Positions 1 to 64,000 of a stretch of 64,000 bases of DNA are shown here, one piece after another (position 1 is the first letter of the stretch; every line of letters starts with the position of its first letter). Position numbers and translations under genes: made by a program. This DNA is from Planoprotostelium fungivorum (lineage: Eukaryota; Evosea; Variosea; Cavosteliida; Cavosteliaceae): positions 1-64,000 of the forward strand of contig MDYQ01000176.1 of the NCBI GenBank assembly GCA_003024175.1, in the 5' to 3' direction. Under the pieces are notes generated by a model, which was not told the DNA's origin, searched no databases, and was given only the letters and a program-made list of their open reading frames with translations.

Positions 1-626
1 ACGTAAAGCCAGTCGATGAAGTTATAGATCGCATCGTAAGCACTCCACGGGATGACATTGAAGTTGCCCCACCAATCTGTGGCAGACAGAATGAACATGA
101 CTGCACAAGTTAACATCTGTCTGATGTCCGTATGAGATGTCTCACGGAAACAGATGAGAGCATCGATGAAGAGAGAGAACTTGACGACTCTTCTCAGGCC
201 GACATTGCCCACGTGCTCATCGGAAGATTCATAGAAGTCCAAAAAGAGCCTCCAAGAGATGAGAAGAAAGAGGATGAAACTGATGCTCGCAGAGATGCCT
301 CTTAGTGTCTTCACTCCGGTGCCACTTTCGTGTAGGACGTCTGAACATGCGGTCAGATCGATGGGGCGTGATGGATCTTTGACTTACTCCACCGGCACGA
401 ATTGGTCTGCAAGGTGCCATTCAGAGTAGGCGATAAGTACCTGATCGGCCGTCAACATCATCTCGAACGTCCAACCAAAAGCTCACGCAGTATAACACCG
501 ACATTTACCATTTGTCTGACAGACCCCAAGGCCGTCGCAGTCCGTGCAGCGAGGCACAGGCACCTGAGCGCCCGCCAGGCAGAAGAGTGAAAAGAGTACA
601 AGTAGAGCGGTCGTTCTGCTGTTCAT
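1..626 (-). CDS. Signal-peptide, Cys-rich, multi-pass membrane protein (partial, 3' end outside window)
   Basis: The start ATG at 626 opens a signal peptide (MNSRTTALLVLFSLFCLAGA). A short Cys-rich segment follows (CTDCDGLGVC, then KCRCY), resembling an EGF-like or small disulfide module. Three exons read through cleanly: 487-626, 388-440 and 1-340. The introns are 441-486 (GTGAGC to TCAG) and 341-387 (GTAAGT to TTCAG). After the Cys-rich part come hydrophobic segments (ISASISFILFLLISW, then a second around MLTCAVMFILSA) separated by polar loops, so the mature protein is probably a surface membrane protein with its N-terminus outside. The reading frame is still open at base 1, so the C-terminus is missing. 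The family is not recognised; a receptor-like role is only inference from the architecture. Confidence 0.7.
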
Positions 627-1703
627 GGCTTCGAAATGAGAGTAGAGCCACACTTACCTCTCGGAGGTATCGGGCCGATGCTGCTCCGGATGAAACGCCT
701 AAAACGAGCGGGTGACGTGAAAACAGTCAAAAATACGCAGTTGTCATGACGAATCGGCCACACCTTCACCCTATCCATAGGAGGTTGGATGCGTCGAGAT
801 TTCACTTTCACGCGCGGGTTCCATGAACCAGGGATAACGAAACGGGCCGACACCTCACGAGCTTGCATTTAATCTGTAGGGGATGGGCGTGTGAGGACAC
901 AATATTCCCCCGATAATCAATTTGACCGTGTACTCTGGCTCTCTATGTGTGGTAACTTATCGCATTTTGACAAAAGCTGACGGTTTGGTTTCAGCCTATG
1001 TATATATGCATTTCATAGGTCGTTGACTTCCAAACGCCCAGCTCGTGGGTCGATCGTTCTTCAATCGGTGCTGGAAGACGTTCCTGTATGGACCAGCCTA
1101 GGAACGTTCTCCCTCTCGCTGGGGTGCGAAATGATCTGCTGTTTTAATTTAACCCTCCACGGCGGATCGGAGCTATCATACCACGGCCCGGAATCTTTCA
1201 AAGAACGTTGCACGGGGGAGTGGGGGACGTTCTAAGGGTAGGATCGACAACGCGAGAGATTGTGATCATCTCAGAGATCATCACAAGGGTTTCTTCACAG
1301 AGCGAGGGTGCTGAACACCGGGAAATGTCCGAATCTTTTCTTTTCCTCTGACCGGCGTGGTGCTTGCAAACATGGACCAGCCCCACGTGAAGGTGAGGCC
1401 ATAACCTTTCAGGAATATGAGGTATCACGGTGAATTCAACCAGAAATATTTCACGATGACGTGATTGTGACGATGAAGCACCGCAGGATGTTATAGGATG
1501 ACCCGCAGATCTCGACCAGCCGTTAAGACACTCAGGCGCAGATGTGGTAAGTGAATTTAGAAATCACTCAAGACTATCGGATCTTACACCCGAGTCTCTG
1601 TGATCGTCGTTGTCGGCGTCGTCCCTTTCATTCTGGTACAACTATAAAGAAGAGTGAAATTTAACAACTTGACTTCATCGGAAAGATCACGATTTACTAT
1701 AAG
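627..1703. other. Stretch without a supported gene
   Basis: About 1.1 kb separates the membrane protein start from the decayed paralogue. Only short, low-quality open frames are present, with no recognisable motif. The part next to 626 is presumably 5' UTR and promoter of the minus-strand gene. Confidence 0.5.
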
Positions 1704-1963
1704 ATCCACTTCTGGTGTCACCGCGCCGGCCTTTTCTTCATGATGGTCTGCTGTCTCCTGCCCCTGGTACCTTCAACGCAGTCCTATTGAGTCTGGCGGA
1801 GATGATGCTGTCCGTCAGCGTGAAGCCGGTGTGTTGGATCACCTGTGGTCGAGGATGCACTGGAAGAGCGTCATCTTCTACTATGTTCTGTGGGGCTCTC
1901 TCATCTTGATGGCTGGCCTCATCGCCAGCGCCGCTACTCCCTATGCCCTCAGCGCCAGCCCGT
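1704..1963 (+). pseudogene. Decayed tandem copy of the small two-helix membrane protein gene
   Basis: This stretch matches the 3' half of the intact gene at 2213-2611. Shared blocks in the same order are the FWCHRAGL block, the CCLLP block, FNA, the SVKP block, LDHLWSRMHWK and the hydrophobic end. The blocks fall in different frames, so at least two small indels have occurred relative to the intact copy (near 1770 and near 1840), and no 5' part or start codon is evident. The direct head-to-tail arrangement points to local tandem duplication followed by decay of the upstream copy. An unrecognised splice pattern could rescue part of it, but I see no GT-AG pair that does. Confidence 0.7.
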
Positions 1964-2212
1964 CAAATAAATTGTTGATTTATTGTGATGGGGCTATCTC
2001 TCCTCTTATGTAGCCAAGGCGGGAGATGCTACTTCTGAGTTTGAAGGGTGATAGAGCCTATAGGCTTAAAGAATGTCCCGTAGCGAAAATTGTGCTATCT
2101 GACAAGTGGAGACAAGAGTAACCCGCGAGTAGATTTGTTCGCAAACATTCTTCACAACCGAAGTGGTATCCATACCTCACAGCCCTCGGCCGATCACCAC
2201 TCTAACCATCCG

Positions 2213-2611
2213 ATGAACCCCAAACACCCTCAAGCCGATGTCAGCATGGAGATCCAAATGGAGAACATGCCGCCGAGCCAATCGGTACCTGCTCCATCGG
2301 ATAGTCGTCCTCGCTTGGCTTCGATGCACGTCCCATCTTCTCTCCTCGATTACGAGCCAGAAGATCCAGTCATCCGATTTGTAAACCACGTCTACTTCTG
2401 GTGTCATCGTGCCGGACTCATCTTCACTGTCTGTTGCCTCCTTCCTGCCATGCCGTTCAACGCATTCTTTGTGGGTATGACCGAGATCCTCATGAGCTCC
2501 CTCGTGAAGCCGTGGGTCGGTGTCTTAGATCAAGTGTGGTCTAGATTACACTGGAAGACGGTTGTCTTCTACTGCTGTCTTGTTCTCGCAGTAGGCCTTG
2601 CCATCAGTTGA
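2213..2611 (+). CDS. Small membrane protein, two hydrophobic segments, unknown function
   Basis: Single-exon ORF of 132 residues. I chose the ATG at 2213; the open frame extends upstream without an ATG, and the residues after it (MNPKHPQADVSMEIQMENM) read as a polar cytosolic N-terminus. Residues 1 to about 60 are Pro/Ser-rich and acidic. A hydrophobic stretch follows (GLIFTVCCLLPAMPFNAFFVG), then an amphipathic region, then a C-terminal membrane segment (VVFYCCLVLAVGLAIS) that ends the protein. The paired helices close to the C-terminus suggest a hairpin or tail-anchored membrane protein. A decayed tandem copy lies immediately upstream. I do not recognise the family. Confidence 0.65.
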   Translation: MNPKHPQADVSMEIQMENMPPSQSVPAPSDSRPRLASMHVPSSLLDYEPEDPVIRFVNHVYFWCHRAGLIFTVCCLLPAMPFNAFFVGMTEILMSSLVKPWVGVLDQVWSRLHWKTVVFYCCLVLAVGLAIS

Positions 2612-2680
2612 ATAAATCGAAACCGTGTTGAGAAATATGTTTCAAGATGATATTGTCAATTCAATCGTCTCCATTTATCT

Positions 2681-4304
2681 ATGTTTCTGAAGGCACACGC
2701 CACACAGTCACTGGACGATAGCAACAATTGGAAGCATAGGGCACTGACACCTGACATTCGTAGAACCGAATTCAACGGAAGTTGTCAAGGTTGCAGCAAA
2801 TCATTCTTCTGTCCTATTAGCAAGAGGAGCGTCTGCCTCTTCATCGCTCTCTTCGCTCTCTGCGAGAATGCAGCGATCGATTCCTTCCGTTACACTGGGG
2901 TAGGAACGTCATCTGGTTCATATCAGATGATTACCAGAGCCGATCCCGGTGTGTGGCCCGACTGCAGCATCCCTCAAGATCAAAAGTGCGGAACGTCTAC
3001 CTACACGGTCAGTGGACCACTGGCTCCTTTCGATGACGAGCAAAGCACTGTGAGTAGACATCGCAATGGACGTATGAGTGATTTGGAAGGTCTTTCGTGG
3101 ACCGATGAACATGTATCGATTGGGAGTCTATCAGCCGCAAAGTTCGGGCGCTTGGACTTCGGTGATACTTCCTACTTTCGCTCATCTTACATTCCACCAG
3201 GTCTCTTATTGGGATCCGACTGCATCACCTCAGAACATGGTCTTCTTGAACAACATGGGAGGGGGGCGTCGGGTGAGTGGTCCATCTGTCAGGGCGGCTC
3301 CCAGAGCTACTCTTCTGGCAATTATTCTACGACTACGTCTAAACCCAACGCGGAGCCATTCAAGACGTTCGTGCCTCCGGGTAAAGAGGTCAACATCATG
3401 ACTTCTGCCCCGTGCAGCACCAACCAACCTTGTCTCGGATTCTCTCGTGGAGTAAGTATTGAAGAGCTTGATACGGCTTCCCTGATGGACGTTCAGACAT
3501 CGTATCATGGATGGGGAGGATCGAAGGTGTTTGCCATCGAATACAACATGCCTCAATCTACGGACTCCAGCAACAACATCCCAGCCATCTGGGCCTTGAA
3601 TGCAGGTGAACTCTCGAATGGCGCCGATGATTAACTCGCATCAGGTGTTGCATTCTGCCCAATATGGATGCAACTGTCGTGGAATGGGAGGCAGTGGAGG
3701 TTGTGGCGAGCTCGATCGTGAGGCTTTTCAATTCCTGCATCATCTGACCATCGTGCAGTGGTCGAAGTCATCACATCGGAGAACATCTCACACGCCTTCT
3801 CTGAGATCTACAGTATGAAGGGAGCAACCGGATCTGGTGGAGACTATTTCGTAAGACCTTACAATAACCCTCGTACTCTGTTAGTCACGTTCGACATGGC
3901 AACTGATTCCATCACATTGCAACACGTGAGAATCGCTCACCTTCATCACCTTCTCATATCTCTCGCAGGTGTCTTCCTTCGACTGGCCCAACTCCATTTC
4001 CGCCTCTCAGGTGAAGAATAGGACACAGCATCCATCATCCTGATGTAATCATCAGATGTCATCCTACACCACAGGAACAGTCGACCGAACGGTGGCATTT
4101 AGCACCGCTTATTATCCAAAGTCCAACAATCCAACGACGGTGTCTCTCACAAATATCCTTCAACAGCCCACGTTGTCTCATGTCATCGGGACGCTGCTGG
4201 ATGAGACGGGCAACATTCTCACGCCGGGCGGTTCGACCGCCTTATCTTCTTCCCTTCTGCTCACCATCGGCATGATGTCTTTGGCGTGCGCGATGATGAT
4301 GTGA
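2681..4304 (+). CDS. TOS1-like glycoside hydrolase (DUF2401 family), predicted GPI-anchored
   Basis: Eight exons are supported: to 3049, 3090-3161, 3201-3451, 3497-3605, 3645-3717, 3759-3925, 3969-4010 and 4056-4304. The spliced product shows blocks of the fungal TOS1 family: FRGPMNMY, VSYWDP, VFLNNMGGG, YHGWGGSKVF, IPAIWALNA, AQYGCN, then GGCGELD. TOS1 proteins are cell-wall or secreted glycosidases. The N-terminal region has a hydrophobic signal (VCLFIALFALC), but the exact start is uncertain; 2681 is the first ATG of the frame. The C-terminus has a small-residue site and a hydrophobic tail (GGSTALSSSLLLTIGMMSL), a GPI-anchor signal. Two oddities: a one-base frame change lies in a G-run near 3255, and the 3605/3645 junction does not keep frame with a normal GT donor. 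The stop lies 56 bp from the convergent kinesin stop. Confidence 0.75.
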
Positions 4305-4360
4305 GAGTGTAATACGAGAATAAATTGAATCTTATGTTCATTCAACCTGTATGGACATCT

Positions 4361-7300
4361 TTACACTGGCTTCTTCACTTTCTTAGGAGTTGAAGGTGCT
4401 GCCGGTGAACTGGTTCCTGACACAGTACCGCTAGTAGTGATTCTGGGCGAGCTGATTGGTAGAGGCAATCCTCCCGTGGTGATCGCGTCCTGCACCATGT
4501 CAGATCAGATGCGACATTCACCATCACCTCCAGTTTCTTGATGTATGTCTTCATCTCCGCGCTTCCGGTGTCTTTCGTGGCCTGAGCTTTACCCAATTCA
4601 ACGTTTCTGACTCTCTGAGCAAAGTTGAGAGAGCATGTTGTCTCTCCAGTGTTGGACGAAGCGGGGCCAACGTTGACAAACATCAACGTCTTTGAGTTTC
4701 CACCTAACGACGACATCAGATCGTGCATCGTCCACGGCCGTCTCACCGAGAGAGTCTTGCAACAGATAAGTCAACTTGCAGTCGCGGTAAGGAATGTGCT
4801 TCTCTTTGTTCTGCAGGGCGGCGATTACGTTTCCAAGCGCAGACAGGGACTTGTTGATGGCTTGTGCTTCTTTCAATCGTTCTTCCGTGGCGGCGGCACC
4901 AGACTTGTCTAATCGCTCGGATCCAGCGAGATCGACCAAAGTCAATTTACCAAAGGCTTTCTCTCCGGTTAAGAGGTTCTGACAACGAACGGAGATCATG
5001 AGAACCCTGATGCGGACGATCAGATGGATGATGGAGGGGAGATGTTGATGATCTCACAGGTGAGAACGAGAAGAGTGTTCGTTCATGTTGGTCGAGCTCG
5101 TCGCACGATTTTTACCTCCCAGTGTGACGACCTTCATGACCTCATCTCACGTCAATCGACCACGCTCCTCTTTCACTCTCACCTCTTCTGCATTACGAAC
5201 GGTGACGGACGTCAGCTCGGGCACGTGCATACCCTCCGGTCCCTGCTTGATGTCTAATTTCTTCGATCTCGCCTTCGCCGCAGGTATGAGCAGATCGTGA
5301 ATGGCCTCGTTGTAGATCTCCAGGATGCTAACGGTGGCGTCGATTCTGTAATCTTCTCCTCTCTCTTCTACGATCTTGAACAGCTCTGAGAGGGCTCTCG
5401 AATTGACTCCAGGATTATCGCGTGGACCCTCCATGGTGAACGTCTTACCGGAACCGGTCTGACCGTAGGCAAAGATGCAGACGTTGAAGCCGTCTAAGAC
5501 GGAGGTTACGAGGGGCTGCGTGTCTCTGAAGACGTCCTCTGTTTGTATCGTCAGTCGACTAGATGATCGTCATGTGACCCATGATGACGATGGAGGTTGG
5601 TGTGATGATCACCTTGAGAAGACTGAGGTGTGAAAACTCTCTCGAATTCGTAAATTTTCTTCTGGTTGTTGTGGCTGAGAACGAGTTGATCGTCTTCTGG
5701 AAATTTAATGGCGACGGGGTCTGCGTTCGCCTGCTCGTCGGAAGAGAGAGGTCTGACTCTGCAATAGACTCGAATATTTCCCTTCAGCTCCTGGATCTCG
5801 TTGTACAGCTTTCGGTTCTTGTTGACTTCCTTCTTGTATCTCTTCAACATGACTTGGAATTCTTTGCCTGGAAGTCGTTAGAATGAGATCGAGATTAGGA
5901 TAAGAAAGATCAACTCACTCTGCTTCTGATTGGCTTGGGTCACTTGTTCGATGATGGAGGCTAATAGAGGTCCGATGGATTTATGGTTCAATTTAGCCGC
6001 CTCGACCGTCGAAGCATGGAGCTTCCGGATGTCCTGTGCACGTCAGCCACTCTCTATTCGAATGACATTACCTGTATCTCAGTCTGCATGGACAGCGTGT
6101 GACTCTTGTATAGTTCTACGGATTGAACATGAGTCTTGAGTTCCTCTCTGTGCTGTTGAGAGGCTTGAGATGAGAGGTTCGCGTGTTCTGTCTTCATCTT
6201 CTCGATTTGAGATGCATGATCTCCTCTCAATTTCTGCGATTCAGATGCGTGGCTGTCTTTCAATCGCGTGACTTCGGTGGTATGGCTCTCCTTTGATGTC
6301 TCGAGTTCAGCGCGCAACTGCTGGACTTGTGCAGCGTGCTGAGCCTGCAATTGTTGCTTCGAGCTGGAATGAGTCTCATTCAACTGTTGTATCTGGACCG
6401 AATGTTCGTCTTGTGATTTTTGGACTGCCGCTGTGTGGTCTCCCTTCAGTTGACTTAATTCAGCCGCGTGACTCTCTTGTGTCTTCTGAGCATGAGCGTT
6501 CAACTTTCGCACTTCTGCTTCGTGGTTGTCCTTCATACTCTGAATCTCTCCTTCGTGCTGAGTCTGTAGCTGAGATAAGGTACTGGCATGATTCTGCTTC
6601 TCGGTGGTGAGTTCAGCGTGGTGCGTCTTCTGTGCTTCCTGAAATCTGGGCACGATATTAAGCTGGCGCTCTGAATGATATTCGCGGATTCACCTTTGTA
6701 GTTCTTCAGCTAATTTAGCCTGAAATGTCTGTGATTTGTGTGCTCCATCTAATTTCGATTGCGTGAGCTGTTGTCTTTCTACCATCAATTCCTAATGCAT
6801 GTGAATGACCGAAACAATAAAATATTGATGAGATATTTTAGATCGTTTCACCTGCTCGACCATCTTCTTATCATGCTCGAAGGTGTCCCTCTCCTCCTGA
6901 AGCTTCGTGCTGAAACTTCTCGTGGATTCCAATTGAGCTTCTAACTTGGCGATTGATTGTTTCTGCTGTCCGATAGACGCTTGATCCTCCTGATGCTTCT
7001 GCTCTCTCTTCTCGACTTCCCTCTCTAGATTCAAGTTCTTTGCTGTCAGAGCTGCGATCTCTTGTTGAAGCGACACGGTCTGCTGCTGACCCGAAGAAGT
7101 CATACCTGAAGTTCATCAACACTGACCACGGTGAAATGTTAACGGTCGAATTGGAATGGTTGATGACGATGGAGATGATGATGACGATGATGGAGGGTGA
7201 GACGATGATGAGGATGACGCACTGCTCATCATCTGTTGCATGGATGTTTTCTCCGTCTGGAGAGTGATCTCCAACCGACTTCTCTCATCTTCTAATTGCT

Positions 7301-9224
7301 CGTTAAGTGCGGCGATTCTCTCCCTCTCGGTCTCCATGTGAGTGAGCTTCTGCTTCGAAGCAACGAGCTCATCCATCAGACGAGTTTGCTCTTGCGATGC
7401 CTTTCATATCCATCAGATTGGAATTCTATCGAGTTATTTTGCTGAGATGCGGCCTTTCGGTTGACTCACGTGAAGGATCTTCTGTTTTGACTCGGTGAGA
7501 TCCAGCTGCATGCGTTGCGTCTCTAAATAGAGTCTGTTCTTCTCTTCCGCGAGCTGATCGATCGTCAAGAAGAGAAGAGGTAGATGAATTCACCTGTGCG
7601 GACAAACTCTCTATCTCAGCATTTTGATCTCTGATCTTTTTCGCCGCGATGGCAGCAGCTTCATCCTGGTCTTTCTGCTGACCTGTCGCACATGAGAACG
7701 ATTCTCTCTTCAATTTCACTCACCTGACGTGAGCGAAACCATCTCTTCTCGCAGGGAAGAGATCTGAATGTTCAAATGCTCCGTCTCCTTCTGGTGATGT
7801 TCATCGCGTTGGTTGATGTCGGTCTTCAATCGTTCACGAAGTTGAGCGAGCTCTACCTCGTGTTGGGATTTCAGCTTCTGGAGCTGTGCGGTCGATTCAT
7901 GCTTGAGTCGATCTGCCTCTTCGTGACCTCTGTCCGATTGGGTCGAGATTGAATGCAGCCTCTCATTCAATCTGAAGAGAAAATGTTAAAAAATTTATGG
8001 ATCAGCTTCATCCTGACGAGAATTAGACTCACTCGTTCAATTGTCTCTTCAACTCGTCAGCTTCTCTCTGTTTCGTTGCCAGTTCGTCTTTGAGAATGTT
8101 CTGCTGCTGAATTGCTTCTTGTAATTTAGCCCGGTCGATGGCTTCTTGTGGATCTGATTGAGGCTGATTCTTGTACAATTCCATCTGACTATGGAGCTGC
8201 TGGATCTCAGCGGCAGATTTTTTCTGCAGCTGATAGAAATTTGGTTCAAAATATTCGAAATGAGATGTTCCACCTCAGATAATGCTTCGTTTTGCTTCTC
8301 CTTCAACTCTTTCACCTCCTTTTGGTGCTTCTCTTCTGCTTCTTTCAACTCTTTCTCAGATATACCATTTGATTCAGATGGTTCGGCCTGCTTCTTCGTA
8401 GTGACGGCGACGGCGGGCTCGAAATCGTCATCCACCTGACAATGTCATCTACTGATGAGAAGGCCCTCCACCTTCTCTCCATTCTTTGCCTTCTTCAGAG
8501 CTTCTTTGAGCTGTGAGATAACGAATTCACTCTCTTCTTGTGCCGTCGTGAGATCCTATCATCGGTCAATAAAGGACACAATGATGAGCTGTTACATCGA
8601 TCTCTGTGTTTCTCGCTTCTAATTGTTTCTCCATTTTACTCTTGAAGATGTTCAGTTGACTTCGAGACGATTGTTCGAGGTTGTCCAATTTGTTGACGGC
8701 TTCCTGTTTCTCCTGTTCAGTCTTTCCTCTCATCATCGATCCAGCGTCCCACATTCTTTCCTCTCAGATTCTCATTGTTCTCTCTCCTCAATTGATCCAA
8801 TTGTTTCCTCAAAGATGCGATCTGTCCGACAATCATCTACAGATCTTTCTCATTTCGAGGTCACCTCAGCTTCTTGTGGATCTGATTTGGGAGGCACGAT
8901 GCCGTTGCTGACCACAGGCTTATTCAAGAGAGGATTTCCAAAGACAGGTGGACCATCGTCCTCATCTGAAGATAAGAAGGTCACATCGGCGTCAGCCTCC
9001 TCCCAATCATCATCTTCCGAATCTGATTTTCAACATCAGGTGTTGTTGTCGAGCTTCGCGTCCACTCACTCAATCCCAGATCGGCCGACATCTTCTTCGT
9101 GTTGATGGCTTTGCGAGATACGGCAGGCTCTTCATCGTTGGCGGCAGCCAAGGTGGGTTTATATTCCTTCGGGCGGTTGAACTGTTACGATTTAGAAGCT
9201 ACTCGACCCGCATGATCTCACCAT
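4361..9224 (-). CDS. Kinesin-14 (C-terminal motor kinesin)
   Basis: Microtubule motor with the motor domain at the C-terminus, the arrangement of kinesin-14s, which are typically minus-end directed spindle motors. The order is an acidic N-terminus ([12 protein letters not shown]), a very long heptad-rich coiled coil encoded from about 8.4 to 5.9 kb, the kinesin-14 neck ([20 protein letters not shown]) leading into [10 protein letters not shown], then the motor. The P-loop is [10 protein letters not shown], switch I is NEHSSRSH, switch II is VDLAGSER, and the distal motif is [19 protein letters not shown] short Ser/Pro/Lys-rich tail ends the protein at a TAA at 4361. The start is inferred from an ATG at 9224 followed directly by an intron (GTGAGATC to AACAG), giving [18 protein letters not shown] at 9091 is an alternative downstream start. 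Introns are frequent and about 40-60 nt. Confidence 0.9.
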
Positions 9225-9328
9225 GGTCAACCTGAATCCTCGCCTTCGCAAGAATGGTGTTACCAATAAAAGGTTCACAGAAGTCGGAATTTTATTTCCT
9301 TTTAATTGTGTCGAGGCAGCTGGAAAGC

Positions 9329-10492
9329 TACTCTCTCGTGAACCTCTTGAACCATGCTGCAATTTGTCTGGCGGAATCTTGTTTGGCCCAGCTGTGGGGT
9401 GTTCAATAGGTGGACGATCGACAAAGCAATCATCGACATGATGAAAGGAGAACTCACAGCGTGGGTTCATCAGTTGGGTTTTTCGGACCGAAACCGTGAG
9501 ATACGCCACTGTATACGATGACTTGAAACCTATCGAGTCGCATGAGAAGCGTAACAGGTAAGTCATCATCTCTCACTTGTATCCTCCCTTACCAACACGA
9601 TCGTCGCCCAGATTTCCCTCTGCACCTTCCGGCGTCGATCTAACTCATCGGTTCAGTTCCATCATCCATCATCTGGTGCACGATGAAGGTGTGAATATGA
9701 ACGTCACGCTTTTCACTTTGTGGTGAGGATCTTTTCGGCCTTGTGTCTCAATTCGAGTGGAAAGATGCGGTCCTGCTCGGCCGCACAGATGAGGAGAGGT
9801 GCTTTTACCTTCTCGAAATCTTGTTCAGTCATTCTCGAGGGATGAGCTAGCGCCACTGCAGAAGTCTGAGAGCTTCAGTGATTCGATAGAGCATGCATCA
9901 TGATATCACGATGTACCTCTGATTTGTTTCCTTCGATCATAGTGGGCACCGCACCAAAGCAATAGCCAACGGAACAATATTGGCTCTGAGCTCCACCAAA
10001 TTGACTCCTGCAAATCGTCAGGTGCGATGCCACACGATGGTACGATGATGATGTTCACTTTGCGGCGGGGACCCAAGCATCGAGAACTTTCTGAACGTTT
10101 CCAAAATGACGTGGAATCCACTTGGTACGATCGAAGTCTATATCGCACATCAGCCGCATCATACACGATCATGGAGACTAACCTGGTTGGTCCTGCAGCT
10201 CCTGCAATTTTTCACCGCTGAAGAAATCGGGTGCGAGAACGAGGAAACCCTTCGATGCAAAATAGTCCATCAAGATCTTGTTGTTGAGGAAGTGGATACC
10301 ATAGACGTCCGTGTAGAATAAAAGTATGCGAGAGGCGTTGTTCGAAGCATTCTTCGTCACGTAGGTGTCGATGTCGGCCACCTATAAAGATGAGAATCAT
10401 ATGTGTGTCAGCCTTCCACCTTGATAATATGTGGGAGCATCAGGTGCGACCGTCTTCAGACATTCTTCACACGAGCTGTTGTCTTTGGACAT
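9329..10492 (-). CDS. Dienelactone hydrolase family protein
   Basis: Alpha/beta hydrolase of the dienelactone hydrolase family; substrates of the eukaryotic members are mostly unknown. The N-terminal exon MSKDNSSCEECLK is followed by the family block DIDTYVTKNASN, ILLFYTDVYGI and LASKGFLVLAPDFFSGE-like residues. The full catalytic triad is visible: nucleophile Cys in GYCFGA, Asp in ICAAEQDRIFP, and His in YSGVSHGFG. The last exon ends RQIAAWFKRFTRE and stops at 9329. At least five short introns are needed. The junction between the first two exons is one base out of phase with the obvious GT donor, so that boundary is uncertain. The stop lies about 100 bp upstream of the kinesin start on the same strand. 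Confidence 0.85.
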
Positions 10493-10735
10493 GTTGGGGG
10501 ATTGTGATGTGTTGGTCTGACGTCGGCATCATCCCCGAAATTTCGGATGAGGTATCATGCATAATTACGCATGCCACATCTCCCTACAGTGTCTAACTTC
10601 CATCAGACAATAGACATTGGTACGTCTGTGCCTCGTGACGAGTTTCTGTGTACGATAATGTTGGTTGCGCCTTCTCAACACTTTTCATCGCATCAACGGA
10701 CAAGGTTCAATGAGATGTTCTTTTATGTCGTATCT

Positions 10736-12004
10736 TCAGAGTTTCGATCTCAATTGTTTCGGTACGGTATCATCCAAGAAGAAGTCCATCTGTAATTCCG
10801 CGCCTGGTTTGGAGTACCTGATCACTCCCATCAACATCCATCATCACGATCATCGTATCATCTGATCGTCAGACTCACTTTGTCAAGTCTTTCTCCGTGT
10901 ATCCCGCGTCCAACAGTACCTTTCACACTCTCACCTCATGACACTCATGAAGATGACCTCACCTCATCATCGATGAAAAAGTTGGCGGTGCAACGAGAGT
11001 CCTTCTTCAAGATGACGAGGGTCGCATCGGACATGATGTCCACCGATCGCGACATGTCATCGAGTCCATCGGCGATCATCTTCAGAGCCGATGTCGAGAT
11101 ACTGGTGCGTGGCCAAAGAGCGTTTACTGCGATGCCGTATTCCTCGAAATCTGGCGCCATACCGAGAACACACATGGACATACCGTACTGTGACGTATCA
11201 TGACGTCATCACCGGAAGAACGGAAGAATTGTCACCTTGGCCATGGTGTAGGCGGTGTGGGGCTGGAACCATTTGGGATCCATGTTAAGAGGTGGGGAGA
11301 TCATGAGCACGTGTGGTTGTCTGCCTTTCTTCGCACTCTCTCTCAAGTGGGGAAGACAGTGGTACGTGCACATGTAGGTACCTCGAAACGTAAGGTGAAA
11401 TTTTAGATCTTCGGATCACCTCTCGCATTGATGCCGTTCATCAGATCGTATCTCTTCATGGGAGTGTCTTCCGTTCTCTAGATGGTTGTCAATGACGAAT
11501 GATGTTGTCGCTCTGACCTGTGTCCATATTGCGGAGGCATTGTTGATCAGGATGTCGATGCCACCGAATCTCTCTACGGCCAGCTTGATCGCATTGACGA
11601 CTTGTTCTTCACTTCGAATGTCACATCCTACGGGGAGGCATTGTCCACCGATCTGTGTGAGTCAGATGGTGGACGAGATGGGGATTCGATGGACCTGTTT
11701 GATTTCTTCGGCGACAGAATAGATTGTACCGGGCAATTTGGGATTCACTTCAGTTGATTTGGCCGCTGTGAGAATCAGAGGAGATTAGATTACAAAGTGC
11801 ATAGAAACACACCGATGACAATGTTGACTCCTTCTTTTGCAAGACTGTTTGTGCTAATTAGACGCAATAATCCATACAAACTAACCTCAAGGCAATAGCA
11901 CGTCCAATACCACGGCTAGCGCCTCACCATGATTCAGTCAAAATGAAAATAAAGAAATCACCTGTTATGAAAGCAGTCTTTCCCTTCAGTTGATTTGTGC
12001 TCAT
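10736..12004 (-). CDS. HSDL2-like short-chain dehydrogenase with peroxisomal C-terminal SKL
   Basis: NAD(P)-dependent short-chain dehydrogenase related to hydroxysteroid dehydrogenase-like protein 2. The N-terminus is MSTNQLKGKTAFITG with SRGIGRAIA in the next exon, completing the TGxxxGIG nucleotide-binding motif. Downstream are AKSTEVNPKLPGTIYS, NNASAIW, INARG and the catalytic AYTMAK (Tyr-x-x-x-Lys), then YGMSMCVLGMAPDF and AVNALWPRT. The last residues are PKQLRSKL followed by the stop at 10736, so it ends in SKL, a canonical type 1 peroxisomal targeting signal. Vertebrate HSDL2 carries a C-terminal SCP2 domain; here the protein ends shortly after the dehydrogenase fold and no SCP2 domain is present. 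Several introns of 40-60 nt interrupt it. It is divergent from the homeobox gene starting at 12592. Confidence 0.88.
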
Positions 12005-12591
12005 GTTTTTTCGATGCGTGACGCGGTGATGATCTGTGTTGGTGTGAAGATGTTCTCGGCACCCGGTGGCAGTTTTTCCGTGGTTGACCCGGAAGAGGAG
12101 CTCTAAACCTTGAACCTCGCGCGGTGTGGATGAGACAGCTGCTTCATGAGTTTGTCTTTGCAAGAACTCATCGGAGGCCTATAATAAATATCGAAATTGT
12201 GATTTATTCGTGTGCCCACGCATCTGATATGTTCATTATAATTCGACACACAAACGAATGGAGGCGTGTGATCCTGCGAGGGCGATGTCTTCATCAGTTG
12301 AGAGCGACGTACGACGTAGAGTCGCACAAATACAAGAGGCGAGCTTCTGAAGGAGGCAATGGACGTTGTTGACGATGAGATAGAACTTGGTAGAATTGCA
12401 GAGACGACTGATGGTAGAACGTCTGATGAGGAGAGGGATAGGTGATACACATCTCGAAGTGTGAAAACATCGTACTGACGCTCACTAGAGGACGACGTTT
12501 TGGACGTGAGATATGAGTTGGATCAGATAAGTCGATACGTAGGTACATCTGATCGACTCTCACCAATATTCAATCCACCACAGGGCAACAC
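12005..12591. promoter_or_regulatory. Divergent intergenic region between HSDL2-like and homeobox genes
   Basis: About 590 bp lies between two divergent start codons and must hold both promoters. I see no recognisable ORF or RNA gene in it, and no motif I can name. Confidence 0.4.
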
Positions 12592-13117
12592 ATGAAGAAC
12601 CAAGTCACAACAGAACCACCATCATGTGTCCATTCAAAAGACCGTGAGACGACCTCACGGCCCGTTATAGAGCCGACCGCACCTTCCAGCGTCGATCATC
12701 AACCAACCAAGCCACCACCAGCCAGCGTCCGATCAACTCCCAAAATTCTCAACTACGATCGAAAAGTTGCGAGGTTCTTCACCGAAGACCAGCGACAACA
12801 TCTTCAGAGAGAATACAACAAAAACCCATCTTGGAAGGATGATGATTATCCTCGCTTTGAGTCACCTGCAGATTCAGAATTGGTTCAAACATCATCAAGT
12901 CCACCATCCACAACCCCAGGCCAGATCGAGATTGACGGACCATCAGTTCCAACAACTGTGCATCGCCCACCATCGCGATGGAGGGAATCGTATCCCAGAG
13001 GCTGAGATCGAATCTGTGGCCAAGATGTTAGATTTAGAATGGGCGAGGGTGTACAATTGGTCGAACAATCATAAGAAATCGTGTCATTGTCTTAAGACAG
13101 GAATAAAAGATGGATGA
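12592..13117 (+). CDS. Double homeodomain protein, reading frame disrupted in the first homeodomain
   Basis: The ATG at 12592 opens a Pro/Thr-rich leader, then the first helix of a homeodomain (RKVARFFTEDQRQHLQREYN). The third-helix signature (LQIQNWFKHHQ) lies in a different frame about 60 bases later. No GT lies between them, so no intron explains the switch; one base is gained or lost near 12855, or the assembly is wrong. The spacing between helix 1 and WF is about six residues short of a normal homeodomain, so helix 2 is also shortened. In the second frame a second, complete-looking homeodomain follows: RSRLTDHQFQQL, then NRIPEAEIESVAKMLDLEW and VYNWSNNHKK. The last motif is an unusual recognition helix (WSNNHK rather than WFQNRR). 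The stop is at 13117. It could be a decaying gene. Confidence 0.6.
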
Positions 13118-13152
13118 GAACTGGATCTCATCGTCATCGACGTGTTTAGTGC

Positions 13153-13425
13153 ATGTCCGTCAAGAAAAAAACATTAGACATTCACAAGGGTGCCATCGAG
13201 GACATGAGCAGCCTGAATGTGGGAGCGGTAAAGAAGAGCGTGATGAAATATCAGGATCTCGTCAACATGAAGCATCATGCTGCGACGCAGATGATGGATG
13301 CGATGAAGAGCACGATCGTCTATGGAAAGAACGTCGAGAAAGATCGAATCGCATACCTTCAAACGACACAAGAAGGCGATGCATTCGCTCAAAAGTATGG
13401 ACAAAGAGATTATCTTTGTCTGTAA
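13153..13425 (+). CDS. Small predicted helical protein, unknown
   Basis: Single-exon ORF of 90 residues beginning MSVKKKTLDIHKGAIEDM and ending QRDYLCL. It is polar, rich in Lys, Met and Ala, and likely mostly helical. There is no signal peptide, membrane segment or known motif. It lies 35 bp after the stop of the homeodomain ORF on the same strand. Spacing and codon usage are compatible with a real gene, but an exon of the preceding gene cannot be excluded. Confidence 0.45.
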   Translation: MSVKKKTLDIHKGAIEDMSSLNVGAVKKSVMKYQDLVNMKHHAATQMMDAMKSTIVYGKNVEKDRIAYLQTTQEGDAFAQKYGQRDYLCL

Positions 13426-14131
13426 GGTGATTGTATAAACGAAGATCTCTCTTCTCTCTTTCCCATTCATATACAACTTCCCTCCTGATTTTGCTTGTGA
13501 GACATCATCCATCTCGATCGAGAAATCGGGTTCAATTTGCCGGTTAGGGTGAACGCCCGGTCACGTGAGATCCCTTCGTTTTACCCGTTCTCCGTCTCTT
13601 GACGTGGATCTCACGGTGTAAAACACAAAAGGGAAATTTTAACGCCTACGCCATCAGCAGACGCATTCTTTTGCTGAGCCAACATCAGCAAAGCACGAGG
13701 CCACACATACTTCTTCACACAATGCCTCAGCCTACCACCACCGATACCGATTGAGCCAGTCACACAACAGACACGAACCTCACACCATTCCCCCTGCTCT
13801 GATCAATCATGATCTGACCTCTCCGAGGCTATTGGACATCTCTGAGAACACACCATCCTCTTACGACTCGAGTCGTGATCAAGATTCCACCGAGATCATC
13901 AACCGATATCTACCATCTGGCCTCACCTCACCATTGGCCTCACCATTGGTTTCCATTTCGAGATCAAGAGGCATGCGAACGTGTCCACAGTCATTCCGAC
14001 GACTCCATCAAACGGTAGTGATCACAAAGTAGCTGAGGCTCTCCTCTTAGAGGATGTTCATCGACTATCGTCCCCGATCGAGCGACGCGAGTGACGGGAC
14101 CGCATGGAACACGTATCGTGTCTCCATTGCC
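13426..14131. other. Stretch without a firm gene
   Basis: It contains an open frame from about 13751 to 14032 (no ATG at its start; Ser/Pro-rich, e.g. SENTPSSYDSSRDQDS) preceded by a very short ORF at 13723. This could be a 5' exon of the kinase relic downstream, but no domain is visible. Confidence 0.3.
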
Positions 14132-14255
14132 AGAGTAGAGGGACGGGTAGAGTCATTCTGCTGCGTCAACCTTCTTAGAAGGTCTCCGCGATGAACGCAG
14201 GCGAGTGTCTATCGAGGCTGTGGTGTACGGAGTATGGCCGTACCCAGCCCAGGTG
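14132..14255 (+). repeat. Dispersed repeat, copy A
   Basis: About 125 bases closely similar (roughly 80 percent by eye) to 22695-22820 in the same orientation. The most conserved part is the stretch ending GTATGGCCGTACCCAGCCCA. There are no terminal inverted repeats or coding motif. Both copies lie next to decayed protein-kinase fragments, so it may be part of a duplicated gene neighbourhood or an unclassified short repeat. Confidence 0.6.
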
Positions 14256-14580
14256 GAGTTTCCGACGTTTCATCTTCTCAATCCACCGTGAATGGAATCC
14301 TCATCCAACAATGGACGAATAAACGAGATGTTTTTCATACTTGCAGTGATGTTCAGTTTGATCTGTTTGTCTCTCATCTGATAGACTATGCATCGTATCA
14401 TCAGTTTTGTGTGGTTCATTCTCACGCTTCCACATGTTTGCTGTTTGTTATCTGATGCATCGTGAAGATGGCCAAGTGTCAAAAAGTGGATGACAACCAT
14501 CACCATCACAGTTCGTTTAGATTCTCCACCTCAATTAGATCCCTGTACTCTGGCAATGGAGACACACCTCAAGACAGCAT

Positions 14581-15247
14581 GCCTCACCGATTCCACATCA
14601 TGCAGCCACTGAATAGGGGAGCATACGGGCAACTCTATGCAGTCGTTACACGGATACTACGACGAGGGGAGACAGACGGTAAACGACGCGGTGGAATGAC
14701 TCCTCGTTTCTAAATGCATTATAGAGTTTGACCTTTGACCTCATTCACGGAGCCGATCTCTTCACAATATTGCAAAGAAGGGACTTTCAGCCATTGCCGG
14801 AGAATTTGGTGTGGAAGATCATCAGCCAGGTTGCAGCCGCTCTGTTCGCTTGTCACCAGCGAAGGGCATCGCTCATAGAGATGTGAAATTGGAAAACGTG
14901 AGAACACAGACAATGCCTTCGAAATGACATCACACACAACACACTCATCTTTCACACAGCCCTGAATACATCTCACCAGAGCACCTCGAACAGATTCCTT
15001 TAAGAGCTACACAAGTCGACGCCTGGGCGTTGGGCATCACGGCGTATGCACTGCTCTTTGGTGTCTTTCCGTATGGCGCCTGGATGAGATGCTGACGACA
15101 TTTGACAACTGCTCGACGATACCGTTACCACCTGATACGGAAGATGTCGTTGTATCTAGAGGAATGAGAGATCGACTCGCGCAGCTGCTCACCATTGATC
15201 CAACGAAGAGGTCGAGCGTCAAGATCATGATGGACTCTCCCCAGTAA
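14581..15247 (+). pseudogene. Protein kinase relic (serine/threonine type)
   Basis: Kinase pieces occur in the correct order but in shifting frames. They are a glycine-loop start (HIMQPLNRGAYGQLYAVV), DLFTILQRRDFQPLPENL with VWKIISQVAAALFACHQR, the catalytic loop AHRDVKLEN, the APE region SPEHLEQIP, DAWALGITAYALLFGVFPYG and a C-lobe end (IDPTKRS). The VAIK lysine region and the DFG segment are missing. Frame changes lie just before AHRDVKLEN (near 14860) and after FPYGA (near 15075). An intron follows KLEN and may have carried part of the domain, but the missing segments cannot be found nearby. The catalytic loop itself is still canonical, so the inactivation is probably not ancient. Confidence 0.65.
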
Positions 15248-15880
15248 TATCAATCGTGTAGATAAAGACTGTATAGCATTTGTAAGCGTCTCGCTCGTGT
15301 TCTTTCGCATCACACGGAGCGTCTGATCTCAGCTGAAATGGACGAGACGACAAGAGAATCACCCCGAGTCTGACCAACACTGGATATTGATGATCCAGGT
15401 GACGACTGTAAGCTCCTCGAACGGGTGACGCTCTTCAGCGCGGTGCATCGCTATACATGCAGGTGACAACAAGTAAGAGCAAAAAAGGGTGCAATGTTTC
15501 CACCAATCTAGCTTTAGTCTCATGATTGAAGTTGTCTGGGTTGTTGTGTTGCCCACTCCACGGCCCCTAGGGGTGTCGAATTAGAGCGGACAGGGGAAAC
15601 ATTGCACCCCGATCACTTCAGCGAATGGTGAGGGTATGTACCGTTTAAAACGGCTCGAGACGAATATTATGGTCGGTGGCAGTGATGACGGGTGACGATC
15701 GGTAATGACTTCACCGAACGAGTTTGGAACGGAATGATGTGACAGCACCATCATCATTGTCTGTAGAGAACATATATGAGGGATACAAAGTGGAAAAAGT
15801 GTAATCAGACAATGCGACCACGACTTCATCCTGAATCACGACTGGTAATGACGTGGGCTCATCTTCGAGCAAAAAGGTGT
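15248..15880. other. Stretch without a supported gene
   Basis: About 630 bp with only short open frames and no recognisable motif on either strand. Confidence 0.45.
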
Positions 15881-15950
15881 TCCCTCACTGGGAGTCGAAC
15901 CCGGGGCTCAAGAGTGAGAGTCTTGGATGTTACCGCTACACCATAAGGGA
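15881..15950 (-). tRNA. tRNA-Glu (anticodon CTC)
   Basis: The minus strand folds as a 70-nt cloverleaf. The acceptor stem pairs TCCCTTA with TGAGGGA (one G-U type pair). The D arm contains TGGTGTAGCGGTAACATC, and the anticodon stem CAAGA/TCTTG closes the loop CTCTCAC with anticodon CTC. The T loop is GGGTTCGACTCCC, which also carries the internal B box. There is no intron and CCA is not encoded, as usual for eukaryotes. One T-stem position is mismatched. It lies 60 bp beyond the stop of the GPS receptor gene. Confidence 0.92.
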
Positions 15951-16009
15951 TTGGTGACTCATCAAAATTATCCAATGTTGCAAAAGTATACAAGCATATA
16001 CACATGCAT

Positions 16010-19000
16010 TTATCCATTGTATATGTTCTCGTCTGTCTCATTGTAGATCTTCCCTTGCAGCCTACCACCTCCTAATTTGACACCCACTTGCATCATTCTC
16101 CACCTCTTCTCTTTCCTCTGCATCGTACTGTCCTCCATCAACCTCCCCTCGCGATTCGATCATCTCACCATGCACCGATGATGTCCATCCAAACGTCTGG
16201 TTCTTCTCCCGTGTCTTTCCTTCTCTTCTTCAATCGATCGAATAAGACTCCATAAGCGTATCTGTGATCGTGTCACGATGATGATGATGAGGTTGAAGAT
16301 GACGATGCACATGTCTCCCTCGATGGTGGGTTTTGGATCAGTTTTCATTTCGGGTGCCTACATCGATTAGACAAGTGAAGACGATGACAAGTGATGATGA
16401 GGATGATAGACACACGATGATGATGAGTCGACGTGATGGCGATCGATGATGAGATGATGAGGAAACAGAACACTCACGATATATCCTTCCATGTCAGCCG
16501 TAATCCGAGCGTTTTCATCTGATCCGTAGGCCGATATCTTCCCGTGAAGAGACGAAGTGAGGTACACTTTCCTTGGGCACAACCTGCCATGCACTATTTC
16601 ATTCTCGTGCAAGTAATTGAGGCCAGCCGCGATGTCTCTCATTCTACAACGAGTCACATCTTATCATTTCATTCGACTCTCACATATTCTGTATGGTGTC
16701 GCCGTCCAGCGTCTTCCTCATGCACTGAAATTTCAGTGAGATTTCACGGTGTAATCGGATGTGCCACTCACATCATGTAGAATACCACCTTCCATGCGTT
16801 CTACAACGAGACACATCTTATTCTCTTCGAAATAAGCTCCCAGGTACATCAATACATTCGGATGATGTAGACCCTACCGCGATGCCATCAACGACATCTC
16901 ATCGATGACGTCATCACACGTCACCTTCAATCGATTCGCTTCACTGGACAGCGACTCTGATGCCTGCGGATCGTTTGCCTTCTTCACCACGACGACAGTT
17001 GTTCCCGCCCTCTTTGCCTCGTAGACCGTGCAACGTGTTCCTCTACCGATCTCTCTCACGATTTCGATGTCCTGCATCGATTGGATGGAATGGATGGAGG
17101 ATGGACTCACCGTGGAGGAGGAGTTGAGTTCCATTGGAGTGTATGACTTCTTCTGGTGTCTCTTGATGAAGAATACAACGATCAATACGACTGATCATCG
17201 TCATCATCATCATCATCGAGATCATGTCGTGATCATGTGAGATGATGTCCACTCACGTAAAATGACAGGGATGACACCCAATATACCCAATAGAGCCATT
17301 CGATTCAAGCCTTCTCCCTTCACCTCCCCCTCCACGTCTGCCACGTTCATCATTGTGGCCAGCGTGAAATTGGTCAGGTGAGAGCAGAGGCAAGTGACCC
17401 CGGCGTCCTCTTTCAGCGTCTCGCAGCCTCGTGGGCTCCATCCTTTCTCTCTCTCTTCCCAATACACACAGGTTGTGTCTACAACGGTGAGTGTCCGACA
17501 TCATTATCGATAAATTATTACTCGGTTTCGCGTTGTAGAAGGTGACGGAGATAGGGTGAAGGGTGTCGGTTACGTTCGAGTACGTACCATTATTGTAGAG
17601 ACTCAATCCGATGACATCATAAGTCCTACGCTCGATCAGTCGAGACGTTCGTCGCGATATCATACGTACACGGTCCAATTGGCATCGATCGTGAATGGAT
17701 TGAACGGAATCCTGCTGAATAAGAAAGTCTTTCTCGATGTGATGTTGATCGCATCGAGTTCATCGATGATGGATCTTGGAATGGTAAACTTGGCGTCGTT
17801 CAATTTCCCTTCGGTGGCGTTTGTGTTCTGTTTGTATCAATTTTGGTGCAAGTGTGGGAGATCATGATGAGGTGTGATCCATGATGATGTGATGACGTGA
17901 CGATGAGACGGTGATGTGGACTCACGTTGGAAATGACAGCGGCGTGAAGAGATATTCCATTCTTACTAGTGTAGTCTAGCGAATCTTTCGACTTCAGCCG
18001 GAGGTCCACGATACCCTCCATCGTCCCGAATATTTGTGACACCGATGCACCCTCCCTCAGGATATCCAACCCATTCCATGGGCTTACGTACGCTACGTAC
18101 GTGGTGAAAGTTACTTTCGGATATTGCTTCCAGTACACTTGGACCGTGATATTGGAAGAAGCCAAGTCTGTAGGCAGCGTGAAATTTGCTGCGAAATTTG
18201 CTCCTCCGACAATCTGGCACATGGTGTTGGTGTCACCCTGGAGACTCCAGCAGAGCGTCGAATTTTGAGATCGATCTACCGTAGGTCCGGCGTTGGTTCC
18301 TGATGGGGTGAGACGAGTGATGTCTTTCATCTCACCTTCGACGTAGAGGATGGATGAGGCAGACAAGATGATGGCTGATGTGATGTTGGGTGATGGATAT
18401 GGCAAGGGCAAGTGATTGTATGTTCCATCGGAATAAGACAAGAAGATGTTGGCGACACCGTATCCGGGGGGCTTGAAGAATGCGATGTAGTAGTCACTGA
18501 GAACTATGACGTCGCTCGCATATGTACCAGGGTTCGATTTGTTTACCAAGACGTATCCACCATCTGTGGACCACGGAGGTGTCGTACCGTTGACAAAAGG
18601 TTCAACGGAGAACATCATGGTGCTGTTCCAGAAGGGAGACGAGCTTCCAGAATACAGGTGGAGGACACCATCATCGCCGAGTGTGAGAGAAGTCTTCATT
18701 ACTGACTGGACGCTCGGAGATTGAGACCACAGGGGGATGGTTGAATTGCCAAAGACGAAGTTACCACCTACTCTCGATTGAGAGATTGCCCGAATGAGCT
18801 ACGACACGATTTACTTTTGATTGAAATGTAATATGAAGGAGACAGTTTGCTCTGATAAGTCTGGTTGAGTGTCCATCTAGCATAGTTTGGGCTCGAATAG
18901 TGAACAACCCTTGGCCCATCCGTGGTGGTCACCTGACGATGTCGGATGTCATACAAAATCGTCGAATGAAGACCCACCTCCAACTTCCACTCTCTATTTG

Positions 19001-19160
19001 GAGAAATGAGAGATGAGCTGCTGTTATCAGACGTGATTCTATTATTCGTTGAGCTGCTCAGAGATAGAACGCCCGAAAACAGTGGCGGATCTGAAGAAGT
19101 CGCATCATATCCGATAACGAACAGAACTCCTAGAAGGAATAAGAGACCCCTGTGCATCAT
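16010..19160 (-). CDS. GPS-motif single-pass receptor with a pseudokinase domain
   Basis: Type I receptor. It has a signal peptide (MMHRGLLFLLGVLFVIG from 19160), a long Asn/Ser-rich ectodomain with many N-glycosylation sites, then a textbook GPS site (CVYWEEREKGWSPRGC, then VTCLCSHLTNFTLAT). The conserved HL/T autocleavage point is intact. A membrane helix follows (ALLGILGVIPVIL), then a cytosolic kinase fold: glycine loop IGRGTRCTVYEAK, VVVVKKA with the Lys kept, LHHPNVLMYLGAYFEE, LVVERMEGG, and APEMKTD with IYAYGVLFDRL. The catalytic loop is VHGRLCPRKV, where HRD Asp and the downstream Asn are lost, and DFG has become AYG, so catalysis is very unlikely. GPS/GAIN modules are best known from adhesion GPCRs and polycystins; here the module is coupled to a kinase fold. 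The gene has at least eight short introns. Confidence 0.85.
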
Positions 19161-19316
19161 CCCCCTGTCAGCCAACTTTTTATGTCCCCCTGTGGCTTGT
19201 CCGAAGCCGCCAGAACATTCGTTCGAACCTTCGCAAATACTACCATCTACAACACTCCAACCATGAGACGAAATCGATCATCTCGTGAACATCTTTATCT
19301 CCCCCTCGTGACGTCA

Positions 19317-21449
19317 TCACTGTCCCACAGGCTTCCCCCTTCCCATGGGAAAGCCTCTAGTACCGTCGGGGCCCTTTGGTTGTCTGATAGGTTGTACACC
19401 CTCCTTCGGCTCGCTACCAGTGGTTCCCGCCCTGGGTCTCAGATTCAGCCTGGGCCTCTCCGTCACAATCGTTTGGGCCTCCTCCGGCTTACTGGCACCC
19501 CTGGGAGGCTCAGTGGAATACGTACGTAAGGTACGTACCTCTTCTTCCTCTCACCCCTTTTGTCTTGGTAGTAGTTGAAGGTGGGGACGGTCTCGTAGAT
19601 GGAGTTGGTGGCGTCGGGCTGTGCACCGTTTTGTGGTTGAGAATTGGATGGATGGGTTGGAGTGTGGGGTGGACTCATCCGAGTGGGCTCTCTTCTCGGG
19701 CTCGGCTCGTCCTACACATGACGATCAGTCTCATCGTATCATCATCAACGAATATGAGCACGACCATCATCACATCATCATTTTCGAGTGAGCACGACCA
19801 TCATCGAGATGATCATCTCGATCATGTCGACGAGATCGCGATGACGATCGCCGATCGCACGATGATGTGATGACGATCACCTGATGTCCGATGATCGAGC
19901 TGAGATCCTGGATCGCAAGACCCTGCAGCGCGTTGGATGGTGTCTGGGAGCTCGTGTTCTGTTGGTACTGTTGCTGCAAGTAACGATGCTGAGGTGAAGT
20001 CGCAGCGGGGCTCGAATGGTTCGGAGTCGTCTCAGGTGAAGTCAACTGCTCGTGGTCACGTGACCCGAAATTTCATCGAAATTCACCTGACTGCCCGACT
20101 TGTTCGTGTACTGTCTCACTCTCATTCCCAGCTTGAAGAAGTCATTGTTGCGATCACTGAAATATGCGATCGCCCTGCGAGCCTGCTTCCTGCTCTCGAA
20201 CTCCACAAATGCGATTCCCTTGATCTCTCCAGACTTTTTGTCGACAGGTATGTCGACTCTCTTGATGGTACCACAAATGCCAAAAATTCCTCTTTTTACG
20301 GTCATCTACAACGCTGTAGACGGTCGCTCACCGGACGGACTCTTGGGTAGAATGTTTGGGGAGGTAACAGATGTAGATGGTACGTCTCTCCCTCTGCTCT
20401 TCGCTGAGAGGATAGATGTAAGGATTGATCCTCCTGACCTGAAGGGTTCAGGTGCGTTGTAGATGGATGATCTCACCTTGTCGCCGCTCTTGTTCAATTT
20501 GAGAAAAGTGGACTCGCGAATGGCAGCCCTTTTTTCGTTCAGAATGATGAAGAAATAAAACATCGTAAATGATTCGATGATCTACAACGTTGTAGATGAA
20601 CGAAGACGAACAAACATTTGAAATGAAATCGCTCGTGCCATGAGGTCTACATAGAGATATATATACAGATATGAAGAAGCTCACTTGATATCGTCGATGG
20701 TGGCAGTGAATCTCTTCACTCGCTGGAAGGTGGCTAACAATTCTACGGGGATGTAGCCCTGCCCGTTCTCATCTTTCTCAAACTCCTTCTCTAAGAACTT
20801 GTCACGAGCGAGGTTCTCATCTGAAAAGTAATATTCCAATTGGGCCAAGAGCTGCTGCAGATGACCATGTCAATGGAGGATCGATCCGATGTATTTGGAT
20901 GGGAATGGATGTTGTGATTGCGGCTCACCTTTCGTACGTTATTGGGCTCGGCGTTGTTGGTTTCGTTGGAGGTGGTAGTGGATGGAGTGGCCGAGTTGGG
21001 ATCAGAAGGAGAAGAGGTGGAACCTGCATTGTCTTTAATGGACATCCGTTGTGTGGAGAGAAAGAGATAGAGCTCACTCTCTGCGTTCTGAACCTTTCCA
21101 GCTTCCTTCTTCTTCTCCGATGGTCTCCTCTGTCGGTTGCGTTTGGGTTTAGCAGTTCCATCTTCGTTTGAAGCAGTTGTGTTCGAAGAGGATGAAGTAC
21201 TTTCTGCAATTTCGCGTGAGCGTCGATGAGTGATGGATATAAATGGGGTCATTGATTGGATTCACCTGCCGAAGGGCTCTTCACTTCGAAAGTGTTGCTA
21301 ACTTCCACGGACGTTTGAGTGGAAAGAGAGGCGGTGACCGAGCTAGATTGATCTCCCTATATAGAGATGAGATCCGATAGAACATCTATCCTCACGTTAT
21401 TGCCCCACAATAATCCTTTGACTCCTTGAGTCAACGAATTTAGGTCCAT
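19317..21449 (-). CDS. La-related RNA-binding protein (La motif plus RRM)
   Basis: The start is MDLNSLTQGVKGLLWGNN at 21449. A Ser/Thr-rich then basic region (AKPKRNRQRRPSEKKK) precedes a La motif: LAQLEYYFSDENLARDKFL, GYIPVELLATFQRVKRF and TIDDI, the winged-helix module that binds RNA 3' ends. An RRM follows, with IFGICGTIKRVDIPV (RNP2 area) and IKGIAFVEFESRKQARRA (RNP1 area). The C-terminal tail is Pro/Gln-rich and ends with TIVTERPRLNLRPR and GPDGTRGFPMGRGKPV, disordered basic motifs seen in translation factors. The order fits LARP4/6/7-like proteins more than genuine La, but the subfamily cannot be fixed. Three introns carry full or half copies of the recurrent intron palindrome (20305-20320, around 20458, 20581-20596). 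Confidence 0.85.
20305..20320. repeat. Intron near-palindrome, La-related gene
   Basis: TCTACAACGCTGTAGA, one mismatch from the palindrome. It lies inside a 42-nt intron between the La-motif linker and the RRM. Confidence 0.75.
20581..20596. repeat. Intron palindrome, La-related gene
   Basis: TCTACAACGTTGTAGA, perfect, in the longer intron after the La motif. Confidence 0.75.
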
Positions 21450-21949
21450 TGAATCGTATCGCGTTATATTCGAGATGGGAGAAGATGAGATGTTCGTGTT
21501 ATATAGCGAGCCCCTCTTGTCTATAGACGGACGGACAGAGGGAGAAGGGAAGGAAGGGACGAGTCCAACGAAGGGGAACCCGCTGAAAATGAGGCCTCGG
21601 GAGAGTTCCCGTATTCCTCGAATTTTCCATAGGCACGTCAGAATGAGTACAGATTGTAACAGACACGGCACGTCTTCTGCATCTTCTATCGCCATCATGG
21701 TGAGAAGAGGTCACAATACGAATGATCTTCTTTGTGTCATCATTCCAACATCACCTCTCCTCGGCAAGATCTTGATACCGCTGCACACTCGTGTATTCTG
21801 CATCCCATCCGTGTAGTTTTCGCTCGGAATGGACTGCATCATACTGGCTCAACCTCCCAACATTCTGATGTGGCGTCAACATCATCTTCATTTCAGCAAG
21901 ATGGACGTAGTGGGTGGTGACGATGATCACCTCGCATGAGTTTGGATAG

Positions 21950-22150
21950 GAGAGGGATGCAATCATCTGTGGATCTTTGATAAGCCACTTACGTGTGACC
22001 ACAGCGATGGCTGCTTCGCTTCGACCGGTGCGTACTCCGCCCAAGGTTGCTCACTTTCCCGTCGATTCGATTCGGACTTTCGATCGGTCAGTGATGATCT
22101 GCCAGACAAGAACACCGAAAGAGAAGATGTCCAAATCGGTAGAGTACACG
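21950..22150 (-). pseudogene. Protein kinase C-lobe fragment
   Basis: One short stretch reads STDLDIFSFGVLVWQIITD, the subdomain IX signature of a tyrosine-kinase-like domain. The expected C-lobe end (WxxxDxxxRP) does not follow in frame. No catalytic loop or N-lobe is recognisable upstream between 22150 and 22700. It is best read as a decayed kinase, lying close to copy B of the dispersed repeat. Confidence 0.4.
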
Positions 22151-22694
22151 ATTGAGCGCTGTGTTGTGTGAGTGAGTGGCCTCATTATAGTCACGACGGT
22201 GAGCCACTCTCATCACCTTCGGATACCATCACTAGAGAGCAACATCACTGACCATGTGATTCGTTTTTTCCGGTTGGTAGTCAAATTGCATTGAAAATGG
22301 ATCACTTCTCTCCCGACTACTGGAATATGGGCTCACGATGTCTTTTGGCATCTCACTGAGATCCTTTCAAGAACCACCCTCTTCGACCCCCACCGACTGA
22401 GACAAGGTCTCCGATGGAAACTCTCATAGGATCAACATCTTCAAAGGGACTCACCACGAGAGAAAAGACACGAACGTGCCTGCGGCCATCTCCAGCAATG
22501 ATCACAAGCAGCTCTGCTCTCGAGGATGATCATACACTGTTGTCTCTGATTTGTCTATGTGGGATGACGGTGCTGCTACCATTAGTCAGATCAACAACCG
22601 GTGCATGGTGTGCGGCCAGTATGCCTTCGGGCAGAAGATCGAACATCATCCCACCGACCGCACAGATGATTCACGAACGTGATTGATTCTGGCC
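22151..22694. other. Stretch without a supported gene
   Basis: No intact ORF or motif is recognised. It may hold further remains of the kinase fragment on the minus strand. Confidence 0.35.
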
Positions 22695-22820
22695 GGAGTA
22701 GAGGGACGGGTAGAGACAGTCTGCCGCACCAACCCTTTCGAGAGTCTCTGCGATGAAGGTAGGCGAGTGTCTGACGAGGCTGTGGTGTACGGAGTATGGC
22801 CGTACCCAGCCCAGGTAGAA
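22695..22820 (+). repeat. Dispersed repeat, copy B
   Basis: Partner of 14132-14255 in the same orientation. Similarity is strongest over the last 60 bases and falls off sharply after the shared CCCAGCCCAGGT. Confidence 0.6.
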
Positions 22821-23065
22821 CACTGGCGTTCCTTCTTCTCACGTGTGCATGGAGACGATCACCGACACAACACTACGCACGATGGCGAAGACTTTGAATA
22901 AATCGGACTGCATCAGTTCTGTTTTCTTATTCTATTCATCTGTCGTCTCAACGTTCTTTCATCTGATTCATGTGGTTAGATCAACACAACATTCAACCAT
23001 ACCGTCACTCTCACTGTTTCATCTCCCTTCACCATGAAACAAAAAAACAAGTCGTTGCATCTTTA

Positions 23066-26000
23066 TTAAGCCGAAGAATAGACTTGCACTCTATCCGGAC
23101 CACCACAAGGCTCGCTCTTGTTTCCTGCACATCCCATTGAGCACCCCGCCGCGACTGGATCTGCCCCGGCCGCCGCGGCCACCGGCTCATCAAACGATCC
23201 GTAGCATTCCATCGCGTATTCCATACCACAAAACTTGTAGCCGGCCGCAGCGCAAGCGTCGAGACAGGTGGTCACCGTCATCGTCTGTCCGTTCACGGCC
23301 ACGTTGTTCGGTAGAGTTCGACTGTTTGTTCGATCGAAGAGGCAGTTGTAGAAGGTCCACTGGCCGTAGTGGCTTCTGACGGTGAAGGGAGGCACGCTGG
23401 CGTCACGATAGACGGACAATCGGTTGCCCGCGCCACACTTTAGAGAGGGGTCGCCGCTGCAGGCCATGTTGCAGTCGATGGGCGAGGCCTGGCTGGGAGG
23501 CTGGCTCCTGCCACACCAACACTCTTGAGCGTATTCGGTGCCAGAGAAAGAGTAGCCGAGTTGGGAGCAAGAGGTGGAGCAGAGGGAGGGGGTGTTACTC
23601 GAGTTGGCGTAAGCTTGGTAGGGGAGGGGGCGGTCTCCGTTGTCGTAGTAACATCCGAGGGAGGATACGCTGGGGGTGGTGGAGGCTGGGGGGGATGTAG
23701 AGCTGGTGCTGCTAGTGCTGCTAGTGGTGGTAGTGCTGCTGGTAGTGCTGCTGGTAGTGCTGCTGGTAGTGCTGCTCGTAGTACTGCTCGTAGTACTGCT
23801 TGTGGTGCTACTGGTACTGCTGCTGGTGCTGCTGGTGCTACTGGTAGTACTACTGATGGGAGAAGACGTCGTAGACGATATCGTACCGTTCCCCTTGACG
23901 TAAACAGTCAGCCTGCCTCCTGCACCACACGTCGTCCATGGGTTGTTCGGACACTTCATGTTACAGCTCGCCTCCTCCGCCTTCACCAACGCTGCATAGT
24001 CCTGCGCCGTACCACAGTAACACTCCGCACCGTATTCCATACCGGCCACGCCGTATCCCGCCCTCTCGCACAGCAGAGTGCAAGCGGCGGCGTCGTTCGT
24101 GTTGCCTCCCGGGGCCGTGTAAGACAGAGCTCTCCTTCCGTTGGCCTCGTTGTAACATGCATCGTAAACCCATCTACCAACGGTGGGTGTCTGCTTGCCG
24201 TAACGTTCGGCGTTGTAGAAGACAGATCCAACGGCTGAAGGGGTGAGAAGGGTGGTAGAGAAAATCGAGTGAAATCTCACCGGGTGCTCCACAGATCTGC
24301 CCACCGTTCCCAGCGCAGGCTTGGTTGCAGCGCGCCTCCGGTATGTTACCGGTAGGTAACACTTGACCACACCAGCACTCTCTGCCGTACTGTGTGGCCG
24401 CCACAGAATAAAACTGATTAAAACACGTGTTCAGACAGACACCGTCGTCCATCGTGTCGGCGGAGTAGACGTTCTGCAGTTTCCAGCCCGGAGAATTTCC
24501 CGCCGAAAAACACCCGATGTAACGGTATCGGGGGGTTACGCCGTCGCTTCCCAGGGGGCCCACGGTGGGAGATACGATGGTACCGTTGGCAACGAAGACT
24601 GTTCCTCTGAACGTGTCGGAGTTTCCGTTGAACGTCCAAGTCATTTGAGACGAGTAAGATGGTACGTTGACCTGAGATATCGGTGCGGTGAAGTAGATGA
24701 GGCTAGTGACAGCCTGCCCGTACGTAACTTGCGTACCCTCCCCGATATCCCCGATATTCTGAGGGTAGACGATGCTGGTGGGAAAAGATTTCGAGCGGGA
24801 GATGATGAGAGTCGAGGGACCGTAATTACGTATGGAGAAAGTACGGCTGATGGAGGTACCACAGGTCACGTGACCAAAGTCCATGAAGGTAGAATTGATG
24901 AAAGTACCGTCTGATATCTGCACTTGCAATACTTCCCTGGGCGGTTGGGCTGATGTACCGGTGAGGAGTAAGGTGGCAATGTTTCCGTTGGTGTAGATCG
25001 TTACGTAACAAGCGTAACTACCGTCTCGTTGGGGGTTGAAATTGAATTGGACTCCCTGGGAAGCTCCACCGGGAAGCGTGGAGTAGATTGGGGGGAGGTA
25101 GAGAGTGAAGGGAGAGCAATCGTTAGTGGATGGGCCGTTGAAAGAGGCATTCGACATGGTGTAGCCGGTGATGTTGAGCGTCTGATGATCTTCATCAGTT
25201 TATGTGATGATGATCGAGGGACGAACGATCGTTGTGATGAGATGAAGTGGATGAAGTGATGATGATTCTGGTCGTGATGATGCCGATCGCGATGATGCTG
25301 ATCGCGATGATGATCGTGAAACACTTCACCTGCAGTCCCAAATTCTTAAAGGTAGAAGAAGAAGTCACTCCATTCATCGTATCAACCGATCCCGTGATCA
25401 ACCCTCCAAAGTTGATACCGGCAGGCAAAAGCTGCAGGAGAGGTTTCCTTGAAATTCCGTTTCCCCTTACGTTGATCATGACGGTGGAAGAAAAAGTCTG
25501 AGGCTGCCCGGACAGTGTAAGAGTGATGGCTGATGCCGTAGAACCAATCTTGGAAGGATGCCACGTCACGTTGAAGCGGAAGGATGGAGAATCAGCCGTG
25601 AGGGGTACGGTGGGTACGTACGTACCGTCCACGGAGAAATCGGAATTACCCGACGTAACCGAGGTGATGGTAACGGGCACGATGGCGGAGCACGTGACTT
25701 GTAGGATGGAGAGAGACTCAGAAGAGATTTGGTTACCAAAGTCGTTGGAGGTAGGATCACAGTTGAGCGCCAAGTTAGTCGGGGAGCCGTAAGCTACGAT
25801 GCGGCCGTCTGAACCGGCGGTGTAGACCTTTTGAACCGTCAGCATCTTCCTTCCGATCATGATGATGATCGTGACAATCATGATGATGATCGTGATCGCG
25901 ATGTGTGATCGAGATCATCAAGAGATCTCACCCTTCCATCACCGAACGCCGGCCTCTGAAACTTTCCATTTCCGATCGCCGAGAAGAAGAGCGGCGTCAT

Positions 26001-27670
26001 GACACCATCCCCGTTCGGTACCGCATTGTACGCTCTCAGAGCTGGACCCTCCACATCCGTCAGCCACAAAATGGCCGTTCCCGGCTTCCCCCCCAAGCTA
26101 GTGATGACTGGAGCCCCGGTACCCTGCCGACCGGCCGCAGCTTCCGGCGTCATACCGGCCTGGGAAAATACCGCCTGGCCGGTATTTCCCACGGAAAACG
26201 AATAAGCCGTCGTCTTCTGTCCCACGGGAGTGAGGTAGACGTAACCTCCTTCGTTGGGGTACGCAGCGATGGAGCCGAACATGGAGCCAGAGGGTACGAT
26301 GGTGGTGATGACGTCATCACTCTTCCCTGGACCGTTGAGGAACCCGCCCAAATTGTCGGCGTTCACGACGTACACGATGGGGTTTTTCCCGCCCAAAATT
26401 CCCAGCCGCCGAGCCGTGGGAGTGTGAAAGGTGGAGGGAGGTAAGAGGTGCAAGTGACTGCTGCCGAGATCACGATCACCGGCGTCTAATGACGCCTGAT
26501 CGTGGACCGTGAAGAAGTCTTGCAGCTCTGCCGTACCGTTCGGATGGGTCAACCAATTGAGACAAGACTCTCCCAGGGCTGATGGAGGGGTTTTCCCGGG
26601 AATCGGGACCGTTCCCAGGTTTCCGTTATTACCGTTACCCGTCACGGCGAAGATGCGAACACCATCATCGGTTACGATGGCGTTGCCTGAGCCCCACAGA
26701 CCAGCACCAAAGGGAGAGGATTGACCGGGTGGAGTGTCTCTGTCTGAATCGGTCGACAGACGAGATGCGATGCGACCGGAATGCATGTCGATGCCGATGA
26801 GCCATCCGGTGTAATTATCGGCGGAGCTGCGATGAGATCAGATGATTGGACATTGATTGATGATTAGAGATGGAGGTACCAATGAGAGGCGAAACCGGCG
26901 TAGATGACATCGTTGTTCATGCGAAGGAGTCCGGGTCGTTGGTGATGTTTGCCCGACTCGAAGTAATAGCTGTGATGATGTATGAGATGTGTGATTCAGA
27001 CAGGTGGCATTACGATGTGATGTCTTCTCACTTTGAATTCTCTGCTTTTCCTCTGTCGGGTGCTTCTGTTCCATCGATGGCCACGGGAAATCCAGTTACC
27101 TCGGCCAGATCGCTCTGATTGATTCGAATCGCATGGAAGTAGTACCTTCCATTCGATTTTCCACTGGTGGTGCCGGCCGCGTATGTCTTTGCATAAAAGT
27201 ACATGATGGAGGTGTCTGGATCGATCACTGGGGTGCCGCTGACACCGATCCAAGGAGAGAGATCATTACAGTCACTGTCCTTCGCTGCAAACGGAAGGTG
27301 AACCTGTCGGGAGGCGATCTGTGTCCCATTGACGGCGTCTAAGAGGTAGATGGTGTTGGATTCGGAGATCACAATGACCATCTGTCGCTGACCCGGCGGA
27401 GTGTAGACCTACGACAAAAGTGAGAAGGAGATGGAGGAGAGGAGAGCTCACGAGAGGATGAGCATAGAATTGTTCGTCTTGACCGAGATAAGAGAAGTGT
27501 TTCTGCCAGATGCTGCCAAATGTATCACCACCCACGATGGATGGATCCATGTTGTGACCTTCCACATAGTTCGCGCCGGTTCTGTCACTGCCTCCGTCGT
27601 TGATCCAATCGGTTGGATCCAAAGAGGAAGCCACCGCGATGAAAGCGATGAAGATCAGCTTCAGTTGCAT
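23066..27670 (-). CDS. Large secreted protein: beta-propeller, two ASH/Ig-like domains and four WSC domains
   Basis: The signal peptide MQLKLIFIAFIAVASS starts at 27670. The N-terminal half is a repeat-rich beta-propeller of quinoprotein type (e.g. ESNTIYLLDAVNGTQIASRQ, GLWGSGNAIVTDDGVRIFAV, GSDGRIVAYG). Two Ig-like ASH/HYDIN-type domains follow (NDFGNQISSESLSILQVTC and MDFGHVTCGTSISRTFSIRN). Four Cys-rich WSC domains finish the protein (YIGCFSAGN, YDACYNEANGRRAL, LGCYYDNGDRPLPY, YNCLFDRTNSRTLP), each with the usual YGxECWCG-like core. A Ser/Thr-only linker lies between WSC2 and WSC3. WSC domains bind glycans, so a role in surface or wall polysaccharide recognition is likely. The fourth WSC reads YAMECYGSF, lacking the usual WCG. 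The stop is at 23066. There are few introns, near 24.25, 25.2-25.3, 25.9, 26.85-27.05 and 27.4 kb. Confidence 0.85.
23695..23865 (-). repeat. Ser/Thr-encoding minisatellite inside the WSC gene
   Basis: Tandem, imperfect TACTGCTG/GTAGTGCTG-type units encode a Ser/Thr tract (SSTTSSTTSST pattern). It stays in frame and probably forms a stiff, O-glycosylated spacer. Such arrays are prone to length change. Confidence 0.8.
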
Positions 27671-27742
27671 GCCGCCTGATCAATAAAGAAGGTGAAGAGG
27701 AATGCTTCGGACCGATCGGAACGTCTTCTGAGGGTCTTCTCA

Positions 27743-28078
27743 ATGTTAGAAATCGATAGAGGTAACGTCTGTGTCAAAAAGTTGTCACTGTCTCCATTAT
27801 GCGATTTATGTGCAACAGGCGTGGTGCCTGAGCTTGACGGACATATCGTAGGTTCTCATTATGAACAAGCTTTGAAAAGAGTCGAGGCTGGTGGTATAGA
27901 GCTACAGGGTTGTATCATCATGAAGAAGGATCATGATCTTCATCTTATCGAGATGAAGGTGATTCTAAAATGCAGTAAAAAATTAGATTTTGTAGATAGA
28001 ACACTTTCAGAGAATTCACGTTCCGGAACACAGACAGCAATGATGTGTGATGCACAGAAACCAGAAGACACAACATGA
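27743..28078 (+). CDS. Small protein with a possible U1-like C2H2 zinc finger
   Basis: The ATG at 27743 gives 111 residues. The segment LCDLCATGVVPELDG HIVGSHYEQALKR has Cys-x2-Cys, ten residues, then His-x4-His followed by basic and hydrophobic residues, resembling U1/matrin-type fingers that bind RNA. The stop (TGA, 28076-28078) overlaps the ATG of the PB1 gene by four bases. A GT-AG pair at about 27959-27986 could also be an intron giving a shorter product, so the C-terminus is uncertain. Confidence 0.45.
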   Translation: MLEIDRGNVCVKKLSLSPLCDLCATGVVPELDGHIVGSHYEQALKRVEAGGIELQGCIIMKKDHDLHLIEMKVILKCSKKLDFVDRTLSENSRSGTQTAMMCDAQKPEDTT

Positions 28079-28662
28079 GCGACAGTCAAGCAACACACAT
28101 AGACATCAAAGCATACTGGGGTGCGGATATTCGTAGAGATAGACCACCCAGAGATCTTCCATTTTCTGCCCTGGCCACACGTATCTCTTCCCTCTTCCAC
28201 AGAACCGCAGGGGAAGGAGAAGAGCTTCGTTTCAGATACATGGACGATGAAGGAGATTGGATCGACATCAGCACCGAGAGAGAATGGAGGACAGCAGTGG
28301 ATCAGATCAACAAGATCTTACGTCTCGTCATCTCTCCCCAGCCCATCCAAACAATCGTACAATTCGCAGACGAACATGAAGGAAATCACATTGCACTCGA
28401 TTCCAATCCAACCGAGATCGAGAAGACGCAGGACGATGTCACATCGAAAGAAGAGAAGACGGAGACACGAATTGGAGGATCCAGCCGACACCGATGTCTC
28501 ACTGCGGATTACTGCGGAAGAATGCCCGGTGCATGGGAGGAGAGAGACGATCACTCCTTCATTGACGGCGGTTGTGACGGGAGGTGGAGGGGTGGACTTA
28601 AGAACCTCCAATGCAAGAAGTCCCACGCTCATTATCGAGCATTCAAGACACCGTGCCTGTAG
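28075..28662 (+). CDS. PB1-domain protein
   Basis: The ATG at 28075 starts MSDSQATHIDIKAYWGADI. Residues 8 to about 75 form a PB1 domain: the beta strand IDIKAYWGADIRR, then LRFRYMDDEGDWIDIST with the acidic OPCA motif, then EREWRTAVDQI. PB1 domains dimerise front to back with other PB1 domains in signalling and autophagy adaptors. The rest is low-complexity and acidic, and I see no second domain. After about 28480 the alternative frame (DPADTDVSLRITAEECPVHG onward) looks more protein-like than the annotated one, so a missed intron or small indel may change the C-terminus; both frames stop near 28662-28666. No membrane or signal segment. Confidence 0.75.
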   Translation: MSDSQATHIDIKAYWGADIRRDRPPRDLPFSALATRISSLFHRTAGEGEELRFRYMDDEGDWIDISTEREWRTAVDQINKILRLVISPQPIQTIVQFADEHEGNHIALDSNPTEIEKTQDDVTSKEEKTETRIGGSSRHRCLTADYCGRMPGAWEERDDHSFIDGGCDGRWRGGLKNLQCKKSHAHYRAFKTPCL

Positions 28663-28739
28663 ATAAAGAAGAGAATTGTTTATTACCATTGTTCATCTCG
28701 TTTACAATCATTACGGCAGCATCGTGACAATCGATCACC

Positions 28740-29691
28740 ATGGCAAGCGCTAACGTAAACGACGCACGTTTCATTCAGACGGAGAACGATAGACAGAAGA
28801 ACGATATAGAGGGTAGAGATACTTCCGTGACGACACAAGATCATATCGATAGAACGAAGACAGAAAGGGCTGAGCTAGAAGCTCCGACGAATTATCTCGT
28901 GGAGAGGTTGCAATTATTTCCTCCTCCATCGAGACCACCTTCCATACTGCTCGCATACCTGTCCCCTTGGACTCGAGATCGCGTAGGTGATTAGACGTCA
29001 CCTCTTCTTTCCATCTGCAATCACATTATCCTCTGGAGTAGACGTTCGATTGACATGATAACAGGTCTACTTAGTTTGGGGAGAGGAGTCAATTGGGCAG
29101 GTGCTATCTCTTGGCAAGACGTTTTAGACGGTGGTAATGACATTGCACTGCTATTGCAATCCACTCCGTTCGAGGTGTTGTGGCCACTATCGATTGATGA
29201 CATTGACACGAGCGAGGTGGCTTTGAAAGATATCCAGTGGCTTGGATTCAACAAATTTGATGAGGAGATGATGATGGCCTGTGCACAGCTACCAAACCTA
29301 AAGAAGATGCAATTTTGGTTCGTGTGGATCGATCGCGATGATGAAATCGGTGAGCCATCGTATCATCACGATCGTCATGATGAACTGTCGTGCAGGTTTT
29401 GGAGGTTGGAAGTTGCACGACATACGATTGTTGAGCGATGAAGAGAGAAAACAGATGAGATGGTACGCCTCCATCTCTGATGCAGAACGAGATCAACACG
29501 AGGGGATCGACAACACATCATCCGATGAGACGACGAGAGATGAAGGAGGACAGGACGAGAGAGAGAAGAGGGACACAGGAGGGAGAGAGGCCATCATTAG
29601 ACACATACAGAGGACGGTGGAAGAGTTGAGAGGCCTCGCGAGCTCCTTTGGCATCGGAGAGAAAGAATTTGTAGAGATATTGAAACGATGA
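28740..29691 (+). CDS. Unknown soluble protein, three exons
   Basis: Exons 28740-28986, 29065-29349 and 29396-29691 join in frame to give 275 residues; both introns are GT-AG. It begins MASANVNDARFIQTENDRQ. The middle holds a compact, Trp-rich segment (SLGRGVNWAGAISWQDVL, then STPFEVLWPLSIDD and KDIQWLGFNKFDEEMM). The C-terminus is strongly charged (a run of Glu, Asp and Arg) and ends in a short helix (ELRGLASSFGIGEKEFVEIL). There is no signal peptide or membrane span. I do not recognise a family; the middle part could be a divergent protein-interaction fold. Confidence 0.7.
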
Positions 29692-29839
29692 ATGAGATCG
29701 TGTCTTCATTTTCGTCACATCATCTCAATCGACAGTCATCAGACGCAGAAACAACATGAATCATCACCCACATCAGACACAAACATCCAACATCACATGG
29801 GACACCCAACACCGTCATCGATACCATTTATAGACATCC

Positions 29840-32035
29840 TTAGACTCGTCCGACAGCAGCGGGGGTGGTGTCCTTGGTGTTGGACAGAGTGGCAGAGTTG
29901 CCCTCCACGCCGACGTGTGCGTCGGTCTTGGGCTGGGGCTTGTGGCGAACGGCGCGGTTCATTCTGTCGCTGAGAGAGTTTCCAACGTTCGAGAGTCCGT
30001 CGGCAACGGCAGACTCGATGCGGCTCCTACCCTGGGTCAGCCTCCATCTACAACGTTGTAGACTCACCTCATCTGGCCGGCGAACAGCTTCGTGGCGATC
30101 TTGTCGAGAATGGAGTGCTTGGCGCGGACTACGTGGACGTTGAGGTTTCCAATGTCGCACGTTGCCTTTCTAAAGTTGACAGTGAGGGGACGCTTGTTCG
30201 AGGTGGACAGCTCCCAGACGATCTTGATGGAGGCACCGGGGGCCAAGACGGCGACGTCTACAACGCCCTCGTCTTCGATCTTGGGCAGCTTCTTTCTGAG
30301 GTAGTAGAAGTTTACGTTCTTCATGGTGGCGGTGATGTTGGTGAGCTTCAGCTTCAGGCGGGTGACCATCTGGTCTGGGGCTTCGGAGCTGAGTCCAACC
30401 TTGGCCTTGGTGTGGACGTCGAGGAAGAAGCGGTCGGGAACGAGATCAGAGGCAGATAAGACGATGTTGGACAATTCAAAGTCGTACTACAACGAGTCAG
30501 GGGGGGCGGGGGAGGGGATGACTCACCTTGGGTGTGGTGCCGTAGACACGGTTGATGGGAATGTAGTTGAATTGCTCGATGAGAATGGGTGCGAGGAGGT
30601 TCTTCAGGTGAGGGAGGGAGTTGGTCAACTGGTGGATGGAGACGTTTCCGCTCTGGTCCTGGGCGAGATCACGGAAGAGCTGAGTGAAAGAGTCCTGGAC
30701 CTGAAACGTGTCATGACGATGATGAAGATGAGGATCATGAGACACTCACCTCGGTGAGAGAGGAGTCGTCGCGGACGGCGTTGAAGATGTCGCGGACTTC
30801 GTCAGCGATGGCGCGGCTCTGGTTTCTAAAGTAGGGGACGTTCATCCAGTAGACCGTTCTGTCTACGAGCTGATCCATCCTGTCGACGTATCTCTGCTCG
30901 TTCAGGAGCTGAGGGTTGATCATGGTCTCGGAGGTGAAGGCGGACCAGTCCTGGCCGAACTGTCTGACCTCGGGGTGCTCGGTGGCGAAGCGGTAGTACT
31001 CGCGGACCAATTGAGTGAGACGGTCCAGGGTGCGGCCGCCCATGAATCTCTCGACGAGCTCGCGGACGCCGGACATGGCGTCGGAAGAGTGGTCTCCTGC
31101 CTTCTGGAGTTGGGGATCGTTCACGGCGGCCTCCTTCAGGTCGGACATGTGATCGAACATGGTGAAGATGTTGTTCATGGCGTTTCCGTAGTTGGGCTTG
31201 GCACCGAAGCGGGTGATGAGCTGTCTCCACGAGTTGATGAGCTCTCTCTTCTCCTCGGCAGTGAGAGTGATGGTCTTGAAGTTGGGGTCGACGGCTCCGG
31301 CGGCGACGGAGGGGGCGGTGGAGGGGGCAGACATCATGGTGGTGGGGTTCAGAAGTCCCTCACCTGTCGTCCATGTTAGAATGAGATGCATCGTGTCGAT
31401 TCGAACTCACCCTGTCTGGCGGTGGAAACGGCACCGTTGTTGTAGACGTTGTAAGCGGCGACGGGCTCACGAGTGAATCCGGTGTCGTATGAGTAGTACT
31501 GTCCTCCACCGAGGGCGGAGCTGACCTGGTGTCCACCGGTGTAGCCAGAGGAGACGGGGGCAGACTGGTCGTTGTTCATGCGCTGCCAGAAGAGCTTCTG
31601 GAAGGTCTGGATCTGATCGAGGAGGAGTCCTCTCATCTCTCTCGACTGAGCGAGGAGCGTGGCGAGCTCGCGGGCGACGTTGGCGAGATCGTTGCCGACC
31701 ATCTTGGCCTGGCTGCGGGGGCGGATCTGAGTGTCAGCTCCGGTCTTGGCGGCATTTCTTGAAGAGAGGAGGACCTCCTGGAGCTTCTGATCGGAGTTCT
31801 TCTCGACCAAGAGGTTCTTCGTGGCCTCGAGGACTCTCTCAGTGTCTTTGGCGAGGGTCTGTCCGTGGGAATCCAAGTTGGATCCGGATTGGGATACGGA
31901 CTGCTGAGCGGAGGAGAGGGTGTCCAGCATGACGGCATTGGAGGGGATGGTGCCTGAGGCGATGTTACGGGCGGTCTCCAGACCTCCAGATCCCTTGCCG
32001 AGTTCGACGGTGACCTTCGATTCTTGAGATGACAT
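29840..32035 (-). CDS. HAM1-like (DUF4449-type) putative lipid-binding protein
   Basis: It starts MSSQESKVTVELGKGSGGL at 32035 and stops at 29840, with about six exons. The central and C-terminal parts match the fungal HAM1-like family, proposed to carry a TULIP/BPI-type lipid-binding fold: ELINSWRQLITRFGAKPNYG, VREYYRFATEHPEV, then the strand-rich block LKLKLTNITATMKNVNFYYL with KKLPKIEDEGVVDVAVLAPG. The N-terminus is helical and Ser/Gln-rich. Strong codon bias toward C-ending codons suggests high expression. The intron near 30047 carries a perfect copy of the recurrent intron palindrome, and the intron near 30490 ends CGTTGTAG. Function is inferred only from the family. Confidence 0.75.
30047..30062. 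repeat. Intron palindrome, HAM1-like gene
   Basis: TCTACAACGTTGTAGA, perfect, immediately after the GTGAG donor of the last intron. Confidence 0.8.
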
Positions 32036-32781
32036 GTTGTGTGTGTTGTGTGGGCTGTGTTAGAGGTAAAGGCGCGTGTGCGTGTGTTGGCTGTTGGTTT
32101 CGGTTTTGTTGAATCTGTTTGTGACGTTGAAGGTGGCTACGAATAACCTGTGAATAACACGTGTGGAACTGGTGGAAATTTGCAAATCGGTGAGAAACGG
32201 CGACAGAGCTGTCGACAAAGAATGGTTTGTAATGATATTTGGGATAGAAGACACAGAAAAGACGGGAGAGAAGTTCCAATCACATGGGCAATGTGTCCTC
32301 TACCTCTGAGATGGACACATTCTGAAGAGCGAATGGATGGAGGTGAGAAGATGTTGGATGGACGGAGATGTTTGAAATGATTGGATGATTGGGAGAGATG
32401 GGCGGAACAGAGTGGACGTAGTATGGTTTCGTACGTATCGCGACGACTTTTCTGTCGTTTTTTTTAAACGCAGTTTGGGTCGAACGATTTCCAATCACAT
32501 CGATTACATTGAACACGGTATACTCAAGTCAGTATACAGCTGAATCTACGAATAAGATCAAAAGAGGGAAAATGTAGCTGGATGATCGTCCAATGAAGTC
32601 CCATCAATAGGAGTCATCAATAAATTGTCAAGCTACCCTGAATCATATAGTATTGTCTCTGATCGTCCCCTTCTCGATCGTGATCGTTTAAATCGTATCA
32701 TGTTGGTGTTTGTAGACAAGTGAACCAAAGGCGGGAAAATTCAAATTTGAGGATCAGCATCATCTGAGAGGAGGGCAAAGG
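32036..32781. promoter_or_regulatory. Divergent intergenic region between HAM1-like gene and MCM7
   Basis: About 750 bp lies between divergent start codons. Small open frames are present but none has recognisable content; it presumably holds both promoters. Confidence 0.4.
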
Positions 32782-35840
<3,059 letters not shown>

Positions 35841-36127
35841 TCTATAAAAGAGGCTGTTGTGTTCATCATTCAATAGGCAACATCACCGGCGGGAATGCAA
35901 TCACTAATGATTACATTACATGTTCTGTAATCATCCTAGATGAGATCCACAATACCTGGAGATACGATTCGTTATAGACGTCGTAGAATGAAGAGCAGCT
36001 GTTGAGAAGGATTTATGAGGGACACACACGTGAATGAGGACCTGTCAAGGGGAGACGTATATGAAAACTCCACCAAGAAACAGTCACACCCGATCATCAC
36101 GAAACCACGAAACCAGCACCACCACAA
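35841..36127. other. Intergenic region upstream of aquaporin gene
   Basis: About 290 bp; nothing recognised apart from AT-rich stretches. Confidence 0.4.
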
Positions 36128-37068
36128 ATGTCTAAGGAAGAGATTCCCCTGTTAGAGAAGGTGCGATCCACTTATAGGTTCGATAGCTCAACTCGAATGG
36201 ACAGAATGATGTCGAGAGGGAAGAAGAATTTGGATGGATCTATTCACGTACAGAATTGACGGACGCACGACTGTGGAGAGCCACTCTGGCCGAGCTCATG
36301 GGCACATTTCTGCTCGTGGTCGTCAGTATCATCTCCAATCTGCTTCATCACGACGATATAATGACGAGAGCTGCTATGATGGGATTGATCAACATCTGTG
36401 TGGTGAGTTCGAATCCGCATCATACGGCATCTCATGATGATCCTTTATCAGGTGTTCACCTTCGAAGAGATCTCTGGAGCCCAACTCAGCCCTCCCGTCT
36501 CCTGGGGAACGTTTTTGGCGGGAAAACAGAGTCTACTCCGTGCAGTCGTCTTCACATTGACTCAGATGCTGGCTGCCGTCTTAGCCGTCCCCGCAGTCAT
36601 GGCTCTCGTCACCCCAGATCTTCGGCACGATGACGAATACAAATTGGGAGCCACGATGCTACAGGGCATCTCTCCGGCGAGAGGTCTTCTGGTCGAGAGT
36701 GCCATCACCTTCTTCTTCATCTTTGTGGATTTCTCCCTCACATTGAACCCCGTCCAACCGATCATCGTGACGAAACTGGCGGCACCTTTTGTCATCAGCA
36801 GCGTCATGTCCATCAATACCTTCTACGCTCTGAATCTCACCGGAGGTGCAATGATTGTTCGATGATAATCATCTGACATCAGACAGCATGCAGTAATCCT
36901 GCGAGATCGTTTGGGTCTGCAGTTTGGTCTGGGTATTGGAAGGACCACTGGGTCTATTGGCTGGCTGGCTTCCTGGGCTCTTCTGTAGCAACTCTTCTCT
37001 TTCGAGCGTTCGTCCATGGGAATGATAACAAGACCAGTTCGAGCCAAGGGAGCATCAACAATAAATGA
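36128..37068 (+). CDS. Aquaporin-like channel (MIP family) with a degenerate first NPA box
   Basis: It begins MSKEEIPLLEKNDVEREEEF after removal of an intron at about 36161-36205. Membrane segments start with LWRATLAELMGTFLLVVVSI, then GLINICVVFTF. Loop B reads EISGAQLSPPVSWG, where most members have GAHxNPAVT, so the first NPA motif is SPP. The second half keeps GISPARGLLVESAITFFFIF, FVISSVMSINTFYALNLTGG and a normal second box (SNPARSFGSAVW), reached through a short intron near 36860. The last helix is WVYWLAGFLGSSVATLLF, and the stop is at 37068. Aquaporins conduct water or small solutes. A changed first NPA box is known in some family members and can alter selectivity; here the substrate is unknown. 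Confidence 0.85.
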
Positions 37069-37271
37069 ACAGATATCAAATAATTGCTGAAGAGATTCGA
37101 TGTAGAATGACGACTTGATGTGGGAGACAATGTATGTATGACAAAGATCTACTTCGGATGAAACGATCGATGTTCTTTCGTGACGGAGAAAATATATATC
37201 TACAACGTCTATTTATCAAATATATATATAATTGGCTGTTGTAGAACGGACACCCACACGGGAAGGGAACG
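37069..37271. other. Short AT-rich intergenic spacer
   Basis: Contains a run of TATATATA near 37220 and a half copy of the intron palindrome motif (CTACAACG) at about 37201; no gene. Confidence 0.4.
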
Positions 37272-38257
37272 ATGTACTTCCCAAATACGCATTACAAGAC
37301 GGACTTGGAGTACGTACACGGTGCACCCACGCGTTGGCTATGTGACGTCACACTACGCGGAGAGTCTTTAACCCTGTCCTTCGTTTGCGAATACGTCGGG
37401 TAGAATGAAATCCTCGCTTGGAATCATTCTCACAGAGGGAATTCGATCAGAGGAGGATACGACAGAGAGAACGACAGACTCATATATGATGATCCATCCA
37501 AGAGACTACCCCAGGGACACGATGATCAGGTCATTGCACACTGCCGCGAAATTACCTTGGGATATCACACGACTGTAGATCGTGGGGACGATGCGATGCA
37601 GAACGGGTGAGTGATCTTCCTCCGTGCGATGCTCACAATGGGAACAGGGTACCGAAGGCGTTGTACGAGTTCAGTGGCGATCAACCCACGACCGCCGATC
37701 TGATGACATCGGCCTCTTACCAGAGTTATATTGCCTTGAAGCTCATGCACCCGGAAGCTACTGAGACAACGATGGGCTCGTACCTCTACTTAGGACCTCA
37801 CAGAGTGGGCGAACTGTTCGAACTTGCATCGTTGATTGTTCTAGGAAGGAAAGCCATACGGCAGGGAGTGCTCTACAACCTCTTGTACAACACTCCTTGT
37901 ACGGTGAAAGATGGCAAGATCGATCCCGTCGTCCGTAGAACGCAGCACCAAGTCTTTTATAAGATGCAGCCACGATCCTTGTCTTGTATAAGAACGACAA
38001 AGTCGACGGCTGGATGATCACGAGAGGGTTCAAGGCTACGGGAGGATATATTCACGGTTCAGATGATGGTGTTGTCTCTGCGATAGGCAGATTCACATAT
38101 CACTCGGATCTGGTCTTGATACCAGAGTTGAGAGGGTGGCTGATGACAGTCGGGTTCGGCATGACGCTCAAGAGGGATGACCCTTCCACCCTTGATAGAA
38201 TTGGTTTACGACATCAAATACGAAGTGATTCTCATACCAGACGCCAAGCACGAATAA
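37272..38257 (+). CDS. Unknown protein, several exons, structure uncertain
   Basis: A consistent frame starts at the ATG at 37272 (MYFPNTHYKTDLEYVHG), runs through CDVTLRGESLTLSFVCEYVG to an in-frame TAG at 37401, and continues in the same frame with NEILAWNHSHRGNSIRGG. An intron ending in this TAG would explain it (for example starting at the GTACAC near 37314). An intron at about 37610-37649 then leads to NGVPKALYEFSGDQPTT, TMGSYLYLGPHRVGELFELA and LGRKAIRQGVLYNLLY. Further pieces are ILVLYKNDKVDGWMITRGF, FTYHSDLVLIPELRGWLMTV and a last piece YDIKYEVILIPDAKHE, ending at 38257. There is no signal peptide or membrane span and no family I recognise. Confidence 0.5.
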
Positions 38258-38462
38258 ATCTGTCGTACTGTTGGAATCCATTTGTCCTCTGCAGCTGTCA
38301 CAGTGACTCCGAAGATGAAAGCATCATCCATCAGCAGTGGATGAACACAAGAGGGAATATGAGGTGGTAGCAGGATGGTGAACCATCCTTGAATGGGATA
38401 CATCATTCTCCTATATAAACTACATGATGATGCACACGTTGCAATATTTGAAAGTTTATGCG

Positions 38463-41028
38463 TTACAACTTGGCCTTGGGTGTCTCGAGGGGCAATAACT
38501 TCTCCATCAGCTCTCTCATGTCCTTCGCTGCCTCTTCCAAGTGTGACTTCATGACTTCAGATCGGTTCTTGTTGCCCATCTGCTTGTCTCCTCCCCTCAA
38601 TGTGGTGATCATCCAGAACAAGTTGTTGTCCGAAACAGAGTACGACAGACCAAATCCGTCAGTCACGACCTCTCCGTAGCCCCAACCCGAAATGTGTTTT
38701 CTAATGAACGTTAGCTCGTCTACAACGATGTAGATGGACATCTCACGAGTTGAGAGAAGATGTGGAGAGTACCCAGTGAGAAGAGAGGGAGAAGGAAGGA
38801 TCTTGATAAATGGCCGGTACTTCTTCACCGCTCTTCAGGCAGCGCTTCAGACCTGGGGGACGAGTCAGGGGAGGCCGGTTGGCGGGAAGAAAATTCACCG
38901 AAAAGGTGTCTGTCTACACCCTGACCATCGGCTGCCTCTCCCATGTATGCCGAGTGGCTGGCAACAGCCTTTCTCAGAAGAGATGCCTTCTGCTCGTCTG
39001 ATACGCTCACGTCGTCGAACGATCTGCAGGCGGGTCACTCCCGTCTACAACGTTGTAGATCGGACAAATCACCTGACAAATTCGGCCGCCTCGATGGATA
39101 CGGACCGGGTGACTTCAGTTCTTCCCTGTTGGAATTTTCTGACTTGGGTGGATTCATAGCAGGGGCCCAATTTATTGTGCATCCTGAAGTACGCCAGCTG
39201 CATGAGCATCTGCACGTACGAGTCGGGGCTGACCTGTACACCCTCAACATTTTGGCGGGAACCCGCGAAATTTCACCTTGAATTTCTTGATGAGCTCCTT
39301 TCCGTAGCCATCAAAGGAAAGAGTGGCGAGGTCGTGACCCTGAACCAATTTGTCGAAATTGTCCTCCGCCTTCTTGATGCAATCTTTCACTCGATCGTTC
39401 AACTTGAAAACGATCTCCCTCGGCTCGGGCACGGCACCGGTCCATCTACAACGAGTCAGCTCGAATCGTGTGAGAGGTCAGTCACTTGGCTCCGTTATCC
39501 TGCTTGCCGGCGGCTATGATATCTCCGATCGTGTCGTTGAGACGGAAGGTGGGGGTACCATCCATAACCGAATGCTCTCCGTTGTAAGATGCCTTTCCGT
39601 TCTCGTAAACAATAAATTCTTGTTTGTCGAAAAATCGGTTTCTGCCGTCACCTTTTATAGTCAATCTACAACGAGACGAAATTTCTCTCACCGGTCCACG
39701 AGCTCCAGGCGAACTGGTCGCGTGTCTCAGGTGTCGTATCGTCTAAAGCGAATACGATGATGCTGCTCTCGATTCTCTCGAGTGACTTTGCATTCTGTGG
39801 ATCAGCTGCAAGGAGGATTTCTCTCGCTTCGGTGTAGGCGTCACGATTTTCCGAAGTGAGGGCACCGACGGGCTCGGCCTGGTTTTAGGGTTTAGCGCGA
39901 GTTTTCGGTGAGTTTTCGATGGAATACCTTCGAGTCGCCGGCCATTTGGATGACCTTGGCAATCGCGGCCTCCAATTGCGCAGTGTTGAGCGATTCACCC
40001 TCGCGAGCCACCTGAAGGGAGTCGGTTGGAACCCGTTCCGGCCTTTTTTTCTCACCTCCAACTCGTAAAACTTGTTCTTGCGAATGAACACGACGTGATT
40101 GTTGGTTTTAGGGTTGTACTTTTTCGCCTGGTCTGAACCTTTGACGGGGAAACGGGAAGAGTTGAACATCATACGGTAGGATGACATGGCGAGGGGGGCA
40201 CTTCTCGCGTACTCGGGCTCGAGGCGACCGCTAGGGTGGGTGAGGCCGTTCCCGCCAAAATTTTGTCCCACCTTTCGAGTTCTTCTCTGAATTGGATGAC
40301 ACCACGGATGAGGGCGGCGGCGCGGGAAGGAATGTTCCTGGAAATTTCAGGGGGCAGAAATAGGGAGGGTGTACCTTCTCTTGCGGTCGTCTTTCAGCAT
40401 GTACGCGTAGTTTACGTAGACGACGACGGGGTCACGGTAAGACATGTAGGCAGCATCGTCCCACCATTCAGCGATCCAGTTCTTAACGGAAGGCTGGGCG
40501 GCCTTCTCTTCCAGCCTCTTCTGTAATTCGGCACCTGCAATGTGTGAGTAGATGATGCAGATGTGATAATCGAATGATATGATATGCAGATGGAGAGAGA
40601 AAGGATGGTGAATGAAATATAGATTGTGAGAGGATGTGTCTGTTGTTTCGAATGAGATCACCTTTGCCCTTGACAAAATCGTTGACGACCATGGTTGTTC
40701 TCTGGAAGGCAGCATCGTCCACGAGGGGCTTGACGGACTTGAGATACTTGGCAGCAGTCGCCTCTAATTTGGGGACGGGGAGTCTTGGGAGATTCTCTTC
40801 GAATCGGAGCATGGGTGGGGCGTTGGGATCAGCCTACCGATGGATCAATCATGTTGTTTAGAGGATGAAATTGAGGGCTTAACATGCCAATCTGAAACGA
40901 TGAAGATAGACTGCTCAACTCACAGGTACAGGGTTCTGACCTTTCACTCCTGCAGTGGAAAACATCCGCCTGCGCATTCCGCTGTCGTTTCTCATCATCA
41001 CGTGTCCCTTCTTAACGGCCGATAGCAT
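38463..41028 (-). CDS. Carnitine O-acetyltransferase, probable mitochondrial and peroxisomal dual targeting
   Basis: Transfers acetyl groups between CoA and carnitine for shuttling between organelles. The N-terminus (MLSAVKKGHVMMRN then RRRMFSTAG) is basic, amphipathic and acid-free up to a likely matrix-protease site, a mitochondrial presequence. The mature part starts ENLPRLPVPKLEATAAKYL. The catalytic histidine block is YNGEHSVMDGTPTFRLND, preceded by GDGRNRFFDKQEFIV. Downstream are the family block YESTQVRKFQQGRTEVTRSV and HISGWGYGEVVTDGFGLSYS. The last residues are LETPKAKL, so it ends in AKL, a type 1 peroxisomal signal. Yeast CAT2 is likewise targeted to both organelles. Introns are about 40-50 nt, and three or four carry the recurrent TCTACAACGTTGTAGA-like element. 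Confidence 0.9.
38719..38734. repeat. Intron near-palindrome, carnitine acetyltransferase gene
   Basis: TCTACAACGATGTAGA inside a 46-nt intron near the 3' end of the gene. Confidence 0.75.
39044..39059. repeat. Intron palindrome, carnitine acetyltransferase gene
   Basis: TCTACAACGTTGTAGA, perfect, in the middle of a 50-nt intron. Confidence 0.8.
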
Positions 41029-41316
41029 ACTGCAGCAGCAAGATGATCCTGCGCGATACCTTCAGCCTATATGACACGATGGAGGAGCCGATCTCACCTA
41101 CCGATGAGGTTTGGAATCTGTAGGTCAGTCGGACTTTGACCCGCTCAGTCGGGATGAACTCAGTTCCCTTCCTCCGATTTTCCGTGACATCTACAAACCA
41201 ATGCTAAATGTCAATGACCACACGATGGATGGAGGGCCTCTATGGATACAACATGTCTTATTTATTGAGGAATATTACCGTCTGAATTATAGAGCTCTCC
41301 AGCATCTGTCAGGGTG
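41029..41316. other. Short intergenic spacer
   Basis: Separates the carnitine acetyltransferase start from the receptor kinase stop; no gene seen. Confidence 0.4.
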
Positions 41317-44300
41317 TCAATGTGCATCATCATTCACGTAGTGTTCACCGTTATAGAATGCTTGGGCAGAAGCTTCCTCTTCTTCTGCAGGCATCTCTGG
41401 TGACAAGACGTCGTACAATTCTGTCATCTTCTTGTGGATATCTCTGAATGTGGGTCTGTACTTTGCATCGTAGCTCCAGCACCTGCGATGCGTTGGCTCT
41501 CCACTCGTCACATTTCCTCTCACCCTTCTACAGTGACGAAGAACTCTTCAGGACATCTGATCGGACGACTCAACGTCTTTCCCTCCTTCACGACGTAATG
41601 AATCACGTCCTGGTTGGTAGACAACTCCCAATATGGATCTGTGGAATCATCAACCTGCATCATGACGTTTCTGATGATGAAAGACGATCGATGATGGTGA
41701 TGATGCGATCGAGATGATTGTGATGACGACACTCACTCTGCCCGAACGAAAATATCTCCCTGAAAACTCTTTAGAAACTCTTCCTTCACCACAATCTCAC
41801 CAAGCCAGAACACCGAAACTCCACACGTCACTCAGTCGAGTCGTGATACCATCCGTGATGCACTCCGGTGCACACCAACGGTATGGAAGCACTTTTGTAT
41901 CTGCAGAATACTGACTGTTCTCACGGCTCATGCCAAAGTCTGAGATCTGATGATGATGTCAGGGGAGGAGAGAAGGTGAGGTTTCACTTTGACGCTCTTC
42001 GATCGGTCAACGAGGACGTTCCTGGCGGCTAAGTCTCTGTGGAGGATACCTGTTGAAATGAGAAGATGCGATGATATCGATGGAAATGGAGGATGTAGAG
42101 ATGGTCCATGTGATGAGCAGACGATGATACGTGGATGTGTGGAATGGTCATCACCCTTCGCTTGCAGATAGATCATTCCCTTCACGACGTCGAAAGACAT
42201 CTTGATGAGATCGTTGTCGTTCAATTCCCTCTTGTGGGTTCGGAGGTAACTGTAAACTTTTAATTTTCGATTTTCACTCCATCTCACTGGTCCAAGCTGC
42301 CCTCGTCTACGAATTCGAGTACCATCAGGAAGCGGTCGTTGTGCATTGTAACTCCTTCCATTCGTCATCACCAGGATCATGGCCACGAAGAGATAGATCC
42401 TCACCGAGTAAGCGTACGATATTGGGATGATTGAGACGCCTGAGGAGAGATATCTCCTCTTTCCACTTGGTATCCTCTCCGTTTGGGCTATCGTTCTACA
42501 ACACCGTGTGAACATTCATTCTGCATTTTACACTACCTTGACACCCTTCAGGGCCACAACGGTCTCCTGCCACAGTCCCTTGTATACTTCACCGAAATTC
42601 CCCGAGCCAATGATGCCCTTGACCTAATCTTTGTCGACCGAAGCTCCGTCGACACCGCTCACCTGTACGTCGTCCAGCATGAGGTCGGATATGTCCAATC
42701 TCTGCATCTCGTATTCTGATTCTCTCTTCAACTTTCTCCTGTACTCGTTTCTCTTGATGACTACCACGATGACGGCCGTGAGGATGATGAGCGATAGCAG
42801 ACCGATCACGACTCCGATGATGATCTTGTTCTTCGAATTCGCATTGTCTTCTGGTAGGATGGGAATGCATGCGATGCTTCCGTCTGTGAGGGGTACGTCA
42901 GAAGTCGTCCGCCTCGATCGATCTCACTCAAGGTCTGGGATCGGTACTGATCATTACAGTGAACGAGAGAGAGAGAAGAGACGTCGGTAGATAACGTTGC
43001 GTTCAGGGAGAGGTAGATGTTGTCCACTGGAGAGAAACTAGAGCGATTGAGTCTGAATGAGAAAGAAAAGTTGAATGTGATCACCTCGTGCGCTCGACGT
43101 TCAACGATCCAGATTTCACGTAGATGGCTGATCCAGTCTGACTGGCAGCGTCATCTAAAAACGTGCTGTCTGACAGGGACAGACCTGTGACATCGATGTC
43201 ATCCTCTCTATTTTCATGGGAGATGTTCACCTCCCGAGGCAGTTATGGCACCACCGGTACCTGCTGAATTCTGCTGGAAGTTACCATTGCGTATAGAAGG
43301 TGGATTCATCGTTGCCCTTGCAGCAGAGGGATACCACTCGCTGTACAACGCTCCTCCGTCCAATGCATTGTTGTATGAGAACGTACAACTATCGATGATG
43401 ACGTCATCACCATCGGCTAGTTTTCGTGAATAGGAAAACGGAAGATATTTCACCGACATTCTATATATAGACCGCCTCCCATCTTGCCGGCAGAATTGCC
43501 ATTCAGGATGTTGTTACGTAAGATTACGCCTCTACGTGACGCCGACCTTGTGATGTAGATGGACCCCCCAGATTGTTTCGCAGAATTTCTAAAGAATCAG
43601 AGACGTATGGGACAGACGATTATCACCTCAAGAACGAACTGTACTGTATGTAGCTTGCTTCCATGGAAATACCACCGAGGTGAATGATCGTTCCGTTGTC
43701 GTTTCCAATGTTGTCATTCGCCGTGATGGCATACACCATCAATCGGAACTGTCCAGTAGTCGACACGGCCGACGATATCTGTAGACAATCATCTCAAAGA
43801 CTACATACCTGTTTCACACTCACGTTGTTGTTTGAGAAATTCTCTCTGGCGATCGAGATGTCGAAAAGTCCCGCGAATCTCACGAGCGGTCCTCCACATA
43901 CATTGTTCTCGAAAACGTTATCTTGAGAAGAGACGGAACTCATTCCACTCGAATTGTAGACGATCATTCCCAGAGGAAGATGATGATTACGGAACGAACT
44001 GTTGGTCAAGTCCAGCGTGTACTGTCCCATGATCAATCGATATCTCGGCTGAATGGACGTCTCACGGGAAGGTCAGAGGCGAGACTGATCAGACCTCCAT
44101 CGTATATCGCGCTGTTATCCGTGCAATCGATTCCACTGATGATGACGTTCTCTGCTTTTGAAGCGGTCAATACAGCTCCAATACCAGCTGTGTGACCGTG
44201 AAACTCGGTCTCTGTCTCCACATCAGCACGGAGCGTCGGATGTTGCCATCACCCGTCAGTGTCAAATTTGTCCCTTGGAATGAGATGGCGCCTCCTTGCT

Positions 44301-47206
44301 GAGCGGCAGAATTTCCGTGAAATCTCGATCCATTGATCGTGACGCTCAATTTTGCTGAAGGAGACTCTAATCCGATGCGACTTTCTGTCGAGGCATAAAT
44401 GGCCCCTCCCTTTGTAAATGCAAAATTTGAGATGAACGTGCAGTCGTTGATGGTGGCTACAACCATCGTTGGATCTGTATCACCCTTTGTAGTGGGAGAT
44501 AGCAGACGTATCGCTCCTCCGTTACCGCCAGAATTTCCTTGGAAGAGACAGTTATCCACCGTAACATTACCACTTGCGGTAGACAGACTACCTGTCTCTG
44601 TTAGATGTTTCACATCATGTGTCTTCACCTCCGTTTCCGTGTATGTTATCAGAGAAAGAAGAAGAAGATATGTGGAACGAGGCTGCCGATTTGATGTAGA
44701 CAGTCCCACTCCCATCAGCATAAGAGGAGGAGAAGTGACTATCGGTAACGAACACGTCTGCATCTGATGCCGAAATGTATACGGCGGAGCCTATCATGTC
44801 GTGAGATCAAGTCTACTGCACCGGGAAAGTACCTGTCGTAGAATAACAATTGGTGACGTTGACTCTGTGCATCGATATGGAACGACCGGTGGACAGAGAG
44901 AGACCTGCAGATTTTAGTTTTCGATCAAACGAGACGTCATCGACTCCACCTGAACTTCCCACCGAGGAATCCACCAGCGCATCTTCTATGGTGATGTCAC
45001 TGATTTCACTTGCCTCCTGTCAAGATTCAGTATACTTTCTGTTCTTGCCATGTATACGTACGTCCAAATAGATACCTCCGTTGACTGTGTGGTACATACG
45101 AATAGACGTGATGGTCAGATAGGCCGCTTGCCCATAAGCTTCGATACCATACCCTGTCGAGGAATTGACGGCGAAATCTTCGATGTAGATGGATTCCCAC
45201 GTCCCAAACAGAGACAGGCCGGATGATACGTTGGTACAGCTGATGTTCTGTATAATCAACTGATACGTGTCATCGAGATTTCATTCAGATTCCTCACCGA
45301 ATTAGCAGTCACTTGCTCCATCAAGAGGACGGGTATGTCGTACTGGGACGAACCGTACGCTTCTACGTGACGTATGATGACATCACTGTGTTTACCACGT
45401 ATGGCCACGACGCCGTCTGTGGTCAACGTGGAGTTGTGTAGATCCGCTCGCAGGTTTTCGATCAAGATATGGCTGACCTGACTGTTCGGATCAAAGACGA
45501 TGGCGACTGTGTTGAATCAACGATCGATATGTCTCATCGTACTCATTGTCTTGGAATACGTTGTTTTGTAGCCAAATATTGTGGACGTACATGTTCGATA
45601 TGGTGACGTACTCCGCTCTACCCACGACATTTAACATGTTACCAGTGGTTTGTGTTTCATAAATCGTTACGTTCGTCACGTTGATGTAATTCAAGTTTCC
45701 CGTGATATACAGAAACAGACTGGGAAGATCGAGGGGGTCGATCGTTGTGAAGGCACTCGCCGTGACATCTGAATCAATTCATCAGGTCATCATCGTAAAA
45801 TGTTCAGATGACATAGACTCGATGATCAAAACTTCACTTGAAACGGTTAGATTGCCAGACCCTACGATGACAAAGAGGGCCTCTCCACGTGTAGCCGTTA
45901 CATTTGAAATTTGAATGTCCGAACCGATCTCGGTGTAGAGGAAGGTACCGTTCCATCCATCGGCCGTTATACCTTCGAATACGATGCTGGTGTGCGGTGC
46001 AGCATTTTTAACCTTCTTGATGTGGATGACTGAAGGGTAAACTGATGTGAAGATGAGACGATGGAGGTGCGCAGATTATGGATGAATGAAAACGCTCGCC
46101 TTCGTTGATATTAGACAGAAGCAGGTTATCAGTGAAAGTGGTGTTATAGAGGTTGATGAGGGTGATACTTGGGTCCGAGATGAGAAATAGTGGGGTTTGT
46201 GCTGTGAAATTTTTCACAATGCAGTCTACCATGGATAGACGTTTCGCAGAAGGCAGAGTCGTTGGGAGTGGTTCGACGGATAACGCCTGACTGTTTCCAG
46301 TGAAATTACAGCGCGAGATATCGATGTCGCCAGATCTTCCCCCGAATTGTATGGCGTACGATCCTTCCTTGATCACGTCAGAGATCTCACATGATGGACT
46401 GGATCACCTGGTCGGAGAACGTGAATTGAGAATCTCTCATCGCCACGTTTCCATTGCTCCATACGGATAAAAAGTCACCCGCGGTTACATTCCAAGAGTT
46501 GATGTGGATGTCGATCTATCATTCGATTAGATCATCACTATGATGGAAGGAAGATGTACTGTTCCATAGGTTTGTATGACAGGCACATTCGGGATTGTGG
46601 TGTTGACGTTGACTTCTACATCATCTCCCCAAAATGAGCACGGGGTTTTGCAGGTCAAATTGAAAGCTGTGAATGAGGGACCTGATAGAGTGACGCTGGT
46701 GAAGAGGATCAGTGTGAGGTCGAACGACGAGACGAGTTACTTTCGAAGGTATAGGGAGGTGTTGGTGAAGCGGAAGAATGTCGTTGCGTCTTCTGACGGT
46801 TGGAGGGTAACGGATGATAGATTGAAAGAGTCCAAGGGGGGGAAAGACAAACCTTCCATCTGTCATTATGCAATCTTCCGATTTCGATTACCTCCTCCTT
46901 TCATGATGGTCGTTGAAGAGTCTTGACCTTCAAAAGTGATAGAGCGAGTCAATCCGTTGGACGGTATAATGAAGTCGAGTTGATACGTTCCACTTTCCAG
47001 GAGAAACACGAGATTGTCTTCGAAACCGAACGTCTGATTGAAGACTGAAGCCAGTTACGCGAGAAGACACTACACCTCCCACCTTGTGCGATGTTCGTTG
47101 AATTCACCGAGTATGAGTCAGCCTCCACTGGGATGAGAGGAACCAATAAGAGGATACACAAGATCCCAATGAAGGGACCAGCTGGACCCTCCTTGTCCGG
47201 ACCCAT
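41317..47206 (-). CDS. Receptor tyrosine-kinase-like protein with a parallel beta-helix ectodomain
   Basis: The start is MGPDKEGPAGPFIGILCILLLVPLIP (a signal peptide) at 47206. The roughly 1,300-residue ectodomain is built of short beta-helix rungs. The N-terminal part has repeated NVT/NIS strands, and nearer the membrane are repeats with GGAI/GGAL and FxxN: NSAAQQGGAISFQG, NSGGNGGAIRLL, FAFTKGGAIYAS, NNALDGGALYSE. This is the pattern of polymorphic outer-membrane-protein repeats. A membrane helix (IGLLSLIILTAVIVVVIK) leads to a complete kinase: IIGSGNFGEVYKGLW, VVALKGVK, LNHPNIVRLLG, catalytic loop HRDLAARNVLV (the tyrosine-kinase form), SDFGMSR, YRWCAPE, SDVWSFGVLAWEIFSFGQ and CWSYDAKYRPTF. 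All catalytic residues are present, in contrast to the GPS receptor. It is heavily intron-split, with more than 20 short introns. Confidence 0.85.
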
Positions 47207-47617
47207 CCGATGATTCTAAAAACCAGCGATCGACAACGTTTACACCAGAGAAAATTTTTCCCGCTCCTCCCTATCGCTGCCCGTCACTATGTCTCATTTA
47301 CACTGTCCATATCTGAGCGGCCGTTCATCTCATCAGCAAGGAAGCCACTCAACATCGTCCTCTCATCCACCAACTTGGAAGGTCGAGTTTATATAAACGA
47401 CACCGTCATCGAAGCAAACATCACAGGAAAGGTCATGAGAATTCTGTGCTTTAAACGGAAGAGGAGTTGGTCTTGGCGATCTCATATTCTTTGCGATATA
47501 TGTGGATGCCTTCAGAGAAGAGAGCCTTCTCATCTTTCCACCCCGTCAGATTTCTCAACTTGTCGCTGCTGACCCTATTCAACGGTCAGCCATCACGTAA
47601 TCAACACGATCATCTTC
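47207..47617. other. Spacer with protein-like but unassigned open frames (+ strand)
   Basis: Two plus-strand pieces look coding: FTLSISERPFISSARKPLNI followed by VYINDTVIEANITGK (about 47285-47430), and VGLGDLIFFAIYVDAF (about 47470-47600). I could not find a GT-AG pair that joins them in frame. They may be a small gene or chance. Confidence 0.25.
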
Positions 47618-48472
47618 TCACCACTGAGAAAATCCAGTTAATATGGTATACTTATCGTAGCTTGTGGTGATCAATGGCTTCGGCTCATATTTCGTCTCTC
47701 TCGTGATACCATACTCTCTCTGGACAGCTGCGGCCACCTCATCGAGGGTCTCATAGCGGTGACCGGAGATGTTAAAACACTGACCCATCACATCACGACG
47801 CTGAGCGTGTTGGGCGATGGACACGTAGGCTTCTCCACAATCGTCCAAGTGAAGTCCGTGCATCATTGTCTTTGGATGGGAATGGAAGATGAGCCCATCT
47901 TGAGATCGCTCTGCAATCTCGAAGAGAGGTCCGTAAAGACTTCCTCCAAGACCAAATACAGTGGTGGGACGTAAGATGACCACATCCAATGTGGATTCAG
48001 ACAGGAGAGATCGGGCGGCTTTCGTTCGAGGCGCCAGAACGGGAGGAGGATTGAGAGGACTCTCTTCTGTGTGGGGTTTGGAATTCTCATTCTCAATGTC
48101 CATCTGTCCGTAATCTTTGCAACCCGATGTGAACATGAGGAGGGGCCGGATGCCATGTTCGGTACTCTTCTCTGCCAGCTGACGAACCATTCGGAGGATC
48201 TCTTGAAAGTGGGTATCATAATCGTCCAGTTGTTCCGTGTTGCTGACGATCACATCGAATGTGACGGATTGAGAATAGAGGGTGTTCAGAAATGAGAGAT
48301 CTGAGGGAGATCCTGAGATGGGAATGATACCTTGAGTGGATAGCAAGGAGATGGCGGAGGCATTTCTAATCAGACCGAAGGTCTTCCAGCCAGCTCTGAC
48401 AAAAGCACGTGCCACTGCATTACCGATGGAACCGTTGGCGCCTGTGACCAATGCAACTCTGTGAGAACTCAT
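47618..48472 (-). CDS. NAD-dependent epimerase/dehydratase family protein (atypical SDR)
   Basis: Uninterrupted ORF of 284 residues, unusual here for having no intron. It begins MSSHRVALVTGANGSIGNAV, with the TGxxGxxG nucleotide-binding motif. Later features are MFTSGCKDYG, then VILRPTTVFGLGGSLYG (the RPxxVYG-like family block) and LHLDDCGEAYVSIA, matching the extended SDR fold. The classical YxxxK is not obvious, as in several atypical SDRs of the NAD(P)-binding epimerase group. The substrate is unknown. The lack of introns could mean recent acquisition or retrocopying, but codon usage does not look foreign by eye. Confidence 0.8.
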   Translation of the reverse strand: MSSHRVALVTGANGSIGNAVARAFVRAGWKTFGLIRNASAISLLSTQGIIPISGSPSDLSFLNTLYSQSVTFDVIVSNTEQLDDYDTHFQEILRMVRQLAEKSTEHGIRPLLMFTSGCKDYGQMDIENENSKPHTEESPLNPPPVLAPRTKAARSLLSESTLDVVILRPTTVFGLGGSLYGPLFEIAERSQDGLIFHSHPKTMMHGLHLDDCGEAYVSIAQHAQRRDVMGQCFNISGHRYETLDEVAAAVQREYGITRETKYEPKPLITTSYDKYTILTGFSQW

Positions 48473-49233
48473 TGAGATCGTTTTGTGGATTCGCTGACGA
48501 TGTCAATTGATGACGCGATCGATGCGAATCATTTGTTTGAATGATTTGAAGAAGATTTTGTGGCAGGTAGAAAGAGATAGATGCGTTGTCTCATGATCGA
48601 TGTAAAAAGGTTTCTGTCCAAGTGATTCGTGGTGCAACATCAAATACCGTTGCATTTCCTTCGCAATATGATATCCATGTTTCTATACGTATAGATATGA
48701 TCAAATACGATGCTCAGTTGTGGTGGCAAGAAATGATGCGTCTGATTACTTATTGTTTTGTGGTTGTAGAGCTCAAAGCGCGCGCAAAAATTTTCATTTT
48801 TCAAAAAGGTAGCGAGCGCGCGCATCACGCTCCCTCAGCCGTCTGGTCCCTCTTCCTTGCACCTCGAATCGCCTCGGACCAAGGTATGAGTAAGAGGTAT
48901 GCCTATATATGTCCTTATATTCTCCCACCTTCGATCCTCTTCTTCCATTTTTCATCGACTGTCCCTCTTTAGACTCCTGTCCATATCCTATCGATAGGTA
49001 AGACCCTTTGGTTCCTTCTCTTCTCTCCTTATTTCGAATTAAATGCATCTATCATATCGATTATCATGGGTTACCATGTGGTCACACTGACCTTTCAAAG
49101 TGTCTATGACCTCTTTCTAACGATACCGCAGGTGTTTCCAAGCCGTTTTAAAGGCGGAGGGTTGTTATTCGGAGCCCACAATTTTTCGCGGTCAACTTAA
49201 CGGTCACCTGACACCGCAGGCACCCCAGGAAGC
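48473..49233. other. Intergenic region; holds promoters of the epimerase and U2 genes
   Basis: About 760 bp between the divergent epimerase start and the U2 RNA 5' end. No ORF of quality and no named snRNA promoter element that I can be sure of. Confidence 0.4.
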
Positions 49234-49500
49234 ATCTTCTCGGCTTTTTAAAGCTTAGATCAAGGTAGGGTCGCGATTTCTCTTCACCACATCACATCAT
49301 CATCACCCATCAGCATTTCTGACTCGAAAACAGTGTAGTATCTGTTCTTATCAGTTTAGTCGACTGATAGCCCTGGGTACTCCAGGGCATCCGACTAAAT
49401 TAATTTTTCTCACGGGTGAGAGGATCAACACCGGAGCTTGCGAAGGTGCCTCTTACACGGATGAATTCAGCATTGCACTGAAGCTGACTTTCGTCCACCG
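49234..49500 (+). ncRNA. U2 spliceosomal snRNA, interrupted by a 69-nt GT-AG intron-like segment
   Basis: U2 pairs with the intron branch site. The 5' end carries TTCTCGGCTTT and GCTTAGATCAAG (stem I region). The next conserved block, TGTAGTATCTGTTCTTATCA, starts only at 49334. Removing 49265-49333 joins ATCAAG to TGTAGTA, recreating the near-universal GATCAAGTGTAGTATCTGTT, which includes the GTAGTA branch-site recognition core. Downstream, stem IIa (TATCAG/CTGATA) and stem IIb (CCCTGG GTACT CCAGGG) form perfectly. The Sm site is AATTTTT, and a small hairpin CTCAC/GTGAG follows it. GGAGCTTGC matches animal U2, and the last stem-loop contains ATTGCA. Spliced length would be about 198 nt, normal for U2. 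The 5' and 3' ends are estimates. Confidence 0.9.
49265..49333 (+). other. Putative mRNA-type intron inside the U2 snRNA gene
   Basis: It begins GTAGGG and ends AAACAG. A TCTGAC near 49317 could act as branch site, about 13 nt before the AG. Length is 69 nt, slightly longer than the 40-50 nt introns of neighbouring genes. Its removal restores the U2 core without a single base left over. Confidence 0.8.
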
Positions 49501-50611
49501 TTCAAATAATCAAAAGACACGAAAAAGTTCGATAATCGTAGAAAAACGATATAACGCACAAACAACGATGAAAAATACTCGTGGCAGCAGAGGGTGAGTG
49601 ATGATCGAGATGAAGTGATCGGTGACAGATGAGCTCATTAGAAGAGGTGAGAGATGGACAGTCTGATCTATGAAGATTGTGAGAGTCATGATGGGTGGAT
49701 TTGCATGATCGGATGCTTTCATCTGTGATCGATGAACATCCGAGAGAATCTGATGTTGGGTTCAATACACGACGAGGAAATGATTACAATAAATTCTCGT
49801 GTATCGATCTTTGCTCTGTCTGCACATCACGTTGTGTGACTCTTGCCGATCGTGAGATGATCATCCATCTGTTCGAGACTGCACTGGTCGTCACGTCGAT
49901 GTTTGATGTGGAGTGATGAATCAAATCTCGACTGGATGCATGAATTGGGGAGGGTCGACGAGCACATCTTTGTCGTCGTCTCCATCTCCTTTAGATGTGC
50001 GAGACGCGATCGCGATAGTGACGATGATGACAAACGAGACATTCACGTGGTCGCTGGAGTTTGACAGGATTAGACACCAATGTCGATCAACACTGATGAC
50101 AAACATTCATCACATGTGATTTCTAAACGGTGATCGGGGATAAGATGAAGGATGATGATTTCCGTCTTTCAGAGAATGAAGCTTCATCCATGTAGTCAAG
50201 CTATCGTATGAGTGATTCTCCCACTCATGCGGGTCAATGTAAACCTCTCTGTCCACTCTCCATATGTCGTCGATCACTTCATCTCGATCGTTCAATCGCT
50301 TAAGACGAATATGGAGTGAGGAGCAATGACGCACGATGGCGGCGGTCGTAGCTGGTGAACTTTCTCTTCTTCACCTCACGATCGTCAACCGCCTCTCATC
50401 TGGATCAGCTCGGCAAACAGCTAGCAACGCAAGAGAAGAGACGTGATCGTGAGCACTCACCACCACGACGAGAAACCAAGAATCAAATTAGATTCTAAAG
50501 CATTATTACTCAGTCCCTCGGATAGATATCTAGGCTCAACGGAATGCTTGTGCCTGTTCCTGGGAATCTTCCAAAGCGTAAATCAGGTAAGAGATTAAGT
50601 TAAAAGGTGAC
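49501..50611. other. Gene-poor stretch
   Basis: Several short open frames. The better ones are a 67-residue plus ORF at about 49916-50119 (contains DAIAIVTMMTNETFTWSLEF) and a minus-strand exon-like frame at 50110-50385. None has a recognisable domain. Confidence 0.35.
50110..50385 (-). CDS. Possible exon of an unrecognised protein
   Basis: The minus frame reads CSSLHIRLKRLNDRDEVIDD, then WRVDREVYIDPHEWENHSY and TTWMKLHSLKDG, with amphipathic, protein-like composition. It has no ATG of its own at a sensible position. Either it is a terminal exon of a gene whose other exons I cannot find, or it is chance. Confidence 0.3.
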
Positions 50612-50670
50612 GTGTGATGCCTCCGCGGGATCAGAGACTCTGGAGCAGTGATCCCGCGGAGGCATCACAC
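50612..50670. repeat. Perfect 22-bp inverted repeat (hairpin, 15-nt loop)
   Basis: Arms 50612-50633 and 50649-50670 are exact reverse complements (GTGTGATGCCTCCGCGGGAT plus CA on the left arm) around a 15-nt loop. It lies in the spacer between U2 and the homeodomain gene. The stem is GC-rich and has no mismatch, the size of a small-RNA precursor hairpin. No promoter is recognised. Confidence 0.75.
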
Positions 50671-50844
50671 GAGAGAATGGTCCTCATCTCATGGTCGTTC
50701 CTGACAGAAACAGACGATGACCATCATTAACAAGACTCTTTATGTACATTTTCTTCTATGGTGATGGTTTGTTCCGTTTCAACTTTCGTACTAGCAGTGA
50801 CCGAGGACGTTGACCTGTCCTGCGAGATGCATCAGTTCACCATT

Positions 50845-51658
50845 TCATGATGTTCCATCGTCTACCTTATTTTCTGTCCCTTTCCATTTGGCTCTGCGAT
50901 TCTGGAACCATATCTGCACCTTTCTCGGTGTCGTCTGTAGCGTCTCCGCCAATTGTTTTCTCGCCTTGACCGATGGATACGGACATGATTGGAAGACGAT
51001 CTCCAGGCTTTCCTTCTGCAATTTGGGGATGTTCTGTCGTTTCCTCAAGTTACACGTAGAAACGGGTATGTCTATGGTCAGTTGCCGGTAGGAAGAGTTA
51101 TCATCTGATACGAATGTGAGGCGACGAAAAAAGAGGAGAGATGGAGATTACCTGAGGGACTGCGGGTGTCGCTATCGTCTTCCGGAGAGAGAGGCGGCGA
51201 TGGAGTCTGATCTGCTCCATCATTCAACATGACGGGGAGTACTTGGGAGTCTCCGCCCATCCAGTGATTAGTCTGTTCTAAAACCGAAACGAGCGGTGGC
51301 AGCTGTTGTGCTTGTGGCGAGGTCCTACGAAAATTTACGTTGTCTTCTAAAGAGGTCGGATGATACTCCAATTGACTCCTGACAGTCTCTAAGAGGACGT
51401 GAAGGTCAGCCATCTGGTGAAAGTTAAAAGATATAAGAGTGGTCAAAGAACCTACCGATTGAAGGAGAGTCCTCTTCAGTCCCTCATGTTCAACGTACGA
51501 GATGTTTCCTGCTGCGCAAGAGATAACGTGGAATGCCTGCAGCCATCCTTTAGCATCCATCTTATATCTTAGGACGTCACCCTCTGAAAACAAGAATCGA
51601 TATTCATCCACTGGGCCGGGGACCTTACTCCAAGATGATCACTCGACCCTTGCATCAT
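50845..51658 (-). CDS. Homeodomain transcription factor
   Basis: It starts MMQGSSDHLG at 51658. After an intron (GTAAGG to CAGAG) the frame continues GDVLRYKMDAKGWLQAFHVI, SYVEHEGLKRTLLQSVG and a helical segment HQMADLHVLLETVRSQLEYH. A Pro/Ser/acidic region (TPSPPLSPEDDSDTRSPSG) may serve activation or regulation. The C-terminal homeodomain runs from LRKRQNIPKLQKESLEIVF through YPSVKARKQLAETLQ to VQIWFQNRRAKWKG, with the full WFQNRR recognition helix, and the stop is at 50845. This is a typical (non-TALE, 60-residue) homeodomain, unlike the two divergent ones at 12.6-13.1 kb. The conserved-looking N-terminal block is not one I can name. Confidence 0.85.
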
Positions 51659-52032
51659 CTTCTCTCGGTGCTTTTATGGCTCTGCCCTTTTTTGCAACTT
51701 GGATTGCTATCGCTATTGCAGTGAGACGATGCACTTCAAACCCTGACGCTAAGGAGTATTAAGTGCGGGTTTATTTTCAATCCTCCAGCCACTTTAAGCA
51801 AGTAACGAGTACTCGGGATTTATCTGAGGATGCCATCAACCCTTCAAAGACGTACTACTTTGCGTGATGTTGTGCTTGTTTGATAGAGGGTGGAACGTGA
51901 GACGGGAAGTAGAACCGAGCGCTCATTTCGGCGTACACACGAGTTTTATCTCATCCGTAGCCACGGTGTCGCCACGACGACCAAATCGATCTGCCGGCCC
52001 ACGAGAGGTGATATCTAGAGAGTTGCCCACGC
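51659..52032. other. Intergenic spacer
   Basis: About 370 bp upstream of the homeodomain gene and downstream of the RasGEF stop; no gene seen. Confidence 0.4.
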
Positions 52033-55000
52033 TCATGTGCCAGATGAGAGGAAGCCGGTAGCCTTCTTGAAGAGACGCAGGCGACTGTGGGTGAGGGTCA
52101 GCCTTCCATCGTCTCTCTCTTCTCTTGCTTCGTAACGCAGGCTGAGCTTGTAAAGCTCCTTCTCAGAACAAGCCGGAAGATCGATGAGAAAGCTGTATAG
52201 GGGTTCTACTCTTGGGAAATCGTACGGAATCTGTTTTTACAACTCAGATGAGATATGAATATGAATTAGAACGTGGAATATGAATTAGAACGTGGAACAC
52301 GAATGTGAATAGGAAAGAGGGATAGGAACAAGAATTAATAAGCGAAAAGGAGAATGGAAATTGTGCGAAGATCTCTACCTGCTGATAACTCGTCAATTCA
52401 GCTATAGATTGGTGGAGTAATTCCAACTTCTGATAGTTGATGGAACCTTCTTTCGTCTTGTCTGGATTACCCTCGTCGATGAAAGTTAGATCAGACAGGT
52501 ACGTCCCACTACATCAATCAGCGTGACGTACGATGACGTCATCCAATCACATGTAGGGCAGAATGGGTCCAGAAGATCTCTTCAGCTGGGTGCGGTAGGC
52601 GCTGTACGACTTGCTCGGTGACATCAATTTCTCCAGGGACTTGAACAGCTGGAAGGTTCAACGGATGTTGATTCGTCGACACTTCACCTCCTTCTCTGCG
52701 GTCGAGACTTCTTCGAACGTTTTCTTCAGCCTCAATATGGCCGACATATTTAAACCAGCGACGAAACCCATCAGTGTGTTGTAATTGTTCAAGTTTTTCA
52801 ATATCTACGTAGCGTCAGATGTCTCACGTTCTGTACAGAATATTGACGTCACCTCCGCAATAGCGATGAGCTTTGTCACGACTTTGACTCTGTCGTGAAC
52901 GTTTTCGTTCTCCAGAATGATCGTGGCGATCCAAAACGAAATCTTGTTCGCTCGGTTGATCATTCTCAATACGTTCGGTGACTTGTACCTGCTCACGTCA
53001 CTCTCTCGTTCACATTTCTATTTCACCTCAGGCGTGAACGATTCCACGACTGATTGATGAGCTCTGCCGGTTCTACGGAGAAGAAGATCTGTTGATCGAT
53101 GATGGTCAATTGACGGGCGATCTCTGTCTCTGATAAAGCCAAGAAGAAGGTGCACATGTTGTGACCCTCTAGATCGTGAACGAAGATCTGCAAAAGTGAG
53201 ATCTAGATCTGCGCGGGAGATTTGGATTTCAAATTCACCTGCGGTGGCGGGAAGCTCTCCCGATACGATTGGTACCTCTGTTGGACCTACCCGCGTCAGA
53301 TGGAAATCTCGCGTAGATCTCCCACCCTCTTCTCGATCAGATCCTCCAACGCCTTACCCCAAGCTCCGTATTCAGGGATAACGTGCTGGTGAATGAATTG
53401 GATCGTAAACTGCAGTTGCTGCTCGCCAAAATCGTTGAATCTGTTTTCCAGCCAATATTTGAGAACGATGCTGACCCGATGCTGAATGGTCCTCAGTCTC
53501 TTTGACGAATTCTGATTCGTCAATTTCTCCGGTCCTTGGAACCTGTGACGTCATCACGATGTCGTCCTCCGCGGCGGTGCGTATCGTACTCACCTCTGTG
53601 ATAGTTTGTGCAGGAGTTGAGTGGAGGTGGTGAAGGACTCGTAGGTGGAGAGGAAGATTTTCATGAAGCTCTCGTCGATCGTTTCGTCTGTCGTCAAGTG
53701 TTCTACCATCTTGTTCAGCGTTCCCGATTTGAAGCAGAGGGGGCTGGCTGGGCCGTGTCAGATTTCCCGCCCAATTTGAATTTCGAACGTCACCTTCGAG
53801 AGTGACGGACAGCCTCCGCATCCGTGGAGAGTGTGTCGTGGGTTCTCCAGTTTCCAGTGAAATTTCGTCCCAAAACGGAACGTCTTCTTCTTCTCCCACC
53901 TCTTGGTCCTTCAAGATGTCGACCTGGAATTTTAATCTATTTACGATCCATCTACAACGCTCACCTCTACGTCGATGACGTCCTTGTCTTTGCTGTGGCC
54001 CGACGTACTGATTACGTAACGTGAAGATTCGACGAGATCCATGATATTCTCTTTCGATACAATGGCCGATTGGATCATTCCCATCATCAGCACGATGGTC
54101 GTACGTACCTTACGTCAGAAAATTCCCGGAAGATTCTCACCTTGGTCGGTGCGTCGAGCGATCCCAGCACGGCGCTCAAGAGCGACATCATCTGCGAAAA
54201 TATGGCGCAGAATTCAGTCGAGGTGTGGGCCATGTTACCCTTCAAGAAATTCGTCACTGCCACGGAAGAATTATCCGTCGTTGTAGTGGCTGCAGCGATG
54301 ACGTAATCGATCAATCTACCACGATTGGGACTGTTGGCAAGAGCTTGTTCTTCCGATTGCGTGCACGAATTACCGTAAGGGCATTTGCTGACGCTGGCGA
54401 TCTGTGAAATTTCAGTGAAATGTACGGTGATGACGTCATCATCACCTCGGTGCAGATGTCGATGCTCTTCTTGATCTCGTGGGACAATTGCTGTGACGAT
54501 TGAATTTCCAGGAAATTTCGATCTACAATCACCTTTCCGCTGTCGACGAGATTCTTGATGTCGATGGAGACGTCGAAAAAACTCTCGAAGGCGATCCGGA
54601 TAAATTGGCTGGCCGTTCGCTCTGTCTACAATCAGCCAGAAATTTAATTTTCCGGACTCACCCAGGTCTTTCACGTTGCTGACGATGTCATCGGATAATT
54701 TCGAAAACTCCTTCGCCATTTCGCGGGGGCTCTTGGGAAACGCCTGGGACAGACGTACGAACGGTCGGTGGTTACGTATGACACGGTGGTGATGGTTGTC
54801 CACGGCATCGCTGTCGATCGAATTGTTGTCTTCGTCTGTGTCCGTGACATTGTTCCTGTTGCCACAGTGAGACGATCATCAAGAGATTTCTCTCACTTTT
54901 CCGTGACTTCTCGGATGGCATCACGGATCTCCCCCTGGATCATCTACAACGATGAATATTAGAGAAAGAATAAAATGGAATAAGTGATGAGAAGACGAAG

Positions 55001-57438
55001 AGACGAACAAATATCTCACTTCGATCAAAATCTTTGACGTTCTACCCCTTCCTTCCTCTTCGAGAGATTTGTAGATGCGAGTCGCAGCCGTTCTCACCAT
55101 GGCCTCGAAATCGGTGGTGATAGCGTTCGAATTCATCGTTGTAGATTGGTTCAAGGGAGAAGACGTAGTCGAATGACCGGGTGAGGTCACGTGATCCAAG
55201 TGGACCGACTCCAAGACGGAGACCTGCGATCAGTCAGTTCTACCAGAAAATCGGATGAAATTTCGTATTACGTCACGAGGTGAAGGAGATTTCTGCATGG
55301 GAGAGAAATCGTCTTCTTTCAAGTGAGGTAGAGTCTTTGATGTCATAGAGCCTTTCCTTCCTTCTTTCTTTGCCACCTTTGTGGGTCAGCTCGGAGGTGA
55401 GAAATGGCAATCACCTTCTTCGCCTTCTTCTCGGCCTCTTTGGCATTTTTTTCCGCCTCACGGGCGGCCTTCTTCTCTGCCTCTCTCGACGCCTTTTTCT
55501 CTGCTTCTTTCGATGCCTTTTTCTCTGCCTTCTCCTTCTTCAGATCATCCTTGTCACTCGATCTCGTCTGTACCACCTCAGCTCAAAATTTCCAAGAAAT
55601 TTCTCAGAAATCTCACGTGAACGGGAGGCGAAAACTCCGGTGAAAGTGCGTTGACCGCCGACATATTGAGCATGGGTATACCTTTCGTCTGAAACGATTC
55701 AATCTACAACTCTGTAGATCGACTCACATTCGTATTCTTGTCCATGATTTCTTTCCTCTTTTCGGACAATCTCTTCTCGATCTTGTCTCTCTCTTGGATC
55801 CTCGAAGTGCTACCTCTCAATAGAAGATCCTTCGCTACGCTGCTGTCCACCGTTTGAATCCGTGGGCTGCCCGGCTCCATCTGTCATGATTCAGACATTT
55901 TTCCTCATGTGAAACTTCGAGGAGATTTACCATGGAATCGTCACGCAGGGCGATGGACCTTCTGTTTCCTACGGGGAGTCCGGTCATCTTGCCGTAGGTC
56001 TGTTCGATCATGGGTTTGTTACTCGGGCTCACTACAACGAGTCATTTCTCCATCCACAACGAGCCACTCACGGATGACCGGCGGAGTCGTCGGAGTTTCT
56101 TCGAGGAGCTCTTGCTCTTCGTTGGCCTGAGATTTCGTCGGGATTTCACTTACACTACCACATCTCACCTCGATGACGGACTGCTTGAGGTTTCGCAGCG
56201 AGTGAACTGCTCCATTGATAGCAGCAGCGAATTTTTCTGCCGCAATGTGGAGGTGCTGCTGAAACAGTTCATCACCTGGTGTCTTGTACAAAATTTTCGA
56301 CGAAGATATAACACCGATGGTCGCCTCTCTCAACCTATCGGTGAAAATTCAGTCGAAATTCCATCTACAACGTTGTAGACTCACGTGAAAGCGGCTTCGT
56401 TGAGACGGAAGGACCTGACGGTGATGAGCAGATCGGTCGCGTGTTTCGTGCAGGTTCGTATGGAGGAGACGAATTCGTTGGCCTCCTTCTTTTCGTATTG
56501 CAGGGCACACTCTTTCAATCGGTCGAGAGCCATCAAGGCCATCTTTGCATTGTTGAACGCTTGTGTGACCTGTGACGAACATTAAAATCGAGGAAAAGAT
56601 GAGTGTTGACATTTTATTTCGTATTTCACTGTGAATGGATGATGATGCAGGATGACAGAGACACTCACCTCTTCTTCGGGTATGATGTCTTCGACGATGG
56701 CAGGTGATTGTAGAATGTCTCTCGAGCTGTCATCTTGTTGCATGAGTAAGGCAGGTGCGGCGATGGTGAAGGCTGATGAAAGTCTTCAGACGAGATCAGA
56801 TCGATGTTCATCTCACTCGATGAACTGTTCTTTGTGGAGGAACCTCCGCTCCTGGGTGTTCGCATGGACCTGGGTGTCTCGTTGTGGGAGATGATACTCT
56901 CCGAGATGAAAATGAGCTGACGAAGACATTCTGCCACAGAAACGCAAGAGTTGCTGAGTTTCTGTTTGGTCAAGAAATCGAATGGGTTGGCCAAACTGTT
57001 CTGCAAAGCTGCATCAGTGAATGTATTAACGGTGATGCGTTTGACAGAGAATTTCGAACGAAATGGACGTTAGAAACAGTCGTAGAATTATATCAAGTGT
57101 TCATGTATCTCTACGATCTAATGACTACGAACCTCTCCAGCGGCAACCAGATCGGCAACTGCAGTTCGTGTCGTCTGGACGGAATTGTGTAGGAATTGGT
57201 AATCGTTCGCTCCCAATGAATTTACAAACGATTGAAGATGGTCGATGCTGTCTATGACTCGCCTAAAATTGGCGTCTAACGTCTCTAATGTGAAAGGCGC
57301 CTCGTCGGTAGAGATAAGGAAAATGAGGCCACGTGCGTCTAGCAGTACTCGCTTGCAATGATCTCTCAACTGATCGTTCTCCCTGACCATAGGAGAAGAC
57401 TCAATTGCGGGTGACAGCGTCACCGCCGCATCTTGCAT
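52033..57438 (-). CDS. Ras guanine nucleotide exchange factor with a long helical N-terminal region
   Basis: Activates Ras-type GTPases by GDP release. The probable start is MQDAAVTLSPAIESSP at 57438. The N-terminal third is helical and reminiscent of vinculin/talin-type bundles (VRENDQLRDHCKRVLLDARG, then FNNAKMALMALDRLKECALQ, LREATIGVISSSKILY, then EKFAAAINGAVHSLRNLKQS). A charged helix of repeated EAEKKA units follows (about 55420-55545), and further helical segments (AMVRTAATRIYKSLEEEGRG, KEFSKLSDDIVSNVKDLGES). The RasGEF N domain is RLRTIQHRVSIVLKYWLENR, with FTIQFIHQHVIPEYG. The catalytic RasGEF domain is MINRANKISFWIATIILENE, RVKVVTKLIAIAE, LNNYNTLMGFVAGLN, AILRLKKTFEEV, YLSDLTFIDEGNPD and LYSFLIDLP. 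The stop is at 52033. There are more than 20 short introns, many with intron-palindrome copies. Confidence 0.85.
55703..55718. repeat. Intron near-palindrome, RasGEF gene
   Basis: TCTACAACTCTGTAGA, two central mismatches, in an intron starting GTGAGTCG. Confidence 0.7.
56364..56379. repeat. Intron palindrome, RasGEF gene
   Basis: TCTACAACGTTGTAGA, perfect. It directly follows GTGAG of a 50-nt intron, with the same first 20 bases as the HAM1-like intron at 30047. Confidence 0.8.
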
Positions 57439-57511
57439 GTTGCTCTTTGTCTGAAAAGATATTCTTCCGTGGGACCATGCGTGGGGCAGGAAATAATAAT
57501 AATACGAGGCT

Positions 57512-57527
57512 TCTACAACGCTGTAGA
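57512..57527. repeat. Near-palindrome upstream of the RasGEF start
   Basis: TCTACAACGCTGTAGA, between the fucose mutarotase stop and the RasGEF ATG, possibly in a 5' UTR intron. Confidence 0.65.
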
Positions 57528-57567
57528 TCTGATCATCAATCACAATGAAAGATCCCAGTCAGGGAGC

Positions 57568-58113
57568 TCATTCTTTACTAGTCACCACGCCTTTCTTCAA
57601 TATCAAGTTTGCGTATACAGCTCGTTCACTCGTGGCGACGACGGCAAATGCCTTCTTTGCTCTCTCGTAAAATGCATCGCGGCTGATCGGAGTCAACTTC
57701 ACGTAGCACTCGTCCGTTTTGAGAGACTGCATCACGATCAGATCAGATGTCCAGGGCGATGTATAGATCTCCACCTCATCGAACGATGTCCAAATGTCGG
57801 GTCGTCCGTCCTTGAATTTTGCTTTGTCTCCCGGTGTAGGATCCATAACCACTGCGTGATCGTCCACGTATGGATCGATGGGAAAGAACCGAATGATGGA
57901 GTTCAACAAGGAGGTGACGCCGTCACCGTCTGCACGGATTAAGAGGCGCGTCGCACAACTGGCTGAAGGGAAGTTTCCATCAGCGAGAACGATCTCGTCC
58001 CCGTGACCCATACCTGACGAAATCAACGACGATTCGATTGGACGTGGCTTACTCATCAAGGCGTGAAAGAGCTCTGGAGACAGATTGGATGGAATTCCTT
58101 TCAACATTACCAT
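57568..58113 (-). CDS. Fucose mutarotase (FucU/RbsD family)
   Basis: Interconverts the alpha and beta anomers of fucose (or a related sugar). It has two exons, 58053-58113 and 57568-58013, joined by a 39-nt intron, giving 168 residues. It begins MVMLKGIPSNLSPELFHALM, runs through the splice into SMGHGDEIVLADGNFPS with the active-site His and Asp residues of the family, then LLIRADGDGVTSLLNSI and FFPIDPYVDDHAVVM. The C-terminal block DAFYERAKKAFAVVATSERA and YANLILKKGVV is nearly the bacterial FucU signature. Length is close to human FUOM and somewhat longer than bacterial FucU (about 140). The ancestral eukaryotic gene is a sufficient explanation; transfer is not needed. Confidence 0.93.
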   Translation of the reverse strand: MVMLKGIPSNLSPELFHALMSKPRPIESSLISSGMGHGDEIVLADGNFPSASCATRLLIRADGDGVTSLLNSIIRFFPIDPYVDDHAVVMDPTPGDKAKFKDGRPDIWTSFDEVEIYTSPWTSDLIVMQSLKTDECYVKLTPISRDAFYERAKKAFAVVATSERAVYANLILKKGVVTSKE

Positions 58114-58223
58114 GATGATGTACTTCTACTCGTTGTGTTCGTGAAATGATGAACAGATCGTTTCGGCATCATTTTACAAACACGTCTGTCATTTCCAACA
58201 ACATCACACATCACATTCTTCAT

Positions 58224-59810
58224 TCACATCTGTTTCTCTCTCTCAGCCCAGAAGGTGCCAGCGGTAGATCCTTGCGAAACATATCCACTGAACCGCTGAT
58301 ACAACTCGTGGCCCTCTACCTCATCCACTTGTCCGATGATGGAGTACTGTCCCCTCTCTTCCTCTCGATTCGGATCGCTGAACGCCATGGCGATCATGTC
58401 ATCCCAGATCACTCCGACGGCCGTCTGATCGAACGATGATCCCACCACCAGCCTACCCATGAACCCTGATGACGTCATCCAATGTACGTACCGTACGTTT
58501 CATGTCCCACCGGAAGAATTGGGGTAAGGTGTGATCTTGAGTCGATAGCTGGTCGGCTCGTCTCCCAAAGTGTGTACGTTCAGAATCCACTGACCAGCGA
58601 ATCTGTGCATGTCCCTCACTGTACAGATGAACGGACGAATGATGTCGACATCTCACTCGTGTCGACAATGTTCGTCTGTCGAATGACTTGTAAGATGCTC
58701 TCGTCGCTCATGCTATATTTAGAACACACACCGGTGCCTGAGCTTGTCTGCCATTCTGACATCCAAACCTGTGGGATGAAATAAGGATGGTACGTACGTA
58801 CGTCTATCCACTCACGACGGATGCGTAACCGTGTCTCGTCTGGTTGTAGATGGATACCGTGCGGGTGGGTATGGCGGTGTAACTGATCTGTGGATACGAA
58901 ATGCACATGAAATTTCCCATTACGGGGCAGTGCACTTGAAACATGCCTCCCAAGCCTGATCAGTAGGTCAGTAACTACGCAGTGAATTTTCATCGAGAAT
59001 TCACCGGTTCCGCGGCACTTCATGACTTTGACTTGAGAGTAAGAATCTTCCTCTTCGAGAGATAGAGTTCCGTTCAGTATTCCACCGATTGGTGCTGACA
59101 GGGGATCTTCGGCAACAGCACCTCTCATGAGCCAGTAGACACAGTCACCGTCCAGTTTGATCTCTTTGGAAGATGAGTTGACGTCAGAGTGGATGTTCAC
59201 CGGACAGCTGTCTGAAGGTTTCCCGCCAACCCTTCTGTACGCTCACGTCTTCCATCTGTGATCCCGGAGGAAGTTCGGCCTTTACGATGCGTCAGAATGA
59301 TGGAAGTGATGATGGTGATTGGACTGACTGGATCACCCATTCGTAAAGCTCATCGTCACTGGAATCCTCCAACAAGTTGGTGAGTCTCACTTGGCTCAGT
59401 CTACCGGGGAGATCGTTCACTGGCGTCTTGTCCACCTTTCTATGCACAGGTGAGGTGACATGAGGGTCAACGTATTCACATTTCATCCGTGTCTTTCGCA
59501 GATGGATACCAATTCGATCGTCGAGTGTAATATTTCCTGCATAACTTCTCCCACAGAGTCTCAGAAGTTGCCCACTCGTGAAACGCTTGACAAGAACTCT
59601 GTAGAATGTGAGACGTAAATCATACGATGCATCATTGTGCCATCTGAATACAAACCTGACACTGGTGAAGCGAGAGGGGGTCTAGGTATTCGAAAATATT
59701 GAACCACACTTCGGGTGCTGCATTATCACATCAACATGGAGGTGTGTCGAGACAAATTCACCCAATTCAAGCCAATTGAATTCTTCAATGTGTTGCTCTT
59801 GTTGCATCAT
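58224..59810 (-). CDS. F-box protein
   Basis: It starts MMQQEQHIEEFNWLEL at 59810. An intron ending GCAG leads to APEVWFNIFEYLDPLSLHQC, and after a further intron comes SSCQAFHEWATSETLWEKLC, together a complete F-box (Skp1-binding module of SCF ubiquitin ligases). The substrate-binding part downstream is strand-rich: PPGSQMEDV-like residues, then SSSKEIKLDGDCVYWLMRGA, LNGTLSLEEEDSYSQVKVMK and LPRNGKFHVHFVSTDQLH, and a last exon GRLVVGSSFDQTAVGVIWDD to the stop at 58224. No LRR, WD or kelch repeats are visible; an FBA-like beta sandwich is possible but not shown. Confidence 0.7.
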
Positions 59811-59916
59811 GATGTGATGTTAGTCGGGGAGAAATGTGGTGACGTGAAATTCCGTCTCAAACAACGAATTTATTTACAAATTGTTCTCGTTTTTCTGCAT
59901 CACGAGACAAGGCACG

Positions 59917-61291
59917 TCATTCTATATGAATCTTGGAGTTGTCCCTCGTCACAACTCCACTAGCTCTACACTGACCTCCAAAGACAACGTTTGGGCTCCC
60001 GTTCTTCAACCAGCAACTGCCACAGGTATCGAATGCCCACTGTCAACATCATTCCAATTCATTCTACGCCTATGTCTCACCGCGTTGTATTTTGTCTCTA
60101 CCACACACATCTTCTGACAATCTTCCGTACTATTCGCTTGCACTGGCTGATCAGGTAGATCGTAACCCGGTCTGTCGCTCAACTCGATCCCGTCTCTTGT
60201 TTCAGTCAAGACGGGCCAGCCGTATATGAAATTGAGATAGTTCCACCCAAAGTGGATCATAGATTCTCCGTAGCCGATGTCGGTGTTCATGTACTGATAG
60301 TAGAGGACTGCGCCGTGGACATCGTCCTCCAAGACGGACGCTCCTCCTTCCATGATGTCAGTTGACCCATCACATGTGATGGTGATGAGATGACGATCAC
60401 CTGGTGCGTAGATGTTGTCGAAACTGGCTAATACCATCTTCCCTGGATGTTCCATACACGTCTGCCCCTCTTCGTTGTAATAAGGTCCTATCGCAGATTC
60501 CGCCCTGCAGACTTGAACTCTGTACTCTTCCTTGAGTTCACTGGGTACCCTGGAAAGCAGTCACCGCTGCTGTAGAAGAGATAGTAATATCCCCCCCGGT
60601 TGTATAGGAAGGGACCCTCGGTGCGATTCGGATGTTGATGATCTGATGTAAATGGAATGTCAATGGTCAACTGCACGGCTTGAGCTTTCGGGGCGACGGA
60701 TAATGGAGGATTGGCCATCTTGATGCTGAAGATGCCGCAACCGTATGAGCCCTAGGTAAGATAGTAGTCACCGCCATCGACGAGGAGATTAGGATCGATG
60801 CGGTTCCAGGTGGGATAGTTCTCGATCACTCCGATGGATCCGCGATCGATGAAATCAGTTCCGTCTAAACCAGTGTTCGATGAGGCCACACCCATGTTCG
60901 ATCGGTACCACGTTCGTTTCTGATCGTCCGTGTAGATGACAAAGACGGTGTAGTAATAATATTAAGTGCCTCCGATGAGATGGACTTCAGGTGTCCACAA
61001 TTTGACCTGTCCATAGCTGGGGAGACCAGCTGACGGGCACTTCCCATCAAACATGGCGCCGTGAGCGGTCCAGGGGCCATCGAGGGTGGGTGATGTTGCA
61101 ATTTGACATCCGTATAGATCTTTACCAGTCGTATCTATGGGATGAGTGTAGCGATAATAGGTGCCGTTGTTGGATTTCAAGATGTTGGTATCTTGAACAT
61201 TCGAACAGCTGCCGGTGCATGATCTTGGTTTGGGGTATCCTTGTGCGAGGACAAAGGTGGTGAGAAAGAGAAGAAGGAGCTTCCCTGGCAT
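59917..61291 (-). CDS. Secreted glycoside hydrolase family 43 enzyme with a C-terminal PAN-like domain
   Basis: Signal peptide MPGKLLLLFLTTFVLAQGYP from 61291. The five-bladed GH43 fold is visible through SCSNVQDTNILKSNNGTYYR (catalytic-base Asp region), KLWTPEVHLIGGTYYYYT, WNRIDPNLLVDGGDYYL and NRTEGPFLYNRGGYYYLFYS with the catalytic Glu. GH43 enzymes cut arabinan, xylan and similar plant or wall polysaccharides. After the blade ending GWNYLNF and YGWPVL, the C-terminus carries SDRPGYDLPDQPVQ, STEDCQKMCVV and FDTCGSCWLKNG with QCRASG. This Cys-spaced module resembles a PAN/Apple carbohydrate- or protein-binding domain. The stop is at 59917. Introns are few. It is divergent from the sensor kinase gene at 61879. 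Confidence 0.85.
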
Positions 61292-61878
61292 GTTGTGTCT
61301 TGTCGGCCGATCGGTTTTGTGTCGAATCTACAAATTCACGTTTATAAAAGTTTCATGAGCAGCGGACCACTTTCTTTCCAATCTATCCAATTACGCCGAT
61401 CTCGGTCCTCATCTGAGTGTGGTGTGGTCATCGTCGCACCATCATAGGACGCTGCTTATAGGCCGCCGTCAGCGTGGTTGAGAACACGATATCGATAAGT
61501 TCGTGGAGCCGAGTAGTGTCCTTCTGCGTACAATCTCCAATCTATTTTCGATATTGATCGAATTCTCTGCGTGGGGACCATTCATTGCTGTCAAAATGAA
61601 GCGAGATTTCGTCATAATCTCAAATATTGAGCTGGAGATGTCCGAAACTTTCCCTTTCACGAAAACTGTGCCTCTATACCATGCAGGCTTGACTCATCAG
61701 TTGTTGTTGACCTCACAGAATGTCTATAATAGTTGGTGGATGCTCTTCATTTGGGCAGAGAACGTGGTCGCGGATAATTAACTCCGATACGCGCGTTTTT
61801 TCAAGTTCACAAAAGCTCCGGTTATTAGGGAGAAATTCCAGATACGAACCTACAAGTCACGCACAGTCTCTCACCCGT
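61292..61878. promoter_or_regulatory. Divergent region between GH43 and sensor kinase genes
   Basis: About 590 bp between divergent starts. A plus ORF at 61503-61781 exists but shows no domain; I treat it as chance. Confidence 0.35.
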
Positions 61879-64000
61879 ATGGGCAGCATGAACATACCCA
61901 TATGTCTACAACATGAATATCACGGTATAGAAGGTCTACAGCTCCGGTTGGAGACAGACCGAGCCAGGAATGGTGGCGATGAACCCATCGTCTACCGCGG
62001 TGTGGATTCAGAAGGCACACGATACATAGGGCATTTATACACCAATAAGAAGATAGCCCGACGGTTTTACAAAGAATTAGAGGTGTGCAAGATGTTAGAC
62101 GGGCCATATATCGCTCGAATGGTCAGTGTCAAAGAAAATCCATTCGGTTTGATCTCTGTCAAACGTGATGAAGATCTACCAACGCTAGAGGAGTCAATAC
62201 ATCATCACGTATGTTCCTCTCAATTTGATGTTCAGCATTGACATTGTAAAGGGACCACTCTCTCTGGATCATATATACAACTTTGCCATCAACAGCTGTC
62301 GAGCTCTTGGAAGGATTCACGACGCTGGGATCATTCTTCGATCTCTGAGTCCAGCCAACATCTTATTCTGCAGAAACACGGGACGTCTATTACTGACGGG
62401 CTTGGGAGAGGCAGCTCTATTACAGAAACAACACCGTTCAACCGTATCACCTCAAGCAGGAACGAAGCATTGTCTTTGGTCTTCACCCGAACAAACCGGT
62501 CGAATGGTGATAGACGTTCTTCCCATTCGATCTCTGACGTTCTCATTGCAGAATCGCGATGTCGATTATCGAACTGATTACTATTCTTTGGGCGCCGTCT
62601 TATACTGGCTCCTGTGTGGGAGACCACCCTTCACAATCTCAGAGTGTGGTGATGCACTCAAAGTCATGTACAATCACACGTCGATACCCCCAATACCACC
62701 GAGGTGAGAGAAAATTCACGAGAAAATTCACGAGAGATTCCACGAAAGATTCTGACCCGAGCAGCGCTCGTGACGTACGAGTACCCCAACCCATCTCGCA
62801 GATCGTCTTAAAACTGCTCCAAAAATCTGCGGACGATCGGTATCAGAGCACTCACGGCATCATCCAAGACATACTGTACGTACAGGGTCACCCCAACGAG
62901 ATCGATTTCACGCCGGGAGGGCAGGATGTAGACAGCATTTTTCGCATCCATCAGAAATTATACGGAAGAGAAGAACAGACGGAAAGATTGATGAAAGCAT
63001 ACGATGACGTAGCCGAGGGCCGTCTGGCCTGTCAGCTCCTCTTCGTTCGAGGTGAGATTTGGCGGGAGATTCAAATTTTGAATTTCGACAGGCTACTCGG
63101 GCATCGGAAAGACGTCACTCATCCGCGAGCTGCACCGACCGATCATACGTAACCACGGGCTGTTTACGTCGGGTAAAATCGATCAATTTACCCGGGGTAT
63201 TCCCTATGGTTCCATCGTACAGTGTTTCCAACGGCTAGTCAAATCCATTCTAACCGAGCCGGAACATCGAGTCGAAAAATGGCGGGAAACTCTGCAGAAG
63301 GCCGTGGGCGAGCGAGGGCAGGTGGTCATCGATGTCATACCCGAAGGTGAGATGTCTCACGTCATTTTTTCTGAAATTTCTCAGTCAGTCTGATCATCGG
63401 ACCTCAACCAGCCGTTCCAGTCATGGGTTCTCAGGAAACAGAAGAAAGATTCAAGCAGGTGAAACTTTCGACGGAAATCATTTTAATCTTCTCAGGTCAT
63501 GCTCGAATTCGTGGGAGCATTCGCGACAGCGGAGCATCCTCTCGTCATCTTCTTAGACGACCTCCAGGTGATTTTATTTCGTTTTATTCTGCGAGCTGAC
63601 GCGTTGTAGTGGGCTGATCTACCCACCATGGGTCTGCTCAAGGCCCTGTGTTCCTCTTCGATCACTCACTTGCTCCTCATCGGTGAGAAATCTCGAGGAA
63701 ATTTTGCGTGTTATGCTGCCACTCGAAATCCCGCGTGGATTTGAATTGAACGATTTAGGTGCCTATCGTGATAACGAAGTGGATAATGCTCATCCTCTAT
63801 CTATGATGCTGAAGACACTGACTAACGTTCGAATCGAAAACATTATACTATCTCCACTATCCATCCACCACACCTGTCAGTTGATCGCAGACTCGACGAA
63901 ATCTAGCGTAGAATCCGTTCGAGGCCTGGGAGACATCGTGCAGAAGAAGACGATGGTGAGTCGGAAGATCGTTTTGGCTCGTTGTAATACTCCAACAGGG
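61879..64000 (+). CDS. Degenerate Ser/Thr kinase plus AAA-ATPase protein, N-terminal part (probably a hybrid histidine kinase)
   Basis: The ATG at 61879 gives MGSMNIPICLQHEYHGIEGL. The first 270 residues are a kinase fold: YRGVDSEGTRYIGHLY, KELEVCKMLDGPYIARM, SLDHIYNFAINSCRALGRIH, then a catalytic loop changed to IILRSLSPANILF (no HRD Asp), LTGLGEA for DFG, and YSLGAVLYWLLCGRPPF. An ATPase of the AAA_16 type follows: LYGREEQTERLMKAY, Walker A GYSGIGKTSLIREL, FTSGKIDQF, VMLEFVGAFATAEHPLVIFL with Walker B FLDDLQWADL, then LLLIGAYRDNEV and a helical run. This order, kinase then AAA then (outside the window) GAF and histidine kinase, is typical of fungal group X and bacterial hybrid sensor kinases. 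The histidine kinase itself is not seen, so that part is inference. The open frame continues past 64000. Confidence 0.8.

Follow-up and report, generated by a model that had tools for sequence, protein, structure and literature searches.

Introns are rare in the genes of spliceosomal RNAs. That they sit next to catalytic or substrate-contacting nucleotides has served as an argument for their ability to spread by reverse splicing into any RNA present at the active site. An mRNA-type intron was described in the U2 snRNA gene of Rhodotorula hasegawae (Takahashi et al., 1993, as cited in PMC2586383). mRNA-type introns are also reported for the U6 snRNA of fission yeast and other fungi (PMC10484740 and PMC5832005). 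In the fungal U3 snoRNA, spliceosomal introns are clustered in the 5' functional domain (PMC5832005). The titles and abstract openings that we searched on snRNA introns held no further intron in a U2 gene, a scope too narrow to establish absence from print.

We analysed a window of 64 kb, by which we mean the whole stretch of 64,000 nucleotides of DNA, and identified in it a split U2 gene. As judged from its sequence, this is very probably a functional-looking U2 snRNA gene that carries an ordinary major-class (U2-dependent) spliceosomal intron.

Genome context

The Pfam domains in the window include Tos1, WSC, HAM1_N, Chlam_PMP repeats near a kinase, and a homeodomain, and this content is eukaryotic. 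It would fit an amoebozoan, conceivably one like Protostelium, and would also allow a fungus or another protist. On the - strand, the Chlam_PMP repeats (44170-44790) precede a tyrosine/serine-threonine kinase domain (41931-42515), and the two are possibly parts of one receptor kinase gene (~41800-44790). The homeodomain (12671-13114, Pfam 1.5e-5) follows a second homeodomain-like segment recognised by eye, the whole region spanning 12553-13114 (+). A secreted-looking protein is encoded at 60965-61327 (-) and in the frame beyond; a stop directly follows HLIGGT, and the frame stays open past it. We take the protein, by eye, to resemble glycoside hydrolase family 43, and 60965-61327 has no Pfam match. 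A kinase-like segment at 61711-63149 (+) looks by eye like the N-terminal region of the large hybrid histidine kinases that fungi and amoebae possess, and no Pfam match was found within 61711-62238. The only tRNA found by ARAGORN in the window is a tRNA-Glu (CTC) at 15879-15950 (-).

Identity and limits of the U2 gene

On the unspliced DNA, Rfam cmscan reports a U2 (RF00004) match at 49302-49503 (+), with 84.1 bits against a gathering score of 46, the first ~30 model positions sitting on insert sequence because the DNA was matched unspliced. The locus is thus a member of RF00004 by covariance-model score before any sequence is removed. The alignment contains several non-standard pairs and puts the 5' end of the RNA at 49302, inside the insert. 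The stretch 49234-49264 agrees best, among all places on either strand of the window, with the first 31 nt of the Rfam U2 consensus. It scores 18, compared with 15 for the next separate place and a maximum of 14 among 2000 letter-shuffled 100-nt contexts. With 49265-49333 removed, the locus has the structural makeup of RF00004: stem I, the GAUCAAGUGUAGUA core, stems IIa, IIb and IIc, the Sm site, and stems III and IV. We identified the following features:

49234 to ~49500 (+): U2 gene, split and complete-looking, from the Rfam U2 alignment and the exon 1 consensus match
49234-49264 (+): exon 1, 31 nt, ATCTTCTCGGCTTTTTAAAGCTTAGATCAAG, with the 5' end, stem I and GAUCAAG; from the consensus match, 5' end from the alignment
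49238-49259 (+): stem I, TCTCGGCTT-TTTA-AAGCTTAGA, 8 standard pairs and one mismatch
49265-49333 (+): intron, 69 nt, GTAGGG...CTGACTCGAAAACAG (ending AAACAG), the best excision, with an ATC-rich body
49265-49270 (+): 5' splice site AAG/GTAGGG, U1 duplex -9.7 kcal/mol
49319-49323 (+): branch site CTGAC, a 5/5 match to CTRAC, with the putative branch A at 49322 and then 11 nt to the intron end
49331-49333 (+): 3' splice site CAG, from the sequence
49334-49500 (+): exon 2, 3' end approximate, from the Rfam U2 alignment
49335-49340 (+): branch-point recognition sequence GUAGUA, mature nt 33-38, from the sequence and a core identical in L003, L004 and L006/L007
49349-49369 (+): stem-loop IIa, TATCAG/CTGATA, 6/6 pairs
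49370-49388 (+): stem-loop IIb, GCCCTGG/CCAGGGC, 7/7 pairs
49355-49399 (+): stem IIc, arms TTTAGTCG (49355-49362) and CGACTAAA (49392-49399), 8/8 pairs, also found as an inverted repeat
49402-49409 (+): Sm-site-like AATTTTTC, by pattern, aligned to AUUUUU of the Rfam consensus
49416-49456 (+): stem III with GGAGCTTGC; GTGAGAGG/CCTCTTAC 8/8 and CACC/GGTG 4/4, G-U taken as a pair
49459-49496 (+): stem IV with an ATTGCA loop, as folded; outer 7/7 pairs standard, inner part paired in the fold

In U2, GUAGUA is the sequence that recognises the branch site, and stem IIc is the helix that competes with IIa.

A second U2 core is lacking from the 64-kb window: Rfam detects a single U2, and GTGTAGTATCTGTT has eight further matches, each with 3 mismatches. 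A scan for sigma-type (bacterial) promoters and terminators, which is not designed for eukaryotes, found neither at the locus. Two acceptor-like stretches, CTAACGATACCGCAG and CTGACACCGCAG, lie upstream of U2 at 49117-49131 and 49208-49219 (+). Taken with the next base they have ACCGCAGG in common, and 14 bases separate the second from the start of U2. The pair may serve as promoter elements; alternatively, they may be genuine 3' splice sites that belong to an upstream exon. CTRAY..YAG patterns of the kind seen upstream of U2 number 36 on the + strand of the 64 kb.

U2 genes in other contigs

An exact 21-mer of the U2 core had no match in a collection of viral contigs. An exact 18-mer found 7 stretches from 6 contigs among genome contigs and 1 in the viral contigs. 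Rfam recognised U2 in four of the eight loci (L003, L004, L006 and L007); L006 and L007 overlap on one contig, so that these amount to three genes. All three are uninterrupted at the site of the intron. No relative with the same U2 intron was found in these collections; being prokaryotic and viral, they offer little power to detect one.

The four loci hold eukaryotic snRNA genes, yet their records bear bacterial labels, an apparent case of contamination in public assemblies. Nothing connects these sequences with the host of the window. Besides the U2 found in all four, U1 is present in L003 and L006, and L003 also has 5S rRNA and histone 3' stem-loops. In L006, at ~767-784 (-), there is a short U2 piece (TAAGATCAAGTGTAGTATCTGTTCTTATC) that lacks the rest of the gene and is uncalled by Rfam; it is like a truncated pseudogene.

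Intron boundaries and splicing signals

We scored as U2 every GT..AG excision of 35-250 nt that starts between 49180 and 49479 (n = 108), using a profile from only three U2 genes (L003, L004, and L007 plus L006). Removal of 49265-49333 ranks first with 56.4 bits, ahead of the runner-up at 48.4 and the unspliced DNA at 36.3. The core restored by this removal, GATCAAGTGTAGTATCTGTTCTTATCAG, is identical in all three reference U2 genes. Thus, the junction that the first-pass annotation had placed at 49264/49334 is correct, and so is its claim that taking out 69 nt restores the U2 core. The intron falls between nt 31 and 32 of mature U2, within a conserved functional segment, and by this sequence property it belongs to the class of mRNA-type snRNA introns. 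The same annotation had put the insertion at the branch-recognition segment; the intron stands one base upstream of GUAGUA and not within it.

The insert has the marks of a major-class intron, namely GT..AG ends and a CTRAY-like branch site near the acceptor. When the letters of the insert were shuffled 300,000 times, GT..AG ends alone arose in 1,046 cases, and these ends together with CTRAC and 8-12 nt after its A in 21 (two registers allowed). The content of ATC/TCA/CAT triplets is 0.254, and only 1.3% of 69-mers sampled from the window (both strands) are as rich. The structure of the insert is no greater than that of its shuffles (z 0.05), as expected for an mRNA-type intron. The evidence from intron signals is independent of the U2-profile argument and points in the same direction. 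With the cmscan match and the excision scores, it bears out the earlier description of a U2 gene interrupted by an intron with mRNA-type signals.

A self-splicing intron of group I or II, a type with a large conserved catalytic fold, was also considered and rejected, given the 69-nt length, the same z of 0.05, and no Rfam match on the insert besides the overlapping U2 model.

Comparison with local introns

Local introns were located by joining coding segments of the kinesin, TKL-like kinase, aquaporin, carnitine acyltransferase, WSC and HAM1-like genes, with gene identities taken from Pfam and PDB matches. The kinase, named PK_Tyr_Ser-Thr in Pfam, is one that we take to be TKL-like. We tried 16 junctions and retained 13, leaving out kinA and AQPb, which yielded no join, and HHKa, which was ambiguous. 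The two readings of HHKa begin GTCAAT and GTATGT, so that a non-GTGA intron is possible there. Also left out as ambiguous were kin0 (split into kinB and kinC), CrAT2 and HHK2, and no join was obtained for MCMlike, Epi and WSC3. Looser anchors, whose results stand outside the counts, gave three joins for kinA, the best kinesin fit being a 74-nt intron with the donor GTGATC and CTGAC 12 nt before its end. They gave one unconvincing GTGCAA join for AQPb and left HHKa ambiguous.

The 13 local introns are 41-263 nt long, and 11 of them match the CTRAC branch site at 4 or all 5 positions, with 10-13 nt after the A. On the sense strand, their ATC/TCA/CAT content has a length-weighted mean of 0.21 (range 0-0.38), compared with 0.074 in nine coding stretches. 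Introns such as 25182-25329 (-) and 41947-41987 (-) illustrate this enrichment, which is ~3x the coding level on average and almost nil in some.

In its donor the insert departs from its neighbours. All 13 local introns begin GTGA, whereas the U2 insert begins GTAGGG; the uniformity is partly one of choice, because kinB, TKLa, WSC2 and HAM1b had more than one join and the GTGAG/GTGAA type was taken. The nine introns with a single join all begin GTGA, and for several of them wider anchors gave other joins that fit worse in our judgement. Despite GTAGGG, the predicted U1 duplex of the insert (-9.7 kcal/mol) is inside the range of the 13 local introns (-2.4 to -10.5 kcal/mol). The atypical donor may reflect the intron's own history. 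No donor intron or second copy of the insert was found in the 64-kb window, where matches are weak, reach at most 31 nt, and are mostly ATC-rich runs.

Structure and constraint

The other landmarks of U2 (IIa, IIb, III, IV, GGAGCTTGC and ATTGCA) are all present. We compared stem pairs with those of the retrieved genes using stem arms set by hand, because the stem II region is misplaced when the four U2 rows are aligned with MAFFT. Stem I of L003 and L006/L007 has 7 standard pairs, and its single mismatch coincides with the one here. Its innermost pair, C-G in those genes, is U-A here, and one further U-A pair is added. In the Rfam consensus the arms of stem IIc are TTTAATAT and ATATTAAA; three pairs differ from these on both sides in the present gene and all 8 are kept. 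In each of the three reference genes (L003, L004 and L006/L007), one of the 8 pairs of this stem is non-standard. Both exons thus look to be under constraint, with stem I and stem IIc staying paired through changes on both sides, as far as a hand comparison of four rows can tell. These changes suggest selection on the joined U2 RNA, since a decaying copy is not expected to keep its stems and Sm-like site.

Predicted expression and feedback

We predict that the U2 gene is transcribed as a capped precursor, from which existing U2-containing spliceosomes would excise the 69-nt intron by the normal lariat pathway; the joined RNA would be working U2. Unspliced U2 should be inactive because the U6-pairing segment (...GAUCAAG) is held 69 nt from the branch-pairing GUAGUA. 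Production of U2 would then be autocatalytic, with inherited U2 snRNPs making new U2. The circular dependency noted in the earlier annotation is supported as a consequence that a U2 gene with an mRNA-type intron would have. A natural self-dependent loop would follow, in which cells that lose U2 would be unable to remake it.

Alternative explanations

It is unlikely that the locus is an inactive copy of U2 carrying an insertion, with an uninterrupted U2 gene elsewhere doing the work. Genes for snRNAs are often multicopy, and U3 genes, which are snRNA-like, tend to several copies (PMC5832005); the donor GTAGGG, atypical among local introns, would also fit such a copy. However, the pairing kept in both exons through both-sided changes and the core shared with three other U2 genes argue against it, as does an insert whose termini, branch site and composition are those of a local intron. 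A retrocopy of mature U2 RNA, moreover, would be without the intron.

It is quite improbable that the insert arrived as a DNA element, whether a transposon or introner-like, and that its splicing is incidental or does not occur. Introner-type DNA elements are known to give rise to introns. Against an origin of this kind here, the 64-kb window holds no second copy, and there is no target-site duplication beyond AG (exon 1 ends CAAG and the insert ACAG; exon 2 starts TGTAG and the insert GTAGG). The absence of a longer duplication does not fit a typical DNA element, and neither does it prove reverse splicing.

Removal of the insert by the minor spliceosome, as a U12-type intron, is attractive because it would break the circular dependency, and the branch segment ends TGAC, yet we give this reading almost no weight. 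U12-type introns have the donor consensus RTATCCTT and the branch-site consensus TCCTTRAC. GTAGGGTC agrees with the donor consensus at 4/8 positions (2-4/8 for the 13 local introns), and the insert's best branch match is 5/8 (5-6 for the local introns). Neither donor nor branch site therefore places the insert in the U12 class, although minor introns are known in amoebozoans (PMC10639083).

There is next to no chance that splicing is absent and that the RNA begins with a new 5' end near 49302, where cmscan sets U2 model position 1, since this start yields several non-standard stem I pairs and loses GAUCAAG, whereas a proper 5' end with stem I and GAUCAAG is found at 49234-49264.

Origin of the intron and comparison with known snRNA introns

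For the major-class intron in a functional-looking U2 gene, an origin by reverse splicing is plausible, because this process would place introns beside catalytic or substrate-contacting snRNA nucleotides. An origin of the U6 introns by reverse splicing has been argued on the same positional ground (PMC10484740). A fuller reading is possible but doubtful. It holds that this is the only U2 gene here, or that every U2 gene here is alike, in a non-fungal lineage; that U2 splices its own precursor in a closed loop; and that the intron was reverse-spliced at an active-site position, on the other side of GUAGUA from the yeast case. If this were true, spliceosomal reverse splicing would have left snRNA introns as repeated traces throughout eukaryotes.

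The split U2 gene is a further member, apparently with a different position, of a rare class that has published precedent. As a second U2 case at an apparently different position (and in another lineage too, should the host be something other than a fungus), it makes of a single oddity a pattern that a survey of snRNA genes could test. Fungal U3 resembles the present U2 as a small structured RNA with spliceosomal introns, but its introns carry no circular dependency because U3 is not part of the spliceosome. The fungal U6 introns, like the U2 intron, are mRNA-type, interrupt a catalytic spliceosomal RNA near its catalytic nucleotides, and have been proposed to come from reverse splicing (PMC10484740). 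They would share the same circular dependency, with the difference that U6 is a Pol III transcript whereas U2 is normally transcribed by Pol II. The gene of R. hasegawae, like the present one, is a U2 snRNA gene with an mRNA-type intron. The intron of that basidiomycete yeast reportedly lies in the conserved 5' domain, immediately 3' of the branch-recognition segment, whereas the one described here stands one base upstream of it.
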